This document shows, one piece after another, positions 1 through 63,924 of a DNA stretch of 63,924 nt. The stretch covers positions 1 to 63,924 of the forward strand of contig NZ_JALTON010000021.1 in the NCBI RefSeq assembly GCF_027000115.1, in the 5' to 3' direction. The stretch's first letter is position 1, and each line of letters starts with the position of its first letter. The translations under genes and the position numbers were made by a program. The stretch is from Thiohalobacter sp. (GTDB lineage Bacteria > Pseudomonadota > Gammaproteobacteria > Thiohalobacterales > Thiohalobacteraceae). A model generated the notes under the pieces. It saw only the letters and a program-made list of their open reading frames with translations. It was not told the DNA's origin and did not search any database.

Positions 1-13
1 GGGTGAGGGGTGA

Positions 14-39
14 GGGGGCGGGCAAGGGCGCCCGCCCCC
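14..39 (-). terminator. Terminator-like hairpin after phosphoribulokinase
   Basis: Ten-base arms GGGGGCGGGC (14-23) and GCCCGCCCCC (30-39) are exactly complementary around a 6-nt loop, starting 16 nt past the phosphoribulokinase stop codon. There is no clear T tract, so it could be an attenuating or RNA-stabilising stem rather than a classical intrinsic terminator. Confidence 0.5.
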
Positions 40-54
40 TGCTGGTTCTGCGGA

Positions 55-927
55 TCAGCCGCGACCCTTGAGCATCTGCTCGATGATGGGGGCGAGGATG
101 ACTTCCATGGCGAAGCCCATCTTGCCGCCCGGCACCACGATGCTGTTGCGGCGCGACATGAAAGAGCCCTGCAGCATGTTCAGCAGGTAGGGGAAGTCGA
201 CATCGAACTTCTTCGGATCGCGGAAACGGATTACCACGAAGGACTCGTCCGGCGTGGGGATGTCGCGGGCGATGAAGGGGTTGGAGGTGTCGACCGTCGG
301 CACGCGCTGGAAGTTGATGTCGGTGCGCGAGAACTGCGGCGTGATGTAGTGCACGTAGTCGTGCATGCGACGCAGGATGGTGTCGACAATGGCCTCCGCC
401 GAATAGCCGCGTTCGGCAGCGTCGCGGTGGATCTTCTGGATCCACTCGAGGTTGACGATGGGCACCACGCCGATCAGCAGGTCGACGTACTGGGCGACAT
501 TCGCAGTCTCTGTGACCACGCCGCCGTGCAGGCCTTCATAGAACAGCAGGTCGGTGCCGGGCGGGATCTCTTCCCACGGCGTGAACTCGCCGGGCTTCTG
601 GCCGTAGGGTGCGGCCTCTTCCTCGCTGTGCAGGTAGTAGCGGCGCTTGCAGGCACCGGTCTCGCCGTAGGCCTTGAAGGTGGCCTCCAGTTCCTCGAAC
701 AGGTTGGCCTCGGGGCCGAAGTGGCTGAAGTGGGTGTTGCCCTCTTCCTCGGCCTTCTTCATGGCTTCCTTCATGGCGGCGCGGTCGTAGCGGTGGAAGC
801 TGTCGCCCTCGACGACCAGCGGGTTGATGCCCTCGCGGCGGAAGATGTGCTCGAACGCGCGCTTGACGGTGGTGGTGCCGGCACCGGAGGAACCGGTCAC
901 GGCGACGATCGGGTGCTTCTTGGACAT
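55..927 (-). CDS. prk: Phosphoribulokinase (type I, bacterial)
   Basis: A 290-residue protein that phosphorylates ribulose 5-phosphate to ribulose 1,5-bisphosphate, the CO2 acceptor of the Calvin-Benson-Bassham cycle, in the cytoplasm. The P-loop GSSGAGTT lies at residues 12-19 and the length is that of the short proteobacterial class. Known family blocks such as SFHRYDR, HFGPEANL and FYEGLHGG are present. The ATG is preceded by a purine-rich GGAGAG stretch. It stands alone, divergent from the SulP transporter, with a 310-bp gap holding a palindromic candidate operator (1007-1022). The gene implies autotrophy, but no RuBisCO gene lies in the window. Confidence 0.97.
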   Translation of the reverse strand: MSKKHPIVAVTGSSGAGTTTVKRAFEHIFRREGINPLVVEGDSFHRYDRAAMKEAMKKAEEEGNTHFSHFGPEANLFEELEATFKAYGETGACKRRYYLHSEEEAAPYGQKPGEFTPWEEIPPGTDLLFYEGLHGGVVTETANVAQYVDLLIGVVPIVNLEWIQKIHRDAAERGYSAEAIVDTILRRMHDYVHYITPQFSRTDINFQRVPTVDTSNPFIARDIPTPDESFVVIRFRDPKKFDVDFPYLLNMLQGSFMSRRNSIVVPGGKMGFAMEVILAPIIEQMLKGRG

Positions 928-1006
928 GGAGCTCTCCTCGAAAAAGGCTCTGGAACGGGATCCGAGGGCCCGGCCGGCACCGCCCGCCAGGCGAAAAACA
1001 TTTTAT

Positions 1007-1022
1007 AAACAACAGGTTGTTT
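1007..1022. promoter_or_regulatory. Palindromic candidate operator upstream of prk
   Basis: AAACAAC and GTTGTTT are perfect inverted 7-mers separated by AG, in an AT-rich patch about 80 nt upstream of the phosphoribulokinase start. On the minus strand the adjacent TATAAA (1003-1008) could be a -10 box. Two direct TTGAACC copies lie about 30-60 nt further upstream of the gene. A CbbR-type LysR regulator would be the usual candidate, but this is inference. The rest of 928-1238 shows nothing I can name. Confidence 0.35.
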
Positions 1023-1238
1023 TCTACGCGCGCGTTCGCGCCGCGGGTTGAACCGCGTATTGAACCACCTTTGCGGTACCCGGTACAAGCCGACGGGGCT
1101 TCCCCTTGGCGCCGTCGGGCGTAGGATGGAGACACGAGCCCGCCCCCGGCGCGGCGGTGACGGGCGCGAACAAGAATGCACCGGGCGCATGGGCCGCGTT
1201 CCTGCCTAGGCGGCCGGTCCCGGTTCGGGGGAACATCG

Positions 1239-3434
1239 ATGCAGAGGCCATCCCCGGCACGAGCCGCACTGGAGCGGCTGACGCCCTTTCGCGCATGGCT
1301 TGGCGAGCTGCGTGATCCTTCGACCTGGAAGGCCGACCTGCCGGCCGGCATCACGGTGGCGCTGGTGCTGGTGCCGCAGTCCATGGCCTATGCCCAGCTC
1401 GCCGGCCTGCCGCCGCACATCGGCCTCTACGCCTCCTTCCTGCCGGTCATCGTTGCTGCCCTGTTCGGTTCCTCGCGCCAGCTCGCCACCGGACCCGTGG
1501 CCGTGGTCTCGCTGCTCACCGCCGCCGCGCTGGGGCCCCTCGCTGCCAGCGGCAGCGAGGGCTACCTGGCCTATGCCGCCATGCTGGCGCTGATGGTGGG
1601 TGGCTTCCAGATCCTGCTCGGCGCCTTCCGGCTCGGCATCCTGGTGGACTTTCTTTCCCATCCCGTGGTGGTCGGCTTTACCAATGGTGCCGCCATCATC
1701 ATCGCCACTTCCCAGCTTTCCAGGCTTTTTGGCGTCACGGTGGAGAAGGCGGACCGGCATTACGAGACGGTATGGCGGGTGCTGGTGGCTGCGGTGCAGG
1801 GCACCCATCTGCCCACCATGATGATGGGCCTGGGCGCACTGCTGCTGATGCTGCTGTTGCGACGCTGGCGGCCGCAGTGGCCCTATGTGCTGGTGGCGGT
1901 CGTTCTTTCCACTGTGATTTCCTGGTCCATCGGATTTTCCCAGGAACGGCAGATCCGCGTGGAGCAGGTGGCCGACCCCGTGGTGGCCGGCCTGTTGCGT
2001 GACGAACTGGGTTTGCGCTCGACCCTGGATACCCTGCGTGCAGAGCTGGGGCGCCTGGAAGGCGAATGGGAGACCCTGCAAGCGCTTCACGGCGCGGATG
2101 ACGATCGTACCCTGGCAGCGCTGCATGCCCGGAACAGCCTTGCCGACGACATTGCAGGGCTGGAGCGAAGGCTGAACACGGGATTTGCAGAGCTGCGCTC
2201 GGTGACCCTGGTGCTCAGCGACGAGACACCACCGCGCGCCTGGCTGGCGGACGATCTCCCGCCGGGTACCGCCAGGCTGGACGAGCGCGAGTGGCGCATC
2301 GTCGGCCTCGGTGACGAGGGAATCGTCGCCCTGCACAGCGGTGGCCGGGTCGTCGGCAGCATTCCCACGGGCTTGCCCGCCTTGCGCATGCCGGCGCTCG
2401 ATCCCGGCATCATGCTCGAACTGCTGGCGGCCGCCATCACCATCGCCCTGATCGGGTTCATGGAGGCCATCGCGGTCGCCCGTGCCATGGCCGCCGAGAC
2501 CCGCCAGCGGCTGGATACCAACCAGGAGCTGATCGGGCAGGGTCTGGCCAATGTCGCCTCCGGCCTGTTCCAGGGCTACGCCGTTTCCGGTTCCTTCTCG
2601 CGTTCCGCGGTGAACTTCTCGGCCGGCGCCCGCACTGCCCTGTCCAGTGTGGTGACCGGGAGCATGGTTGCACTCACCCTGCTGTTCCTGACGCCGCTGC
2701 TTTACCATCTGCCGCAGGCAGTGCTGGCGGCAGTGATCATCGTGGCGGTCGTCAATCTGGTGAAGATCGAGCCCATCCGCCATGCCCTGCATGTGCAGAA
2801 ACACGACGGTATCGCGGCCATCGTGACCTTCCTGCTGGTGCTGGTGCTGGCCCCGCACCTGGAAATGGCCATCATCGCCGGCGTGGTGCTGTCGCTGGGC
2901 CTGTATCTCAACCGTACCATGCACCCCCGCTTCGTGGAGCTTGCCCTGCACCCCGACGGCACGCTGCGCGATGCCGATCTGCATGGCCTCGCGCGCGATC
3001 CGCATGTCGCATTCCTGCGTTTCGACGGTTCACTGTACTTCGCCAACTCCGGCTATTTCGAAACCCGGGTGCTGGAGGTGCTGGCCGACCATCCTGAGCT
3101 GCAGGTCATCGTGCTCGACGCCGAGGGCATCAACCAGATCGATGCCACCGGCGAGCAGATGTTGCGGGAGCTGGTGGCGCGACTCGGGACGGCCGGGGTG
3201 GCGTTGATGGTCATGGCCGCCAAGCATCAACTCATGTATGCCCTCGAACACAGCGGCTTCGTCGAATTGCTCGGCAGGGACCGTTTCTGTCGCACCTGGT
3301 ACGAGGCCCTGGAATACATCGAACAGCACCTCGGTGTGGCGCTGGCCGATGATTCGCCGCTGCGCCGCTGGTCGGAGCGGGCACGCATCGTCAAGGGCGA
3401 GGCTGTAGAAAACACCGGCGGCGGAGAACAATAG
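1239..3434 (+). CDS. SulP family anion transporter with STAS domain and inserted coiled coil
   Basis: A 731-residue inner-membrane protein of the SulP/SLC26 family, which moves sulfate, bicarbonate or other anions. The diagnostic PQSMAYAQLAG motif falls at about residues 46-56, followed by many hydrophobic segments. A C-terminal cytoplasmic STAS domain covers roughly residues 585-690 (LDAEGINQIDATG). The ATG at 1239 has GGGGGA upstream and is preferred to an upstream start at 1176. Unusually, about residues 235-370 form a hydrophilic, leucine-heptad insertion between membrane segments, making the protein longer than typical SulP proteins. The substrate cannot be told; in an autotroph bicarbonate is as likely as sulfate. 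Confidence 0.9.
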   Translation: MQRPSPARAALERLTPFRAWLGELRDPSTWKADLPAGITVALVLVPQSMAYAQLAGLPPHIGLYASFLPVIVAALFGSSRQLATGPVAVVSLLTAAALGPLAASGSEGYLAYAAMLALMVGGFQILLGAFRLGILVDFLSHPVVVGFTNGAAIIIATSQLSRLFGVTVEKADRHYETVWRVLVAAVQGTHLPTMMMGLGALLLMLLLRRWRPQWPYVLVAVVLSTVISWSIGFSQERQIRVEQVADPVVAGLLRDELGLRSTLDTLRAELGRLEGEWETLQALHGADDDRTLAALHARNSLADDIAGLERRLNTGFAELRSVTLVLSDETPPRAWLADDLPPGTARLDEREWRIVGLGDEGIVALHSGGRVVGSIPTGLPALRMPALDPGIMLELLAAAITIALIGFMEAIAVARAMAAETRQRLDTNQELIGQGLANVASGLFQGYAVSGSFSRSAVNFSAGARTALSSVVTGSMVALTLLFLTPLLYHLPQAVLAAVIIVAVVNLVKIEPIRHALHVQKHDGIAAIVTFLLVLVLAPHLEMAIIAGVVLSLGLYLNRTMHPRFVELALHPDGTLRDADLHGLARDPHVAFLRFDGSLYFANSGYFETRVLEVLADHPELQVIVLDAEGINQIDATGEQMLRELVARLGTAGVALMVMAAKHQLMYALEHSGFVELLGRDRFCRTWYEALEYIEQHLGVALADDSPLRRWSERARIVKGEAVENTGGGEQ

Positions 3435-3466
3435 CCACCGTCAGGCCGCGCCCGGCACCCGTGCGC

Positions 3467-3728
3467 GCCAGCCCGCATAGTGCACCAGGCCGGCAGCGGG
3501 CGGCAGGCAACTTGTTGTCCTGGTGGGCAATGAACCGGGATTTTGCCCGTGGCCCGGAGTACAATGTGTGCCCGCCCGCATCCTGCTGCGGCCCTGGCGG
3601 ATTTTCGCTCGGCCTCGGGGGCGCTTCACGCAAGCCGTAGCGACGGCTACGGTTTGAGCACCAGCGCTTCCCGAGCCCGGCTGCAAATCCGCCATCATCC
3701 GCAGCTCCTGGTGCACTATGCGGGCTGG
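3467..3728. repeat. Large palindromic MITE-like element
   Basis: The ends are 22-nt perfect inverted repeats (3468-3489 and 3707-3728, core CCAGCCCGCATAGTGCACC). Nested inside are further complementary arms: GGCGGATTT (3596-3604) with AAATCCGCC (3685-3693), CTCGGG (3614-3619) with CCCGAG (3670-3675), and a central hairpin CAAGCCGTAGC (3631-3641) with GGCTACGGTTTG (3645-3656). No protein is encoded. It fills the gap before the NhaD gene, so its far end is 24 nt from that start. The structure fits a non-autonomous miniature inverted-repeat element or a large cruciform. Confidence 0.75.
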
Positions 3729-3752
3729 TTTTTTGCCGCGAGTCCAACGCCC

Positions 3753-5174
3753 ATGCCGTCCTTTCCGTTGCGCAGCCTGTGGCTGCTTCCGCTGCTGCTC
3801 TGGCCCGGTTTCGGGCTGGCCTCCGAATCCGCCGCCGGCACGATCGACCTGACTGCACATCCGCTTGGTTACGCCGCGCTGACCCTGTTCGGCCTGGCCT
3901 ATCTGCTGGTGATGGCCGAGGAGTTCACGCACCTGCGCAAGTCCAAGCCGGTGTTGCTGGCCGCCGGCATCATCTGGGCCCTGATCGCCTGGTATTACGG
4001 GCAGCACGGCGCGCCCGAGGCGGTCGAGGCGGCCATGCGCCACAACATCCTCGAATATGCCGAGCTGTTCCTGTTCCTGCTGGTGGCGATGACCTACATC
4101 AACGCCATGGACGAGCGGCTGGTGTTCGAGACCTTGCGTTCCTGGCTGGTGCGCAAGGGCTTCGGCTTCGGTTCCCTGTTCTGGATTACCGGCGTACTGG
4201 CCTTTTTCATCTCCCCGGTGGCCGACAACCTGACCACGGCGCTGCTGATGTGTGCCGTGGTCATGGCGGTCGGGGCGGGCAATCCGCGGTTCGTGGCCCT
4301 GGCTTGCATCAACATCGTGGTCGCGGCCAATGCCGGTGGCGCCTTCAGTCCCTTCGGCGACATCACCACCCTGATGGTCTGGCAGAAGGGGGTAGTGGCG
4401 TTCTGGGACTTCTTCGCCCTGTTCGTGCCGTCGGCGGTGAATTTTCTGGTGCCCGCCTTCCTGATGTACCTGGCCATCCCCCGCGAGCGGCCCCGGGCCG
4501 GCGGGGAACGGGTGATCATGAAGCGGGGTGCGCGTCGCATCATGCTGCTGTTCCTTGCCACTATCGCTACCGCGGTGCTGTTCCACAATTTCCTCTATCT
4601 GCCGCCGGTTGCCGGCATGATGACCGGACTGGCCTATCTGCAGTTCTTCGCCTACTACCTCAAGAAGACCTGCCGCAGGGAGGGGGTCTCCTGTACCGTC
4701 GAGGCCGGCGAGGAGATCGGTTCGCCGGTGGCCTTCGACATCTTCCGCATGGTGTCTCGTGCGGAATGGGACACCCTGCTGTTCTTCTATGGCGTCGTGC
4801 TCTGTGTCGGGGGGCTGGGTTTTCTTGGTTATCTGTCCCTGGCGTCCGATGTCATGTATCACCAGTGGGGGCAGACCGAGGCCAATGTCGCGGTGGGCGT
4901 GCTCTCGGCAATTGTCGACAACATTCCCGTCATGTTCGCCGTGCTGACCATGAACCCGGACATGTCCCAGGGACAGTGGCTGCTGGTCACCCTCACCGCG
5001 GGCGTCGGCGGCAGTCTGCTGTCGATCGGTTCCGCGGCGGGGGTGGCGCTCATGGGTCAGGCGCGAGGCGTCTATACCTTCTTTTCCCACTTGAAGTGGA
5101 CGCCGGCCATCGCCCTTGGCTATGCCGCCAGTATCTGGGTGCACCTGTGGATGAATGCGCGGTTGTTTGGGTGA
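3753..5174 (+). CDS. nhaD: NhaD-type sodium/proton antiporter
   Basis: A 473-residue polytopic membrane protein of the NhaD/ion-transporter superfamily, expected to exchange Na+ (or Li+) for H+ across the inner membrane in pH and salt homeostasis. It begins with a cleavable-looking signal (FPLRSLWLLPLLLWPGFGLAS). Typical family blocks are SPVADNLTTALLM, NIVVAANAGGAFSPFGDITT and, in the second half, AIVDNIPVMFAVLTMNPDMS. The ATG at 3753 is chosen because earlier in-frame starts lie inside the palindromic element. Its stop codon TGA is the first unit of a TGAGGNG heptad repeat. Confidence 0.93.
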   Translation: MPSFPLRSLWLLPLLLWPGFGLASESAAGTIDLTAHPLGYAALTLFGLAYLLVMAEEFTHLRKSKPVLLAAGIIWALIAWYYGQHGAPEAVEAAMRHNILEYAELFLFLLVAMTYINAMDERLVFETLRSWLVRKGFGFGSLFWITGVLAFFISPVADNLTTALLMCAVVMAVGAGNPRFVALACINIVVAANAGGAFSPFGDITTLMVWQKGVVAFWDFFALFVPSAVNFLVPAFLMYLAIPRERPRAGGERVIMKRGARRIMLLFLATIATAVLFHNFLYLPPVAGMMTGLAYLQFFAYYLKKTCRREGVSCTVEAGEEIGSPVAFDIFRMVSRAEWDTLLFFYGVVLCVGGLGFLGYLSLASDVMYHQWGQTEANVAVGVLSAIVDNIPVMFAVLTMNPDMSQGQWLLVTLTAGVGGSLLSIGSAAGVALMGQARGVYTFFSHLKWTPAIALGYAASIWVHLWMNARLFG

Positions 5175-5200
5175 GGAGTGAGGTGTGAGGCGTGAGGAGG
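5171..5200. repeat. TGAGGNG heptad repeat
   Basis: Tandem imperfect copies of TGAGGAG/TGAGGTG/TGAGGCG, starting with the TGA stop of the antiporter gene. The same heptad array occurs at 33022-33040, 53808-53829 and, inverted, at 54193-54220. Traces are also seen at the left window edge and, inverted, at 31488-31504. Confidence 0.8.
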
Positions 5201-5210
5201 GGGCAGCGGC

Positions 5211-5930
5211 TTATCCGCTGCCGGCACCCGGCGCCTTTTCGTACACCAGGTCCCACACGCCGTGCCCCAGCCGGCGGCCGCGACGCTCGAATTTCGTTTC
5301 CGGCCGGTCGCCCGGGCCGGGCGCGAAGCGGCCGCGGCCGGCGGTGTTGCGGAAGCCGGGTGCCGCGTCCATGGTTTCCAGCATCTGCCGGGCATAGTCC
5401 TCCCAGTCGGTGGCCATGTGGAAGCGCCCGCCGGGGCGGAGCTTGCGACCGACCAGGTCGATGAAGGCCGGCTGCAGGATGCGCCGCTTGTGATGGCGCT
5501 TCTTGGGCCAGGGATCGGGAAAGAACAGCAGCACCCAGTCCAGCGTCTCGTCCTGTATCCGTTTTTCCAGCACCTCGACGGCATCGGCGCACAGTACCCG
5601 CACGTTGCCCAGCCCCAGCCGCTCGATTTCCAGCAACAGGTGGCCGACGCCGGGGCGATGCACCTCGATGCCGAGGAAGTCCTGATCGGGTGACGCCGCC
5701 GCCATCCGTGCCAGTGACTCGCCGTTGCCGAATCCGATTTCGAGGGTACGGGGCGCGCTGCGGCCGAACAGGGCATCGAGATCCAGCGGTGCATCACCGT
5801 CGGCCAGGCCCCAGCGCGGCAACAGGGTTTCGAGCGCACGCGCCTGCGAGCGGGTCAGTCGCCCCTCGCGGCGCACGAAGGAGCGTACGCGACGGGCGCG
5901 GGCAGGTAGACTGTCACGGGTCGGATTCAT
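5211..5930 (-). CDS. trmB: tRNA (guanine-N7-)-methyltransferase
   Basis: A 239-residue SAM-dependent enzyme that makes m7G46 in the variable loop of tRNAs. The SAM-binding glycine motif [13 protein letters not shown] is at about residues 78-90, and the TrmB signature [15 protein letters not shown] follows at about residues 150-165. Length and domain order are normal. It is divergent from tamA with only 50 bp between the starts, so the two probably share a promoter region. Its 3' end abuts the heptad repeat after nhaD. Confidence 0.97.
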
Positions 5931-5980
5931 CGGGTGTTCGTCGCCTGGGCGAACGCGGAGTATAGGACAAAAGGGATTCC

Positions 5981-7741
5981 ATGCGGGGAGTGGCGAACAG
6001 CATCCGGCGGATGCGCGGGCTGGCCGGCGTGTCGCTGCTGGGCCTCCTGTTCCTTGCGGCGCCGTTGCAGGCGGCGATCCGGGTCAGTGTCGAGGGGCTC
6101 GATGGCGAGCTGCTCGCCAATGTGGAGGCCCTGCTGAGCCTCAAGGCGCCGGATCTCGACCCCGGGCTGTCGGAGGTGCGGCTGCGCCAGCTGTTCGTGC
6201 GCGGGCGGCGCGAGATCGCCCGCGCGCTGGAACCCTTCGGCTACTATCGGCCGGTGATCGATGCCGACATGGCGCGTGACGGCAACGACTGGCGCATCCG
6301 CTACCGTGTCGATCCCGGTGAGCCGGTGCGAATCGAACGACTGCGGATTCAGATTCTCGGCGAAGGCGCAGAGGACCCGAAGCTCGGGGCGCCGGTCGAC
6401 AAGCCCGGGCTGGCGGAAGGCGACGTTGCCGACCACCGCCGCTACGAGGCGCTGAAGCGCCGGCTGATGAACCGCGCGCTGGACCTCGGCTACCTGGAGG
6501 CGCGCTGGCAGACCAGCGAGCTGCGGGTGGACGCCGCCGCCGGCCGTGCCGAGGTGGTGCTGGTGCTCGAGACGGGGCCGCGCTTCCTGTTCGGTCCGGT
6601 GCGCTTTCCCGACGACGTGCCGCTGGACCGCGCCATGCTGCAGCGCTATGTGCCCTTCCGCGCCGGCGAGCCCTTCTCCAACCGCGGCCTGCTGGCCCTG
6701 ACCCGTGCCCTCGAGGACAGCGACTACTTTGCCTCGGTCGAGGTGCATGCCGAGCCCGAACGGGCGATCAACCGGGCGGTGCCGGTGCGGGTCGAGCTGG
6801 TGCCGCGCAAGCGCCACAAGTACACCGCCGGCATCGGCTTCGGCACCGACACCGGCGCGCGTCTGCGGCTGGGCTGGGCGCATCGCCGCATCAATCGCGC
6901 CGGCCATCGCATGGAGGCGGGGCTGCGCCTGTCGCAGATCGGCCACGAGGCCAGCCTGGCCTACAGCATTCCGCTCAAGAACCCGCGCACCGACCGGGCG
7001 GTGATCGACGCCGCCACCCGGCGCAAGGAGACGGACACCAGCACCAGCCGCATTCGCCGCCTGGGCCTCAACCGAACCCGCGTGCTCGGTGACTGGTTGC
7101 AGACCCTGGCCGTTGAGTACCACGACGAGGACTTCGAGGTCGGCGGCGAGGCCGACAGCAGCCGGCTGTTGCTGCCGCAGGCCGGCTGGTCGCGGGTGCG
7201 CGCCGCCAAACGCATCGACCCGAGGCGGGGTGAGCGCGTCGACCTGTCCGTTCGCGGCAGTTGGGCCAGCCTGCTGTCCGACGTGAGCTTCCTGCAGTTG
7301 CGCGCCAGCGGCAAGTGGGTGCGCAGTCTCGGCGAACGCACGCGCCTGCTGACCCGCCTCGATGCCGGCACCACCTGGGCCAATGACTTCGCGGCCCTGC
7401 CCGCCTCGCTGCGGTTCTTCGCCGGAGGCGACCAGAGCGTGCGCGGCTTCGGCCTGAGCACCCTGGGTCCGACCGACAGCGACGGCCAGGTGGTGGGTGG
7501 CCGCCACCTGCTGGTCGGCAGTCTGGAGCTGGAACGGCAGGTGCGGGGACCCTGGCGGGCCGCGTTGTTCGTCGATGGCGGCAACGCCTTCGACGGCCTG
7601 CGGGACGACCTTGCCCTCGGCGCCGGCGTCGGTCTGCGCTGGGTCTCGCCGGTGGGTCCGCTGCGGGTGGACCTGGCCGTGGCCGTCTCCGAGCCCGAGC
7701 GGCCGCTGCGGCTGCACATCACCCTGGGGCCCGACCTGTGA
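5981..7741 (+). CDS. tamA: Outer-membrane assembly factor TamA (Omp85 family)
   Basis: A 586-residue protein with an N-terminal signal ([17 protein letters not shown]), a periplasmic POTRA region over about the first 270 residues and a C-terminal 16-strand-type barrel. The Omp85 signature around [18 protein letters not shown] lies near residue 480, with the conserved RGF. With TamB it forms the translocation and assembly module that helps insert autotransporters and other outer-membrane proteins and moves phospholipid. The stop overlaps the tamB GTG start by 4 nt, so the two are translationally coupled. An internal ATG at 6011 is an alternative start. Confidence 0.95.
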
Positions 7742-10700
7742 GGCAGCGCTTCGCCTGGCTGCTGCCGCTGGGCACCGTCGCGCTGCTGCTGGCCGCGCTG
7801 GTCTGGCTGCTGGCCACGTCCTCCGGCCTCGGTGCTGTGCTGCGGCTGGCGGACGCCTGGAGCCCCGGGCGGCTGGTCGCGGATGGCTTCGAGGGGCGCC
7901 TGCTGGGGCCCTTGCGGCTGGATCGGCTCGTCTGGGAGGACGGCGACAGCCGCGTCCGGGTCGAGGCCGTCGAGCTGGACTGGTCACCCTCGGCGCTGCT
8001 GCGGGGGCGGGTGCGCATCGAACGGCTGCGGCTTCAGGCCCCCCGGGTCGAACTGCCGGCACCGGCCGAGGCCGCCGGTCCGACCGGGGTGCCCGAGTTC
8101 CGCTCGCCACTGCCGGTCGATATCGAGGCGCTCGAGATCGAACGGGCCGAGGTTCGCCGGGGTGGCGAGCCGCCGTTGCGCATCGATCGCTTCACCCTGG
8201 CCGCCAGGCTGGTGGCGGACGCGCTGCGCATCCGCGGGCTGACGCTGGCCAGCGATGCCGGGCGGCTGTCGCTGCGCGGCCGGCTGGGCCTGTCGGCGCA
8301 GGCCGCGACCGATCTCGCCGCAGACCTGGCCGCGCGGGTCGGCGAACGCGACTGGGCGCTGGCGGCGCGGCTGAAGGGTGACCGCAGCGCGCTGGCGGTC
8401 GAGTCGACCCTGTCAGCGCCGGCCAAGGTGCGACTCGGCGGCACCATCGAGCAACCGCTCGCGGCCCCGCGATTCGACCTGGCCCTGGAGCTGGCGGAGA
8501 CGCCGCTGTCGGCCTTCGGCGACGGCCTGCCGCCCGATCGTCTGGCCGCAGCGCTGCGCCTTGAGGGTACCTCCGACGCCCTGCGGCTGGGCGGGCGACT
8601 GGTCCCCGCGAGCGGCCCCCTGGCCGCGGGCGGGCCGGTGACGGTCGGGATCGACGCGATCCGCGAGGCCAATGGCGCCTGGGCGTTGCGCCCCGCCCGG
8701 CTGGCGCAGGGCGAGGCCCGGCTCTCGCTTGATGGGTACCTGCGGCCGGACGGTGGCTTCGTCGCCGATCTCGGCTGGACGGCGCTGGCCTGGCCGCCGG
8801 GCGAGGCGCGCCTGCGCAGCCCCGAGGGACGGCTGCGGGTCGCCGGCAACGTTCGGGACTATCGGTTCGAGGGTGGTTTCACGCTGGCCGGCACGGCGGT
8901 CCCGGAGGGCCGCTGGCGGCTGGCCGGAACGGGCGGCGAGTCGAGGCTCGCGCTGAGTCGGCTGGCGATCGACACCCTCGGCGGTCGCATCAGCGGCGAG
9001 GGGCATCTGGCCTTCGCGGAGGGACGCGTCGGCGAGGCCGCGCTGGCCTGGCAGGATCTGGACCCGGGGCGGCAGTGGCCGGACTGGCCGGGCCGGCTGT
9101 CCGGGCGCGCGCGGCTTTTGCTCACGGCCGAGGGCGAGGTGCTGGCGCTGGAGACGCTCACCGGCGAACTGCGCGGGCAGGCACTGTCCGGCAAGGGGCG
9201 ACTGAGCCGGCTCGCGGGCGTGCCCCGCGCCGAGGGCCTGGAACTCGCCGCAGGCGACAACCGGCTGCGCGTCGATGGCCGCCTGGGCCGCCAGGCGAAC
9301 CTGCGTTGGCAACTGGCGGCGCGGGATCTTTCCGCACTGGCGCCCGGCTGGTCGGGGCGGCTGGAGGGCCAGGGCCGGGTCACCGGCAGCGGGTCGCGGA
9401 TACAGCTTGCCGGCGAGCTGCAGGGCGAGGCGCTGGCCGGGGCCGGCGTGCGCGTCGGCACCCTCTCGGGTCGTTTCGAGGCCAGCCCCGGGCGCCCGGA
9501 TGGACCGGTAGCCGGGCGCTTCGATCTGCAGCGGCTGCAGATCGGCGGCCGCCACCTCGACACGGCCCGGCTGGATCTCGAGGGCACCAGGGCTGCCCAC
9601 CAGGCCCGCCTGCAGGCCGAGGGGTCGAGCCACCGGCTGCTGCTCGCGGCCAGCGGCGGCTGGCAGCAGGGTGGCTGGACGGGGCGACTGGCGCAGCTCG
9701 ACGCGCGTCTGCCGGAGGCGGGCGAATGGGTGCTGGAGGCGCCGGTTGCGCTGGCCTGGTCGCCGGCGCGATTGCGCCTGGATGCGGCCTGCTGGCGGCA
9801 GGACCCGGCGCGTCTGTGCCTGGCGCCGCTCGCGGCCGACCTGGCGCAGGGCAGCGGCAGCACCGGCTTCCGGCTGTCCGACTGGCCGCTGGCCGGGCTT
9901 GCGCCCTGGTTGCAGCCGGGGGTCGATCTGGAAGGCAGCCTGTCTGCTGACGGCCGGTTGGCCTGGGGTGCGGCCACGCTGGAGGCCGAGGTCTCGCTGC
10001 AGGCGCCGCCGGGTGTGCTGCACTGGGGCGAGGCCGGGGCCCGCGAGTCGCTGGCCTTCGAAGGGTTGTCGGGCAATTTCCGGATTCAGGGCGACGAAGC
10101 CCGCGCCGAGGCCCGCCTGAGACTCGGCGGCGCCGACCGGCTCGCGGCCCGGGTCGATGCCCGCCGCCAGGGGGCGGCCTGGCGGCTGGACGGCGACGCC
10201 GCTCTGTCGCTGGCCCGGCTGGACTTCCTCGCGGCCTTCGTGCCCGCCCTGAGCGAGCCGCGCGGCCGGGTCCAGGGCCGCCTGCGCATCGCAGGCACCC
10301 TGGCGTCGCCGCGGCTGCAGGGACGGCTCGCGCTCAGCGAGGGCAACGCACGGGTGGTGCCGCTGGGCATCCGCCTCGCCGATGTCGGTCTGCGGCTGGA
10401 GGGCGATGCGCGGGGCGGCTACCGGCTGGCGGGCAGCCTGCATTCCGGGGGTGGCCGGCTCGATGTGAACGGACGGCTGGCGCCGGCGGCGGCCGGTAGC
10501 GGGGTCTGGGCTGGCACATTGCGCCTCGGTGGCGAAAACTTCCTCGCGATGGACAACAGCGAGGCCAGCGCCCGCGTCACGCCCGACCTGCGCCTGGATA
10601 TCCGGGGGCGCGAGCTGCGCCTTGGCGGTACCGTCACCGTGCCGGAGGCGAGGCTGACGCCGCAGGACTACGAGGGGGCAGTGGCCCCCACCCGCGACCT

Positions 10701-11445
10701 GGTGCGCCTCGATATCGAAGGCGATGCCGAACCGCGCTGGCGCGTCTACAGCCAGGTGCGGCTGGTGCTGGGCAAGGACGTCCGCTTCGACGGCTTCGGC
10801 CTCAAGGCGCGCATCGACGGCACGCTCGACGTCTGCGACGAGCCGCGGCGGGCGACCCGCGCCCGCGGCCAGCTCGAAATCCACGACGGCACCTATACGG
10901 CCTACGGGCAGGATCTCAGGATCGAGAGCGGGCGGCTGCTCTATGCCGGCGGCCCCATCGACAACCCGGCACTGGACGTGCGCGCCACCCGCAAGACGGG
11001 CGATGTGACCGCGGGTGTGCAGGTCAGCGGCACCCTGCAGGCGCCGGAGATGGCGCTCTTTTCCAGCCCGCCCATGGCCCAGGCCGATGCCCTGTCCTAC
11101 CTGCTGGTGGGCCGGCCGCTGTCCGGCGCCTCGGCCTCCGAGGGCGAGCTGCTGGCGCAGGCCGCCGCCTCGCTGGGACTGAAGGGCGGCAACCTGATCG
11201 CCGAGCGTATCGCCGGCACCATTGGCCTGGACGAGCTCAGTGTCACCGGCGGCAACGGCGCGGCCGATGCCGCCGTGGTCATCGGCAAGTACCTGTCGCC
11301 GAAACTCTACATCAGCTACAGCGTCGGGCTGTTCGAGGCGGTCAGCCGTTTCCGCCTGCGCTATACCCTGAGCCGCCGCCTCACCCTGCAGACCGAGGCC
11401 GGGACGGCCACCGGGGCCGATCTGCTGTGGCACATCGAGCGCTGA
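7738..11445 (+). CDS. tamB: Translocation and assembly module subunit TamB (DUF490)
   Basis: A 1235-residue periplasm-spanning protein anchored by one N-terminal membrane helix (FAWLLPLGTVALLLAALVWL). The body is repetitive and beta-rich in the AsmA-like, bridge-type lipid-transfer style. The C-terminal DUF490 block contains the family sequence LSYLLVGRPLSG followed by the barrel-like end. It partners TamA, encoded immediately upstream with a GTGA overlap. The start codon is GTG. A 1472-residue antisense reading frame over tamB and the next gene is a high-GC artefact. Confidence 0.95.
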   Translation: MRQRFAWLLPLGTVALLLAALVWLLATSSGLGAVLRLADAWSPGRLVADGFEGRLLGPLRLDRLVWEDGDSRVRVEAVELDWSPSALLRGRVRIERLRLQAPRVELPAPAEAAGPTGVPEFRSPLPVDIEALEIERAEVRRGGEPPLRIDRFTLAARLVADALRIRGLTLASDAGRLSLRGRLGLSAQAATDLAADLAARVGERDWALAARLKGDRSALAVESTLSAPAKVRLGGTIEQPLAAPRFDLALELAETPLSAFGDGLPPDRLAAALRLEGTSDALRLGGRLVPASGPLAAGGPVTVGIDAIREANGAWALRPARLAQGEARLSLDGYLRPDGGFVADLGWTALAWPPGEARLRSPEGRLRVAGNVRDYRFEGGFTLAGTAVPEGRWRLAGTGGESRLALSRLAIDTLGGRISGEGHLAFAEGRVGEAALAWQDLDPGRQWPDWPGRLSGRARLLLTAEGEVLALETLTGELRGQALSGKGRLSRLAGVPRAEGLELAAGDNRLRVDGRLGRQANLRWQLAARDLSALAPGWSGRLEGQGRVTGSGSRIQLAGELQGEALAGAGVRVGTLSGRFEASPGRPDGPVAGRFDLQRLQIGGRHLDTARLDLEGTRAAHQARLQAEGSSHRLLLAASGGWQQGGWTGRLAQLDARLPEAGEWVLEAPVALAWSPARLRLDAACWRQDPARLCLAPLAADLAQGSGSTGFRLSDWPLAGLAPWLQPGVDLEGSLSADGRLAWGAATLEAEVSLQAPPGVLHWGEAGARESLAFEGLSGNFRIQGDEARAEARLRLGGADRLAARVDARRQGAAWRLDGDAALSLARLDFLAAFVPALSEPRGRVQGRLRIAGTLASPRLQGRLALSEGNARVVPLGIRLADVGLRLEGDARGGYRLAGSLHSGGGRLDVNGRLAPAAAGSGVWAGTLRLGGENFLAMDNSEASARVTPDLRLDIRGRELRLGGTVTVPEARLTPQDYEGAVAPTRDLVRLDIEGDAEPRWRVYSQVRLVLGKDVRFDGFGLKARIDGTLDVCDEPRRATRARGQLEIHDGTYTAYGQDLRIESGRLLYAGGPIDNPALDVRATRKTGDVTAGVQVSGTLQAPEMALFSSPPMAQADALSYLLVGRPLSGASASEGELLAQAAASLGLKGGNLIAERIAGTIGLDELSVTGGNGAADAAVVIGKYLSPKLYISYSVGLFEAVSRFRLRYTLSRRLTLQTEAGTATGADLLWHIER

Positions 11446-11562
11446 ATGTGACCCCGGCGGGATGGCGGCGTCCCTGCGGGCTGGGGTCGGCGCCGGAACT
11501 GGTGTACCTTCGATCGCGGTCTGCCCTGACTCGCGGGCCAGGACACCGAGGAAGCTGCCTGC

Positions 11563-12870
11563 ATGTTCGAGGAACTGATGCCCACGCTGGAAGTCTGGCT
11601 GGCGGCCCTGCGCCAGGCCGACACCTGGTGGCAGATGGGCGTGCTGCTGCTCGCCGCCGGCGGTGCCTGGCTGGTCAACCGCACCCTGGGTGTCCAGCTG
11701 CGGCGGGGCGGCGAGGCGGCGGCCGAGCATCACCGGCTGCGCGAGCTGTCGCTGAAGGCGGGGCGGCGCATCCTGTTTCCACTGTCCATGCTGCTCGGTG
11801 TGTTCGTGGGGCGCGCTGTGCTCAAGCGCCTGGAACTGCCGGCCCAGCTCCTGGACATTGCCGTGCCGCTGCTGGTGTCGCTGGCCGCCATCCGCACCCT
11901 GGTCTATGCGCTGCGCAAGGGCTTCACTCCGGGGCCCGCGGTGAAGGCCTGGGAGAACCTGATCGCCACCAGCATCTGGGTGCTGGTGGCCCTGCATCTG
12001 CTCGGCTGGCTCGACCCGGTGATGGAGGCACTCGATGGCGTGGCCTTCGAGCTGGGCAAGACCCGCATCTCCCTGCTGGCGGCGCTGAAGCTGGTGACCC
12101 TGATCGGCGTGCTCTGGGTAGCCGCCTTCTGGTTGTCCGGCGCCATCGAGCGGCGCATGGCACGGTCGAGCTATCTCAGCCCGGCCATGCGCGTCGGGCT
12201 GTCCAAGATCAGCAAAGTGATGCTGCTGACCCTGGCCTTCCTGCTGGCACTGGACGCGGTCGGCATCGACCTGACTGCGCTCACCGTGTTCGGCGGTGCG
12301 CTGGGTGTCGGTCTCGGCTTTGGCCTGCAGCGGATCGCCAGCAACTTCATCAGCGGCTTCATCCTCATCTTCGACCGCTCCATCCGGCCGGGTGACGTGG
12401 TCAGCATCGGCAACAAGTTCGGCTGGGTACAGGAGCTGCGCGCGCGCTACATCGTGGTCAAGGACCGCGATGGCGTGGAAACCCTCATACCCAACGAGAA
12501 CCTGGTCACCTCGGAGGTGATCAACTGGAGCTACTCGGATCGCAACGTGCGCCTCAAGATCCCGGTGCAGATCAGCTATGGCGACGATCCGGAGCGGGCG
12601 ATGGCAATCATGATCGAGGCCGCGCGCAACACGCCGCGCGTGCTCAAGGACCCGCCGCCGGTCGCGCGGCTGATGGCGTTCGGCGACAACGGTATCGCGC
12701 TGGAGCTGCGGGTCTGGATCAACGATCCGTCGAATGGCATCAGCAATGTGCGATCGGATGTGAACCTGGGCATCTGGCACGGCTTCCGGGAGGCCGGTAT
12801 CACCATTCCCTTCCCGCAGCGCGACCTGCATGTGAAGGGGGCGGTCAGCGTCCAGTCGCTCGGCGACTGA
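11563..12870 (+). CDS. MscS-family mechanosensitive ion channel
   Basis: A 435-residue inner-membrane protein. After several N-terminal hydrophobic helices, the pore-lining TM3 and beta-domain signature GALGVGLGFGLQRIASNFIS is at about residues 245-264, followed by GFILIFDRSIRPGDVV and the cytoplasmic vestibule. Such channels release solutes on hypo-osmotic shock. The ATG at 11563 is chosen for its spacing from the tamB stop (117 nt) and the purine-rich stretch before it. It is longer than MscS itself because of extra N-terminal helices, so it is closer to the YbdG/MscM-like group. Confidence 0.93.
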   Translation: MFEELMPTLEVWLAALRQADTWWQMGVLLLAAGGAWLVNRTLGVQLRRGGEAAAEHHRLRELSLKAGRRILFPLSMLLGVFVGRAVLKRLELPAQLLDIAVPLLVSLAAIRTLVYALRKGFTPGPAVKAWENLIATSIWVLVALHLLGWLDPVMEALDGVAFELGKTRISLLAALKLVTLIGVLWVAAFWLSGAIERRMARSSYLSPAMRVGLSKISKVMLLTLAFLLALDAVGIDLTALTVFGGALGVGLGFGLQRIASNFISGFILIFDRSIRPGDVVSIGNKFGWVQELRARYIVVKDRDGVETLIPNENLVTSEVINWSYSDRNVRLKIPVQISYGDDPERAMAIMIEAARNTPRVLKDPPPVARLMAFGDNGIALELRVWINDPSNGISNVRSDVNLGIWHGFREAGITIPFPQRDLHVKGAVSVQSLGD

Positions 12871-13004
12871 ACGACCTCATTGGGCGTATCCGGCACCGGA
12901 CTCGGGAGGGGGCGGGCGGTTGCCGCGGAATCCACGAGAGCCGTCAAAGTGATGGATGCGGGGGGCGTCCATCCGTGTCGTCCGTGGCGCTGTTGCGGGG
13001 TTCT

Positions 13005-13034
13005 GATGGGCACGCTTCGCTTTGCCCATCCTAC
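13005..13034 (+). repeat. REP-like GATGGGCA hairpin
   Basis: GATGGGCA ... TGCCCATC inverted arms with a GC-rich centre and a CTAC tail. This 30-nt element recurs at 13192, 24262 (reverse), 24418, 24465, 52575, 52631 (reverse), 53954 (reverse), 54009, 61527 (reverse), 61630 (reverse), 61989 and, degraded, at 61909. Confidence 0.85.
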
Positions 13035-13191
13035 CGGGGTGACTTTTCTTTGCGCGGCCGGGGAAGGGTAACCAAACGAAAGGCAGCGCCGCTACTGCCC
13101 CCTTCGGGTGTCCTGGTCTGGTCACGAGCCACCCCGGCATTTGATTCAGTCCGTGCCTTCCGTGTCGTCCGTGGCGCTGTTGCGGGGTTCT

Positions 13192-13221
13192 GATGGGCAC
13201 GCTTCGCTTTGCCCATCCTAC
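13192..13221 (+). repeat. REP-like GATGGGCA hairpin
   Basis: Second copy within the tandem duplication, identical in sequence to the copy at 13005. Confidence 0.85.
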
Positions 13222-13433
13222 CGGGGTGACTTTTCTTTGCGCGGCCGGGGAAGGTAACAAAACGAAAGGCGGCGCCGCTACTGCCCCCTTCGGGTGTCCT
13301 GCTCTGGTCACGAGCCACCCCGGCATTTGATTCAGTCCGTGCCTTCCGTGTCGTCCGTGGCGCTCTTGCCTGCGAGGCCGTGCCGTTTCCCGGGTTGCTG
13401 GACGCTTCGCCCGGGCCACACTCCACGCCTTAC

Positions 13434-14246
13434 TCAAAGAAACATTCCGTCCAGCGGCGAGGAGGCGCTGGCAAAGCGCTTGCGCGGAATGCGGCCGGCG
13501 CGGAAGGCCTCGCGGCCGGCCTCGATGGCCTTCTTCATGGCCGAGGCCATCAGCACCGGGTCCTGCGCACCGGCAATGGCGGTGTTCATGAGCACGCCGT
13601 CGCAGCCGAGTTCCATGGCGATGGCGGCGTCGGAGGCGGTGCCCACACCGGCGTCGACCAGGATCGGCACCGAGGCATTTTCGACAATGGTGAGGATATT
13701 GTAGGGATTGCGGATGCCGAGCCCGGAGCCGATGGGTGCCGCCAGCGGCATCACGGCGACGCAGCCCATGTCCTCGAAGCGTTTCGCGAGGATGGGGTCG
13801 TCGTTGGTGTAGACCATGACCCTGAAGCCGTCGCGGATCAGCACCTCGGCGGCCTCCAGGGTCTGGATGACGTCGGGAAACAGGGTCTTCTCGTCGCCGA
13901 GCACTTCCAGTTTCACCAGGTCGTGGCCGTCGAGCAGCTCCCGGGCCAGCCGGCAGGTGCGGATGGCATCCTCGGCGCTGTAGCAGCCGGCGGTGTTGGG
14001 CAGATAGGTGTAGCGGTCCGGCGGCAGCACGTCCAGCAGGCTGGGCTCGTTCGGATCCTGGCCGATGTTGGTGCGGCGGATGGCGACGGTGATGATCTCC
14101 GCGCCGCTGGCCTCGACCGCATGGCGGGTTTCTTCCAGATCCTTGTACTTGCCGGTGCCCACCAGCAGCCGCGAGCGGTAGGCGGTGCCGCCGATCATCA
14201 GCGGATCGTCGTGGGCGGGGGTGTCGGTACTCATCACGCTGGACAT
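13434..14246 (-). CDS. thiG: Thiazole synthase ThiG
   Basis: A 270-residue TIM-barrel enzyme that builds the thiazole phosphate of thiamine from 1-deoxy-xylulose 5-phosphate, dehydroglycine and ThiS thiocarboxylate. Seen in the sequence are [11 protein letters not shown] near the start, the Schiff-base lysine context [16 protein letters not shown], and the phosphate-binding GSGLGIRNP and [13 protein letters not shown] blocks. An internal ATG at 14234 could be the real start. It lies 28 nt downstream of thiS in the same operon, the usual thiSG order. Confidence 0.97.
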
Positions 14247-14274
14247 GGTTGCTCGGGCTCCGGTGCTGGGCGAC

Positions 14275-14475
14275 TCAGCCGCCGCCGATGGCCTGGACGA
14301 TCTCGACCCGGTCGCCCGGCTGGAAGCGGTGTTCGGCGAAACGGCTGCGGGGGAGAATCTCTCGGTTGACTTCCACCGCCAGACGTCGCTCCGCCAGCCC
14401 CAGTTGCTCGATGAGCTGCTGCGCGGTGGTGGTGTCGTCGATCTCGCGCGGCTCGCCGTTGAGCAGGATTTCCAT
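14275..14475 (-). CDS. thiS: Sulfur carrier protein ThiS
   Basis: A 66-residue ubiquitin-like protein, beginning [14 protein letters not shown] and ending in the essential glycines (IGGG) that are adenylated and thiocarboxylated to donate sulfur to ThiG. The ATG at 14475 is chosen because residues upstream of it are unlike the family, and because it gives the usual about 66-residue length. It is co-directional with thiG directly downstream. Confidence 0.95.
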
Positions 14476-14581
14476 CAGGGGGTCTCGGTGAATCGTCGGG
14501 AAAGCCGGGATTCTACACCAAACTTGATCCGCCGCGTCCGCCATGGACACAATGCCGGACCCCGAAAGCGCCGGAAACCCC

Positions 14582-16405
14582 ATGAAACAAGCCGCATTTC
14601 CCGACTTCGATCCGGCTGGCCTCAGCGAGGATGTGATTCCGGTGGAGGTGGCCGGCACCCTCGACGGCCTGTTTCGCGAGCGCGTGCGCCGTTCGCCCGA
14701 CGCGCCCGCGTATCACCGCCACGACTGCGGGCAGGGCTGGTGCACGCTGAGCTGGCGCGACATGGAAACCGAAGTGGCGCGCTGGCGCGATGCGCTGGCG
14801 GCCGAGGGCCTGAGGCCGGGTGACCGGGTCGCGGTGCTGCTGCGCAACTCGCCCGAGTGGGTGATGTTCGACCAGGCCGCGATGAGCCTGGGGCTGGTCG
14901 TCGTGCCACTGTATCTGGACGACCGGCCCGACAACGCAGCCTACATTCTGAAGGATTCCGACACCCGGCTGCTGGTGGTGCAGTCCATCAGCCACTGGCG
15001 GCGCCTTGACGAGGCCATCGAGCAGGTCGAGGGGCTGCAACGCGTGGTGCTGGTGGAAGGCGAGGTCCCCGGGGCCAGCGAGCGGGTGCGGGCGCTGGCC
15101 GACTGGCTGCCCGCGCGGGGCGGGCACACCGCACCGCGGCCGGGAGATCCGAAGGGGCTGGCCTCCATCGTCTATACCTCCGGTACCACCGGCCGGCCCA
15201 AGGGCGTGATGCTCAGCCATCACAACATGCTCTCGGTGGCGCATGCCGCGCTGACCATGATCGATGTCTACCAGCAGGACCTGTTCCTGTCCTTCCTGCC
15301 GCTGTCGCACACGCTGGAGCGTACCGGCGGCTACTATCTGCCCATGATGGCAGGCGCCTCGGTGGCCTACGCCCGGTCGGTGAACCACCTGCCCGAGGAC
15401 CTGCGCAGCGTCCGTCCCACTGCGCTCATCGCCGTGCCGCGTATCTTCGAGCGGGTCTATCTGCGCATCCATGACCAGCTCGCCGGCCAGTCGCGACTGA
15501 AGCAGGCCCTGTTCCGGGCCACGGTCAACGTGGGCTGGCACCGTTTCGAGCGCAGCCAGGGCCGCGCCGGCTGGCGACCGAAGCTGCTGTTGTGGCCGCT
15601 GCTGGAGCGACTGGTCGCGAGGCGGGTGGTGCAGGCACTGGGCGGCCGGCTGCGGGCCGCGGTCAGCGGCGGCGCCGCCATCCCCTTCCCGGTCGCGCGC
15701 ACCTTCATCGGTCTGGGCGTGCCGCTGCTGCAGGGTTATGGCCTGACCGAGGCCAGTCCGGTGATTTCGGTCAACACCTTCGAGGACAACGACCCCGCCA
15801 GCGTCGGCGTGCCGCTGCGCGGCACCGAGGTGCGCATCGGCGAGCAGGACGAGCTGCTGGCGCGCGGTCCCGGCGTCATGCTCGGCTACTGGAACAACCA
15901 TGCCGCCACCCGGCAGGTGATCGACGCCGAGGGCTGGCTGCACACGGGCGACCAGGCCCGCATCGAGCGCGGCCACATCTATATCACCGGCCGCATCAAG
16001 GACATCCTGGTACTGTCCAACGGCGAGAAGGTGCCGCCGGGGGACATGGAATCGGCCATTCTGCTCGACAGCCTGTTCTCGCAGGTGCTGGTCGTCGGCG
16101 AGGGCAGGCCCTGCCTGGCGGCGCTGGTGGTACTGGATCCGGAGCACTGGTTCGGCCTCGCCAGGGAGGCGGGCGTCGACCCCATGGACCCCGCCAGTCT
16201 CGAGAACGACCGGGTCAAGCAGACGGTGATCCGCCGTATCCGCGCCTGCCTGCACGACTTCCCGGGCTATGCCAAGATCCGGCGCGTATCGCTCAGCCTG
16301 GAGCCCTGGACCATGGACGACGACCTGCTCACCCCCACCCTCAAGGTCAAGCGGGCGAAGGTCATCGAGCGCTTCGCCGACCGCATCGAGCGGATGTACG
16401 GCTGA
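14582..16405 (+). CDS. Long-chain acyl-CoA synthetase (AMP-forming)
   Basis: A 607-residue ANL-superfamily ligase. The ATP-binding motif YTSGTTGRPKGVMLSH is at about residues 198-213, the adenylate motif GYGLTEASPVISVN near residue 387, and the hinge/C-terminal block YITGRIKDILVLSNGEKVPP near residue 468. It belongs to the FadD15-like long-chain group, which activates free fatty acids to acyl-CoA for beta-oxidation, recycling or lipid modification. The ATG at 14582 is preferred to one 39 nt upstream. It is divergent from thiSG and not clearly in an operon. Confidence 0.92.
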   Translation: MKQAAFPDFDPAGLSEDVIPVEVAGTLDGLFRERVRRSPDAPAYHRHDCGQGWCTLSWRDMETEVARWRDALAAEGLRPGDRVAVLLRNSPEWVMFDQAAMSLGLVVVPLYLDDRPDNAAYILKDSDTRLLVVQSISHWRRLDEAIEQVEGLQRVVLVEGEVPGASERVRALADWLPARGGHTAPRPGDPKGLASIVYTSGTTGRPKGVMLSHHNMLSVAHAALTMIDVYQQDLFLSFLPLSHTLERTGGYYLPMMAGASVAYARSVNHLPEDLRSVRPTALIAVPRIFERVYLRIHDQLAGQSRLKQALFRATVNVGWHRFERSQGRAGWRPKLLLWPLLERLVARRVVQALGGRLRAAVSGGAAIPFPVARTFIGLGVPLLQGYGLTEASPVISVNTFEDNDPASVGVPLRGTEVRIGEQDELLARGPGVMLGYWNNHAATRQVIDAEGWLHTGDQARIERGHIYITGRIKDILVLSNGEKVPPGDMESAILLDSLFSQVLVVGEGRPCLAALVVLDPEHWFGLAREAGVDPMDPASLENDRVKQTVIRRIRACLHDFPGYAKIRRVSLSLEPWTMDDDLLTPTLKVKRAKVIERFADRIERMYG

Positions 16406-16508
16406 CGCCGGGTGTTTCTGCGGGTCCGGCACTGCGGGCTTGCCACCCCGGCACCGCTGCGCGACCATGGCCCAACGGGAAGGCAGGCCATAACAACAGG
16501 GGGAGACC

Positions 16509-19259
16509 ATGAAGGCCATCGATCTGCGCGTTTCGCTGCTGGTGCTCGCACTGGCCGCACAGCCGGCACTGGGCAAGGACTTCGTGGCCGAGGCCCGGGC
16601 CCATCTCGCTCGCGGGGATACCGCCGCAGCGGTCATCGAGCTCAAGAACGCCCTGCAGGACAGGCCCCGCGACGTCGAGGCCCGGCTGCTGCTGGGCGAG
16701 ACCTATCTCAAGCAGGGCGACGGCAGGGCGGCAGCCAAGGAGCTGTCGCGTGCCCGGGATCTGGGCGCGCCCGAGGCGCGCTGGCGGGTGCCCCTGGTGC
16801 GGGCCTGGCTGCTGGCCGGGGAACCGCAGCGCGCGCTCGATGCCGCCGGCGGCGAGGAACCGCCCCTGCCCTGGGGCCCGACCCTGGTCGCCCTGCGCGG
16901 CCAGGCCCTGCTGATGCTCGGCAAGGTCGAGGAGGCCGAGCAACAGCTCGCCCGTGCCGTGGAACGGGAACCGGACAATGTCGATGCCCGGCTCGCCTAC
17001 GGGCGGCTGGTGTTCGCCCGCGGCCAGTTCGGGCAGGCAAAACGCTATGCCGAGAAGGCGCTGGAAGGCGACCCCCAACGGGCCGAGGCCTGGCTGCTGA
17101 TCGGCGAGGCGGAGCGCAACCAGGGTAACCTGGATGCCGCGGCGGAGGCCTTCACCCGCGCGCTGAAGGTACAACCCGGCCACACGGGCGCGCTGCTGGC
17201 ACGTGCCGCGGTCAACCTGCTGCGCAACGACCTCGATGCCGCCGAGGCCGACGTCCGGGCCAGCCGCACGGCCGCCGGTTTCACCCTGATGGGCACGCAT
17301 CTCAGGGCCGTGATCGCGCTGCGCCGGGGCAAGCTGGAACGGGCCCGCGAGCTGGCCGACAAGGTGCTGGCGGCCAATCCCCAGTTCATGCCCGCGCGGC
17401 TGCTTGCTGGCATGGTGGCCTTCAACCAGGGTCAGCCCGAGACGGCGCAGAAGCATCTGTCCACCTACCTGGCGGCCGTTCCGGGCGATGCCCAGGCCAT
17501 CAAGCTGCTGGCCGCCACCTACCTGCAGCTCGGCCAGCCCGCGGAGGCGGTGAACGTGCTTCAGGGTGTGCCCGGGGGCGGCGGCGACGATGCCGGCATC
17601 CAGGCCCTGCTGGGCATGGCCCAGCTGCGGCTCGGTCACTACGAGGAGGCCACGCAGCACCTGGAAGCCGCCGCCCGCCTGGATCCCGAGAATCGCGGCC
17701 TCAAACAGCAGCTCGCCCTCGGCCTGCTCGGCTCGGGGCAGACCGAGGCTGCCGCCAGCCTGCTGGAAAAGACAGTCGACCTGGCCGGGGATCCCACCGA
17801 TACCGCGGTGCTGCTGGTGCTCACCCGGCTGAAGGAAAAGCAGTATCCGCAGGCGCTGGAGGCCGCGCGCGCCCTGCGCGAGCGCCAGCCCGACAGCCCG
17901 GTGGCCGAGGATCTGCTCGCCGGCGTGCAGGCCATCATGGGTGACAGCGAGGCCGCCCGCGCCGGCTGGCAGGCGGCGCTGAAGAAGGATCCGGACTATG
18001 CCCCGGCCTATCTCAAGCTGGCGCGGCTGGCCGCCACCCAGGGCCGCCTGGACGAGGCCGAGCGCCATCTGCGCGCGCTGCTCGAGCGCAATCCGAAACA
18101 TGCCGAGGCCATGATGGAACTGGCACAGGTCGCCGAGCGGCGCGGCGACCGTGAAGGGCGCGGGCGCTGGCTGGAAAAGGCCCGGCAGGCCGACCCGGAT
18201 TCGATTGCGGCGGCGGTCATGCTCGCCCGCCATCATCTGGTCAGCGGCGAGCCGCTCAAGGCACTCGACGTCGCCCAGGCCGCCGAGAAGAGCCATCCGA
18301 AGAATCCGGCGGTGCTGGAAGTGCTGGGTCAGGCCCGTCTGGCAGCGGGGGAGACGGCCAGTGCCGTCAACGTCTTCCGGCAGCTGGTGGCCCTGCAGCC
18401 CGACAACCCCCGCGCCCACTTCCTGCTTGGTCAGGCGCTGTACCGCGATGGCGGCCTGGCGCGGGCACGCCCCGCCTGGAAGAAGGCGCTGGAGGTCGCG
18501 CCCGGCTATCCGGATGCCCTCGGCGCCCTGGCCGAAGCGGCGCTGGCCGAGAAGGATCTGGAGGCCGCGAAGCGCTACATCGACCAGCTCAAGTCCGCCC
18601 ATCCGGACGAGCCCGCCGGCTATTACCTGGAGGGCGATGCCCTCACACTGGCCGGCGACCATGCCGCTGCCGCGGCGGCCTTCGCCGAGGCGCTGAAACG
18701 GGGCGGCGGGGCGGTGGTGGCGCGGCGCCACTACCAGGCCCTGCGCGCGGCCGGCGATGCCGAGCAGGCCGAGCGGGCGCTCACCGACTGGCTGAAGACC
18801 CATCCCGACGACGCCGGATCCTGGGCCCTGCTGGGCATGGGCCGCCAGGAGGATGGTCGTCCTGCCGAAGCCATAGACGCCTACGAAAGGGCGGTGGCCG
18901 CCGGGCCGGTGGGGATCGTGGTGCGCAACAATCTGGCCTGGCTGTACCAGGAGGCCGGCCAGTCGGCGAAGGCGCTGGCCCTGGCCGAGGCGATGGCGCC
19001 CGAAGCCGAGCGTCATCCCGAGGTACTGGATACCGTGGGCTGGATCTATCTCCGGAACGGCCGCGCCGAGGAGGCCGTTACCCTGCTGCGCAAGGCCGTG
19101 GCGCGCGCGCCGCACCTGCCGGTGATTCGCGTGCATCTCGCCGAGGCGCTGATCGCCAGCGGCCGTGGCGACGATGCCCGGCGCGAGCTGCAGAATGCCC
19201 TCCAGCGTGGTGATTTCCCCGGGCGCGCGCGGGCCGAGTCGCTGCTCGAGTCGCTCTAG
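16509..19259 (+). CDS. Periplasmic TPR-repeat protein, PrsT-like paralog
   Basis: A 916-residue protein with a signal peptide (SLLVLALAAQPALGK) followed by about twenty tetratricopeptide repeats running to the C terminus. Overall organisation and repeat sequence (AAVIELKNALQDRPRDVEARLLLGETYLKQGD) match the PEP-CTERM-system TPR family PrsT. Unlike the copy at 55218, it lacks a lipobox cysteine, so it should be soluble in the periplasm. GGGGGAGACC precedes the ATG. It is remote from the EPS locus. TPR scaffolds in these systems probably link polysaccharide export or sorting components, but no activity can be assigned. Confidence 0.82.
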   Translation: MKAIDLRVSLLVLALAAQPALGKDFVAEARAHLARGDTAAAVIELKNALQDRPRDVEARLLLGETYLKQGDGRAAAKELSRARDLGAPEARWRVPLVRAWLLAGEPQRALDAAGGEEPPLPWGPTLVALRGQALLMLGKVEEAEQQLARAVEREPDNVDARLAYGRLVFARGQFGQAKRYAEKALEGDPQRAEAWLLIGEAERNQGNLDAAAEAFTRALKVQPGHTGALLARAAVNLLRNDLDAAEADVRASRTAAGFTLMGTHLRAVIALRRGKLERARELADKVLAANPQFMPARLLAGMVAFNQGQPETAQKHLSTYLAAVPGDAQAIKLLAATYLQLGQPAEAVNVLQGVPGGGGDDAGIQALLGMAQLRLGHYEEATQHLEAAARLDPENRGLKQQLALGLLGSGQTEAAASLLEKTVDLAGDPTDTAVLLVLTRLKEKQYPQALEAARALRERQPDSPVAEDLLAGVQAIMGDSEAARAGWQAALKKDPDYAPAYLKLARLAATQGRLDEAERHLRALLERNPKHAEAMMELAQVAERRGDREGRGRWLEKARQADPDSIAAAVMLARHHLVSGEPLKALDVAQAAEKSHPKNPAVLEVLGQARLAAGETASAVNVFRQLVALQPDNPRAHFLLGQALYRDGGLARARPAWKKALEVAPGYPDALGALAEAALAEKDLEAAKRYIDQLKSAHPDEPAGYYLEGDALTLAGDHAAAAAAFAEALKRGGGAVVARRHYQALRAAGDAEQAERALTDWLKTHPDDAGSWALLGMGRQEDGRPAEAIDAYERAVAAGPVGIVVRNNLAWLYQEAGQSAKALALAEAMAPEAERHPEVLDTVGWIYLRNGRAEEAVTLLRKAVARAPHLPVIRVHLAEALIASGRGDDARRELQNALQRGDFPGRARAESLLESL

Positions 19260-19298
19260 TCCGCTTCCGGCCTGGGGGAAGATGCGGGTGGGCAGGGC

Positions 19299-19328
19299 TT
19301 TACAAGTTCCGTCCTGGCCACGGACAAT
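19299..19328 (+). promoter_or_regulatory. Candidate promoter of the split tRNA-Gly
   Basis: TTTACA (19299-19304) and GACAAT (19323-19328) are separated by 18 nt, and the tRNA begins 12 nt after the -10 box. It would drive both the tRNA and the intron it contains. Confidence 0.5.
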
Positions 19329-20080
19329 AGGCCGACATCGCGGGTGTAGTTCAATGGTAGAACCTCAGCTTCCCAAGCGTGCGACACGAGTCGCGAGGTC
19401 GTCGGCCTCTCACCACGCTGCATCTTCGGGTGCTTGAAGAGTGAGGAACCGACAAGCCTCCTCCAATGGTCATTTCCGACCACGGAGGAAAGCGGCGAAG
19501 GCCGTGTAAGCAATTGTCCAGCGGTGAAATACCGTAGTGGACCGGGTGTCCAGCCACCCGTAGCCTAGGGGCAGTGCAAGACTGGTAACGGTCTTGTGCG
19601 AAGCGCCCTGACAACGTAGCCACCCCGCGGGGTACGCCACGCCCCGCGAGGGGCGCGGTGTGATCCGGGAGACGCACCCGGTGAGGAGCCAGGCTGGGTT
19701 GAAGGGTCAGCGTAAGCGAACCACTGGTAAACGTCGTAAAGCTGAATGGGCCAACTGCGTCTGGGCCCAGCCCAAAAGGGATGTGGTCGGGTTGTCCTGT
19801 TGCTTGGTCAGGGCACGCTGGCGACAAGACCACCGGCGAAAAGGTGGGGCCCTCCCAACCCGTGTTGCTTACACGGAACGTGGTAAGCCCGATGAGGTGT
19901 CCCGGATGGGACTAGGAAGCCCGCAAGGGTGACCGATGCCTCAGCGGGTAGAGGATCGCGGAAAAAGCGAAAGCCCGGCTGTAGCGGCCGGGATAGGGGA
20001 TGAAACGATCGCCCCAACCCGAAAGGGTGCTGACTTCCGCGTGGTGGCCTGTCGTTAGACAGGCTTGTGGCAACCCGACC

Positions 20081-20109
20081 CTGAAGGGGGGATGTTCCCC
20101 TTCAGGGGG
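20081..20109 (+). other. Domain IV hairpin upstream of the cargo tRNA
   Basis: CCCTGAAGGGG and TCCCCTTCAGGG form a strong stem just before the tRNA insertion. The following CCTGAGT (20113-20119) is complementary to ACTCAGG (20206-20212) on the far side of the tRNA, so the tRNA is presented on top of a stem. Confidence 0.6.
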
Positions 20110-20131
20110 CGTCCTGAGTCTTCAGGGTCAG

Positions 20132-20205
20132 GCGGGTGTAGCTCAATGGTAGAGCTCCAGGTTCCCAACCTGGCGACGTGGGTTCGATTCCCATCACCCG
20201 CTCCA
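20132..20205 (+). tRNA. Intact tRNA-Gly(CCC) carried inside the group II intron
   Basis: A complete 74-nt cloverleaf with encoded CCA: acceptor GCGGGTG/CACCCGC, D arm GCTCAATGGTAGAGC, anticodon stem CCAGG/CCTGG around TTCCCAA, T arm GTGGG TTCGATT CCCAT. Its acceptor and T arms are identical to the interrupted tRNA-Gly, but the D stem, the anticodon stem and a variable-loop base differ in a way that keeps pairing. It lies in intron domain IV, 15 nt upstream of the maturase ATG. A functional tRNA here could supply GGG decoding without splicing. Confidence 0.93.
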
Positions 20206-20220
20206 ACTCAGGAGGCTGAT

Positions 20221-21864
20221 ATGGACGCACACGCTGTGAGGGGCGATGTCGCCTCCAACGTCTGGACTGGCTGGCACGATATTTCGTGGCGGACAGTCCA
20301 CAAGACGGTGGGGAGGCTGCAGGCCCGAATAGCGAAGGCAGCCCGAGAAGGTGACTGGCGGACCGTACGGCGGTTGCAGAAACTGCTTACTCGGTCCACC
20401 AGTGCGAAAGCGCTCGCCGTAAGGCGGGTCACCGAGAATCAGGGCCGCAGGACACCTGGCGTTGACGGGGAAACCTGGTCTACGCCCGGTGACAAGTGGA
20501 GGGCGATATTTGACTTGGATACAAGACATTATCGTCCACGCCCGCTTCGGCGGGTCCACATACCGAAAGCCAACGGAGGGAAACGGCCGCTAGGGATTCC
20601 GACAATGCGGGACCGGGCCATGCAGGCACTGTATCTGCTCGCGCTCGATCCAGTAGCGGAATCCACGGCAGATCCCAACTCTTATGGTTTTCGGAGAGGC
20701 CGGTCCACGGTGGACGCCATCGTCCAGTGTCAGAATGCGCTGGGGCGAAGGCACTCTCCACAGTGGGTGTTGGATGCAGACATCAAAGGCTGCTTCGACA
20801 ACATCAGCCACAGCTGGTTGGAACGGCACATTCCGATTGACCGGGTCGTTCTCCGACGGTGGCTCAAGGCCGGCTATATGGAACAGGGACGCCTGTTCCC
20901 GACAGAGGGAGGTACGCCGCAAGGCGGCATAATCTCACCGACGTTGGCGAACATGACCTTGGACGGCATGGAGCGGCTGCTGAAAAGCCGCTTCAAACGC
21001 CGGCACAAGATCAACTTTATCCGGTACGCGGATGATTTTGTAGTTACAGCTTCCACCAGGGAAGCGCTGGAACACGAAGTCGTTCCGTTGCTGGAAGCCT
21101 TCTTGGGCGAACGCGGTCTGCAGCTCTCGAAAGAGAAGACTCGCGTGACCCATATAACGGAAGGCTTCGACTTTCTGGGATGGAATGTCAGGCGGTTCAA
21201 CAAGATTCTCCTGATAAAGCCGTCTCGGAAAAACCGGAAGGCGTTCTATCAAAAGGTCGCGGATACATTGAGACGAATGCGGACCGCCAGTCAGGATGAT
21301 GTGATACGGACCCTGAACCCGATTATCCGGGGATGGGGCGAATATCACAGAAGCCAGATGGCAAAACGCACATTCGCCAAAATGGATCACAAGATCTTTC
21401 AGGCCCTGTGGCGTTGGGCCAGACGTCGGCACCCCAACAAGGGGCAACGCTGGATCCGGAAGAAATATTTCCGGGCCAGTGATAACCGTAGTTGGGTGTT
21501 TGCGTCTGACAACACGACCCTTGCACGGCTGTCGGATCTTTCGATACGACGGCATGTGAAGGTCAAAGCCGAGGCCAACCCGTACGACCCGGCGTGGGAG
21601 AGCTACTTCGAGCATGTCCTCATGAAGAAGATGGCCTCCACCCTGATGGGACGCCGAAAACTGTACTGGTTGTGGGCGCGTCAAAACGGGGTTTGTTCGT
21701 GGTGTGGTGAGAAAATCGTCAAGAAGACGGGATGGCACGTCCATCATCGGACCTGGCGGACTCACGGTGGCACCGACAAGGCGGACAACCTCGCAATGAT
21801 GCATCCTAACTGCCATCGGCAGTTGCACAGCCTGGCAGGAAGGGCTGCCGGTTCTTTCTGTTGA
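20221..21864 (+). CDS. ltrA: Group II intron reverse transcriptase/maturase with HNH endonuclease
   Basis: A 547-residue multifunctional intron protein. The RT fingers/palm run from about residue 40 to 320 with the YADD catalytic motif (FIRYADDFVV) near residue 270 and TPQGGIISP before it. The maturase domain X follows (LNPIIRGWGEYHRSQMAKRTF). A C-terminal HNH nuclease has CSWCGEK, HVHHRTWRTHGG and an NLAMMHPNCHRQLH end. ATG 20221 has AGGAGG at the right distance and is preferred over an upstream in-frame start whose translation would run through the internal tRNA. Domain order and HNH resemble the chloroplast-like class. It promotes splicing and retrohoming of its intron. Confidence 0.95.
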   Translation: MDAHAVRGDVASNVWTGWHDISWRTVHKTVGRLQARIAKAAREGDWRTVRRLQKLLTRSTSAKALAVRRVTENQGRRTPGVDGETWSTPGDKWRAIFDLDTRHYRPRPLRRVHIPKANGGKRPLGIPTMRDRAMQALYLLALDPVAESTADPNSYGFRRGRSTVDAIVQCQNALGRRHSPQWVLDADIKGCFDNISHSWLERHIPIDRVVLRRWLKAGYMEQGRLFPTEGGTPQGGIISPTLANMTLDGMERLLKSRFKRRHKINFIRYADDFVVTASTREALEHEVVPLLEAFLGERGLQLSKEKTRVTHITEGFDFLGWNVRRFNKILLIKPSRKNRKAFYQKVADTLRRMRTASQDDVIRTLNPIIRGWGEYHRSQMAKRTFAKMDHKIFQALWRWARRRHPNKGQRWIRKKYFRASDNRSWVFASDNTTLARLSDLSIRRHVKVKAEANPYDPAWESYFEHVLMKKMASTLMGRRKLYWLWARQNGVCSWCGEKIVKKTGWHVHHRTWRTHGGTDKADNLAMMHPNCHRQLHSLAGRAAGSFC

Positions 21865-22136
21865 CGGAAAGAACTTCGAGGCTGCTTGAGCCCGGTGCGG
21901 GGAAACTCGCACGCCGGGTTCTTAGGGGAGGGAGGGGCCGCAAGGCCTCCTCCCTTACCCGACTGATGACGTGGGTTCGATTCCCATCACCCGCTCCACT
22001 TCTGTCCGCTTTACCCTTCAAGCGTTTTCGCGCGCGGCCGCTGTAACGGGGACACATGGTCGGTCGCGAGTCCGCCATCGTCCGCAGCCCTTGACGCAAT
22101 TTCGGGTTGGTGAAACAGACGGTTGAAGGGTCTGCC

Positions 22137-24212
22137 ATGGGCAAGTTGCTGTCACTTCCTGTCGAGAATTTCGCCGGCGAGGGTGCCGCCGGCACGCCGG
22201 TGCGTGTCGAGCTGCTGTCCGGCGACGCCCGCGAGGGGCGGCTCGGCCGCTTCGACCCCCTTCGCGGCGAACTGTCCCTGCACCATGCAGACGGTCCCGC
22301 CGAGACATTCCGCTTCGCCGATATGCGTCGGCTGTTGTTCACCACCGATCTTTCCCATGCGCTGAATGCCTTGCCGGAAGAGGCGCATGCGCCACAACCC
22401 TTGTGGCTGCGTTACCGCGATGGCCGGACACGGGAGGACACCTTTCTCGACGTGCGCATCGATCATCATGGCCTCCACCTGCTGGTCGACGCCGAGGGGC
22501 GCGTGCAGCGCGAATTCGTACCCTTTGCCACCCTGGCGCGCTACCGGGTCGGCAGCGTGTCGGGGCAGCCGGACCGCGCCGGCGGCACGCCGCCCGATGG
22601 CGTCGTGCGCAGCCGCGAGCAACTGGCGGTGGTGATGGCCTCGCGCACCCCGCTGGCCCCGATTGCCGCGGCTTCCAGTGCGGCCACCGATCCCGAGGCT
22701 CTGGCCCGGCGGCTGGCGGTGCCGCTGGTCGATCTTGCGGACTTTGACGTCGAGCCCGAGGTGCTGGCTGACATCCCGGAGAACTTTGCGCGCGAGCACC
22801 GGGTGATGCCGCTGCTGAGGATCAACGACCGCCTGATCGTGGCCATGGAGAATCCGGCGGATGCCGAGCTGCTCAGCCTGCTGCACTTCGTCAGCGGCCA
22901 CAGCGTCGAGGGTTGCGTGGCAGCGCCGGAGGATCTGCAGCAGACCATCGAACGCGCCTATGGCGTCGCCGATGACGCGGAGGCGCTGGACGAGCTGGAG
23001 CTGGTGGCCCAGAAGGAAATGGAGACGCAGCCACCGGTGCACGAGGTCGAGCGCATGGGCAAGGAAAAGCCCATCGTGCGCCTGGTCCACAACATACTGG
23101 CCGAGGCCATACGCCGCGATGCTTCGGATATCCACCTGCGCCCTGCCGACGATCACGTGGCGCTGCTCTATCGTCAGGACGGCACGCTCGTTCCGGTACG
23201 CAAGTTCGCCAAGGTGCTGCTGCCGGCGGTGGTGGCGCGCATCAAGATCATCGGCCGCATGAACATCGCCGAGCGCCGCCTGCCGCAGGACGGGCGCGCG
23301 CGCATGGTCGAGGCCGGCAGGACGGTGGACATGCGCATCTCGGTGATTCCGACCGTCAGCGGCGAGAGTGTGGTCATCCGGCTGCTCAATGCCGACAATG
23401 GCCTGCGGTCCATTTCGGAACTGGGCTTCACCCTGGAGGATGCGGAGCGGTTCACCGACCTGCTGCACAGGAGCTACGGCATGCTGCTGGTCACCGGGCC
23501 CACCGGTTCGGGCAAGTCGACCACCCTGTATGCCGCGTTGCAGGAGGTAAGGAAGCAGAACGTCAACATCATTACCGTCGAGGATCCGGTCGAGTATCGT
23601 GTCCAGGGCATCGAGCAGATCCAGGTCAATACCGCGCCCGGCTTTACCTTCGCCCGCGCCCTGCGCAACATCCTGCGCCACGACCCCGATGTCATTATGG
23701 TCGGCGAGATCCGCGACCAGGAGACGGCGAAGATCGCCGTGGAGAGTGCGCTCACCGGCCATCTGGTGCTCAGCACCCTGCATACCAACGATGCCCCCAC
23801 CACCGTTACCCGGCTGATCGAAATGGGCGTGGCGGCCTTCCTGGTGAAATCCAGCCTGCTCGGCGTGCTGGCACAGCGGCTGGTGCGGCTGAACTGTCCG
23901 CACTGTATCGAGCTCGAGCCGGTCGACACCAGCGTGCGCCGCTGCCTCGGAGTGGGTGAGGACGAGGTCTTCCATCGCGGCCAGGGCTGCGAGGCCTGCA
24001 ACCATACCGGCTTCCACGGGCGCATGGCCGTCTACGAGCTGTTGCGGGTCACGCCGGCGATGCGTGATATCATCACTGCCGATGTCAGCGCGGACGCCAT
24101 TCGCCAGCAGGCCATGCGCGACGGCATGGTGCCGCTGACGCAGAACGCGCTGCGCCTCGCGCGGGAGCAGAAGACCTCGCTGGCCGAGGTGTACCGCGTG
24201 CGGCTGGAGTGA
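22137..24212 (+). CDS. GspE/PilB-type secretion ATPase
   Basis: A 691-residue AAA+ type II secretion/type IV pilus-like assembly ATPase. Seen are Walker A GPTGSGKSTT (about residue 460), the Walker B region DPDVIMVGEIRDQET, the His-box HTNDAPTT and a zinc-binding tetracysteine (CPHC ... CEACNHTGFHGR). An MshEN-like domain precedes the motor at about residues 180-290. The first about 150 residues are an additional beta-rich domain not usual in GspE. ATG 22137 is preferred to a TTG start 30 nt earlier. No other secretion or pilus genes adjoin it, so which machine it powers is unknown. Confidence 0.9.
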   Translation: MGKLLSLPVENFAGEGAAGTPVRVELLSGDAREGRLGRFDPLRGELSLHHADGPAETFRFADMRRLLFTTDLSHALNALPEEAHAPQPLWLRYRDGRTREDTFLDVRIDHHGLHLLVDAEGRVQREFVPFATLARYRVGSVSGQPDRAGGTPPDGVVRSREQLAVVMASRTPLAPIAAASSAATDPEALARRLAVPLVDLADFDVEPEVLADIPENFAREHRVMPLLRINDRLIVAMENPADAELLSLLHFVSGHSVEGCVAAPEDLQQTIERAYGVADDAEALDELELVAQKEMETQPPVHEVERMGKEKPIVRLVHNILAEAIRRDASDIHLRPADDHVALLYRQDGTLVPVRKFAKVLLPAVVARIKIIGRMNIAERRLPQDGRARMVEAGRTVDMRISVIPTVSGESVVIRLLNADNGLRSISELGFTLEDAERFTDLLHRSYGMLLVTGPTGSGKSTTLYAALQEVRKQNVNIITVEDPVEYRVQGIEQIQVNTAPGFTFARALRNILRHDPDVIMVGEIRDQETAKIAVESALTGHLVLSTLHTNDAPTTVTRLIEMGVAAFLVKSSLLGVLAQRLVRLNCPHCIELEPVDTSVRRCLGVGEDEVFHRGQGCEACNHTGFHGRMAVYELLRVTPAMRDIITADVSADAIRQQAMRDGMVPLTQNALRLAREQKTSLAEVYRVRLE

Positions 24213-24261
24213 AGCGGATCACCCCGAAACCCGCGAACCCAATAGCAGGACGACGGCGAAC

Positions 24262-24291
24262 GTAGGATGGGCAAAGCGCAGCGTGCCCATC
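24262..24291 (-). repeat. REP-like GATGGGCA hairpin (reverse)
   Basis: Reverse-orientation copy of the 30-nt hairpin family, 50 nt after the secretion ATPase. Between it and the next copies (24302-24408) lies a degenerate inverted pair of CCACCGAGGCACCGAGGGC-like and CCGTGCCCTCTGCGTCTCC-like strings. No gene is seen in 24213-24572. Confidence 0.85.
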
Positions 24292-24417
24292 AAGCCTGTC
24301 AAGCGGCAACGCAGAGACCACCGAGGCACCGAGGGCGCCGAGGTGGACTGGAGGCGAGCGGGAAAAACTCCGTGCCCTCTGCGTCTCCGTGGCCTCTGTG
24401 TTCCGGATTAGCAGTGC

Positions 24418-24447
24418 GATGGGCACGCTGCGCTTTGCACATCCTAC
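24418..24447 (+). repeat. REP-like GATGGGCA hairpin
   Basis: Forward copy with one arm change (TTTGCACATC), shared with the next copy at 24465, which suggests local duplication. Confidence 0.85.
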
Positions 24448-24464
24448 GCCTGGATCAGCAGCAT

Positions 24465-24494
24465 GATGGGCACGCTGCGCTTTGCACATCCTAC
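24465..24494 (+). repeat. REP-like GATGGGCA hairpin
   Basis: Forward copy identical to that at 24418, 17 nt after it. Confidence 0.85.
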
Positions 24495-24527
24495 GGCTAC
24501 TGCGCGTCTGACGATTTCGGTCGGCAC

Positions 24528-24553
24528 AAAAAACGCCGGCACGAGGCCGGCGT
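24528..24553 (-). terminator. Intrinsic terminator of the host-attachment protein gene
   Basis: ACGCCGGC (24533-24540) and GCCGGCGT (24546-24553) form an 8-bp stem, with six T residues following on the minus strand. It lies 20 nt after the stop codon of the minus-strand gene. Confidence 0.85.
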
Positions 24554-24572
24554 CGTTGCGCAAGAATGACCC

Positions 24573-25073
24573 TCAGGCCTGTGCGCTGCGCATCCGTCTT
24601 GGCGGAATGAGATTGAGCCGTGCCAGGTGATCCTGAAGCTCGATGGGCGACAGCTTGCTCAGGTCCTTGGCAAGTTCGCGGATGCGTACCCCGCGCTTGC
24701 CCAGTGCGGCCAGTTCGTTGCGCAGCAGGCCCAGCGCGCGCTTCTGCGCCACCACCACCAGTTCACGGGTGCTGCCGTTGGCCAGGCGCTCGGCCTCGGC
24801 GGCGATGGTGCGCGCGAAGCGCCGGTCGAATTCATCCTCGTGCTGGTCGCGATGGTCGTCGTAGCCATGCGCGGGCGCGCCGCCGTTGCCGCGGTTGCGG
24901 CCGGACTTGATGTCGCTCCAGATCTCGTCGCCGGCCGCTTCGCGTTCCGGGTTGACCAGATCGTTGATCTCCTCGAGGTTGGGGCCGGATTCCAGTTCCG
25001 GGAACTCGACATCGGCCAGGCGGAAGAAGCGGGCCCGACCATTGTCGGCGACGATCACACAGTTACCGTTCAT
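24573..25073 (-). CDS. Host attachment family protein (Pfam Host_attach type)
   Basis: A 166-residue soluble protein beginning NGNCVIVADNGRARFFRLAD, typical of the family named 'protein required for attachment to host cells', structurally related to the eRF1/archaeal-translation-factor fold. The second half carries AAEAERLANGSTRELVVVAQKRALGLLRNEL and ends with LSPIELQDHL, both usual in this family. The biochemical role is not established; the family name comes from plant-associated bacteria and should not be taken literally here. It is monocistronic with its own terminator. ATG 25073 is chosen over 25079. Confidence 0.8.
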   Translation of the reverse strand: MNGNCVIVADNGRARFFRLADVEFPELESGPNLEEINDLVNPEREAAGDEIWSDIKSGRNRGNGGAPAHGYDDHRDQHEDEFDRRFARTIAAEAERLANGSTRELVVVAQKRALGLLRNELAALGKRGVRIRELAKDLSKLSPIELQDHLARLNLIPPRRMRSAQA

Positions 25074-25079
25074 GTACAA

Positions 25080-25387
25080 CCTCCTGCATGCATGGAAAGG
25101 GCCGGCCGCCGTCGCGTGCCGGCAATCGGATATCGGCTGTGAAGGGAACGCCGGGCGGCGTCCACGGGGGAAAAGAAGGGAGACGGGAACGCGTGTTCCA
25201 TGTACTGTTCATAGTCCCCATACGGGCGGAATTCAAGGCCCGCCCGCAGGTCGTTGAAGTGCGGTTCAGGATTCAATAAGTTGTCACCTTTCAGGATGGC
25301 AGTGCGCCCCGGCGCCGGCCTGTACTCGAACCTGGATCGGGTCCAGACCGGCTGGCGCAGGCCACCCGGCTCAGCAGGGAGAACAGC
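25080..25387. other. Intergenic region, no feature recognised
   Basis: 308 bp between two divergently transcribed genes. It should contain both promoters, but I see no convincing -35/-10 pair, repeat or RNA structure. Confidence 0.4.
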
Positions 25388-27520
25388 ATGAAGGCATTGC
25401 GGATCGTCGGTATCACTGTCGGGATTCTGGTCGCGCTGCTGGTGGTGGCGGCCATCGCGCTGCCGATGTTCCTCGACCCCAACGACTACAAGGACCGGAT
25501 CACCGGTATGGTCAAGGACAAGACCGGTCGTGAACTGGTGATCGAGGGTGACATGGAACTCTCGGTGTTCCCCTGGCTGGGCGTCGAGATCGGTCGCGCC
25601 CGGCTGGGCAACGCACCGGGCTTTGGAGATGCGCCCTTCGCAGCAGTCGAGGAAGTCGAGGTACGCGTCAAGCTGCTGCCCCTGTTGCGTCGCGAGCTGG
25701 AGATGTCGAGGTTGCGTCTGGAGGGCATGACGCTGAACCTGGCGCGGGACGCGAAGGGGCGGAACAACTGGGACGACCTGGTGGCCCCCTCCGGGAAGAC
25801 GGAAGCGAAAGCGGCCGGCGAGGCCGCACCGGGTCAGTCGCCGGCGCTGGCGGCGCTTGCCATCGGCGGTATCGATGTCGCTGATGCGCGCGTGCGCTGG
25901 GATGACCACCAGGCCCGCCAGCATTACGAGATCCGGGACCTGGATCTCACGCTCGGTGCCATCCGTCCCGGCAAGCCGGTGGACGTGAAACTGAAGGCCG
26001 AGATGGAAGGCGGCAAGCCGAAGCGCGAGGCCGAACTCGAGCTCAAGGGCGAGGTGGCGCTGTCCGATGATCTGCGGCGCATCGAAGTAAACGATCTGCG
26101 GCTGGCACTGGAAGCGGAGGGCGAGGGGCTGCCCGGCGGCAAGCTGAAGGCCGGGCTCGAGACCGGGCTGTCGGTGGATCTGGCGAAGCAGACCCTGTCC
26201 ATGCCGGAACTGGAACTCGAGGCCCTCGGCCTCAAGGCCCGCGGCCGTGCCGAAGGCACGCATATCCTCGGTGAGCAGGCGCGCTTCCAGGGTAGCCTGA
26301 AGCTGGATGAGTTCGTGCCGCGGGAAGTGATCGGGCGACTCGGCCAGCCATTGCCCGAGACCAGCGACGCCACCGTGCTGGGCAAGGCCGGAGTCTCGTT
26401 CGACTTTGCGGCCACGCCGAAGTCGGTGAAGCTGAGCAAGCTGGCGCTGCGGCTGGACGACAGCAGCCTGACCGGCACCGCCGGCATCGCCGATTTCTCC
26501 AGTGGCGCCATCCGCTTCGATCTTGCGCTCGACGCCATCGATCTCGACCGCTACCTGCCGCCGCGCAAGGCAGGCGAGGTCAAGGCGCCGCCCACCCCGG
26601 CCGAGGCTGCGGCCGGCGGTGCCGCAGCCCTGCCCGTGAAAACGCTCAAGGCCCTCGATCTCGACGGCCGCCTGCGCATCGGCAGGCTCAAGGCCTACCA
26701 GCTCAACAGCACCGATGTCAGTGTCACCGTGAAGGCGCGCGACGGGCTGGTGAACGTGAGCCCGGCACAGGCGAAGCTCTACCAGGGTCGCTACCAGGGC
26801 AACATCCGTCTCGATGCCCGCGGCGCGACGCCGAGCATTTCGCTCGATGAAAAGGTGAGCGGCGTGCAGGCCGGTCCGCTGTTGCGCGATCTCGCCGGCA
26901 AGGAAGAGAAGCTGCTGGGCGTGGCCGATGTGTCGCTGAAGATCACCGGCCGGGGCGCCGACGTGCCAGCCATCCAGAAGACGCTCAACGGCACGGCCGC
27001 CTTTTCCTTCAGGGATGGCGCGGTCAAGGGCGTCAACATCGCCCGGCTCATCCGCAAGGCGAAGGCGCAGCTCAAGGGGCAGCCGCCACCGCCCGAGACC
27101 GGCCCCAACCAGACCGACTTCAGTTCCGTCACCGGCACGGCGCAGATCCGCAATGGCGTGGTCTACAACGACGACCTCGACGGCCGCTCTCCGCTGCTGC
27201 GGGTGGCCGGCAAGGGCAAGGTGGATCTGCCTGCCCAGGCGCTGGACTACCTGCTCACGGTGAAAATCGTCGAGGCCCTGGAGGGCCAGGGCGGGGCGGG
27301 GCTGGCCGACCTCAAGGGTCTTGCCATTCCGGTGCGCATCAAGGGCAGCTTCAGCGAGCCGCGCTACAACGTGGAACTCGACAAGGTACTCAAGGCCGCC
27401 GTCGAGAAGAAGGTGAAGAAAAAGGTCGAGGAGAAGATTCAGGAAAAGGTAGGCGACAAGCTGGAAGACAAGCTCAAGAACGAGCTGGGGGGCAAGCTCA
27501 AGGGGCTGTTCGGCCGATGA
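25388..27520 (+). CDS. AsmA family protein
   Basis: A 710-residue protein with one N-terminal membrane anchor (IVGITVGILVALLVVAAIALPMFL) followed by the AsmA motif FLDPNDYKDRITGMVKDKTG. A long beta-rich periplasmic body ends in the conserved C-terminal block (LDYLLTVKIVEALEGQGG ... GLAIPVRIKGSF) and a lysine-rich tail. AsmA proteins belong to the same bridge-like group as TamB and affect outer-membrane lipid and protein assembly. GGGAGAACAGC precedes the ATG. The stop overlaps the next start (ATGA), suggesting an operon with the SRPBCC protein and mutY. Confidence 0.9.
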   Translation: MKALRIVGITVGILVALLVVAAIALPMFLDPNDYKDRITGMVKDKTGRELVIEGDMELSVFPWLGVEIGRARLGNAPGFGDAPFAAVEEVEVRVKLLPLLRRELEMSRLRLEGMTLNLARDAKGRNNWDDLVAPSGKTEAKAAGEAAPGQSPALAALAIGGIDVADARVRWDDHQARQHYEIRDLDLTLGAIRPGKPVDVKLKAEMEGGKPKREAELELKGEVALSDDLRRIEVNDLRLALEAEGEGLPGGKLKAGLETGLSVDLAKQTLSMPELELEALGLKARGRAEGTHILGEQARFQGSLKLDEFVPREVIGRLGQPLPETSDATVLGKAGVSFDFAATPKSVKLSKLALRLDDSSLTGTAGIADFSSGAIRFDLALDAIDLDRYLPPRKAGEVKAPPTPAEAAAGGAAALPVKTLKALDLDGRLRIGRLKAYQLNSTDVSVTVKARDGLVNVSPAQAKLYQGRYQGNIRLDARGATPSISLDEKVSGVQAGPLLRDLAGKEEKLLGVADVSLKITGRGADVPAIQKTLNGTAAFSFRDGAVKGVNIARLIRKAKAQLKGQPPPPETGPNQTDFSSVTGTAQIRNGVVYNDDLDGRSPLLRVAGKGKVDLPAQALDYLLTVKIVEALEGQGGAGLADLKGLAIPVRIKGSFSEPRYNVELDKVLKAAVEKKVKKKVEEKIQEKVGDKLEDKLKNELGGKLKGLFGR

Positions 27521-28068
27521 GGATGCCCTGGCCGGCGCTGCTGTTCTGCTTCCTGGCCCTGCCGGCGCAGGCGGCGGAGCTGTTGAACGTGCTGGTCGAA
27601 CAGCGCGGCACCGTCTACCGGGTGGAGCTGGATGCCCGCTTTGCCGCGCCTGCGGGGCGGCTGCGCACGCTGCTCACCGACTACCCGCACCTCGATCGCA
27701 TCAATCCCTCCATCCACACCAGCGAGGTGCTGGCCGGTGCGGGGCCGGGGCGGGACCGGGTGCGCACGGTAGCGAAGGTCTGTGTCGCCATCTTCTGCAA
27801 GGAGATCGAGCAGGTTCAGGACCTGGAGGTGGCGCCTGACGGCAGCATCAACGCCACGGTGCGCCCGAAGCAGTCCGATTTCCGCTACGGCTTCGCGCGC
27901 TGGCGTTTCGAGGAGGACGCCGCCGGAACCCGCATGCGCTTCGTCAGCGAGATCGAGCCCGCCTTCTGGGTCCCGCCTCTCATCGGTCCCTGGTTGATCC
28001 AGCGGGCGCTGCGGGCGGAGGCGCTGGAGAGCATCCACAATCTGGAGCGCCTGGCCGGTAAGCCATGA
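27517..28068 (+). CDS. Exported SRPBCC/START-like protein
   Basis: A 183-residue protein with a signal peptide (WPALLFCFLALPAQAAE) and a polyketide-cyclase/START-like lipid-binding fold, suggested by LRTLLTDYPHLDRINPSI and a closing helix IQRALRAEALESIHNLERLA. It is probably periplasmic. It overlaps AsmA upstream and mutY downstream by 4 nt on each side, so all three are translationally coupled. Its ligand is unknown; a hydrophobic ligand is inferred from the fold and the AsmA neighbour. Confidence 0.75.
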   Translation: MRMPWPALLFCFLALPAQAAELLNVLVEQRGTVYRVELDARFAAPAGRLRTLLTDYPHLDRINPSIHTSEVLAGAGPGRDRVRTVAKVCVAIFCKEIEQVQDLEVAPDGSINATVRPKQSDFRYGFARWRFEEDAAGTRMRFVSEIEPAFWVPPLIGPWLIQRALRAEALESIHNLERLAGKP

Positions 28069-29174
28069 CAGACGACTTCGCGGACCGGGTTCTGGCCTGG
28101 TATGACATCCATGGCCGTCACGATCTGCCCTGGCAGCAGCAAGCCACCCCCTATCGGGTCTGGGTCTCCGAGATCATGCTGCAACAGACCCAGGTCGCGA
28201 CCGTCATCGACTACTATCGACGCTTCATGGCGCGCTTTCCCGAACTGTCCACACTGGCCGAGGCCGATCTCGACGAGGTGCTGCATCTCTGGTCGGGCCT
28301 GGGCTACTATGCCCGAGCCCGCAACCTGCACAGGGCGGCCATGGTCATCCGCGACCGCCATGGCGGGCGTTTCCCCGAGGATTTCGAGGCAGTCGCGGCC
28401 CTGCCCGGGGTCGGCCGCTCCACAGCTGGCGCCATCCTCGCGCTGGCCTGCGGGCAACGCCATGCCATTCTCGACGGCAACGTGAAGCGGGTGCTGGCGC
28501 GCTTTCACGGCATCGACGGCTGGCCCGGGCAGGCCGCCGTGCAGCGCCGCCTGTGGGAACTGGCGGAGGCGCATACGCCCCGGCGGCGCGTTGCCGACTA
28601 TACCCAGGCGATGATGGATCTGGGCGCGACCCTGTGCACCCGCGCCCGGCCGGACTGCGGGCGCTGTCCCCTTGCCGCGGACTGTCGCGCCCGCGCCGAG
28701 GGCCGGCAGGGCGAACTGCCCGCGCCGCGACCCAGGCGCGAACGGCCGCTGCGCCGTGCGCGGCTGCTGATCGCCCACGACGGGCAAGGGCGCGTGCTTC
28801 TGGAGCGTCGCCCTCCCGCGGGCATCTGGGGCGGGCTCTGGTGCCTGCCCGAGGTACCGGAGGGTGAAGCGCCGGTCGACTGGGCGGCACGCGAGCTGGG
28901 CGTGCGCATCGCCGAGCCGGAGTCCTGGCCCGCGCTGCGCCACGGCTTCACCCATTTCGTGCTCGACATCGGCCCGCTCGCCGCCCGGGTGCTGGAAAAC
29001 CCGGCGGACCGCGTGTTGGAAGGCGGTGCGCGCGTCTGGTATAACTGCCGCTCCCCCGATCAGCGCGGCCTGGCCGCCCCCGTGGCCCGGCTGCTCGAAA
29101 CCCTGCAGGCCCGACAATCAGGAGAGCAAGATGACGCGGATGGTGCAATGCGTGAAGCTGGGCACGGAGGCTGA
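28065..29174 (+). CDS. mutY: A/G-specific adenine glycosylase MutY
   Basis: A 369-residue base-excision repair enzyme that removes adenine mispaired with 8-oxoguanine. The catalytic region [19 protein letters not shown] and the helix-hairpin-helix [19 protein letters not shown] are present. The [4Fe-4S] ligand pattern C-x6-C-x2-C-x5-C ([17 protein letters not shown]) is complete. A C-terminal NUDIX-like MutT domain follows, from about residue 230. The 3' end overlaps yggX by 44 nt, a common gammaproteobacterial mutY-yggX arrangement. Confidence 0.97.
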
Positions 29175-29403
29175 AGGTCTCGACCGCCCCCCCTATCCCG
29201 GGGAGCTGGGCAAGCGGATCTTCGAGAACGTGTCGAAAGAGGCCTGGCAGCAGTGGCTGCGCCAGCAGACCATCCTTATCAACGAATACCGCCTCTCGCC
29301 GATCGAGCCCAAGGCCCGCAAGTTCCTCGAGGAACAGATGGAGAAATTCTTTTTCGGCGAGGGCGCTGACACCCCCGAGCAGTTCACGCCCCCGGGCCAG
29401 TAA
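29131..29403 (+). CDS. yggX: YggX, Fe(2+)-trafficking/oxidative damage protection protein
   Basis: A 90-residue protein starting [19 protein letters not shown] and containing [20 protein letters not shown] and [20 protein letters not shown], all family hallmarks. It is thought to help deliver or protect iron for Fe-S clusters; partnering MutY, itself an Fe-S enzyme, fits. The start is inside the mutY coding region, with GGAGAG just upstream. Confidence 0.96.
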
Positions 29404-29410
29404 CCGCGCC

Positions 29411-29439
29411 TTGACGGGACCCCGCCGGGCCGGTTTAAT
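29411..29439 (+). promoter_or_regulatory. Promoter of tRNA-Phe
   Basis: TTGACG (29411-29416), 17-nt spacer, TTTAAT (29434-29439), ending 17 nt before the tRNA. A good sigma-70 match. Confidence 0.7.
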
Positions 29440-29456
29440 ACGCCCTTTCCGACGAC

Positions 29457-29532
29457 GGCCAGGTAGCTCAGTTGGTAGAGCAGGGGACTGAAAATCCCCG
29501 TGTCGGCAGTTCGATTCTGTCCCTGGCCACCA
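29457..29532 (+). tRNA. tRNA-Phe(GAA)
   Basis: 76 nt with encoded CCA. The acceptor GGCCAGG pairs CCTGGCC, the anticodon stem GGGGA/TCCCC holds loop CTGAAAA (anticodon GAA), and the T loop is TTCGATT. No neighbouring tRNA genes. Confidence 0.97.
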
Positions 29533-29634
29533 ATCTCAAGCGGCGATATTTTCGACCTTTTCTCAGATTGCTCCGTGGCATTCAGCGTGTTTCCTCCAGA
29601 TTGGAAACCGTCCCCAACATACGTCGGCGCAATC

Positions 29635-29663
29635 TTGCCAATTTTTGCCAAAGCCGCTAGAGT
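29635..29663 (+). promoter_or_regulatory. Candidate promoter of parDE
   Basis: TTGCCA (29635-29640), 17-nt spacer, TAGAGT (29658-29663). The predicted transcript would start about at the first possible ATG (29672), so the mRNA may be leaderless or have a very short leader. Confidence 0.55.
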
Positions 29664-29680
29664 TTGTCCGCATGGGCACG

Positions 29681-29911
29681 ATGAATATTTCCCTCCCCGA
29701 AGGACTCAAGGCCTTCGTCGACGAGCAGGTGGCCAGCCGCGGTTACGGCACCGTCAGTGAGTATGTGCGCGAGCTGATCCGCAAGGATCAGGAGCGAACC
29801 CGGCTGCGCAACCTGCTGCTCGACGGGGCGGCTTCTACCCCTGCCGGTGTCGCCGATGCCGCCTATTTCGAAGGCCTGCGCGACCACCTCCGGCGTCACG
29901 CCGGCAAGTGA
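29681..29911 (+). CDS. parD: ParD-family antitoxin
   Basis: A 76-residue ribbon-helix-helix protein (MNISLPEGLKAFVDEQVASRGYGTVSEYVRELI) with an acidic, flexible C-terminal half that should wrap the toxin. ParD dimers normally repress their own promoter. ATG 29681 gives the classic N terminus; 29672 (MGTMNIS) is also possible. It overlaps the toxin start by 4 nt. Confidence 0.92.
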   Translation: MNISLPEGLKAFVDEQVASRGYGTVSEYVRELIRKDQERTRLRNLLLDGAASTPAGVADAAYFEGLRDHLRRHAGK

Positions 29912-30252
29912 GCGTCAAGCCCGTCGTCCGGCGCGCCCGCGCGGACCAGGATCTTATAGAGGCCGTGGCGCATTACCTGCAGGAGGCCGGCGACCGGGTC
30001 GCGTTGCGCTTTGTCGATGCCGTCGAAAAGGCCTTCCGGCATATCGCCCGTCATCCCGAAAGTGGTTCCCCCCGCTATGCGCTCGAACTCGAACTGCCCG
30101 GCATCCGTTGCTGGCCGGTGAGACATTTCCCCTACCTGGTCTTCTATGTCGAGCGGGAAGATCATATCGATGTCTGGCGGGTACTGCAGGGTCAGCGGGA
30201 CATTCCCCCATGGTTGAGTGATGACCCTGATGAAAAACGTCAGGGACGTTGA
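29908..30252 (+). CDS. parE: ParE/RelE-superfamily toxin
   Basis: A 114-residue toxin with a GTG start coupled to parD by the GTGA overlap. The RelE/ParE fold is shown by RRARADQDLIEAVAHYLQEAG, the HIARHPESGSPRY turn and the C-terminal strand pattern YLVFYVEREDHIDVWRVLQGQRDIP. ParE toxins usually poison DNA gyrase. The pair is a chromosomal type II toxin-antitoxin module between two tRNA genes. Confidence 0.92.
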   Translation: MSVKPVVRRARADQDLIEAVAHYLQEAGDRVALRFVDAVEKAFRHIARHPESGSPRYALELELPGIRCWPVRHFPYLVFYVEREDHIDVWRVLQGQRDIPPWLSDDPDEKRQGR

Positions 30253-30395
30253 ACCGTATCCTGACAGTCGTCCAGTGATATAGATCACGACAAGCCCGGA
30301 GGCGCTTGCCTATACCCATTATGGGTACTACGCTGCCCGCCATCCAGTGGAGATAGGCATCGGGGACCGTCATGGCGTGGGCCAGGATGCGCCCG

Positions 30396-30478
30396 AACTA
30401 TCAATTTGATAATTGATGATAGTTTGGTGATAGGTCGCCAATTTATCAAATAGATACCAACTGATAGTTTGCTGATAC
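30396..30478. repeat. AT-rich nested palindromes and direct repeats
   Basis: AACTATCA (30396-30403) and TGATAGTT (30417-30424) form an inverted pair around a second palindrome. TGATAGTTTGGTGATAG (30417-30433) recurs with two changes at 30462-30478. The patch is far richer in A and T than its surroundings and contains no gene. The remainder of 30253-30726 is featureless to me. Confidence 0.6.
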
Positions 30479-30726
30479 TTGGTGGTGTTTCTCCGCCGGG
30501 TTGGAATGTTTCGCCGTTGGTCGGGGGTGCTTCCGGGAGGATGAAACGGGTGGGGCCTTATCGCACCCACCGTCACGCTGTTGGCGGTGTTCAAGGTCGT
30601 GCGCCGGAAACGCGGCGAGCATGCGGTCATTCAGGTCATTGTCCCGATGAAACTGGGCCGGCGCCCCCATCCCCCGCTTTTGTGCGCCCCGCTTCTGGTA
30701 CACAATAGGCCGCACAGGCAGACCGT

Positions 30727-30802
<76 letters not shown>

Positions 30803-30835
30803 TTTCTCCGCCCGCCGGTTCCGGCGGGTGTCCGT

Positions 30836-31135
30836 TCATTCTTTCGGATGTCTGCCGCGCCCCATCAGCGCCGCGCGCTGTTCCGAGGCCAGGTAACTCA
30901 TCCGCGACAGGTAGCCGATGCGGTCCAGCAGCTCGTGCACCGCGCCGAGCAGCAGCGCCAGCAGGGCGATGATCACCAGCAGGGCGCCGGCGAGAAACTG
31001 GCCGATCACCGTGGCCACGCCCAGCAGCAGGGCCAGTGGCAACAGCACCCGCCAGTAGATGCGCCGCTGGCGGTACTGGCGCTGTTCGAAGGGGTGGAGG
31101 CTGGCGTCGGTCGGGCCCGGGGCTTCTTCGTTCAT
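30836..31135 (-). CDS. Small two-helix membrane protein of unknown function
   Basis: A 99-residue protein: a hydrophilic N terminus (NEEAPGPTDASLHPFEQRQ), two adjacent hydrophobic helices (about residues 29-68) and a basic C-terminal tail. ATG 31135 is chosen because the upstream extension runs through the palindrome at 31177-31210. I do not recognise a family. The gene is alone on its strand. Confidence 0.6.
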   Translation of the reverse strand: MNEEAPGPTDASLHPFEQRQYRQRRIYWRVLLPLALLLGVATVIGQFLAGALLVIIALLALLLGAVHELLDRIGYLSRMSYLASEQRAALMGRGRHPKE

Positions 31136-31176
31136 GGCGGCTCCCCTGGTTGAATCGGATGGCCGCCAGTCTCGAA

Positions 31177-31210
31177 CGGCCGGGGCGGATTTGCAAATCC
31201 GCCCCGGCCG
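31177..31210. repeat. Perfect 34-bp palindrome
   Basis: CGGCCGGGGCGGATTTG (31177-31193) is followed directly by its exact reverse complement. There is no spacer and no T tract. It shares the 11-mer GCAAATCCGCC with the palindromic element at 3467-3728. Confidence 0.9.
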
Positions 31211-31392
31211 CGCCCGAATTCGGAAGCGGCAGGCGGGTGATCGTCCCTGACACCGGTTGCCTGCCGGCCGCGTGGCATCCCTGTCTCGCGGCGACGCCAG
31301 TATCCGTGAACCGCCATTGGGGATCTGTCCGGCATCCCTGCCCGGGCTTGTAAGCATTCCCCGACCGCGGGTGTCGGAAACCGCCCGCCGGG

Positions 31393-31470
31393 GCCGGCAG
31401 GTAGCTCGGGTGAAGCGCAGCGTATCCTGGGGAAGGAGGGCATGTCCCCGGATTCTGGCCTGCGGCTTCC
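31393..31470 (-). repeat. Dispersed GGCCGGAATCCGGGG-type repeat (reverse)
   Basis: Reverse-orientation relative of the repeat at 33060-33128 and 33770-33836: it carries complements of CGCTGCGCTTCACCC and AATCCGGGGACATGCC. It lies in the 413-bp gap before the phosphohexomutase gene, where no coding sequence is seen. Confidence 0.65.
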
Positions 31471-31548
31471 TTCCAGGCTACACGTCGCCTCACTCCTCAC
31501 CCCCGCGCCATTCCCGTATCATCCCCGGAAAAACCACCGGAGATGCCC

Positions 31549-33024
31549 ATGGGGAACCAGCAACATCGCATTGCCGAGCTGATGACTGCGAGCGGTGTCG
31601 GCTTCGGCACCAGCGGCGCGCGCGGGCGCGTCGTCGACATGACGCCCGGGGTCTGCTTTGCCTACACCCGCGCCTTTCTCGACCACATGCGCGATGCCTT
31701 CGGCTGGAAGGCGGGCGAGGCGGTGGCCATCGCCGGCGACCTGCGGCCGAGCACGCCCGGCATCATGGCGGCGGTCGCCTGCGCGGTGCGCGACGCCGGC
31801 GGCGAGCCGGTCAACTGCGGTTTCATCCCGTCCCCCGCCGTGGCCCTGTACGGCATCGAGCAGGGCATCCCCGCCATCATGGTCACCGGCAGCCACATCC
31901 CGGACGACCGCAACGGCATCAAGTTCAACCGCCCCGACGGCGAGATCCTCAAGGACGACGAGGCCGCCATCCGCGAGCGCACCGTCACCGTGCCCGAACT
32001 GGCGCCGGAGGCCCTCGCCACCTGCCTGCCCGAGGCGGACGACGCCGCGCGCGCGGCCTACGTCCGCCGCTATGTGCGCTTCTTCGGTGCCGGCGCCCTG
32101 GCCGGGCAGAAGGTCGGTGTGTACGAGCACTCCGGCGTCGCCCGCGACCTGCTGGCCGAGATCCTGGGGGCGCTGGGCGCCGAGGTCGTGCGGCTGGCGC
32201 GCTCCGAGACCTTCATCCCGGTCGACACCGAGGCCATCCGCCCCGAGGACGTGCGCCTGGCGCGAGACTGGGCGGCGGAACAGGGCCTGGACGCCATCGT
32301 CTCCACCGACGGCGACGCCGACCGCCCGCTGATCAGCGATGAGCAGGGGCACTGGCTGCGGGGCGATGTCGCCGGCATCCTCTGCGCGCGCTTCCTTGGC
32401 GTGCAGCGGGTGGTCACGCCGGTCAGCAGCAACAGTGCCATCGAGCGCTGCGGCGGGTTCGAGGAGGTGCTGCGCACCCGCATCGGCTCGCCCTTCGTCA
32501 TCGCCGGCATGCAGCAGGCGCTGGCGCGCGGTGGCGGGGTGGCCGGCTACGAGGCCAACGGCGGCTTCCTGCTGGCCACGCCGGTCACCCGCAACGGCCG
32601 CACCCTGGCGCCGCTGCCCACCCGCGACGCGGTGATCGTCATCCTCGCCCTGCTGGTGATGGCCGCCGAGCGCGGCGAGCCGATCTCGGCGCTGGTCGCC
32701 GACCTGCCGCCGCGCTTCACCGCCAGCGACCGGCTCAAGGATTTTCCCACCGAGCGCTCGCGCGAGATCATCGCCGGCCTGATGACGCCCGACGGCCAGG
32801 CCGACGCCGGCGCGGTGGAAGCGCTGTTCGGCGACCTCGCCGGCCGGCTGGTCGAGGCCGACGCCACCGACGGCCTCCGCCTCACCTTCGACTCCGGCGA
32901 GATCATCCACCTGCGCCCTTCCGGAAACGCCCCCGAGTTCCGCTGCTACAACGAGGCCGACACGCCCGAGCGCGCGGCTGCGCTCAACGCCGCCTGCATG
33001 GAACGGCTGGCGGGGTTGCGGTGA
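31549..33024 (+). CDS. Phosphomannomutase/phosphoglucomutase
   Basis: A 491-residue alpha-D-phosphohexomutase. The catalytic phosphoserine loop is VTGSHIPDDRNGIKF (about residues 110-124), the substrate entry is GFGTSGARGRV near the N terminus, and the metal loop is STDGDADRPLISD (about residue 250). The C-terminal phosphate-binding RPSGNAPEFR is present. It interconverts hexose 1- and 6-phosphates, feeding GDP-mannose or UDP-glucose synthesis, so it may supply the EPS locus 1 kb downstream (GDP-mannose for Gmd/Fcl). Its TGA stop begins a heptad repeat. Confidence 0.9.
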   Translation: MGNQQHRIAELMTASGVGFGTSGARGRVVDMTPGVCFAYTRAFLDHMRDAFGWKAGEAVAIAGDLRPSTPGIMAAVACAVRDAGGEPVNCGFIPSPAVALYGIEQGIPAIMVTGSHIPDDRNGIKFNRPDGEILKDDEAAIRERTVTVPELAPEALATCLPEADDAARAAYVRRYVRFFGAGALAGQKVGVYEHSGVARDLLAEILGALGAEVVRLARSETFIPVDTEAIRPEDVRLARDWAAEQGLDAIVSTDGDADRPLISDEQGHWLRGDVAGILCARFLGVQRVVTPVSSNSAIERCGGFEEVLRTRIGSPFVIAGMQQALARGGGVAGYEANGGFLLATPVTRNGRTLAPLPTRDAVIVILALLVMAAERGEPISALVADLPPRFTASDRLKDFPTERSREIIAGLMTPDGQADAGAVEALFGDLAGRLVEADATDGLRLTFDSGEIIHLRPSGNAPEFRCYNEADTPERAAALNAACMERLAGLR

Positions 33025-33040
33025 GGGTGTGTGAGGCGTG
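33022..33040. repeat. TGAGGNG heptad repeat
   Basis: Short array beginning at the TGA stop of the phosphohexomutase gene; see the copies at 5171 and 53808. Confidence 0.65.
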
Positions 33041-33059
33041 AGGCGACGGGTGGCCTGGA

Positions 33060-33128
33060 TGCAGGCCGGAATCCGGGGCATGCCGCCTGGTCACCGGGTT
33101 GCACTGCGCGCCACCCGGGCTGCTCGCC
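33060..33128 (+). repeat. Dispersed GGCCGGAATCCGGGG-type repeat
   Basis: Contains GCAGGCCGGAATCCGGGGCA, then GCCGCCTG, then CCGGGTTGCACTGCG and CACCCGGGCTGC. The outer part folds as CCGGGT...ACCCGG. It sits just past the 3' end of higA and may act as its terminator. Confidence 0.75.
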
Positions 33129-33421
33129 TAGGCTGCCGACAATTTCTTCACCTTCAACCGGCCGCGTTTCTTCTCCGCTTCCCACAGGTCGAACAGGGCC
33201 TGCTGGTTCAGCCAGCTTTCCGCCGAGGTGTCGAAGGCGATCGATAGCCGTACGGCCATCTCCGGGCTGATCCCGGCACGTCCGTTGAGGATGGCCGACA
33301 GCGTTTTCCGGCTGACACCCAATGCCCGCGCGGTTTCGGTTACCGTCAGCCCAAGAGGCTCCAGGCAGAGCGTTCTCAGGACTTCTCCCGGATGAGGGGG
33401 GTTGTGCATCTTCATTGCCAT
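33128..33421 (-). CDS. higA: HigA-family antitoxin
   Basis: A 97-residue XRE-type helix-turn-helix protein starting [20 protein letters not shown], the HigA signature, with the HTH at about residues 27-50 ([20 protein letters not shown]). A lysine-rich tail closes the protein. It neutralises HigB and represses the operon. It follows higB by 3 nt, in the inverted toxin-first order typical of higBA. Confidence 0.95.
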
Positions 33422-33424
33422 ACC

Positions 33425-33703
33425 TCAGTGGTAATCCTCATAGTCGACTTCCAGTGCATCGGGTCCTTCGAACCGGAAGGTGATGCGCCAGTTGCCGCTT
33501 ACCGAGACGGCCCAGTAGCCACGCCGGTTCCCGGTCAGGACATGCAGGCGAAGTCCCGGCAGATCCATGTCCCTGGGGGCGGTTGCGGCATGCAGGCGAC
33601 CCAGAATGACCCGAAGACGCGCAGCATGGGCCGGGCGAATCCCGCTGCGCGAGCCGGTCAGGAAGAATCGCTCCAGTCCCTTGTGTCGAAACGACCTGAT
33701 CAC
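33425..33703 (-). CDS. higB: HigB-family mRNA interferase toxin
   Basis: A 92-residue RelE-superfamily toxin with a GTG start giving V/M-IRSFRHKGLERFF, the usual HigB N terminus. Also present are LPGLRLHVLTGNRRGYWAVSVSGNWRITFRF and the terminal DYEDYH. It is expected to cut mRNA on ribosomes. Longer in-frame starts are rejected because they run through the promoter and repeat. Confidence 0.94.
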   Translation of the reverse strand: MIRSFRHKGLERFFLTGSRSGIRPAHAARLRVILGRLHAATAPRDMDLPGLRLHVLTGNRRGYWAVSVSGNWRITFRFEGPDALEVDYEDYH

Positions 33704-33712
33704 GGCCCAAGC

Positions 33713-33729
33713 GTAACCCTCATGGTTAC
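33713..33729. promoter_or_regulatory. Probable HigA operator
   Basis: GTAACC and GGTTAC are perfect inverted 6-mers with 5 nt between, 10 nt upstream of the higB start. A related TACC-N5-GGTA lies at the higB/higA junction (33422-33434). Confidence 0.6.
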
Positions 33730-33769
33730 ATTCGACAAGCCTTTCCCGTCCGCTCGCCGTGCCAGGGCG

Positions 33770-33836
33770 GCAGGCCGGAATCCGGGGTATGCCGCCTGTT
33801 CCCCGGGTTGCGCTGCGCTTCACCCGGGCTGCTTAG
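33770..33836 (+). repeat. Dispersed GGCCGGAATCCGGGG-type repeat
   Basis: Near-identical second forward copy of the repeat at 33060-33128, so higBA is flanked on both sides by the same repeat in the same orientation. Confidence 0.8.
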
Positions 33837-33844
33837 GCCCCAAC

Positions 33845-33924
33845 TGTCTGAAAAACCTTACACTCCTGTCTCGATAAGCAAATGTATTTTCTCAAGAATC
33901 CGAAAATGTCGCCGTTTTCCTACA
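33845..33924. promoter_or_regulatory. Two TGTC-N10-TACA motifs upstream of the EPS operon
   Basis: TGTC-N10-TACA occurs at 33845-33862 and again at 33907-33924, just upstream of the predicted promoter. A related TGTC-N9-TACA lies upstream of prsK (57815-57831). They are candidate sites for a shared regulator such as PrsR; binding is inference. Confidence 0.45.
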
Positions 33925-33933
33925 AATTCGGCC

Positions 33934-33962
33934 TTTACCTTGGGGAAAGCCGCGCCTAGTAT
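33934..33962 (+). promoter_or_regulatory. Candidate promoter of the EPS operon
   Basis: TTTACC (33934-33939), 17-nt spacer, TAGTAT (33957-33962). The leader to the first gene would be about 115 nt and includes a CCGCC-TTCG-GGCGG hairpin (about 33970-33983). Confidence 0.55.
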
Positions 33963-34084
33963 GGAATGCCGCCTTCGGGCGGGGGAGCCGCCAACGACAA
34001 CAAAACCCGGCGCTCTTCCGGCCAGCGCTGCGCCCCGTGGCCTGACAAAACAACAACCTTGCAGTACTGAAGTTAGGGTGGAAT

Positions 34085-35827
34085 ATGGAGTTCTTCATTC
34101 CGCCGCATGGCGGCGCACTCGTTGACCTGCGTGTCGACGAGGACCGGGCCGAGGCCCTCAAGTCGGAATCAAAGGGATTTCCGTCCCTGACCCTGTCCCA
34201 GCGCCAGGTCTGCGACCTGGAGCTGCTGATGAACGGCGGGCTGTCGCCGCTTTCCGGCTTCATGGGCCAGGCCGACTACGAATCTGTCGTCGAGCGCATG
34301 CAGCTCGCCGACGGCACCCTCTGGCCCATCCCGATCGTCCTCGATGTTGCTGCCAACTTCGCCGAAAAGCTGGAAAAGGGCAGTAAGGTTGCGCTGCGCG
34401 ACGGCGAGGGCTTCATGCCCGCCGTGCTCACGGTGGAAGACATCTGGCAGCCGGACAAGCGCCGCGAGGCCGAGGCCGTGTACGGCACCACCTCCGATGC
34501 CCACCCCGGCGTGCGCTACCTCTACGAGCAGGTCGGCGATACCTATATAAGCGGGACCCTCGAGGGCATCCAGGCCCTCATCCACTACGATTTCGAAAGC
34601 CTCTGGGACAGCCCCGCCGACCTGCGCGCCCTGTTCCGCAAGCTCGGCTGGCGCCGGGTGCTGGCCTTCCAGACCAGCAAACCCATGCACCGCCTGCAGC
34701 GCGACATCACCCTGCAGGCCGCCAAGGAGATCGGCGGGCACATCCTGCTGCACCCGACCGTGGGCATGACCAAGCCCGGCGACCTGCAGTACTACGCCCG
34801 GGTGCACTGCTACCAGGCCATCCGCAAGCACTTCCCCCACAACCTCGCGCTGCTGTCGCTGCTGCCGCTGGCCATGCGCATGGCCGGCCCGCGCGAGGCG
34901 CTCTGGCACGGCATCGTGCACCAGAACTTCGGCTGCTCGCACTTCCTCGTCGGCCCCGACCACGCCTCGCCGCCCGCCACCAACGGCAATGGGGCCGCCC
35001 AGGCCTTCTACCCGGCCCACGCCGCACAGGCACTGGTCGGCGAGCACCAGGACCGGCTCGGCATCGAGATGGTCCCGGTGGAAGAACACCGCTACGTGCC
35101 GCGCCGCGGCCGCTACCTGCCGCTGAGCCAGATCGAGCGCGACGGCGAGGAGGCGGTCAGCCTGTCCGAGGCCGAACTCAAGGAGCGGCTGTCGCACAAC
35201 ATCGAGGTGCCGGACTGGTTCAGCTTCCCCGAGGTCATCGAGCATCTCAAGCGCGTGTGTCCGCCGCGCAGCCGCCAGGGCCTGACCCTGTTCTTCACCG
35301 GCCTGTCCGGCGCTGGCAAGTCCACGCTCGCCAAGATCATCTACGCCAAGCTGGTCGAGGCCGGCGGCCGCCCCGTCACCCTGCTCGACGGCGACATCGT
35401 CCGCCTGCATCTCTCCAGCGAGCTGGGCTTCTCCAAGGAACACCGCAACCTCAACGTGCGCCGCATCGGCTTCGTCGCCAGCGAGATCACCAAGAACGGC
35501 GGCATCGCCATCTGCGCCCCCATCGCCCCCTACACCGCCATGCGCCGCGCCGTGCGCGAGATGATCGAGGAACACGGCGCCTTCATCGAGATCCACGTCG
35601 CCACCCCGCTGGAAACCTGCGAGGCCCGCGACCGCAAGGGCCTGTACGCCAAGGCCCGGCAGGGGCTGATCCCCGAGTTCACCGGCATCAGCGACCCCTA
35701 CGAGGAGCCGGAGAACCCGGAGCTGCGGGTGGATACCACGGGACTCTCGCCGATGGAGGCGGCGCAGGAGATTTATCTTTATTTGTTGAGGGAGGGGTAT
35801 CTGGACGCGTCGGGCCCTGATGTCTGA
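34085..35827 (+). CDS. Bifunctional sulfate adenylyltransferase/adenylylsulfate kinase
   Basis: A 580-residue fusion: an N-terminal PUA-like and ATP sulfurylase domain to about residue 385, then a CysC-type APS kinase with P-loop GLSGAGKST near residue 405 and the partner motifs LDGDIVRLHLS and ITKNGGIAICAPIAPY. Together they make PAPS from sulfate and ATP, the donor for sulfotransferases. The sulfurylase motif usually reading QTRNPxHRAH is QTSKPMHRLQ here, and GRDHA is GPDHA, so the first activity may be weak or lost. It heads the EPS operon, and a sulfotransferase lies within it, suggesting polysaccharide sulfation. Confidence 0.92.
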   Translation: MEFFIPPHGGALVDLRVDEDRAEALKSESKGFPSLTLSQRQVCDLELLMNGGLSPLSGFMGQADYESVVERMQLADGTLWPIPIVLDVAANFAEKLEKGSKVALRDGEGFMPAVLTVEDIWQPDKRREAEAVYGTTSDAHPGVRYLYEQVGDTYISGTLEGIQALIHYDFESLWDSPADLRALFRKLGWRRVLAFQTSKPMHRLQRDITLQAAKEIGGHILLHPTVGMTKPGDLQYYARVHCYQAIRKHFPHNLALLSLLPLAMRMAGPREALWHGIVHQNFGCSHFLVGPDHASPPATNGNGAAQAFYPAHAAQALVGEHQDRLGIEMVPVEEHRYVPRRGRYLPLSQIERDGEEAVSLSEAELKERLSHNIEVPDWFSFPEVIEHLKRVCPPRSRQGLTLFFTGLSGAGKSTLAKIIYAKLVEAGGRPVTLLDGDIVRLHLSSELGFSKEHRNLNVRRIGFVASEITKNGGIAICAPIAPYTAMRRAVREMIEEHGAFIEIHVATPLETCEARDRKGLYAKARQGLIPEFTGISDPYEEPENPELRVDTTGLSPMEAAQEIYLYLLREGYLDASGPDV

Positions 35828-36656
35828 GTTTCCTGCTATGGGGCGTTTATCCATTGAGCCATTGGCAGCATCCGAAGTCGGTTCTATGTCAGACTATCCC
35901 AGATTCGCGATTGTTGACTGCCTAGTGAACAGAATGGATATGCCTCGAGCCCTCAATGCAGTAGAAAATCGTTTGAGGCAAGGTGGCGGTGGTTATATCT
36001 GCTTTTCCAATGTGCATACGGTTGTAACGTCTAGGAATGACCCGGATCTGCGTGCTGCAACCAATAACTCGTTTCTGTCTCTGCCAGATGGTCGTCCGCT
36101 TTCGTTGTACGCGAGACTGTGTGGTTATCAAGATGTCGCGCAGGTGGCTGGGCCAGATTTTATGGAGCACTGTTTGGCTGCGCTGCCTGGGGCACGCCAC
36201 TTCTTTCTGGGGGCGACGGAAAATACACTGGCCCGGCTGCGGGCGACTATCGAAGGGCGTCATCCCGATGCCGTGATCGTAGGTATGTACTCGCCGCCAT
36301 TCAGGCCCATGACCGACGACGAGCATGCCACCATTGTCGATATGATCAGGGCGGCTTCCCCCGATTTCATTTGGGTTGGCCTGGGTGCACCAAAACAGGA
36401 AAAATGGATGGCCAACAACTGGGAGGAGTTTAAGCCTTCAATACTTATGGGTGTTGGTGCCGCGTTCGATTTTCATGCCGGTACCGTGAAAAGATGCCCT
36501 CCATGGATGAGGTCTGTGAGTCTTGAGTGGCTATATCGTTTGTGTAGAGAGCCTAGGCGCCTATGGAAGCGCTATTTGGTTACGAACTCGCTGTTTTTGT
36601 GGTACGTAGCTTCCGATGCACTAAGGGGGTTGGCGCGTCGTAAGCGTTGTCCGTGA
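35820..36656 (+). CDS. WecG/TagA/CpsF family glycosyltransferase (GT26)
   Basis: A 278-residue membrane-associated transferase adding the second sugar (N-acetylmannosamine or similar) to a lipid-linked primer. Motifs seen are FSNVHTVVTSRNDPDLR, FFLGATENTLARLRATI and the family block PDFIWVGLGAPKQEKWM. It overlaps the stop of the upstream gene by 8 nt; a second start at 35886 (MSDYPRF) would give 257 residues, closer to the family's usual N terminus. From here onward codon use becomes more AT-rich. Confidence 0.9.
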   Translation: MSEFPAMGRLSIEPLAASEVGSMSDYPRFAIVDCLVNRMDMPRALNAVENRLRQGGGGYICFSNVHTVVTSRNDPDLRAATNNSFLSLPDGRPLSLYARLCGYQDVAQVAGPDFMEHCLAALPGARHFFLGATENTLARLRATIEGRHPDAVIVGMYSPPFRPMTDDEHATIVDMIRAASPDFIWVGLGAPKQEKWMANNWEEFKPSILMGVGAAFDFHAGTVKRCPPWMRSVSLEWLYRLCREPRRLWKRYLVTNSLFLWYVASDALRGLARRKRCP

Positions 36657-36666
36657 GCGGCTGGTC

Positions 36667-38058
36667 ATGTCCATTGTTACTGAAATAAAAAGGAATCGGC
36701 GAGGCCAAGCCGCGTGCGATGGGGAGAATAGGTCGGCTGCGCTTCCTGTTTTGTACTCTATTCTTGCTCGTTTGTCTGACCGGGGGGTTCCGCATGTTGT
36801 GATTCATGGCAGGGATGCTCTGCATGGTGGAAGGGTAAGTGATATAGACCTGGCATTTGATAAGGATCCCAGGAAGGTGTTGCTTCCCCTGCTTCGCGAC
36901 ATGCAAGCGGAAGGTTTGCTGACCATCATCCAGATTCTGCATTACGATATTCCGGCGTGCTACTACTTCGTTCTGGCAATAGACACGCCGAACGGCACTG
37001 GGTACCTCCATCTCGACTGCCTGCATGACAAGTATGGGTTAAATCGCTATCTAATACCGTCCACAATGTTTCTGTATGGTCGCCGGGAATTAGATGATGT
37101 GTATGTGCCAATGCCGGAAGTTGAGGCGGCCTATCTACTTGTGAAAAAAACAAAGAAAGGCACTCTGACCACTGAAAGTGTCAGTTACATAAAGCAGCTC
37201 GCAGATACCAGTTCCATTCTTGCTCTGTGCGAGACTGTCGCAGGTGCGAGGTTCCGGGAAGCTGTCTCCGATCTGCTTCAGAGTGATGGTGATTCTGCTC
37301 GGTTTGCGGCGGCCCGTGCACAGATGATGTCCTCTTTGCGTCGGGCAGGATGGCGTCACCCGCTCCTTGGGTCGTGTCGGCTTTTTCTGACGGGTATCCG
37401 CGTTCTTGGGCGTCTTGTCAAGCCAACCGGGATATTTGTTGTTCTGCTGGGGCCGGATGGGAGCGGGAAGTCGACCATTGCGAGTCATGTGTTGAGCAAT
37501 ATTGGGGGCGGATTCAGGAGGGTGCGCCATTTTCACTGGAGGCCGGGGCTGCTACCGAGGCTGGGCAGGCCTCGGGCCGCTAGGCATGAAACAGGCCAGG
37601 CTCAGAGTGAAGCGCCCTCTCTTAAGTATAAATACGGAACCTTGATTTCCCTCCTCCGATACGGCTACTACCTCCTGGACTTTGTGATCGGCGGAGTGCT
37701 TATTGCATTCCTCAAACGGCAAACCGCTGTCATTCTGGCCGAGCGATACTATTACGACTATTTCGTCCATCCTGCTCGCTATGCATTCAGGTTGCCGGAT
37801 TGGCTGTTCCGGCTTGGACTAAGTGTGGTTCCCAAGCCGGATCTTGTTGTTCTGCTCGATAATGATCCCGAAGTAATATGGCGACGCAAGAAGGAACTGC
37901 CCATCGAGGAGGTGCGACGGCAAATAGCTCAATACCGACGCATAGTCTCTGGCACATCGGTCGGTTATGTTGTCAAGACGGAAGACTCAGCTAGTGTCTG
38001 TGCTGACCATGTCGTGCAAAGTATTCTGGCTGCCACAGCAAAACGTAATGTAGACTGA
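36667..38058 (+). CDS. Two-domain protein: nucleotidyltransferase-like plus thymidylate-kinase-like P-loop
   Basis: A 463-residue protein. The first about 170 residues resemble a minimal nucleotidyltransferase fold (VIHGRDALHGGRVSDIDLAF, with the DxD-type SDIDLAF). The second half, from about residue 255, is a P-loop kinase (VVLLGPDGSGKSTIASHVL) with the arrangement of thymidylate kinases (VILAERYYYDYFVHP, VVLLDNDPEVIWRRKKEL). Similar pairs occur in capsule and EPS clusters, but the substrate is not known. It lies 3 nt upstream of the next gene, clearly co-transcribed. Confidence 0.72.
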   Translation: MSIVTEIKRNRRGQAACDGENRSAALPVLYSILARLSDRGVPHVVIHGRDALHGGRVSDIDLAFDKDPRKVLLPLLRDMQAEGLLTIIQILHYDIPACYYFVLAIDTPNGTGYLHLDCLHDKYGLNRYLIPSTMFLYGRRELDDVYVPMPEVEAAYLLVKKTKKGTLTTESVSYIKQLADTSSILALCETVAGARFREAVSDLLQSDGDSARFAAARAQMMSSLRRAGWRHPLLGSCRLFLTGIRVLGRLVKPTGIFVVLLGPDGSGKSTIASHVLSNIGGGFRRVRHFHWRPGLLPRLGRPRAARHETGQAQSEAPSLKYKYGTLISLLRYGYYLLDFVIGGVLIAFLKRQTAVILAERYYYDYFVHPARYAFRLPDWLFRLGLSVVPKPDLVVLLDNDPEVIWRRKKELPIEEVRRQIAQYRRIVSGTSVGYVVKTEDSASVCADHVVQSILAATAKRNVD

Positions 38059-38061
38059 CCA

Positions 38062-40434
38062 ATGGATCAGACAGGAACCAGCCGGAGATTCGCCGCGGTA
38101 CCGAACAAAGCGAATGCTAGAGTCTATGTCCCGTTTGAAGAAGGGCGTGATCTAGCGCAAGATCTGCGGATGTACGAGCCCGGAGGGTATCCGGGCAAGC
38201 TATTCAAGGTGGCCATGGTGATTGCGCCACGGCCGTTCCAGAAGTACCTCTTGAGTCGTAGTATTGTCGGCGAGGACCTTTCAGCAAGGCTCTCCCGCAT
38301 ATCCAGAATAATTGGCGAAATCCTGCCGCCGGAGCACGAACTGGGTTCAGTATACCAGGGTACTCCGGGGCCGCGAGAGAAGCTTACCATCCAGGTTTCC
38401 GACAAGGGGCGAATCATTGGCTACGTGAAAATTGCCGAGCGCCCCGAAGCGGCCGCCTTGATTAAAACGGAACGCCGGGTTCTCCGGGAGCTGGCCCAGC
38501 AATCTCTTCAGCGGGCGATCGTACCTAGTGTGGCAGAATATCGTGATGACGAGAATCTGACCTGGCTGTATCAGCTTGTTCCTCAGGCCGTCACGCCCGA
38601 GCTGTCTCCCCGTCCCCTTGATATCATTGGCTTGGTTGAGGAGCTGTCACAACGGCACCGCAAAAGGTGTGAGGCTGACCAGGCTCTGGTGTCACGTTGG
38701 CCGGCATACTACACCCAAGAGGAAAAGGCCCTCTTTTCCGGGGTTAGAGAGGCAGTGGAAAGGTGGAGTGGGCCAGAAGGTGTGCTCACTCATTTCGGTC
38801 ATGGAGATTTCGCGCCTTGGAACATACGGCGGGTGGGGGATGGGAGACTGTATGTCTATGACTGGGAATACGGATCCCCTGAGCTGCCCGCGCTCTTCGA
38901 TTTTTATCACTTTGTGGTTGCTCCCCTGCTCCTCGTGGAAAAACAGGAGCCTGCTGCTGTTGCGGCTGCACTTCTCCGGGAAAACGGTTCTCTGCACTAT
39001 CTGGCAGCGCGAGCGGCTGCTGTATGCGGGGTCGATGTCGCGCAGTTGCCGTTATATCTTTCTATCTATCTGTGGGGGATGATAGACCGAGGTGTTGTGG
39101 TTGATGAGAAGTCGGGCATTCGTCTTGAGACGCAGTTGGCCAGAATCTCATCCTTCAGAAGGATGTTGCAGTATATTTTGGCAGGCTATATAGGAAATAA
39201 CGGGACGAATGTGCTTGTCTCCGCCTATGCCTGCGAGCCGAATCGTGGGTCTGAGCCTGGGGTGGGCTGGAATATGGTGCGTACCATCACTAGCGCCAGC
39301 CGCGCACTGGTAGTGACGAGGAAGCGTAATCAGCCAGTAATCGAGGCCTATATCCGGGATCATCCAATTAAAAACGCATACTTCTTGTATGTGGACCTTC
39401 CTCGATGGCTTACTTTCTGGAAGCGGGGATCCCGGGGTATTCGGACCTACTACTACCTATGGCAGTTCGCGGCGCTTGTCGCCAGCCTTCGCGCGCGTCA
39501 GGCATTTGAGTGGCGGCTTGCACATCATGTTACCTTTGTCAATGACTGGCTGTTTACATTCCTTTGCTTGCTGCCAGGAAAATTTGTTTGGGGTCCTATT
39601 GGAGCTCATCCGAGGATTCCTCCCGGTCTTGCCCGTGGGGGGCTCCAAGCGGCAAAGGATATCGCGCGCGTCAGCTTCCAGGCCGTGATGCGCTATCTGG
39701 ACCCGTTGTACTGGTTGTCGGCTTATCGATGTGCCCTGGTAATAGGGGTCTCGGAAGAAGTCTTTAGGCGGGGACCGCTTCGCTGGGTAAGCGCAGCACG
39801 GAAACGTGTGCATACGGCGATAGGGCTGGAGGAGGAGTTTCTTGAGCGCTATGGTCGGGATAAAACTCGGCGTATGCATTCAGGAAAAAGCCTGGATATC
39901 GTTGCCGCTGGCCGCCTCATTCCGGTAAAGGGGTTTCATCTAGCAGTCGAAGGTTTCGCTAAGTATCTCGATCGGGGTGGGCAAGGACACCTCGAAATAA
40001 TCGGTCGAGGCAGAGAAGGCGTCCATCTTGTCCGGCTCGCAGAATCATTGGGAGTGGCACAGGAAGTTAGGTTTACGGAGTGGATGGATCGTGACGCGGT
40101 AATAGAGCGATTGTCGTCCGCGGATGTCTTTCTGTACCCCAGTTTCGAGTCTGGAGGAATAGTGATCCTTGAGGCAATGGGGCTTGGTCTTCCTGTGATA
40201 ACGTCCTGTGTCGGTGGCCCCGGGGAATTTGTCGCAGAGGGCTGTGGTGTATCGATCTCGCCATGCAATCGAGAAAAATTTACAGACTTGATAGCCGAGG
40301 CTCTATTACGCCTGTCTCGTAACGTGGAATTGCGGGTTGCTATGGGAAGCAATGCTCGAGAGCGCGTCAGGGAATGCTATCTCTGGGAAGGGCGTGGGGA
40401 AATCGTGGAGCAGTGGTATTCAGGTATCAAGTAG
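38062..40434 (+). CDS. Fusion of an aminoglycoside-phosphotransferase-like kinase and a GT4 glycosyltransferase
   Basis: A 790-residue protein. Residues about 80-330 form an APH-fold kinase, with catalytic HFGHGDFAPWNIRR at about 243-256 and the metal-binding VYDWEYGS following. From about residue 382 begins a GT-B glycosyltransferase (NVLVSAYACEPNRGSEPGVGW), ending in the GT4 donor motif ESGGIVILEAMGLGLPVITS. The kinase could phosphorylate a sugar or lipid acceptor used by the transferase; this is inference. No stop or frame change separates the halves, so the fusion is real. AT-richer than the flanks. Confidence 0.8.
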   Translation: MDQTGTSRRFAAVPNKANARVYVPFEEGRDLAQDLRMYEPGGYPGKLFKVAMVIAPRPFQKYLLSRSIVGEDLSARLSRISRIIGEILPPEHELGSVYQGTPGPREKLTIQVSDKGRIIGYVKIAERPEAAALIKTERRVLRELAQQSLQRAIVPSVAEYRDDENLTWLYQLVPQAVTPELSPRPLDIIGLVEELSQRHRKRCEADQALVSRWPAYYTQEEKALFSGVREAVERWSGPEGVLTHFGHGDFAPWNIRRVGDGRLYVYDWEYGSPELPALFDFYHFVVAPLLLVEKQEPAAVAAALLRENGSLHYLAARAAAVCGVDVAQLPLYLSIYLWGMIDRGVVVDEKSGIRLETQLARISSFRRMLQYILAGYIGNNGTNVLVSAYACEPNRGSEPGVGWNMVRTITSASRALVVTRKRNQPVIEAYIRDHPIKNAYFLYVDLPRWLTFWKRGSRGIRTYYYLWQFAALVASLRARQAFEWRLAHHVTFVNDWLFTFLCLLPGKFVWGPIGAHPRIPPGLARGGLQAAKDIARVSFQAVMRYLDPLYWLSAYRCALVIGVSEEVFRRGPLRWVSAARKRVHTAIGLEEEFLERYGRDKTRRMHSGKSLDIVAAGRLIPVKGFHLAVEGFAKYLDRGGQGHLEIIGRGREGVHLVRLAESLGVAQEVRFTEWMDRDAVIERLSSADVFLYPSFESGGIVILEAMGLGLPVITSCVGGPGEFVAEGCGVSISPCNREKFTDLIAEALLRLSRNVELRVAMGSNARERVRECYLWEGRGEIVEQWYSGIK

Positions 40435-40441
40435 ACCGCAC

Positions 40442-41836
40442 ATGTCTGGGTCACAAAAAAACGGGACGGTTCTTCTCGCCTGGGTGGCGATGTTTCTCAA
40501 TATTCTCAACTGGCGGCTCAGGGACGTCGTTGCGGGGCAGTCAGTTGGCGATATATGGGATATATACAGGGTGGGTTTGGCATTTGTCGCTGGCGTGATA
40601 GCGGTCATGACGATTCTGAAAAACAGCGGCCGGCTGGCATATGCGTTGAAAGCGCCAATGCTGCTGCTGCTTCTCTACGGCGCAGTAGCCTTGTTATCGT
40701 CGGTGCTGGTAATCGCAAATGTGTCGTTCTACTCGATGTGGAAGGCGATCGAGCTGATTACCGTCACAGTAGTCTGCGTGGCAATGCTGGCGCATCCGAA
40801 CCGGGTGCCAGTGGCTGATAAAGCGCTCAAATATATCATCTGGATATTAGGTGGAATGCTATGCCTATACTTGATCGAAGCAGCGATCTGGCCGAGCGAG
40901 GCGTTTACGAAGTCCCGTGGCGTCATCCCCTACATCATGCGCGGTGTGATGCCTATAACGCAGCAGAATGCGCTGGCCTTTTACAGTGCGGTGGTCGCTC
41001 TGTTCTGCGTGATTTCGCTTTATGACAAAACGCTGGCAAAATCCAGGAAATTAATTTACATGGCCTTGTTCGTAGTGGCGCTGATTGAGCTAATTCTCGC
41101 GCAATCACGAACCTCCTTTGTTGGATTCTTCATTGCAGTGCTCGTGTTCCTGTTCGTAGCAAGGGAGTTTCGTCATCTAGCAATACTTTCCTTTATCGCC
41201 TTTTTGGGGCTAATGGTATGGGGTGCGTCCGGGTTGTTGCTCGAGTATCTGATGAGGGGCCAGGAAGAGGAGCTGGTCTATTCCCTGTCTGGGCGCACCA
41301 TCGGCTGGGCGAGGGCGCTGGAACTATTTAAGGACTCACCAATATTGGGGCATGGGTTTGTTGCGGCAGCTCGAACCGATATTCTGGGTTCTATCCACAG
41401 CGGTGGTATGTCTACGCTCCACGGTGCCTTCTTTGATGTCATTGTGGGTGTTGGGCTGGCAGGCCTGATTCCCTGGGCGGGCGCCATCTTGTGGGTCGTT
41501 GTGCGGATGGTCCGCATTGGGCGGTACGCGGAGGTTCTCAGGAACGATGAACTTAGATGGAAACATGCGTCAATGATGGCTCTGCTCACTCTGATCATGG
41601 TTCGATCGACTACAAGCTCAGGTTTGGCTATCCATGACCATACCTACATGTTGTTTCTATGCGTGTTGATGTACGCTGTTACGATCAGTTCGAGAATTGC
41701 AGAACACGAGGGGCGAGCAGCTGAGGTCGGTTTAGGGGATGCTGGTCAGGAGTTAGGTGTTCGCCGGCGGGTGCTGTGGGCAAAGTCCAATGCGAATTCT
41801 ACAGATTCACAACTATTATCAACAAGAAGGCGGTGA
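40442..41836 (+). CDS. O-antigen polymerase/ligase-like membrane protein (Wzy-like)
   Basis: A 464-residue protein with about ten to twelve transmembrane helices and the Wzy_C/O-antigen-ligase loop around GRTIGWARALELFKDSPILG and HGFVAAARTDILG. It probably polymerises lipid-linked repeat units at the periplasmic face. ATG 40442 starts 7 nt after the upstream stop; longer starts lie inside the GT gene. Its 3' end overlaps the next gene by 47 nt. Confidence 0.82.
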   Translation: MSGSQKNGTVLLAWVAMFLNILNWRLRDVVAGQSVGDIWDIYRVGLAFVAGVIAVMTILKNSGRLAYALKAPMLLLLLYGAVALLSSVLVIANVSFYSMWKAIELITVTVVCVAMLAHPNRVPVADKALKYIIWILGGMLCLYLIEAAIWPSEAFTKSRGVIPYIMRGVMPITQQNALAFYSAVVALFCVISLYDKTLAKSRKLIYMALFVVALIELILAQSRTSFVGFFIAVLVFLFVAREFRHLAILSFIAFLGLMVWGASGLLLEYLMRGQEEELVYSLSGRTIGWARALELFKDSPILGHGFVAAARTDILGSIHSGGMSTLHGAFFDVIVGVGLAGLIPWAGAILWVVVRMVRIGRYAEVLRNDELRWKHASMMALLTLIMVRSTTSSGLAIHDHTYMLFLCVLMYAVTISSRIAEHEGRAAEVGLGDAGQELGVRRRVLWAKSNANSTDSQLLSTRRR

Positions 41837-42953
41837 GGATGCCGTCTTGGCGAATGAAAAAGCGTTGCTGGAAGAAGCAGGGCACGAAGTGATTCAGCAT
41901 TTGTGCCACAACGACGAGATTCAGTCCACGTATGCCAAAGTACGGTCGGCGCTTGAAATTGCCTACTCGGCTAGGCAACGGAAACGACTTAGCAGGCTGC
42001 TGCATGATGTTCGTCCGGATATCGTGCATGTGCACAATTTCTTTCCCCTGTTTACTCCCTCGATCTTCGATGCTTGCCGTCAGGCTGCGCTGCCTTCGGT
42101 AATGACGCTTCACAACTATCGTCTCATATGCCCGGGGGCGCTGCTAATGCGAGATGGTCACATCTGCGAAGACTGTCTTCAGGGTTCGGCCTATCGTGCG
42201 ATTCGGCATCGCTGTTACAGAGAATCCATGGCCGGAACCTTTGCTGTCTCTCGCATGGTCGAATACCACAGGAGGCGGCACACATGGCGTGATAAGGTTA
42301 GTGCATTCATCGCGCTCACCCGTTTTGCGAGAACAAAATATATCCAGGGTGGCTTGCCTGCCAACCGAATCCACGTCAAGCCGAATTTTATCCGTCCCCC
42401 GGCAGCACCTGACGGTAAGTGTGAGGGTAAGAGGCGTGGGGTTCTGTACGTGGGCAGGCTCAGCCATGAAAAGGGACTGACGACGTTGCTGGAAGCCTGG
42501 AAGGATATGAGCGCTCCATTGCGCATTGCCGGAGATGGGCCGTTGAAAGAGATTGTTTCCGCGTGCGCATCACCGCAAGTGGAATATCTTGGCGTGCTGA
42601 CCCGGACGGAGGTATCGCGGGAGATGCGCAGGGCGTCGGCGTTGGTCATGCCATCAGAATGGTACGAAGGTTTTCCAATGGTGTTGGTGGAGGCTATGGC
42701 GCATGGTTTGCCAGTAATCGGGTCAAATATCGGTGCTATGGCGGAAGTGATTCAGGATGGTGTGACAGGCCTGCATTTCGAGGTAGGCGACGTCCAGTCT
42801 CTACGGGACGCTGTTTCTCGTCTGCTGAACGACGAATCGGTATTGAGGAAAATGTCGGAGGCGTCGGTCCGCGAATACCGGATGAAGTACAGTCCGGAAG
42901 TCAATCTCGATCAGCTCATGGGGATATACGAAAGCGCGCGGCAGGCCTCATGA
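41790..42953 (+). CDS. Glycosyltransferase family 4
   Basis: A 387-residue cytoplasmic or peripheral GT-B enzyme. The N terminus MRILQIHNYYQQEGGEDAV is typical of retaining GT4 enzymes, VGRLSHEKGLTTLLEAW opens the donor domain, and EGFPMVLVEAMAHGLPVIGS carries the E-x7-E motif. An internal cysteine pair (ICEDCLQG) is common in this subgroup. The start overlaps the Wzy-like gene and the stop overlaps the next start (ATGA). Donor and acceptor sugars are not predictable. Confidence 0.9.
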   Translation: MRILQIHNYYQQEGGEDAVLANEKALLEEAGHEVIQHLCHNDEIQSTYAKVRSALEIAYSARQRKRLSRLLHDVRPDIVHVHNFFPLFTPSIFDACRQAALPSVMTLHNYRLICPGALLMRDGHICEDCLQGSAYRAIRHRCYRESMAGTFAVSRMVEYHRRRHTWRDKVSAFIALTRFARTKYIQGGLPANRIHVKPNFIRPPAAPDGKCEGKRRGVLYVGRLSHEKGLTTLLEAWKDMSAPLRIAGDGPLKEIVSACASPQVEYLGVLTRTEVSREMRRASALVMPSEWYEGFPMVLVEAMAHGLPVIGSNIGAMAEVIQDGVTGLHFEVGDVQSLRDAVSRLLNDESVLRKMSEASVREYRMKYSPEVNLDQLMGIYESARQAS

Positions 42954-45565
42954 TCCGTGCCAGCAGGTTATGGTTGATGGCGGCGGCCTTTCTGGTAGCT
43001 GGGAGGGGTGCAGTGGGCGCCGACAGGAATATTGCCCCCGAGGCGGAAATCTCTGCCCGTCCCTACATAGGGGCGACCCTGGCATACCTGGCCGACGGCA
43101 AGGCCGCAGATACACCCGACAACACATTGGTCATGGCAGCTCCCTTGGCGCCAAGGCTCGACGGCGGCGTGCCGCTGTGGCTGACCTTTTCCTTCGGTCG
43201 CACAGTGCCGGTATCGGGGATACGTATCTATCAGAACCGCTATCGTAATGGCCGTACCCCGGCCCGCCATTATGTCTTCGAGGCCGATACGAACGGAGAT
43301 GGTGACTACGATGCCATTCTGGTCGAGGAGACGAAGGGCGAGGGGGGGCAGTGGTTCGACTATCGGTTGCGCGACGCGCGAGGTGTGACAGGAATAAGAT
43401 TTCGGACCCTCGGATGGGGGAAGGGCCGCAAAGGCCCCAATTATGGTGTGCCGGCGGTTGCGGAAATCGAAATCCTGACCCCTCTCGAACGATCGGGGAA
43501 ACGCGAGGCAAACAGGGAGATTTCGGGTGTCGAAGTTCGGGCCCACCCAGTGGGTTCATTGAGTGAGAGGCTGAAGGGTTTGAAGGAACCCCCATGGCTG
43601 GAGCAGTTCCCTCGGGGGTTGTTCACCACCATGTGGCGCTTTTGGACGCCGGCCCGCAATTACGATCGACGCCGCGTGGACGATCTGCTGGCGTCTATCC
43701 GCCGCCTGGGTGCCAACAGGCTGTGGCTTTATCCAGAGGCGACAGGCCGGATTGGGCGGTTTGAAAACGTCGATTTTCCAGAGGATGACTTCGCGCGTCA
43801 TTATACGAAGCGCCGCAAGGAAAAAGAGCGCCAGTGGGCGGGGCGGGGCCTGTACCGCCTTTACCCGTTTCCAAGCCAGGTGGTGCCGGGTTATCGGGAA
43901 AATGTGCTGGCCCGTCTGACAGATGCCGCTCATCGGCACAATCTCGGCGTGATCGTCAATCAGCGGCTTTTGCCCTATGGTCTCCAGGGGTGGGATTTTC
44001 CGCGCGTTTATCGCCCGGAGGAATATCCCTGTCCTCTGAGTGCAACCGTTGTCCGGAAAACAGCCGTCCAACTGGTTCGGGAGCTTATGCAGGCCGGTGC
44101 GGACGGGGTTGCGCTGGGTGGGGATGAGTTCTTTTTCCATGGGCATTCGGGGCGCCATGAGCAACTATCGCCCTATTGCCGTACGGAGCAGGCCAAGCGC
44201 TCCGGGGCCTGTGTTCCGACCTGCGAGACATTATTCAGGGAGGCGTACGGCATGGAGATTCCGGCAGAACCCGGGAAAGCGGGCGAGGCGGCTTTTGCGT
44301 GGCAATTGTTTCAGTATGAAAGATTGGCGGAATTGTTCGGCGTTCTGGCCGAGGAGGTCCGGCGACACGGCGGCATTGTCACCAGCCTGTTCCGCCCCGG
44401 CGAGGTCAAGAGAATGGCCTACGGCGTCGCATACGACATCATGGGGCTCCAAGCCGGTATCGATGAAATGGGGTCGGACCCGCTATGGACCAACGACAAC
44501 TTCAATGGCCACTATTACATCGCAAACGAAACCAAGAAACTGATGGCCGCGAGCCCGAAGCATGCAGCCGTGGTGACGCTGCAGACCACACCCTATTACG
44601 ACAAGCGTGACTATCAGCGTCCGGTCATGGTGTATGGAAGCGCGATCTCAGCGCTCATGCATGGTGCGAAGGGAATCAACTACTACAAGGAGGAATACTT
44701 GACCGGGCACGATGCCGCCGGTGCGGCCCGGTGGGTTGCCAAGGTCTTTTCCTTGATCCGCTATCTGGAACAAGAAGGCCTGACGGCATTCGACCCGCCG
44801 CGGAATATCGTGCTCCTGTATTCAAGATCGAGCGAGGACTGGTGGAGAATGCGGTATCCGGGTGATGCGATCAAGGGTGGCTATCCCGTTCTGATTCAGA
44901 ACGCAGTGATGGAGGTACTGTTCAGGGCCGGCATTCCCTTCGACATGTACTATCTCGACCAGCCGGAAACATGGAAAGGGCTGGACAAGACGGATCTCAT
45001 CCTTGTGCCCTTCGGTTATTCTGTCAGTGATGAGGCCTGGAAGCGCCTGAAAGAACTGCATGAAAGGGGGGTTGGCGTCTGGTGGATGTCCCAGGCGCCG
45101 GCGCTCGACGAGCGCGGCCGGTGCAAGCCTAGATCATTGCCATTTCCCTCGGGCGTTTTCAGTTTCGATCGCTCCGGCCAGGGTATGCCGCCCTATCGCA
45201 TCCTCAAACAGCGGATACTGGAGCAGTTGAACGGCTGGCCGGGCTTGCAACTGGCGGGGATTTGTCGGTCCGATGGCGATGTGGAGTGCGGGATATTAGT
45301 GAACGATCGCAGGCGTCTGCTATTCCTGCTGAACTGGGGGGAGCGACCGGCCAGGGTGCAACTTTCAGTATCTCTCGAGGCAGGTCATTATCGTTGTGAA
45401 ATGATGGATCTTGACAAGGTATACAGGCTGAAGTTTACGGATGACCGGTCCTGCGATGCAGATTCCCTGAAATCTGCGGTTTTTCATCTCGATCCTGGAG
45501 CTGTGAACATCGTCCGGATCGGGCCGCTGTCCGATACGGGGTCAGCCCCCTCGGATGGCGGCTAG
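42950..45565 (+). CDS. Secreted glycoside-hydrolase-like protein
   Basis: An 871-residue protein with a signal peptide (LWLMAAAFLVAGRGAVGA). Residues about 25-170 look like a carbohydrate-binding, discoidin-like module (NIAPEAEISARPYIGATLAYLADGK). A TIM-barrel region follows with GADGVALGGDEFFFHGHSG, whose GGDE recalls the catalytic pair of GH20-type enzymes. Near residue 680 a Rossmann-like block (DLILVPFGYSVSDEAWKRL) resembles the trimerisation domain of GH42. It may trim or release the polymer, as EPS loci often encode a matching lyase or hydrolase. Family assignment is tentative. It ends convergently, overlapping the sulfotransferase by 24 nt. Confidence 0.68.
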   Translation: MIRASRLWLMAAAFLVAGRGAVGADRNIAPEAEISARPYIGATLAYLADGKAADTPDNTLVMAAPLAPRLDGGVPLWLTFSFGRTVPVSGIRIYQNRYRNGRTPARHYVFEADTNGDGDYDAILVEETKGEGGQWFDYRLRDARGVTGIRFRTLGWGKGRKGPNYGVPAVAEIEILTPLERSGKREANREISGVEVRAHPVGSLSERLKGLKEPPWLEQFPRGLFTTMWRFWTPARNYDRRRVDDLLASIRRLGANRLWLYPEATGRIGRFENVDFPEDDFARHYTKRRKEKERQWAGRGLYRLYPFPSQVVPGYRENVLARLTDAAHRHNLGVIVNQRLLPYGLQGWDFPRVYRPEEYPCPLSATVVRKTAVQLVRELMQAGADGVALGGDEFFFHGHSGRHEQLSPYCRTEQAKRSGACVPTCETLFREAYGMEIPAEPGKAGEAAFAWQLFQYERLAELFGVLAEEVRRHGGIVTSLFRPGEVKRMAYGVAYDIMGLQAGIDEMGSDPLWTNDNFNGHYYIANETKKLMAASPKHAAVVTLQTTPYYDKRDYQRPVMVYGSAISALMHGAKGINYYKEEYLTGHDAAGAARWVAKVFSLIRYLEQEGLTAFDPPRNIVLLYSRSSEDWWRMRYPGDAIKGGYPVLIQNAVMEVLFRAGIPFDMYYLDQPETWKGLDKTDLILVPFGYSVSDEAWKRLKELHERGVGVWWMSQAPALDERGRCKPRSLPFPSGVFSFDRSGQGMPPYRILKQRILEQLNGWPGLQLAGICRSDGDVECGILVNDRRRLLFLLNWGERPARVQLSVSLEAGHYRCEMMDLDKVYRLKFTDDRSCDADSLKSAVFHLDPGAVNIVRIGPLSDTGSAPSDGG

Positions 45566-46288
45566 GGATTCCAGTGTTCGATAGATCTCATCCATCCGCT
45601 TGCCATACACCTTATCAATAAGCCGGCTTGTCAGCCGCCTCTGTCCGGCTGGCGCGGTTTTCAGTTCCGATGGATGATAAACATCGGTATAGGAGACCGG
45701 TAATTCTATACCCAGCCAATCTTCGAGAAGATTTACCGAAGATGCATGGTCATGATTGAAACCATGGATATTGACAAGCAGTGCCTGTGCTTTATGTGTC
45801 TTGTAAAAAGAAATGATGTCTTCGTTGTATCGGATCCAGGCGGAAGCGGCAAGCCAGGGAGCCATCTTCAGCCGGCGGTCGGTCGCGCGTCGAAGTAGAG
45901 AATCTATGACGGAATGGGGCGAACGGTATAGAAAAATGTAGCGGACTTCCGGAATGATCCTGTGCCAACTGCCGAGAAAAAGCGTGGTTCGGGGATCTTT
46001 CCATCCCCAGTTGCCGAAGTCGCGCTGGCGTTGTTCTATCAGGGCCTGTGCCTGACGGGCCTCTTGGTCGGTAAATTCGAGGTTGCGGGCAGGGGAGTAC
46101 ATATGGCAGCCCCTGCGGTTCAGCAGTTTGCAGTGGAATGATACGAATTCGGCGTCCTCAAAATGGCCAAACCGGTTGCCGCGGGCGGCTCCGATCAGCT
46201 CCTTGCCCATGCTGATGCCGCAACGATGAAGGAAGTTCCCCATTAGGGAAGTACCCGAGCGGTGCATGCCTGTAAGGCAGACGATCAT
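45542..46288 (-). CDS. Sulfotransferase
   Basis: A 248-residue PAPS-dependent sulfotransferase. The 5'-phosphosulfate loop is CLTGMHRSGTSLMGNFL at about residues 4-20, and the 3'-phosphate site is YIFLYRSPHSVIDSLLR at about 118-134. It probably sulfates a sugar of the EPS, using PAPS from the fused sulfurylase/APS kinase at the head of the locus. It overlaps the methyltransferase upstream by 4 nt. Confidence 0.87.
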   Translation of the reverse strand: MIVCLTGMHRSGTSLMGNFLHRCGISMGKELIGAARGNRFGHFEDAEFVSFHCKLLNRRGCHMYSPARNLEFTDQEARQAQALIEQRQRDFGNWGWKDPRTTLFLGSWHRIIPEVRYIFLYRSPHSVIDSLLRRATDRRLKMAPWLAASAWIRYNEDIISFYKTHKAQALLVNIHGFNHDHASSVNLLEDWLGIELPVSYTDVYHPSELKTAPAGQRRLTSRLIDKVYGKRMDEIYRTLESLAAIRGG

Positions 46289-46977
46289 GCTGCGGCCTCG
46301 TCAGGGGTGGCCACTACCACCAGCGTGCCGGCCAGATGTGGAAACAGCTTGAATAGTGGGACGCCGACTGCGAATTTGAGCTTTTGCTTCATGGTGGTAG
46401 GGGGTTCGGTGTAGGCGCCGTAGAGCGCCTCGATTTTATAGCCATGCCTTTGAAACAGATTGACTAGGGTCTCCGGGGAATAGAAACACACGTGCTCAAT
46501 ATGTTCGACGTAACGCCCCAGCCATCGCCGAATCTGGAAATGGAGGCCGAAAGCGTTGTTGGTCGATATGACGAATTTTCCGCTGGGGTTGTCCAGAAAC
46601 CGTTTTACACCCTCGAGCATAGCGCCCGGACAAGTGACATGTTCAAGCAGATCCCCGGCAAGCACGATATCGAACGTCCGGTCGATCGGGACTTCCTCCA
46701 GTTTCTGCACGTCGCCCTCAAACAGATTGTCGTACCCCAGTTCATTGCGCATGATATCGAGGCTGGCACGGTCAATATCAATACCGTACAGAGATCGCGC
46801 ATAGCTGGCTAGAGTGGCATGAAGAAGAGTCCCACGATTTAATCTGGCTCTAATATGAGAGCCAGAGCTGCATCCGAGGTGCAGAATAGCCTTCTCTTGG
46901 CAGAGCTCTGACAGAAAGTCTGGTCGGGAGATGTAGGTTTTTACTGATGTGCTAACGCCGTGGGTATTATGTGTCAT
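46285..46977 (-). CDS. Class I SAM-dependent methyltransferase
   Basis: A 230-residue methyltransferase. The SAM motif is ILHLGCSSGSHIRARL, with the acidic residue following in YGIDIDRASLDIM, and the catalytic-side strand is FDIVLAGDLLEHVTCPGAML. Such enzymes in EPS loci usually methylate a sugar hydroxyl or carboxyl. It starts 32 nt after the acyltransferase gene stop, in the minus-strand sub-operon. Confidence 0.87.
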   Translation of the reverse strand: MTHNTHGVSTSVKTYISRPDFLSELCQEKAILHLGCSSGSHIRARLNRGTLLHATLASYARSLYGIDIDRASLDIMRNELGYDNLFEGDVQKLEEVPIDRTFDIVLAGDLLEHVTCPGAMLEGVKRFLDNPSGKFVISTNNAFGLHFQIRRWLGRYVEHIEHVCFYSPETLVNLFQRHGYKIEALYGAYTEPPTTMKQKLKFAVGVPLFKLFPHLAGTLVVVATPDEAAA

Positions 46978-47008
46978 GGTGAAGGGCCTTTCTGTGGCAA
47001 ATGCATAT

Positions 47009-47671
47009 CTATTTCTTTCGGGGTTTGAATCCTGAATGATTTGTGGTGAAGAACTCCTCGCCGCCCGTATATTTCTTGCGTATACCTGCCGGGTTGCCGG
47101 CGATCAAGCATTTATTGGATGACGTATGGTCCTTGGTAACTACCGAGCCTGTTCCAACGAATACCATATCGCCTACTCCCGATCCTGGTGTAAAGATCAC
47201 CTGGCTTCCTATATAGCAATGATCGCCTATTGTTATCGAATGGTTATTGCTAGGTTCTGTGGTTCTGTAACCATGAGTCCAGAAGGTCGATCGAAAGCCG
47301 GCAATTAACGAGTTTTTTCCAATCGTGATTTGTTGCTGGAGGTCAAAAAAGTGCTTGCTGGTTATGTTTGAACCATCACCAATTGTTAATTTTCCAAAAC
47401 TTGGTGTGCGATCATGTAGGGCAGATGCGGTGAACCAATTGAGGCGTCCACCTATTCTCGCATAGGACCCCATTTCTAGGGATTTGAGTCCTTTAAAAAC
47501 ATTGAGATGATTTATGGACGCACCTTCTTTTAGGGTTATGTGGGCTATATCCAAATAACATATCCCGATTTTGCATGTTGGATGGATTTTGTGGCCTCTC
47601 ATGTTCAGTAATAATATCTTCAGACGCGATGGAAGAATTGCGAGTAAAAATAATTTGATGTACTTTATCAT
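47009..47671 (-). CDS. Hexapeptide-repeat (LbH) O-acyltransferase
   Basis: A 220-residue left-handed beta-helix protein with repeated I-G-x-x-x-x turns, for example LTIGDGSNITSKHFFDLQQQ followed by IGKNSLIAGFRSTFWTHG and ITIGDHCYIGSQVIFTPGSGVGD. The WcaF/maa-like end VVTKDHTSSNKCLIAGNPA carries the usual NPA. It likely acetylates a sugar of the polymer. This gene is the most AT-rich in the window, consistent with recent acquisition. Confidence 0.88.
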   Translation of the reverse strand: MIKYIKLFLLAILPSRLKILLLNMRGHKIHPTCKIGICYLDIAHITLKEGASINHLNVFKGLKSLEMGSYARIGGRLNWFTASALHDRTPSFGKLTIGDGSNITSKHFFDLQQQITIGKNSLIAGFRSTFWTHGYRTTEPSNNHSITIGDHCYIGSQVIFTPGSGVGDMVFVGTGSVVTKDHTSSNKCLIAGNPAGIRKKYTGGEEFFTTNHSGFKPRKK

Positions 47672-47681
47672 CTTGGTTGCT

Positions 47682-48944
47682 TTAATAATGTATAGCCACG
47701 TGGCGCTGGAATCGCTTCAGCAGGATTAAGAGTATTAGTAGCTGTATGACGATCATCGAGAGCATGGCTCCGGGTAACTCGAAAAGTCTGATGGCCGGAT
47801 AACTGATTAACATGGTGGCTATCATGCCGAACAGGGTCGCCGTGAATATGTCTTTTGTTTTGTCGAGCGCCCGAAGTCCTGCAGACAAGGGGCGATGGAA
47901 AAAACCCACGATGTAATAAATGCCCCAGCCTATGACCAGCCATCCATATCCGGCGTATTCCTCTCCATAGACAAGGCTCAGCCAGAATTCCGGCGCTGCG
48001 GCTGCAACCAATACGACCAGTCCTGTCAGGATGCCACCCAACAAGGAAACTCTACGCAAGTATTTCTTGAGGCCAGTATGTCCGCGTTGCTCCAGCATCG
48101 CCGCAGCTCTCGACGGGACGATGTTCTCCAGTGCAAGAAACAGGATGTTTGCGAAACCGATGATGTTGCGCGTGGCCGTCAGCGCGCCGACTGCCGCGGC
48201 CGACAGTAGGGCGCCCGAGAGATAGATGAGGAACTGTGACGAGCCCCAATAGGCGATGTTCCGCGCAACCAGCCACCTGCCAAATTCCCAGTGTTGCTCC
48301 AGCACCCGGCCAAAAGTCGCTGGGGCTGTTGTAGCTCGGCAGGTCCCGGCGTTCATTAAAGGGGCAAGGACCCGCACGCCGTGAAGGACGGCAATCATGG
48401 AAGTTGTGGTGATGATCCAGAATGCGGAGTATGTTGTCTGCCCGACGCCCAGGAACCAATATAGCAGGCCAGCCAACTGCAATAAATAACTGACAAGGTC
48501 ATTGACGAGGCCCTGGCTGGCGTGGTCCGACACAATGAGTGCGCGGCGCAGGAAATCCTGGGTTACGAACGCGGCGGCGGTTGCCGCCCCAGGTACAGCC
48601 AGCTCGGCCAGTGCAGGCATGCGCAGTATCTCGGCGAGCGCCATAATAGTGGGCGCGGCGATGAGGAACGTGGCCAGCGAGAACAGTATCTGCTGGAATG
48701 TCACGTTCCGCAGGTAAGCTGGGGCTTCCGCAGGCTTGAGTCTGGGGATCGTCACCATCATCGGGGATATGATGAGTGCCACCTGAATGCCGGACACAAA
48801 GAGTACGACGCCGTAAACAAGGACGAAATGGCCATAGCCCTCGAGCCCGAGAAAACGAGCAAGAACCAGTCCCGTTAGGAAGTTGGTCCCGCTTACAACC
48901 GCTTGATCTACAAGAACTATGGTGGTTTTTTGTCTACCGGGCAT
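47682..48944 (-). CDS. Oligosaccharide flippase (Wzx/MATE-like)
   Basis: A 420-residue inner-membrane protein with about twelve hydrophobic helices, of the polysaccharide biosynthesis flippase type (VDQAVVSGTNFLTGLVLARFLG at the start). It moves the undecaprenyl-linked repeat unit to the periplasm. ATG 48944 gives the usual short cytoplasmic lead; an earlier start at 49028 adds 28 basic residues. It is the first gene of the minus-strand sub-operon wzx, acyltransferase, methyltransferase, sulfotransferase. Confidence 0.87.
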   Translation of the reverse strand: MPGRQKTTIVLVDQAVVSGTNFLTGLVLARFLGLEGYGHFVLVYGVVLFVSGIQVALIISPMMVTIPRLKPAEAPAYLRNVTFQQILFSLATFLIAAPTIMALAEILRMPALAELAVPGAATAAAFVTQDFLRRALIVSDHASQGLVNDLVSYLLQLAGLLYWFLGVGQTTYSAFWIITTTSMIAVLHGVRVLAPLMNAGTCRATTAPATFGRVLEQHWEFGRWLVARNIAYWGSSQFLIYLSGALLSAAAVGALTATRNIIGFANILFLALENIVPSRAAAMLEQRGHTGLKKYLRRVSLLGGILTGLVVLVAAAAPEFWLSLVYGEEYAGYGWLVIGWGIYYIVGFFHRPLSAGLRALDKTKDIFTATLFGMIATMLISYPAIRLFELPGAMLSMIVIQLLILLILLKRFQRHVAIHY

Positions 48945-49194
48945 GGTGGTCGTGGTCGATTTCTTGGCTGGCGCGCGGCGGTATGCTAGTTTGGCTCGAC
49001 CAAGGCCGCAGTTCTTGGAGCCGTTCATTCAAACATAATATACAGTTTGGACTCCCGGTGTTGTACCTGATTTCCTGATCTCGAATCTACCGCTTTTGCC
49101 TTGGGTCCCGGATCGGGGTTCCGGGGGGATTCGCGCGGAAGTAGGGGTAGAGTCCATGTTTGTGCGCTGAAGCAAGATTGAGTTGAGAAAAAAC

Positions 49195-50793
49195 ATGCAA
49201 GGTTCAATGTTGCGGGACGATGGTGCGAGAGTCAGGATATGGCGGGCCGGGCCGGCGCTGTTTGCGGCAGGGCTTGGCGCTGTGCTGCTGGTTTTCGGTA
49301 TATACCAGGAAACAATATCCAGGCTGATCGAACGCTGGTCTGGTTCGGAAGAATATGGGTATGGTTTTCTTATTCCCTTTATCTCGGCATTTCTGGTCTG
49401 GCAGAGGTCCGACGAACTCAGGACCAAAAAGTTCTCTGGTTCATGGGTTGCGGTGGGCCTTCTCGTTATCGGTCTCGGTATCTATTTCTCCGGCCGTGTC
49501 GCCACTGTGCACTTTGTCATGCAATATGCGCTGGTACTTTGCATTATGGCGCTTGCATGGGCTCTGGTGGGTAAGGATGTGTTCAAGAGGATTTGGGTGC
49601 CGTTGGCATTATTGGCATTTGCCATTCCTCTTCCCACCTTCCTTTATCGTGGCCTCTCCGCTGCCCTCCAGCTCATCTCCACCGACATCGGCGTCTGGGT
49701 CATCCGCCTGTTCGATATCAGCGTGTATGTAGAAGGCAATGTCATCGATCTGGGGCAGTTCAAGCTGCAGGTCGTGGAAGCCTGTAGCGGTTTGCGGTAT
49801 CTCTTTCCGCTGACCAGCCTGGCCTTTATTGCGGCCTACCTGTTCAATGGCGCCTGGTGGAAGAAGGCGATCATCTTCCTGTCCAGCATTCCCATCACGG
49901 TGCTGATGAACAGCTTCCGCATCGGCATGATCGGGGTGCTGGTGGAGTACTGGGGCATCGAGCAGGCCGAGGGTTTCCTGCATGATTTCGAGGGCTGGGT
50001 GGTGTTCATGGCCTGCATCGGTCTGCTGATCGTGGAGATGTGGGCGCTGGCGAAGATCGGCCCGGACCGCAAGACCCTGGCCGAGGCCTTTGCCATCGAA
50101 TTCCCGGCGCCGCCGCCGAAGGATGCCGAGGTGCGGGTGCGCGGGGTGCCGGCCCCGTTCATCGCGAGTATTGCGCTGCTGGGCGCAGCGTTGGCAGCGT
50201 CACTGGCTTTGGGTCAACGCGACGAGGTGATTCCCGACCGGAAGGTGTTTGCCGAGTTTACCGGCGACATCGAGGGCTGGGAAGGGCGTCGGGACCGACT
50301 CGAGAGTATTTATCTGGATGCCCTGAAGCTGGATGATTACTACATCGGCGATTTCAAGCGGCCGGGTGACCCCGCGCCGGTCAACTTCTATGTGGCCTAT
50401 TATGCGTCTCAGCGTGCGGGCGAGTCGGCGCATTCGCCGCGTTCCTGCATCCCGGGGGGCGGGTGGCAGATCGCGGAGCTGCGTGAGGTAACACTGGATG
50501 ATGTCACCTGGAATGGCCAGCCACTCAGGGTGAACCGGCTGGTGATCGAGCTGGGGGATACCCGGCAGCTGGTCTACTACTGGTTCCAGCAGAGAGGGCG
50601 CAATATCACCAACGAATACGCCGTGAAGTGGTATCTCCTGGAAGATGCCATTCGAAAGAATCGCACGGATGGCGCGCTGGTGCGTCTGATTACGCCCGTG
50701 GCGCCGGGCGAGCCACTGGAGGCGGGGGATGCAAGGCTGCGCGACTTCGCGCGAGCGGTCGTGCCGGTCCTCAAGGAGTACGTGCCAGATTGA
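49195..50793 (+). CDS. Exosortase with fused C-terminal EpsI domain (XrtD-like)
   Basis: A 532-residue membrane protease/transpeptidase-like enzyme. The catalytic cysteine is in VVEACSGLRYLFPL (about residue 200), the arginine in NSFRIGMIG, and the histidine-containing HDFEGWVVF follows. After about residue 295 the protein continues as a periplasmic EpsI domain (PRSCIPGGGWQI near residue 420). Exosortases recognise and cut PEP-CTERM tails at the cell surface. The fusion resembles the XrtD type reported for VPLPA-CTERM substrates, but no substrate gene lies in the window. ATG 49195 is chosen over a TTG 12 nt upstream. Confidence 0.92.
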   Translation: MQGSMLRDDGARVRIWRAGPALFAAGLGAVLLVFGIYQETISRLIERWSGSEEYGYGFLIPFISAFLVWQRSDELRTKKFSGSWVAVGLLVIGLGIYFSGRVATVHFVMQYALVLCIMALAWALVGKDVFKRIWVPLALLAFAIPLPTFLYRGLSAALQLISTDIGVWVIRLFDISVYVEGNVIDLGQFKLQVVEACSGLRYLFPLTSLAFIAAYLFNGAWWKKAIIFLSSIPITVLMNSFRIGMIGVLVEYWGIEQAEGFLHDFEGWVVFMACIGLLIVEMWALAKIGPDRKTLAEAFAIEFPAPPPKDAEVRVRGVPAPFIASIALLGAALAASLALGQRDEVIPDRKVFAEFTGDIEGWEGRRDRLESIYLDALKLDDYYIGDFKRPGDPAPVNFYVAYYASQRAGESAHSPRSCIPGGGWQIAELREVTLDDVTWNGQPLRVNRLVIELGDTRQLVYYWFQQRGRNITNEYAVKWYLLEDAIRKNRTDGALVRLITPVAPGEPLEAGDARLRDFARAVVPVLKEYVPD

Positions 50794-50923
50794 TTCAGGG
50801 AGTGGCCGGAGTACGGGCAGGGGCCGCGCGGCAAGGGGGTCGCGCGGCGGCGCCGAATGACAACGAGGCGGAAAACGAACAAGGGTGAGATTCCGCGCGC
50901 CCTGAACCGCACGAGGTGGAAGC

Positions 50924-52558
50924 TTGGATGTCGCACTGGTCACACTGCTGGCGGCCATGACGCTGTCCATGGCGCTGGTGCCCCTGTTCATCCGCTGGGC
51001 GCCTGCGCTGGGCATGATCGACAAGCCCGACCCGCGCAAGGTGCATACCACGCCCATCCCGCGGGTGGGGGGCATTGGCATTGTGGTCGGTGCGCTGGTG
51101 GCCGGGCTGATCTGGGTGCCGGCGGATACGGCGATCCAGGCCTACTGGTTCGGCAGCCTGGTGCTGCTGGTCTTCGGCGTCTGGGACGACATGAAGGAGC
51201 TGGGCCACTACGTGAAGTTCGTGGGCCAGTTCATTGCCGTTCTCGCGGTGGTCTACGGGGCCGATCTCTACGTCCACTATCTCCCGTTCCTGGATGCGCC
51301 GCTTTCCGAGGGTGCGGGCAAGGTGTTCACCGTGATCGCCATGGTCGGCATGATCAATGCCATCAATCACTCCGACGGGCTGGATGGCCTGGCGGGCGGC
51401 GAGTCGCTGCTGTCGCTGCTGGCGATCATGTACCTTGCCAGCCTGTCGGAGAGCTGGCCGGTGATCCTGATTGCTGCGGCCGCGGCCGGCGGCGTGTTCG
51501 GCTTCCTGCGCTACAACTCCCACCCCGCGCGGGTGTTCATGGGCGACGGCGGCAGCCAGTTCCTCGGCTTCACCCTGGCCTTTCTGGCTGTCTATCTCAC
51601 CCAAGTGGGCAATCCGGCGCTAAGCCCGGCGCTGCCGCTGCTGTTTCTCGGCCTGCCCATCGCCGACATCATCGCCGTGTTCATCCAGCGCATCTATCAC
51701 GGCATGAACTGGTTCCGGGCGACGAAGAATCACATCCATCACCGTCTGCTGGAGCTGGGCTTCCAGCATCATGAATCGGTCGTCATCATCTACAGCGTGC
51801 AGGCCCTGCTGGTGCTGTCGGCCATCCTGCTGCCCTATGAATACGACTGGCTGCTGCTGGGGATCTATTTCGGGGTGGTCGCGCTGGTGTTCGGGGCGCT
51901 GATCGTCGCCGAACGTTCGGGCTGGCGGGTGAACCGGGCCCATCATACGTTCGCGCTCACGGGGCGGCTGGCGGCGGGGTTGGACGATCCGGCCGTTGCG
52001 CGCAATCTGCAGCGTCTGCTGGAAGCGGGCGTGGCGCTGTACGTGGTCACGGCGGTGGTCATCATCCGCGACATGCCGGCGGACTTCCGTTATGCGCTGC
52101 CGGTGCTGGCCGGGCTGCTGGCCTTGCGGCTGCTGCTCGGCTTCCGGCTCTGGTTCCTGTTCCTGCGGCTGCTGCTGTTCGTGGCCGTGGCCATGTTCGT
52201 GTATCTGGTCAACGCCAATGCCGAGGTCTGGGCCTCCGGTGGACTGGGCATGCTGGCGCTGGTCTATTTCATTGCCCTGGCGGCGGCACTGGGCGTGGCC
52301 ATGCGCTTCGTGCGTGAGAGCCGGTTCCGGATTACGCCGCTGGATTTCCTGGTGGCATTGCTGGTGGTGCTGGTGGGTAGCTGGCCGGAACTGCTGGGGC
52401 TTGATGACACCGACATCCGCATGATTCTTCAGATGGTGGTGCTCTTCTATGTGGTAGAGTGGGTGCTCCAGCACATGAAGAGCCGGTGGAACCTGATGAC
52501 GGCTTCGGTGTTGCTGGGGTTGCTGGTGCTGACGGCGCGGGCGTGGGTGAGTTTTTGA
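50924..52558 (+). CDS. Undecaprenyl-phosphate sugar-1-phosphate transferase (WecA/MraY family) with C-terminal membrane extension
   Basis: A 544-residue polytopic protein that starts EPS assembly by transferring HexNAc-1-P to undecaprenyl phosphate. Family motifs are DKPDPRKVHTTPIPRVGG, NHSDGLDGLAGG, MGDGGSQFLGF and the HIHHRLLELG loop. The last about 200 residues add several extra hydrophobic helices not normally present in WecA. The start is TTG with GAGGTGG 5-6 nt upstream. It directly follows the exosortase in the same direction. Confidence 0.92.
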   Translation: MDVALVTLLAAMTLSMALVPLFIRWAPALGMIDKPDPRKVHTTPIPRVGGIGIVVGALVAGLIWVPADTAIQAYWFGSLVLLVFGVWDDMKELGHYVKFVGQFIAVLAVVYGADLYVHYLPFLDAPLSEGAGKVFTVIAMVGMINAINHSDGLDGLAGGESLLSLLAIMYLASLSESWPVILIAAAAAGGVFGFLRYNSHPARVFMGDGGSQFLGFTLAFLAVYLTQVGNPALSPALPLLFLGLPIADIIAVFIQRIYHGMNWFRATKNHIHHRLLELGFQHHESVVIIYSVQALLVLSAILLPYEYDWLLLGIYFGVVALVFGALIVAERSGWRVNRAHHTFALTGRLAAGLDDPAVARNLQRLLEAGVALYVVTAVVIIRDMPADFRYALPVLAGLLALRLLLGFRLWFLFLRLLLFVAVAMFVYLVNANAEVWASGGLGMLALVYFIALAAALGVAMRFVRESRFRITPLDFLVALLVVLVGSWPELLGLDDTDIRMILQMVVLFYVVEWVLQHMKSRWNLMTASVLLGLLVLTARAWVSF

Positions 52559-52574
52559 GGGATGGCTGGATGTT

Positions 52575-52604
52575 GATGGGCACGCTGCGCTTTGCCCATC
52601 CTGC
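52575..52604 (+). repeat. REP-like GATGGGCA hairpin
   Basis: Forward copy 17 nt after the WecA-like stop. With the reverse copy at 52631 it can form one long stem and may act as a terminator between this gene and gmd. Confidence 0.85.
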
Positions 52605-52630
52605 GCCGGACAGAAGCCGCGAACACTAAC

Positions 52631-52660
52631 GTAGGATGGGCAAAGCGCAGCGTGCCCATC
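52631..52660 (-). repeat. REP-like GATGGGCA hairpin (reverse)
   Basis: Reverse partner of the copy at 52575, 26 nt apart, a head-to-head pair. Confidence 0.85.
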
Positions 52661-52718
52661 AGAATGCACAAGGGTTCGACTGGCCGCATCGGCCGCAAGG
52701 CATGAAAGGGTGGAGAAG

Positions 52719-53810
52719 ATGAGTAACAAGGTAGCATTGATCACGGGCATCACCGGACAGGATGGCGCCTACCTCGCCGAATTTCTGCTGGAGAAGGGCT
52801 ATATGGTGCATGGCATCAAGCGCCGTGCCTCCTCTTTCAATACCGATCGCATAGATCACCTGTACCAGGATCCGCATGATCCCGATCAGCGTTTCGTTCT
52901 TCACTACGGTGACCTCACCGACTCCACCAATCTGATCCGCATCATCCAGGAGGTGCAGCCGGACGAGATTTACAATCTCGCGGCGCAGAGCCATGTCGCC
53001 GTGTCCTTCGAGACGCCCGAGTACACCGCCAACGCCGATGCCCTGGGTACCCTGCGACTGCTGGAGGCGATCCGCATCCTGGGTCTGGAGAACAAGACCC
53101 GCCTCTACCAGGCCTCCACTTCCGAGCTGTTCGGCAAGGTTCAGGAAGTGCCGCAGAAGGAGACCACGCCCTTCTATCCGCGCAGCCCCTATGCTGTGGC
53201 CAAGCTGTATTCCTACTGGATTTGCGTCAACTACCGCGAGGCCTACGGCATCTACGCCTGCAATGGCATCCTCTTCAACCATGAGTCGCCCTTGCGCGGC
53301 GAGACCTTCGTGACCCGCAAGATCACCCGAGCCGTGGCGCGCATCAAGCTGGGTCTGCAGGAAAAGCTGTACCTCGGCAACCTGAATGCCAAGCGCGACT
53401 GGGGGCATGCCAGGGACTACGTACGCATGCAGTGGCTGATGTTGCAGCAGGACGAGCCCGACGACTACTGCATATCCACCGGCGTGCAGCATTCGGTGCG
53501 CGACTTCGTCAACGCTGCCTTCAAGGAAGTCGGCATGGAAATCGACTGGCAGGGCGAGGGTGTCGACGAGAAGGGTATCGACAAGGCCAGTGGCAAGGTG
53601 GTGGTCGAGGTCGATCCGCGCTACTTCCGTCCCACCGAAGTCGAAACCCTGCTCGGCGATTCCACCAAGGCCCGCGAAAAGCTCGGCTGGACGCCGGAGA
53701 TCTCGCTCGATGACATGGTTGCGGAGATGGTGCGGGAGGATCTCAAGCTCGCCGAGCGCGATGAGCTGTGCAGGAGAGAGGGCTTCAAGACGTTTGATTA
53801 TAATGAGTGA
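52719..53810 (+). CDS. gmd: GDP-mannose 4,6-dehydratase
   Basis: A 363-residue short-chain dehydrogenase-like enzyme ([17 protein letters not shown] at the N terminus, NADP binding) converting GDP-mannose to GDP-4-keto-6-deoxymannose. The catalytic YxxxK is in [12 protein letters not shown], and [11 protein letters not shown] is typical. It supplies GDP-fucose together with Fcl. ATG 52719 has GGAG upstream and is preferred over the GTG at 52710. Its TGA stop is the first unit of a heptad repeat, and a decayed gene separates it from fcl. Confidence 0.97.
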
Positions 53811-53829
53811 GGCATGAGGCGTGAGGAGG
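53808..53829. repeat. TGAGGNG heptad repeat, left arm
   Basis: Three units TGAGGCA, TGAGGCG and TGAGGAG starting with the gmd stop codon. They are inverted with respect to the array at 54193-54220, so together they bracket the decayed gene between gmd and fcl. Confidence 0.85.
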
Positions 53830-53953
53830 GCCAGGGATGGCGAGGAAACATCACGGGCTTGTCGCGTGGCAGGAGGCCATTGCGCTGGTTCGGCAGATTT
53901 ATTGGGAGTCTCATAATTGTCTGAACGCGTTCTGTCTGATCGTGGCGGACTGG

Positions 53954-53989
53954 GTAGGATGGGCAAAGGCCCGAAGGGCCGTGCCCATC
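53954..53989 (-). repeat. REP-like GATGGGCA hairpin (reverse) inside the pseudogene
   Basis: Slightly longer variant with the centre GGCCCGAAGGGCC. It pairs head-to-head with the copy at 54009. Confidence 0.8.
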
Positions 53990-54008
53990 GTGACGGTCAC
54001 GGGATGCT

Positions 54009-54044
54009 GATGGGCACGTCGCTGCGCGCCTTTGCCCATCCTGC
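54009..54044 (+). repeat. REP-like GATGGGCA hairpin inside the pseudogene
   Basis: Forward partner. Its last base is the first base of the surviving C-terminal reading frame of the four-helix-bundle gene. Confidence 0.8.
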
Positions 54045-54183
54045 AAATTCTGGAGATGCGGCTGATCATCGCGCGCGAGTTGGGGTACATTGAAGTGCAA
54101 TCAGATATAGGCAGGCGCATCGAAATGATTTTTTCGCTACTGGCGGGTTTGAAGAAATCCCTGGAACTCAGGAGGGTGCCCCG

Positions 54184-55161
54184 GTGAACGTTCCTCACGC
54201 CTCACGCCTCACGCCTCACTCGAGGATCTATCTCGCCGGCCACCGCGGCCTCGTCGGCAGTGCCATCCTCCGCCGTCTTCAGGCAGAGGGCTTCGGGAAC
54301 ATCATCACCCGCACCAGCGTGGAACTGGATCTTCGCGAGCAGCAGGCGGTGCGCGAATTCTTTGCGGCGGAGAAGCCGGATGTGGTGATCCTGGCGGCGG
54401 CGAAGGTCGGGGGGATACTCGCCAACGACACCTATCCGGCGGAGTTCATCTACGACAACCTGATGATGGAGGCCAACGTCATCGACGCGGCCTGGCGCAA
54501 TGGGGTCTCGAAATTGCTGGCGCTGGGCAGTACCTGCATCTACCCGAAGATGGCGCCGCAGCCGCTGAAGGAAGAATACCTGCTGACCGGGCCGCTGGAG
54601 CCGACCAACGAATGGTACGCGGTGGCCAAGATCGCGGGTATCAAGCTGTGCCAGGCCTATCGCCGGCAGTATGGATGCAACTTCATCGCCGCCATGCCCA
54701 CCAACCTCTACGGCCCGGGCGACAACTTCGATCTGGAAAAGTCCCACGTCATGCCAGCCATGATTCGCAAGTTCCACGAAGCGAAGGTGAGGGGTGCAGA
54801 GAGCGTGACCCTGTGGGGCACGGGCAAGCCGTTGCGTGAATTCCTGCATGTGGATGACCTGGCGGATGCCTGCCTGTTCCTGCTGCGCGAGTACGATGGC
54901 GAGGATATCGTCAACATCGGCGTGGGGGAGGACATCAGCATCGCGGAGCTGGCGGAAATCGTGCGCCGGGTCGTGGGTTTCGAGGGGCGGATCGACTACG
55001 ATACCTCCAAGCCGGACGGCACGCCGCGCAAGCTGGTGGATGTGAGTCGCATTCACGGCCTCGGCTGGAAGGCGCGCATTGGCCTGGAGGAGGGCATACG
55101 CGACACCTATGCCTGGTTCCTGGAACAGTTGGCGCAGGACCGGATTCGCGGCATGGCCTGA
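54184..55161 (+). CDS. fcl: GDP-L-fucose synthase
   Basis: A 325-residue epimerase/reductase that completes GDP-L-fucose from the Gmd product. The NADP motif [16 protein letters not shown] and the catalytic YxxxK in [15 protein letters not shown] are clear, with [15 protein letters not shown] typical of Fcl. The only usable start is the GTG at 54184, preceded by GGAGGG; its first about 12 residues ([12 protein letters not shown]) are encoded by the inverted heptad repeat, and the family's own N terminus begins right after. The start overlaps the decayed four-helix-bundle gene. Confidence 0.95.
54193..54220. repeat. CCTCACG heptad repeat, right arm
   Basis: Four CTCACGC units, the inverse of TGAGGCG, lying within the first codons of fcl. 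Confidence 0.85.
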
Positions 55162-55217
55162 GCCGTGCCGGGACGGGCATGCCGGAAGACAAGACACGAA
55201 AATTCGGGAGGAGTGCA

Positions 55218-57644
55218 ATGAGCCTCGGAAGCATGAGCAGGAAACTGGTACTGGCGGCGCTGCTGGCGGGGGTGCTGGCCGGCTGCGGCGGCTCGGAAGA
55301 GCGCAAGACCGCCTACCTGGAGCGCGGCAAGGCCTACATGGAGGAAGAGAACTGGGACAAGGCGCGCGTCGAGTTCAAGAACGTGCTGCAGATCGATCCC
55401 AAGACCGCCGAAGCGCATTACCTGCTGGGACGGGTGTCGGAACGGCTGCAGGACTGGCAGAAGGCCTTCGTCAGTTATGCGAAGGCGGTGCAGCTCGATC
55501 CCGATCTGCTCGAGGCGCGCGCCAAGCTGGCGCAGTTCTACCTGTTGCAGGCAAACGCCGAGAAGCAGCGTGGCAATGCCGAAGGCGAGGCGCAGGCGCT
55601 GGCCTCGGCGAAGGAGCAGCTCGCGGAGATCGAAAAGCGGGATCCGAAACATCCGGCTGCGATCCTGGTGCGCGCCTCGCTGGCCGTCAGGGAGGGGGAT
55701 CGCACCGGAGCCATTGCGCTCTTGGAGCCGCTGGCATCCAGCCAGCCGGAGAACACGCAGGCTACGGCACTGCTGGCGCGCTTGTACAGCATGGAGAAGC
55801 AATTTGACAAGGCCATTGCAACCCTGAAAAGGGGTGTCGGCGCATCTCCGGACGATGTGGGTCTGAGGCTGCAGCTTGCCGAAGCCTATGCGCAGGCCGA
55901 GCAGGTTGAAGAAGCGGTTGAAGTTCTGGAGGAGCTGATTGCGCGCAAGCCCGATGTCCTGAACTACCGGGTCGCGCTGGCCGCCTATCTGGCGCAGCTC
56001 GATCGTCTGGACGAAGCCGAGCAGACCCTGCGCGAGGCGGTGGCAGCCGATCCCGAGGACGTGCAGCGCTACCTGGTGCTGGTCGAATTCCTCAATACCC
56101 GGCGTGGCAAGGATGCCGCCGTGGCAGAACTGGAAAGGGTCATCCAGAAAATGCCCGATGAGGCCGAGCTGCGTTTTGCGCTGGCCAAGATCTACCAGCA
56201 GGCCGGCGAAGACGACCGGGTGGAGGCAGTGCTTGCAGAGATCGCCAAGCGTTGGGGCACCGAGCCGCCGGGCCTCAAGGCGAAGGTTGAAATGGCGAGG
56301 CGCGCGGCGGCGAAGCAGGACCTCGATCGCACCCGCGCCCTGGTCGCCGAAGTGCTGGAGGCCAATCCCAAGGATAACGGTGCCCTGCTGCTGAAGGGGC
56401 AACTGGCCATGCAGGACAAGGACTATCCGACTGCGATCGCGGCCTTCCGCAGTGTGCTCAAGGACCAGCCGGAGAACGCCGAGGTGCTGATGCAGCTCGC
56501 CGAGGCGCACCTGCGCAATGGCGAGATCGAACTGGCCGGTGACAATCTCAAGCGGGCGGTGGAGGTGGCGCCGGACAATGCCACCGCGCGCCTGCGCCTG
56601 GCGCGCTACCTGATGGCCTCACGCAAGGTCGACGAGGCCGACGAGCAGGTGGAGGCCGTGCTCAAGGCCGATCCCGCCAATGTCGGGGCGTTGATTCTGA
56701 AGTCGGAGATCCTCGCCGCGCGGGGCGATGCCGCCGGGGTCGAACCGGTGCTGGAGAAGATCAAGCAGGCTGCGCCCGATAGTGCCGAGGGCTGGTTCCG
56801 CATGGGGCGCCTTTACAAGGCCCAGAAGAAGCTGGAAGCAGCCGAGCAGGAGATCCTCGAGGCGCTGAAGCGGGCGCCGGACTCGCCGGAGCTGCTGGTC
56901 GAACTCATCGACATCCAGACCCGCATGGGCAAGACCGATGTCGCGCGCGAGCGGTTGCAGCAGCGTCTGGCAAGGGATCCCCGGGATGCCCTAGCGCACA
57001 AGTTGCTGGGCATGGTCGCGCTGGGCGAGAAGAAGGCGGACCTGGCGGAAAAGCACTTCCGCAAGGCGGTGGAGATCAACCCGGCAGACAACGCGGCGTG
57101 GGTGCAGCTTGCCGGTCTGGTTGCGCGCAGGGGTGACCTGGAGGCCGCGCTCGCCCTGTACGATCAGGGCCTGAAACAGGTCCCGGACGACCTGCGCCTG
57201 CTCCTCGGCAAGGCCTCCGTCCTGGAGCGCAAGGGCGACTTCGAGGGGGCCATTGCGGTCTATGAACAGGTGCTCGAGAAGCATCCCGACAATGCACTGG
57301 CCACCAACAACCTCGCTGCCTTGCTGGCCGATCATCGCACCGACACCGAGAGTCTCGCGCGGGCAAAGGCCCTGGCGGGCAAGTTCAGGAACACCAATCA
57401 GGCCGTGTTCCTCGACACCCTCGGCTGGGTTCACTATCGCGCCGGCGAGTATGCCGAGGCCGTCAAGGTGTTGAGGCGGGTGGTGGAAGCCGCGCCCAAC
57501 GTCGCGGTATTCCGTTACCACCTCGGCATGGCCGCCGCGAAGGCGGGCGACAAGGCGCTGGCGAAGGAGAATCTGGCGAAGGCCCTGGAACTGGGCGAGT
57601 TCGCCGGCAAGGACGAGGCGAAGGCAATGCTCGAGTCGCTTTGA
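55218..57644 (+). CDS. prsT: PEP-CTERM system TPR-repeat lipoprotein PrsT
   Basis: An 808-residue lipoprotein. The signal ends in the lipobox LAGVLAGC (LAALLAGVLAGCGGSEER), so the cysteine should be acylated and the protein membrane-anchored. About twenty TPR repeats follow (AYLERGKAYMEEENWDKARVEFKNVLQ). It directly precedes prsK and prsR, the conserved gene order of exosortase EPS loci. GGGAGGAG lies 5-6 nt before ATG 55218; an earlier start at 55179 would hide the signal. It probably scaffolds export or sorting, with no known catalytic role. A GC-rich hairpin at 57648-57671 follows its stop. Confidence 0.93.
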   Translation: MSLGSMSRKLVLAALLAGVLAGCGGSEERKTAYLERGKAYMEEENWDKARVEFKNVLQIDPKTAEAHYLLGRVSERLQDWQKAFVSYAKAVQLDPDLLEARAKLAQFYLLQANAEKQRGNAEGEAQALASAKEQLAEIEKRDPKHPAAILVRASLAVREGDRTGAIALLEPLASSQPENTQATALLARLYSMEKQFDKAIATLKRGVGASPDDVGLRLQLAEAYAQAEQVEEAVEVLEELIARKPDVLNYRVALAAYLAQLDRLDEAEQTLREAVAADPEDVQRYLVLVEFLNTRRGKDAAVAELERVIQKMPDEAELRFALAKIYQQAGEDDRVEAVLAEIAKRWGTEPPGLKAKVEMARRAAAKQDLDRTRALVAEVLEANPKDNGALLLKGQLAMQDKDYPTAIAAFRSVLKDQPENAEVLMQLAEAHLRNGEIELAGDNLKRAVEVAPDNATARLRLARYLMASRKVDEADEQVEAVLKADPANVGALILKSEILAARGDAAGVEPVLEKIKQAAPDSAEGWFRMGRLYKAQKKLEAAEQEILEALKRAPDSPELLVELIDIQTRMGKTDVARERLQQRLARDPRDALAHKLLGMVALGEKKADLAEKHFRKAVEINPADNAAWVQLAGLVARRGDLEAALALYDQGLKQVPDDLRLLLGKASVLERKGDFEGAIAVYEQVLEKHPDNALATNNLAALLADHRTDTESLARAKALAGKFRNTNQAVFLDTLGWVHYRAGEYAEAVKVLRRVVEAAPNVAVFRYHLGMAAAKAGDKALAKENLAKALELGEFAGKDEAKAMLESL

Positions 57645-57647
57645 GGT

Positions 57648-57671
57648 TCGCCGGCCGGTTTTGACCGGCGG
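57648..57671 (+). terminator. Terminator-like hairpin after prsT
   Basis: CGCCGG and CCGGCG arms enclose CCGGTTTTGA, just past the prsT stop. There is no strong T tract, so partial read-through into prsK is possible. Confidence 0.45.
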
Positions 57672-57691
57672 GGCGAGGATTGGCGTGGTCC

Positions 57692-57750
57692 CGGGTTGCG
57701 CTGCGCTTCACCCGGGTTGCCCTTTGCGTCTCAAGTCTCAAGTCTCAAGC
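57692..57750. repeat. CCCGGGTTGCGCTGCGCTTCACCCGGG hairpin core plus GTCTCAA heptads
   Basis: Partial copy of the dispersed repeat (CCCGGGTTGCGC ... CACCCGGGTTGC, about 57692-57722), followed by three tandem GTCTCAA units (57729-57749). The latter is a second 7-nt-period repeat unlike the TGAGGCG type. Confidence 0.75.
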
Positions 57751-57814
57751 CGTTCTCTTCCCCGACACCCGGAGCGCCTTCTCTGGATACTAACTTGCTG
57801 AATCAACGGCAGTT

Positions 57815-57831
57815 TGTCGGCCTCCCTTACA
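57815..57831. promoter_or_regulatory. TGTC-N9-TACA motif upstream of prsK
   Basis: TGTC (57815-57818) and TACA (57828-57831), resembling the two sites at 33845 and 33907. About 60 nt downstream GGCACCGACGCCGC (around 57895) has the GG-N10-GC spacing of a sigma-54 promoter but a poor -12 element. Functional assignment is speculative. Confidence 0.3.
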
Positions 57832-58015
57832 GCCTCCTTTTCGTTGTCGATAATTTGAACACCTAGCCCTTCTGGCGTATATTCAGGGCTTTCCGGCACC
57901 GACGCCGCGCTTCAGGCGCGCATCGGACGGCACCAGGCCCGTGGGAACAAGAACAAGCCGAGGGATGCCGGTGCAGGGTCGAGGGATCGGCTGTTCAATC
58001 CTGGGTGGAGAGACG

Positions 58016-60160
58016 ATGCTGAATGTAGGCACCATCAGCTACGGAGCTGGGGCGCTCTTCTTTCTGGCGTTGGCACTGGTGCTGCTGACCGGAAAGCCGG
58101 GCGGTCAGCGAAAGCGTCTGCTGCTGTTCGCCGCCATGGCCAGCGCCCTGTGGACGGGTTTTGCCGCCACCCACAGCGCCGGCCGACAGGTGTTCCTGTC
58201 CACCCAGCTTCTGGAACTGCTGCGCGATTTTGCCTGGCTGGCCTTCCTCTCCGGTATCCTTGCTTCCATCCATACCCGTCCCGAGCAGGCTGCGCGCCGC
58301 TTCCGCCGTTTCGCCTCGCTGTCGGGCGCCGCCGTGCTGTTGCTGGTCAGCGTCACGGCCTACCGCTTCTTTTCCGGCCGGCCCTTTGCTTCATCGCTGG
58401 GCATCGACTGGCTGCTGGCCGGTTATCTCGCCGTGGCGATCTTCGGGCTGGTACTGGTGGAACAACTGTTCCGCAACACCCGTGCCGATGCCCGTCGGGC
58501 CATCAAGTACCTGTGCATCGGTGTGGGCAGCATCTTCGTTTACGACTTCTATCTTTATGCCGATGCGCTGCTGTTCCAGCGCATCGATCCCAATCTCTGG
58601 CAGGCGCGCGGTTTCGTCAATGCGCTGGCGGTTCCCCTGATCGGCATCACCATGGTGCGCGATCCGCGCTGGTCGCTGGATGTGTTCGTTTCGCGGCGCA
58701 TCGTGTTCCACTCCGCGGCACTTCTGGGTGCCGGTATCTATCTCCTGGCCATGGGCGTGGGCGGCTATTACGTGCGCGCCTATGGCGGGACCTGGGGTAC
58801 GGTAGCGCAGGTGATCTTCCTGTTCGGCGCCATGCTGTTCCTGGCCGTGCTGCTGTTTTCCGGTCAGGTGCGTGCGGCGCTGCGGGTGTTCATCAACAAG
58901 CATTTCTTTCACTACAAGTACGATTACCGCGACGAATGGCTGCGTTTCATTGCCACGCTCTCGGATGTCGGCGCCGACAGCCATCTGCGCGAACGGGTGG
59001 TGCAGGCCATGGCGGAGATCATGGATGCCCCGGCGGGCCTCCTCTGGTGGCGTGACAATGGCCGTTTCCGGCCGGTCGCCGGGTGGCATGCGCAGCCGCC
59101 CGCCAATACCGAGCTGGACGACGACGCCTCCCTGATCAGCTTTCTGCGCGAGCAGGAATGGATCATCAACCTCGATGAGTACGCTCGCCAGCCGGATCTC
59201 TATGCGGGACTGGAGCTGCCCGGCTGGCTGCGTGCCATGCCGCGTGCCTGGCTGATCACGCCCCTGATACTTCACGACGAGCTGCTCGGTTTCGTGCTGC
59301 TGGACCGTTCGCCCGCTCCACACCATTTCAACTGGGAAGACTGCGACCTGCTGAAGACGGTCGGGCGCGAGGCAGCCAGTCACCTCGCGCAGCTCGAGGC
59401 CTCCACCGCGCTGGCCGAGGCGCGCCAGTTCGAGACCTACAACCGCCTCTCGACCTATGTCATCCATGACCTCAAGAACCTGATCGGCCAGCTCTCGCTG
59501 GTGGTCTCCAATGCCGCCCGTCACAAGCACAATCCCGATTTCATGGAAGACGCCATTCGCACGGTCGAGCACTCGGTGGAGAAGATGAACCGCCTGCTGA
59601 CGCACCTGCGCAGCGGCGAGGCGGCCGACCAGCACAAGGAGCAGGTCGATCTCTGTGCTCTGCTGCATGATGTTGCGCATACCATGCGCAATGGCTCACC
59701 CAGCCCGAGCGTCGATTGTCAGGCGACCGGTATTCTCGTCAACGCCAATCGTGACCGGCTCGCGGCGGTGGTCGGCCACGTGGTGCGCAATGCCCAGGAT
59801 GCCACACCCGATGACGGCAGCGTGATCATGCGCCTGTTCAAGCAGGAGGATCAGGCCGTGATCGAGGTGCAGGATACCGGTTGTGGCATGGACGAGGACT
59901 TCATTCGTGACGGCCTGTTCAGGCCCTTCGCCACGACCAAGGGCAAGGCCGGCATGGGCGTGGGCGCGCATGAGACCCGCGAATTCGTCCGCGCATTGGG
60001 TGGCGAAGTCGAGGTGATTTCCCGGGTCGGCGAGGGGACCAGCTTTCGCATGCGCCTGCCCATCAGCAATGAAGACAAGAACAACAAGGTACAACAATTC
60101 CAGGTGGTAGAAGGTAACTATTCAGATGACGGACGATTCCAGGAAGCTGCTGGTCGTTGA
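58016..60160 (+). CDS. prsK: PEP-CTERM system sensor histidine kinase PrsK
   Basis: A 714-residue membrane sensor kinase. About seven to nine N-terminal transmembrane helices (to about residue 300) are followed by a GAF-like domain (about 325-465). The phosphoacceptor box is YVIHDLKNLIGQLSLVVSNAARH and the ATPase end has QDTGCGMDEDFI and TTKGKAGMGVGAHETREF. It should phosphorylate PrsR. ATG 58016 has GGAGAG upstream; an earlier start at 57941 is less likely. Its 3' end overlaps prsR by 35 nt. Confidence 0.95.
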   Translation: MLNVGTISYGAGALFFLALALVLLTGKPGGQRKRLLLFAAMASALWTGFAATHSAGRQVFLSTQLLELLRDFAWLAFLSGILASIHTRPEQAARRFRRFASLSGAAVLLLVSVTAYRFFSGRPFASSLGIDWLLAGYLAVAIFGLVLVEQLFRNTRADARRAIKYLCIGVGSIFVYDFYLYADALLFQRIDPNLWQARGFVNALAVPLIGITMVRDPRWSLDVFVSRRIVFHSAALLGAGIYLLAMGVGGYYVRAYGGTWGTVAQVIFLFGAMLFLAVLLFSGQVRAALRVFINKHFFHYKYDYRDEWLRFIATLSDVGADSHLRERVVQAMAEIMDAPAGLLWWRDNGRFRPVAGWHAQPPANTELDDDASLISFLREQEWIINLDEYARQPDLYAGLELPGWLRAMPRAWLITPLILHDELLGFVLLDRSPAPHHFNWEDCDLLKTVGREAASHLAQLEASTALAEARQFETYNRLSTYVIHDLKNLIGQLSLVVSNAARHKHNPDFMEDAIRTVEHSVEKMNRLLTHLRSGEAADQHKEQVDLCALLHDVAHTMRNGSPSPSVDCQATGILVNANRDRLAAVVGHVVRNAQDATPDDGSVIMRLFKQEDQAVIEVQDTGCGMDEDFIRDGLFRPFATTKGKAGMGVGAHETREFVRALGGEVEVISRVGEGTSFRMRLPISNEDKNNKVQQFQVVEGNYSDDGRFQEAAGR

Positions 60161-61484
60161 AGACGATCCCGGCCTGCAGACCCAGCTCAAGTGGTGTTTC
60201 GAAGGTTACCAGGTGATCATCGCGGGCGATCGCGAGGCCGCGCTGACCGAACTGGAAAAGCATCCCTTTCCGGTCATGACGCTCGACCTGGGCCTGCCGC
60301 CGGACGAGTCCGGCACGAGTGAGGGTTTCGCAACGCTCGAAGCCGTGGTCGAGCGGTATCCTCATACCAAGGTCATCGTCGTGACCGGTAACAACGAACG
60401 CGACAATGCGTTGCGCGCGGTGGCGCTTGGCGCCTATGACTTTTTCTACAAGCCCATCGACTCGGATCTGCTGGGTTTCATCGTCAATCGGGCCTACCGG
60501 CTGCATGAACTCGAGACCGAGAACCGTCGCCTGCATACCCAGGGTGGCGATTCGCCGTTGGAAGGCGTGCTCACCGGCAGCCCCGAGATGCTCCAGGTCT
60601 GCCGCACCATCGAAAAGGTCGCGCCCGCGGACGCCACCGTGCTGGTGCTGGGTGAGAGCGGCACCGGCAAGGAACTGATGGCGCGTTCGCTGCATGGCCT
60701 CAGTGGCCGTGCCGACGGACCCTTCGTGGCCATCAACTGCGCGGCCATTCCCGAGAACCTGCTGGAAAGCGAGCTGTTCGGCTACGAGAAGGGTGCCTTC
60801 ACCGGTGCCGCCAAGACCACCCCGGGCAAGATCGAGACCGCCAGCGGCGGCACCCTGTTCCTGGACGAGGTCGGTGACCTGCCCATGGCATTGCAGGCCA
60901 AGCTGCTGCGCTTCCTTCAGGAGCGCACCATAGAGCGCGTCGGCGGACGCAAGGAGATTCCCGTGGATGTACGCGTGGTCTGCGCGACCCACAAGGATCT
61001 GTCCGCCCAGATCAAGGAAGGGGGTTTTCGCGAGGATCTCTACTACCGGATCAGCGAGATCACGGTGCGCATCCCGCCCTTGCGGGAGCGCGCGGGAGAC
61101 GTGCTGCTGCTGGCGCGCGCCTTCCTGGAAAAGTTTGCCAAGCAGCACGGCAACAAGGCGCATACCTTCAGCAAGGATGCGCTCGCCGCCCTGGAAGCCT
61201 ACCACTGGCCCGGAAACGTGCGGGAACTCGAGAACCGGGTCAAGCGTGCGGTGATCATGGCCGAGGAAAAGCAGATCAGCGCCCATGATCTGGAACTCGG
61301 CGCGGGCAATGGTGGCGAGAGCCAGACCTTCGATCTGCGCGAGATCCGGGAACAGGCCGAACGCCAGGCCATTCTGCGCGCCATGGGGCATGTCGGTGGC
61401 AAGATCTCCCAGGCCGCGGAGCTTCTCGGCGTGAGCCGGCCGACCATGTACGACCTGCTCAAGAAGTACAACCTGAAGGACTGA
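60126..61484 (+). CDS. prsR: PEP-CTERM-box sigma-54-dependent response regulator PrsR
   Basis: A 452-residue NtrC-type activator. The receiver domain carries the phospho-aspartate in VMTLDLGLPPDESG, the AAA+ domain has GESGTGKELMARS and the sigma-54 contact loop GAFTGA, and the C-terminal Fis-type HTH is ISQAAELLGVSRPTMYDLL. It is expected to activate exosortase substrate and EPS genes with RpoN. ATG 60126 lies inside prsK, so the pair is tightly coupled. Confidence 0.96.
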   Translation: MTDDSRKLLVVEDDPGLQTQLKWCFEGYQVIIAGDREAALTELEKHPFPVMTLDLGLPPDESGTSEGFATLEAVVERYPHTKVIVVTGNNERDNALRAVALGAYDFFYKPIDSDLLGFIVNRAYRLHELETENRRLHTQGGDSPLEGVLTGSPEMLQVCRTIEKVAPADATVLVLGESGTGKELMARSLHGLSGRADGPFVAINCAAIPENLLESELFGYEKGAFTGAAKTTPGKIETASGGTLFLDEVGDLPMALQAKLLRFLQERTIERVGGRKEIPVDVRVVCATHKDLSAQIKEGGFREDLYYRISEITVRIPPLRERAGDVLLLARAFLEKFAKQHGNKAHTFSKDALAALEAYHWPGNVRELENRVKRAVIMAEEKQISAHDLELGAGNGGESQTFDLREIREQAERQAILRAMGHVGGKISQAAELLGVSRPTMYDLLKKYNLKD

Positions 61485-62096
61485 GTCGGGAGGCGGGGTC
61501 CGGGATCATCCGCCGCGTTACCCGCGGCAGGATGGGCAAAGCGAAGCGTGCCCATCGGAAAAAACGACAAGAGCGCCACGGATGACACGGAAGGCACGGA
61601 CAGGGTGAGTGCTCGCCCGGGCACGCCGGGTAGGATGGGCAAAGGAGCGCGGCGACGTGCCCATCAACGCACTTACGGTTTGCATTACCGGACGGGCGTC
61701 ACACCATTCACCTTTTTCCGCCCCTGCCGGGCGGGTTACCTTTCTTTGCCCGACTGAAGAAAAGCAACCAAAAGAAAGGCCGTCCCGCTGCGATGCTCGG
61801 GGTGGCAGAGGGGACCCGAACCCGGGTCCGCGGCCGGACTGGCTGCGAGCCGGCCCAGCTTCATTCTTCTTTCCGTGTCGTCCGTGGCGCTCTTTTCAGG
61901 TTCTTTCTGATGGGTATGCTTCGCTCTGGCTATCCTGGCCGGGCTGACCGGACGGGTGTTCACTCTGGCTGTGCTTTCCGTCTCATGCGATGGGCACGCT
62001 TCGCTTTGCCCATCCTACGTGGGGTGACGGTGCGGGGATTCACCCTGTCCGTGCCTTCCGTGTCATCCGTGGCGCTCTTGCCGGTTTCCTTGTTTG
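61485..62096. repeat. Repeat-filled intergenic region
   Basis: 612 bp without a gene. It contains REP-like hairpins at 61527-61556 (reverse), 61630-61665 (reverse), 61909-61938 (degraded) and 61989-62018 (forward). Two opposed copies of TCCGTGCCTTCCGTGTCATC-type sequence (61565-61600 reverse; 62050-62080 forward), plus TTCCGTGTCGTCCGTGGCGC at 61871, are present. A TTTCTTTGCCC...CCAAAAGAAAGG element (about 61729-61781) is related to those at 13040 and 13226. Confidence 0.85.
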
Positions 62097-63924
62097 TTAT
62101 TCCCCGAACGCCGCCCTGATGTGGGCGGCGAATTCCTCCGGCGCCATGTAGCCCATCACCCGGTGGCGCGACAGTTCCAGCCCATTCCGGTCGAAGAAGA
62201 GGATGCTCGGCGGGCCGATGAGGCCGAAGTGCTTGAGCAGCGCTTTGTCGATGTCGTCGTTGGCGGTGACGTCGGCCTTGAGCAGCACGCTGTTGGCCAG
62301 TGCGGCCTGCACGGCGGGGTCGCTGAAGGTGTATTTCTCCATGCGGTGACACTCGGTGCACCAGTCGGCGTAGAAGTCGATCATCACGGTCTTGCCCTGG
62401 GCGCTGGCCTCGGCGATCGCGGCCTCCAGATCGCTGAGGCTCTTGATGGTGCGAAACTGTAGGGTGGCCGGGTTCTGCGCGGTTGCGCCGCCCCCGCCGG
62501 CTACGGCAAAGGTGCCGCGCAGCGGCTGGTAGATGTCACGGGCGCCAGCAGCGACGCCCACCAGCATGATGATGCCGTAGGCCAGTACCAGCACCCCGAA
62601 ACCCTTGCGCAGCTTTTGCCAACCGGTGGCATCCACGTCCAGCCGCTCCAGCGCGCCCAGGTACACGGCGCTGATGATCAGCAACGCCGCCCACAGCAGC
62701 AGGCTGACGGTGACGGGCAGGATGCGCTCCAGCATCCAGATGGCGACCGCCAGCAGCAGCATGCCGAACACGGCCTTGATGGCGTTCATCCAGTCGCCGG
62801 CCTGGGGCAGGAACTTGCCGGCGCCGGTGCCGATGGCGAGCAGGGGTACGCCCATGCCGAGACTGAGGGCGAACAGGGCCAGGCCGCCGAGCACCGGGTC
62901 TCCGGTCTGGCTGATGTAGATGAGCGCCCCGGCCAGCGGCGCGGCAACGCAGGGTCCGACGATCAGCGCCGAGAGGAAGCCCATGATGGCGGCGCCGGCG
63001 AGGGTCCCGCCCTTCTGGCGGTTGCTGAGCTCGCTCAGCCGGCTCTGCAGGACAGCCGGCATCTGCAGGTCATAGAAACCGAACATGGACAAGGCCAGAA
63101 GCACGAACACGGCGGCGAAGGCAGACAGGATCCAGGGGTTCTGGAAGGCTGCCTGCAGGTTCTCGCCCGTCAGACCCGCGATGATGCCCGCTGCGGTGTA
63201 GGTCAGGGCCATGGCCAGCACGTAGGCCAGTGAGAGGGAGAAGGCGCGTCCGGTGGTAATGTGCCGACCCTGGCCGACGATGATGCTGGAAAGAATCGGG
63301 ATCATCGGGAACACGCAGGGCGTGAAGGCCAGCAGCAGACCGAAACCGAAGAAGGAAATCAGGGTGAGCAGGGTGTCGCCGCTGGCGAGTCGCGCGGCGA
63401 TGCGGTCCTGTTCGGTGACCGGTGCTGCGGGCATCGCGCTGTCGGCCGTGCTGCGGTCGGTGGTGGCGATCTTGTCCACAGCCGGCAGGGTCAGTTTCAC
63501 CTGCTTGTTTTGTGGCGGATAACAGACACCGGCCTCCGCGCAGCCCTGGTAGCCGACCACCAGGGTAAATTCGGTGGCCGCGGCATCGTTGCGCAGGAAG
63601 CGCACGCGGGCCTCGACATTGTCGTGGTAGACCTCGACGCGCCCGAAGATTTCGTCGTCCTTGATCTTGCCCGGTGGCAGATCGAATCCGGCGACCTCCA
63701 GGCTGTCGTTGCCGATGATGGTGAACTTGAACTTGTCGCGATACAGGTAGTAGCCCGGCGCGATTTGCCAGCCCACCGCGACTTCGTCGGCAGTAGGCGT
63801 GGCGACGGTCATGCGGAAGGCTTCGTCGACCGGCAGCAGGTCGTCACCGCTGCCCAGGCCCAGCTTGGTGCCCAGATCGCGCAGCGCCTGCAAGGGGGTG
63901 GCGGCATCGGCGTCGGGGGCAGGG
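62097..63924 (-). CDS. dsbD: Thiol:disulfide interchange protein DsbD (5' end outside the window)
   Basis: At least 609 residues, reading open through the right window edge, so the signal peptide is missing. Domains in order are: periplasmic DsbD-alpha with GYQGCAEAGVCYPP (redox cysteines), an eight-helix membrane domain with FTPCVFPMIPILSSIIVGQ and GPCVAAPLAGALIY, and a C-terminal thioredoxin domain with YADWCTECHRMEKYTF. It carries electrons from cytoplasmic thioredoxin to periplasmic DsbC/DsbG and cytochrome c maturation. An ATG-like start inside the window is not the true one, since alpha-domain sequence continues upstream of it. Confidence 0.95.
   Translation of the reverse strand, partial: PAPDADAATPLQALRDLGTKLGLGSGDDLLPVDEAFRMTVATPTADEVAVGWQIAPGYYLYRDKFKFTIIGNDSLEVAGFDLPPGKIKDDEIFGRVEVYHDNVEARVRFLRNDAAATEFTLVVGYQGCAEAGVCYPPQNKQVKLTLPAVDKIATTDRSTADSAMPAAPVTEQDRIAARLASGDTLLTLISFFGFGLLLAFTPCVFPMIPILSSIIVGQGRHITTGRAFSLSLAYVLAMALTYTAAGIIAGLTGENLQAAFQNPWILSAFAAVFVLLALSMFGFYDLQMPAVLQSRLSELSNRQKGGTLAGAAIMGFLSALIVGPCVAAPLAGALIYISQTGDPVLGGLALFALSLGMGVPLLAIGTGAGKFLPQAGDWMNAIKAVFGMLLLAVAIWMLERILPVTVSLLLWAALLIISAVYLGALERLDVDATGWQKLRKGFGVLVLAYGIIMLVGVAAGARDIYQPLRGTFAVAGGGGATAQNPATLQFRTIKSLSDLEAAIAEASAQGKTVMIDFYADWCTECHRMEKYTFSDPAVQAALANSVLLKADVTANDDIDKALLKHFGLIGPPSILFFDRNGLELSRHRVMGYMAPEEFAAHIRAAFGE

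What the first reader, a model, noticed from the sequence alone, without database searches (positions are those of the whole stretch)
19340..21998. Group II intron splits a tRNA-Gly(CCC) in its anticodon stem while carrying an intact tRNA-Gly(CCC) in domain IV
The two halves of a normal tRNA-Gly(CCC) lie 2.6 kb apart at exact group II boundaries (GTGCG start; domain V at 21888-21921; branch A at 21957; AC end). Between the ribozyme 5' half and the maturase ORF sits a second, complete tRNA gene of the same anticodon. Because the order is exon-intron 5' half-tRNA-ORF-domain V/VI-exon, this cannot be two tandem tRNAs with an intron in one. Known bacterial tRNA introns are mostly group I; I know of no described group II intron that carries a tRNA isoacceptor replacing the gene it disrupts. 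It looks like an insertion-and-rescue selfish element.
Basis: partly seen in the sequence, partly recalled or inferred. Interest (0 to 1): 0.95.

Follow-up and report, generated by a model that had tools for sequence, protein, structure and literature searches.

The report
Intron carrying replacement for interrupted tRNA
A mobile self-splicing intron sits inside a glycine tRNA gene and carries its own intact, slightly altered copy of that tRNA; the same arrangement recurs in several other bacteria, where the carried copy outlives the decaying intron, so it appears to be a natural 'insert-and-rescue' element.

Summary
A 2,585-nt group II intron (19379-21963) splits tRNA-Gly(CCC) between nucleotides 40 and 41. 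It carries a complete tRNA-Gly(CCC) (20132-20205) in domain IV, just before an intact RT/maturase/HNH gene. It is neither unique nor an assembly error. The same genome has a second intron (maturases 77% identical) in tRNA-Gly(UCC), carrying a tRNA-Gly(UCC). More copies lie in G319, G660 and four orthologous loci around Methyloversatilis, several on megabase contigs. Maturases of tRNA carriers form one clade (96/89). No other CCC or UCC tRNA was found in the window's genome. In every element tested the interrupted gene pairs with the intron's EBS1+EBS2 at 11-12 of 12 positions, the carried tRNA at fewer (8-11). Carried tRNAs keep 99.5% of cloverleaf pairs through many double changes. In four decayed introns (G779, G773 twice, G809) the carried tRNA is the intact survivor. 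Best reading: a natural home-and-rescue retroelement. Not shown: splicing, expression, mobility. The split tRNA is also conserved, so it may still be spliced and the carried copy may be a backup. I found no published precedent in the open-access papers searched.

The parts
19340..19378 (+). 5' exon: first 39 nt of the interrupted tRNA-Gly(CCC), up to canonical nt 40
   Evidence: 74/74 identical (joined) to the intron-free tRNA-Gly(CCC) of G001 at the orthologous locus
19379..21963 (+). group II intron, 2585 nt, GTGCGAC...CCCGAC
   Evidence: EBS/IBS pairing
19542..19689 (+). ribozyme domain I segment matching RF02012 group-II-D1D4-7
   Evidence: 107.2 bits
19739..19744 (+). EBS2 AAGCTG, pairs with exon CAGCTT (6/6)
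   Evidence: changes with the target in the C49 copy (AAGGCTG / CAGCCTT) and in G319 (AAGCTT / AAGCTT)
19802..19807 (+). EBS1 GCTTGG, pairs with IBS1 CCAAGC (tRNA nt 35-40)
20132..20205 (+). carried intact tRNA-Gly(CCC) in domain IV, including encoded CCA; anticodon stem CCAGG/CCTGG instead of TCAGC/GCTGA
   Evidence: paired-cell test
20221..21864 (+). intron-encoded reverse transcriptase / maturase with HNH endonuclease (547 aa)
   Evidence: TIGR04416, 379 bits, cut-off 300; RVT_1, RVT_N, GIIM, HNH
21886..21963 (+). domains V and VI (RF00029), with the candidate branch-point A at 21957
   Evidence: 59.4 bits
21964..21998 (+). 3' exon: last 35 nt of the interrupted tRNA-Gly(CCC), including CCA
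19299..19328 (+). promoter-like site upstream of the split tRNA (weak consensus match)
   Evidence: TTTACA-18-GACAAT, 1 found against 0.6 expected; not evidence of function

Best explanation
A mobile group II intron that homes into the anticodon arm of tRNA-Gly genes and carries a functional tRNA of the same anticodon in domain IV, so that the host survives the insertion even if splicing is poor or lost. Steps: (1) the intron RNP recognises tRNA nt 28-40 by EBS2 and EBS1 and reverse-splices between nt 40 and 41 (pairing shown; reaction inferred). (2) RT and HNH nuclease complete insertion (domains shown; activity inferred). (3) The carried tRNA, on the same strand as the host tRNA, is co-transcribed and freed by normal tRNA processing (inferred). 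(4) It supplies GGG decoding (GGA as well in the UCC copy) in place of, or beside, the spliced resident tRNA (inferred from matching anticodons, absence of any other such tRNA, compensatory change, and survival in dead introns). (5) The carried copy pairs less well with the intron's own EBS1/EBS2, so it is a poorer target (mismatches shown; protection inferred). (6) When the intron decays the carried tRNA can remain as the host's tRNA (shown as sequence in G779, G773, G809).
For: Same-genome second copy in tRNA-Gly(UCC) carries tRNA-Gly(UCC). Its carried tRNA differs from the CCC one at 4 positions, 3 of them the same changes that distinguish the two interrupted genes. Intact CCC/UCC genes in the window genome are only the carried ones; likewise for CCC in G319, G660, G772, G777, G778, G779. 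Eight elements with 11-12/12 EBS pairing for the interrupted gene and 8-11/12 for the carried one, lower in every case. Ten distinct carried tRNAs: 99.5% of stem cells paired, 7 pairs with double changes, covariation 0.277 against 0.093 in shuffles, 0/500. One clade of carriers, 96/89, among 22 maturases; the 16 other relatives in that tree carry no tRNA. Decay series: G779 lacks ORF, DV/DVI and 3' exon, the junction falling in the 28-nt repeat shared by carried tRNA and 3' exon; G773a, G773b and G809 are broken introns with an intact carried tRNA. Intron-free orthologous site in G001.
Against: The interrupted tRNA is also intact and conserved: 73-74 of 74 across G777, G778 and G772 whose flanks are only 80-84% identical to each other. 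This suggests it is still spliced and used, so the carried copy may be a backup. tRNA-Gly(CCC) is often dispensable where a UCC tRNA exists (own knowledge), so rescue is strictly required only in the UCC copy. The G31-C39 flip that weakens EBS1 pairing also occurs in some free-standing tRNA-Gly(CCC) genes (G002, G003, G007, G776, G035, G082), and G319's carried tRNA differs from a perfect target by one pair only, so 'recoding for immunity' is not proven. Three of the four decayed loci were found by searching for intact tRNAs, which biases toward an intact carried copy. No expression data.
Confidence: 0.75

Rival explanations
1. The intron splices efficiently and the resident tRNA is the working one; the carried tRNA is a passenger captured once (for instance by RT template switching) and kept intact by recombination with the resident gene.
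For: Ribozyme, maturase and EBS/IBS look intact in the window; the interrupted genes are conserved; the T arm and acceptor are identical between carried and resident copies in most elements.
Against: Carried copies differ from their residents by paired changes in the anticodon stem, and in G660 also in acceptor and T stem, which recombination with the resident would erase. In G779, G773a and G809 the resident cannot be spliced, yet the carried tRNA is intact.
Confidence: 0.15
2. The carried tRNA serves the intron: RNase P and 3' tRNA processing cut domain IV just upstream of the maturase ribosome-binding site, releasing a translatable maturase mRNA or regulating splicing. Glycine identity would be incidental.
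For: The tRNA lies directly before the maturase start in every intact element, between the domain IV hairpin and the ATG.
Against: Anticodon and position 32 follow the interrupted isoacceptor in the UCC copy, which a processing signal would not need. The tRNA is kept where the maturase is lost or broken: G777, G779, G773, G809. The 16 other relatives in the tree do without it.
Confidence: 0.07
3. Assembly artefact, or tandem tRNAs with an intron in one of them.
For: The window's genome is a 63-contig draft.
Against: Same order (exon, ribozyme 5' half, tRNA, ORF, domain V/VI, exon) in two places of this genome and in G319, G660 and G777 on megabase contigs; an intron-free orthologous site exists in G001.
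Confidence: 0.01

Closest known systems
Bacterial mobile group II introns with RT/maturase/HNH IEP (Rfam RF00029 and RF02012, NCBIfam TIGR04416)
   Same: Boundaries, domains V/VI, EBS/IBS pairing, IEP with RT, maturase and HNH domains, ORF in domain IV (general anatomy: PMC4424553).
   Different: Interrupts a housekeeping tRNA gene and carries a tRNA of the same anticodon. PMC4424553 says most bacterial group II introns lie outside housekeeping genes.
Chloroplast group II introns in tRNA genes (e.g. trnK with matK; PMC4424553)
   Same: Group II intron with a maturase splitting an essential tRNA.
   Different: No replacement tRNA inside; the chloroplast intron must splice.
Bacterial group I introns in tRNA genes (PMC3984707)
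   Same: Self-splicing intron in a bacterial tRNA, favouring conserved structural RNA genes.
   Different: Different ribozyme class; no carried tRNA.
Fungal mitochondrial mobile ORFs that bring a replacement C-terminus (atp6, atp9, cox2, nad3 in Glomus, PMC3630166; Allomyces atp6, Paquin 1994, cited there)
   Same: A homing element inserts into an essential gene and supplies a divergent replacement of the displaced part; closest precedent for the logic.
   Different: Homing-endonuclease ORF rather than a retroelement; replaces part of a protein gene by in-frame fusion, not a whole tRNA.
Engineered home-and-rescue and toxin-antidote gene drives (PMC7968924, PMC7046741)
   Same: Insertion into an essential target plus a recoded, less targetable rescue copy on the element.
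   Different: Synthetic and CRISPR-based; here natural, RNA-guided by EBS sequences, target is a tRNA.

Membership tests
Mobile group II intron | GUGYG...AY boundaries and domain V/VI | tested here: met
Mobile group II intron | domain I match and EBS1/IBS1 and EBS2/IBS2 pairing with the 5' exon | tested here: met
   RF02012, 107 bits; 12/12 pairs
Mobile group II intron | IEP with RT, maturase and endonuclease domains in domain IV | tested here: met
Mobile group II intron | splicing and retrohoming activity | not testable with these tools
   indirect only: two divergent copies in one genome and presence in distant families
Home-and-rescue element | inserts into a gene the host needs | tested here: met
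   tRNA-Gly(UCC) and tRNA-Gly(CCC); no other copy found. Essentiality itself is established knowledge for UCC, not tested.
Home-and-rescue element | carries an intact replacement of the disrupted gene | tested here: met
   expression not testable
Home-and-rescue element | replacement resists the element's own targeting | tested here: inconclusive
   fewer EBS pairs in 8 of 8 elements, but only 1 mismatch in G319 and G777, and no activity assay
Bacterial group I tRNA intron | group I ribozyme core | tested here: not met
   no group I family in cmscan; group II families match
Integrative element in a tRNA gene that restores it by att homology | integrase gene and att repeats at the element's ends | tested here: not met
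   only an RT/maturase between the exons; the tRNA copy is internal, not terminal

The most novel reading that the evidence does not exclude
A natural, RNA-guided gene-drive-like retroelement of the home-and-rescue type. EBS2 tracks the target tRNA while the carried tRNA drifts away from it, and processing of the carried tRNA cuts the intron in domain IV, so that the intron splices in trans and one transcript yields both tRNAs. That would be a first natural trans-splicing group II intron in bacteria (none reported as of the 2015 review PMC4424553).
Probability: 0.25. Interest if true: 0.96.

Novelty: new variant of a known kind. Interest (0 to 1): 0.88.

Why it matters
It shows how a selfish retroelement can settle in an essential, highly conserved gene: by bringing its own replacement. 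That explains access to a target present in nearly all bacteria, gives a natural counterpart to engineered home-and-rescue drives, and offers a route by which a host comes to depend on an element's cargo (the carried tRNA as the last tRNA of its kind). It also poses a directly testable RNA question: can tRNA processing inside domain IV coexist with splicing?

Tried and rejected
Assembly error and tandem-tRNA explanations: rejected by recurrence in the same order. 'The pair flip at 31-39 is unique to carried tRNAs': rejected; it also occurs in some free-standing genes. 'Free tRNAs identical to carried ones are all scars of intron loss': not supported; G002, G003, G035 and G780 show no intron remnants. 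G002/G003 sit downstream of the same AMP-ligase homologue, so loss cannot be excluded there. G773b as a clear second-generation insertion into a carried-type tRNA: its EBS2 AAGCCC pairs with GGGCTT in its 5' flank, but that flank is not a recognisable tRNA, so it is left open. Viral-contig pattern scan: nothing. Plasmid and phage relatives of the maturase: three regions read, and none carries a tRNA inside the intron; the one tRNA found there, in a phage, lies after the maturase gene. One genome search was wasted on a mis-spaced pattern. The first maturase tree had one row in the wrong frame and was rebuilt.

Full report
OBSERVATION. The window holds a tRNA-Gly(CCC) split into 39 + 35 nt by a 2,585-nt group II intron. 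Domain I and domain V/VI match RF02012 and RF00029, and a second complete tRNA-Gly(CCC) lies at 20132-20205. An RT/maturase/HNH gene follows at 20221-21864. I located EBS1 (GCTTGG) and EBS2 (AAGCTG); they pair 12/12 with IBS1 and IBS2 in the last 13 nt of the 5' exon, tRNA nt 28-40. Insertion is between nt 40 and 41, so neither half is a tRNA without splicing.

SECOND COPY IN THE SAME GENOME. The genome (2.65 Mb, 63 contigs, 100% complete by the tool's estimate) has two domain V hits. The other lies in tRNA-Gly(UCC), in the tRNA-Tyr / Gly / Thr / tuf cluster, and carries a complete tRNA-Gly(UCC). The two introns have diverged: maturases are 77% identical, the ORF DNA 71%, but carried tRNAs 94.6% (70/74). 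EBS2 of the UCC copy is AAGGCTG, matching CAGCCTT of the UCC gene 7/7. Three of the four differences between the carried tRNAs are the same three that separate the two interrupted genes (nt 32, 34 and one variable-loop base), although the bases in between differ from the residents. So the carried tRNA follows the identity of the gene broken, base by base and not as one copied tract.

TRNA COMPLEMENT. Infernal and ARAGORN find no other tRNA-Gly(CCC) or (UCC) in this genome; the other tRNA-Gly genes have GCC. A pattern search with two mismatches agrees. By established decoding rules a GCC tRNA does not read GGA or GGG, so these codons depend on the two elements, through the carried tRNA, the spliced tRNA, or both.

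RELATIVES. The same anatomy was found in L037 (Methyloversatilis universalis MAG), G319 (one-contig 3.96 Mb genome), G660 (3.55 Mb contig), and G777, G778 and G779 (family of L037's genome). G777, G778, G779 and L037's genome G772 share the locus (upstream flanks 79-88% identical), so the element has been inherited vertically there. In a maturase tree the tRNA carriers form one group (96/89); the 16 other relatives in that tree, at other sites, carry no tRNA. The tRNA lies between a domain IV hairpin and the maturase start in all intact carriers; relatives have the ribosome-binding site there directly. One capture followed by long persistence is the simplest reading.

EMPTY SITE. G001, same family, has AMP-ligase homologue, intact tRNA-Gly(CCC), GspE homologue, that is, the window's neighbours without the intron; its tRNA is 74/74 identical to the window's joined exons. 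The intron therefore inserted into the native gene. In G319 the interrupted gene has the stem typical of its own family (74/74 identical to the free gene read in G756, L140), while the carried tRNA has another, consistent with arrival from elsewhere with its cargo.

TARGETING. Across eight elements the interrupted gene pairs with EBS1+EBS2 at 12/12 (11/12 in G660); the carried tRNA pairs at 8-11/12 and lower in every case. In the window copy, the UCC copy, G660 and G778 the stem pair 31-39 is flipped from C-G to G-C, which keeps the stem and removes a base needed by both EBS1 and EBS2. This looks like recoding, but the flip also exists in free tRNA-Gly(CCC) genes (G002, G003, G007, G776, G035, G082), so selection for evasion is suggested, not shown.

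SELECTION ON THE CARRIED TRNA. On ten distinct carried tRNAs 99.5% of stem cells are paired and seven pairs show changes on both sides; covariation 0.277 against 0.093 in shuffles (0/500) and at most 0.056 when slid. Between G777 and G778 the intron 5' half is 97.2% identical but the carried tRNAs only 66/74; the differences lie in the anticodon arm and variable loop. Rapid, structure-preserving change there fits escape from targeting or swapping between introns; the data do not decide.

DECAY SERIES. In G779 the ORF, domains V/VI and 3' exon are gone, the junction falling in the 28-nt sequence shared by the carried tRNA and the 3' exon; the resident gene cannot be restored by splicing, and the carried tRNA is the only CCC tRNA found. 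In G773 two broken introns and in G809 a third keep an intact carried tRNA; in G809 the 5' exon is degenerate, and in G773a the exon and ribozyme start are missing. In G777 the maturase has a stop and a frameshift, and in L037 it is cut by an insertion, again with intact carried tRNAs. Three of these loci were found through intact tRNAs, so the bias must be kept in mind; the junction-based search carries no such bias and gave four of four with an intact carried tRNA.

COUNTER-EVIDENCE. The interrupted tRNA is itself conserved, 73-74 of 74 among G772, G777 and G778, whose upstream flanks differ by 16-20%. It is probably still spliced in some hosts. The most careful statement is that one locus can supply two tRNAs and that the carried one makes the host tolerant of failed splicing.

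MECHANISM STATUS. Shown from sequence: boundaries, pairings, domains, matching anticodons, recurrence, decay series. Inferred: transcription from the host tRNA promoter, release by tRNA processing, rescue, reduced self-targeting, mobility. If tRNA processing cuts domain IV, splicing would have to occur before the cut or in trans; natural trans-splicing introns are mostly broken in domain IV and none was known in bacteria in 2015 (PMC4424553).

LITERATURE. Eight searches of the open-access library and passages of five papers gave no group II intron carrying a tRNA. Subscription papers are mostly not covered. The nearest precedent in logic is fungal mitochondrial mobile ORFs that bring a replacement C-terminus (PMC3630166).

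Noticed in passing
L239:2973-3046 (G780): A free tRNA-Gly with CCC anticodon occupies the Tyr-Gly-Thr cluster position where tRNA-Gly(UCC) lies in the window's genome; it is 74/74 identical to the carried tRNA of the broken intron G773a. Whether G780 has a UCC tRNA elsewhere was not checked.
   Followed up: partly
L241 (G773:C270), intron start at 2041 on the reversed locus: Intron with EBS2 AAGCCC, complementary to GGGCTT in its 5' flank. This resembles the stem of the other carried tRNA in the same genome and may be a second-generation insertion aimed at a carried-type tRNA, but the flank is not a recognisable tRNA.
   Followed up: partly
L037:4930-5030 and 6595-6690: A short inverted-repeat element interrupts the maturase gene and a similar copy lies downstream, as for a MITE.
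   Followed up: no
L173 (G009:C1:1420000-1426000), L166 (G762:C56): Truncated 5' parts of tRNA-Gly(CCC) broken in the anticodon loop or T arm, resembling attachment-site remnants of integrative elements; tRNA-Gly(CCC) seems to be a target for several kinds of element.
   Followed up: no
L033:890-1023: RtT RNA (RF00391) repeats after tRNA-Tyr, next to a run of N in the assembly, just upstream of the second intron.
   Followed up: no
window 30727-30802: tRNA-Ala with anticodon CGC, seemingly uncommon in bacteria (own knowledge), near tRNA-Phe at 29457.
   Followed up: no
window 20178-20220 and the same place in L033, L121, L194, L195: The maturase frame is open through the carried tRNA, so gene finders may start the protein inside it (MGSIPITRS...); this N-terminus could serve as a database hook for finding more carriers.
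   Followed up: no
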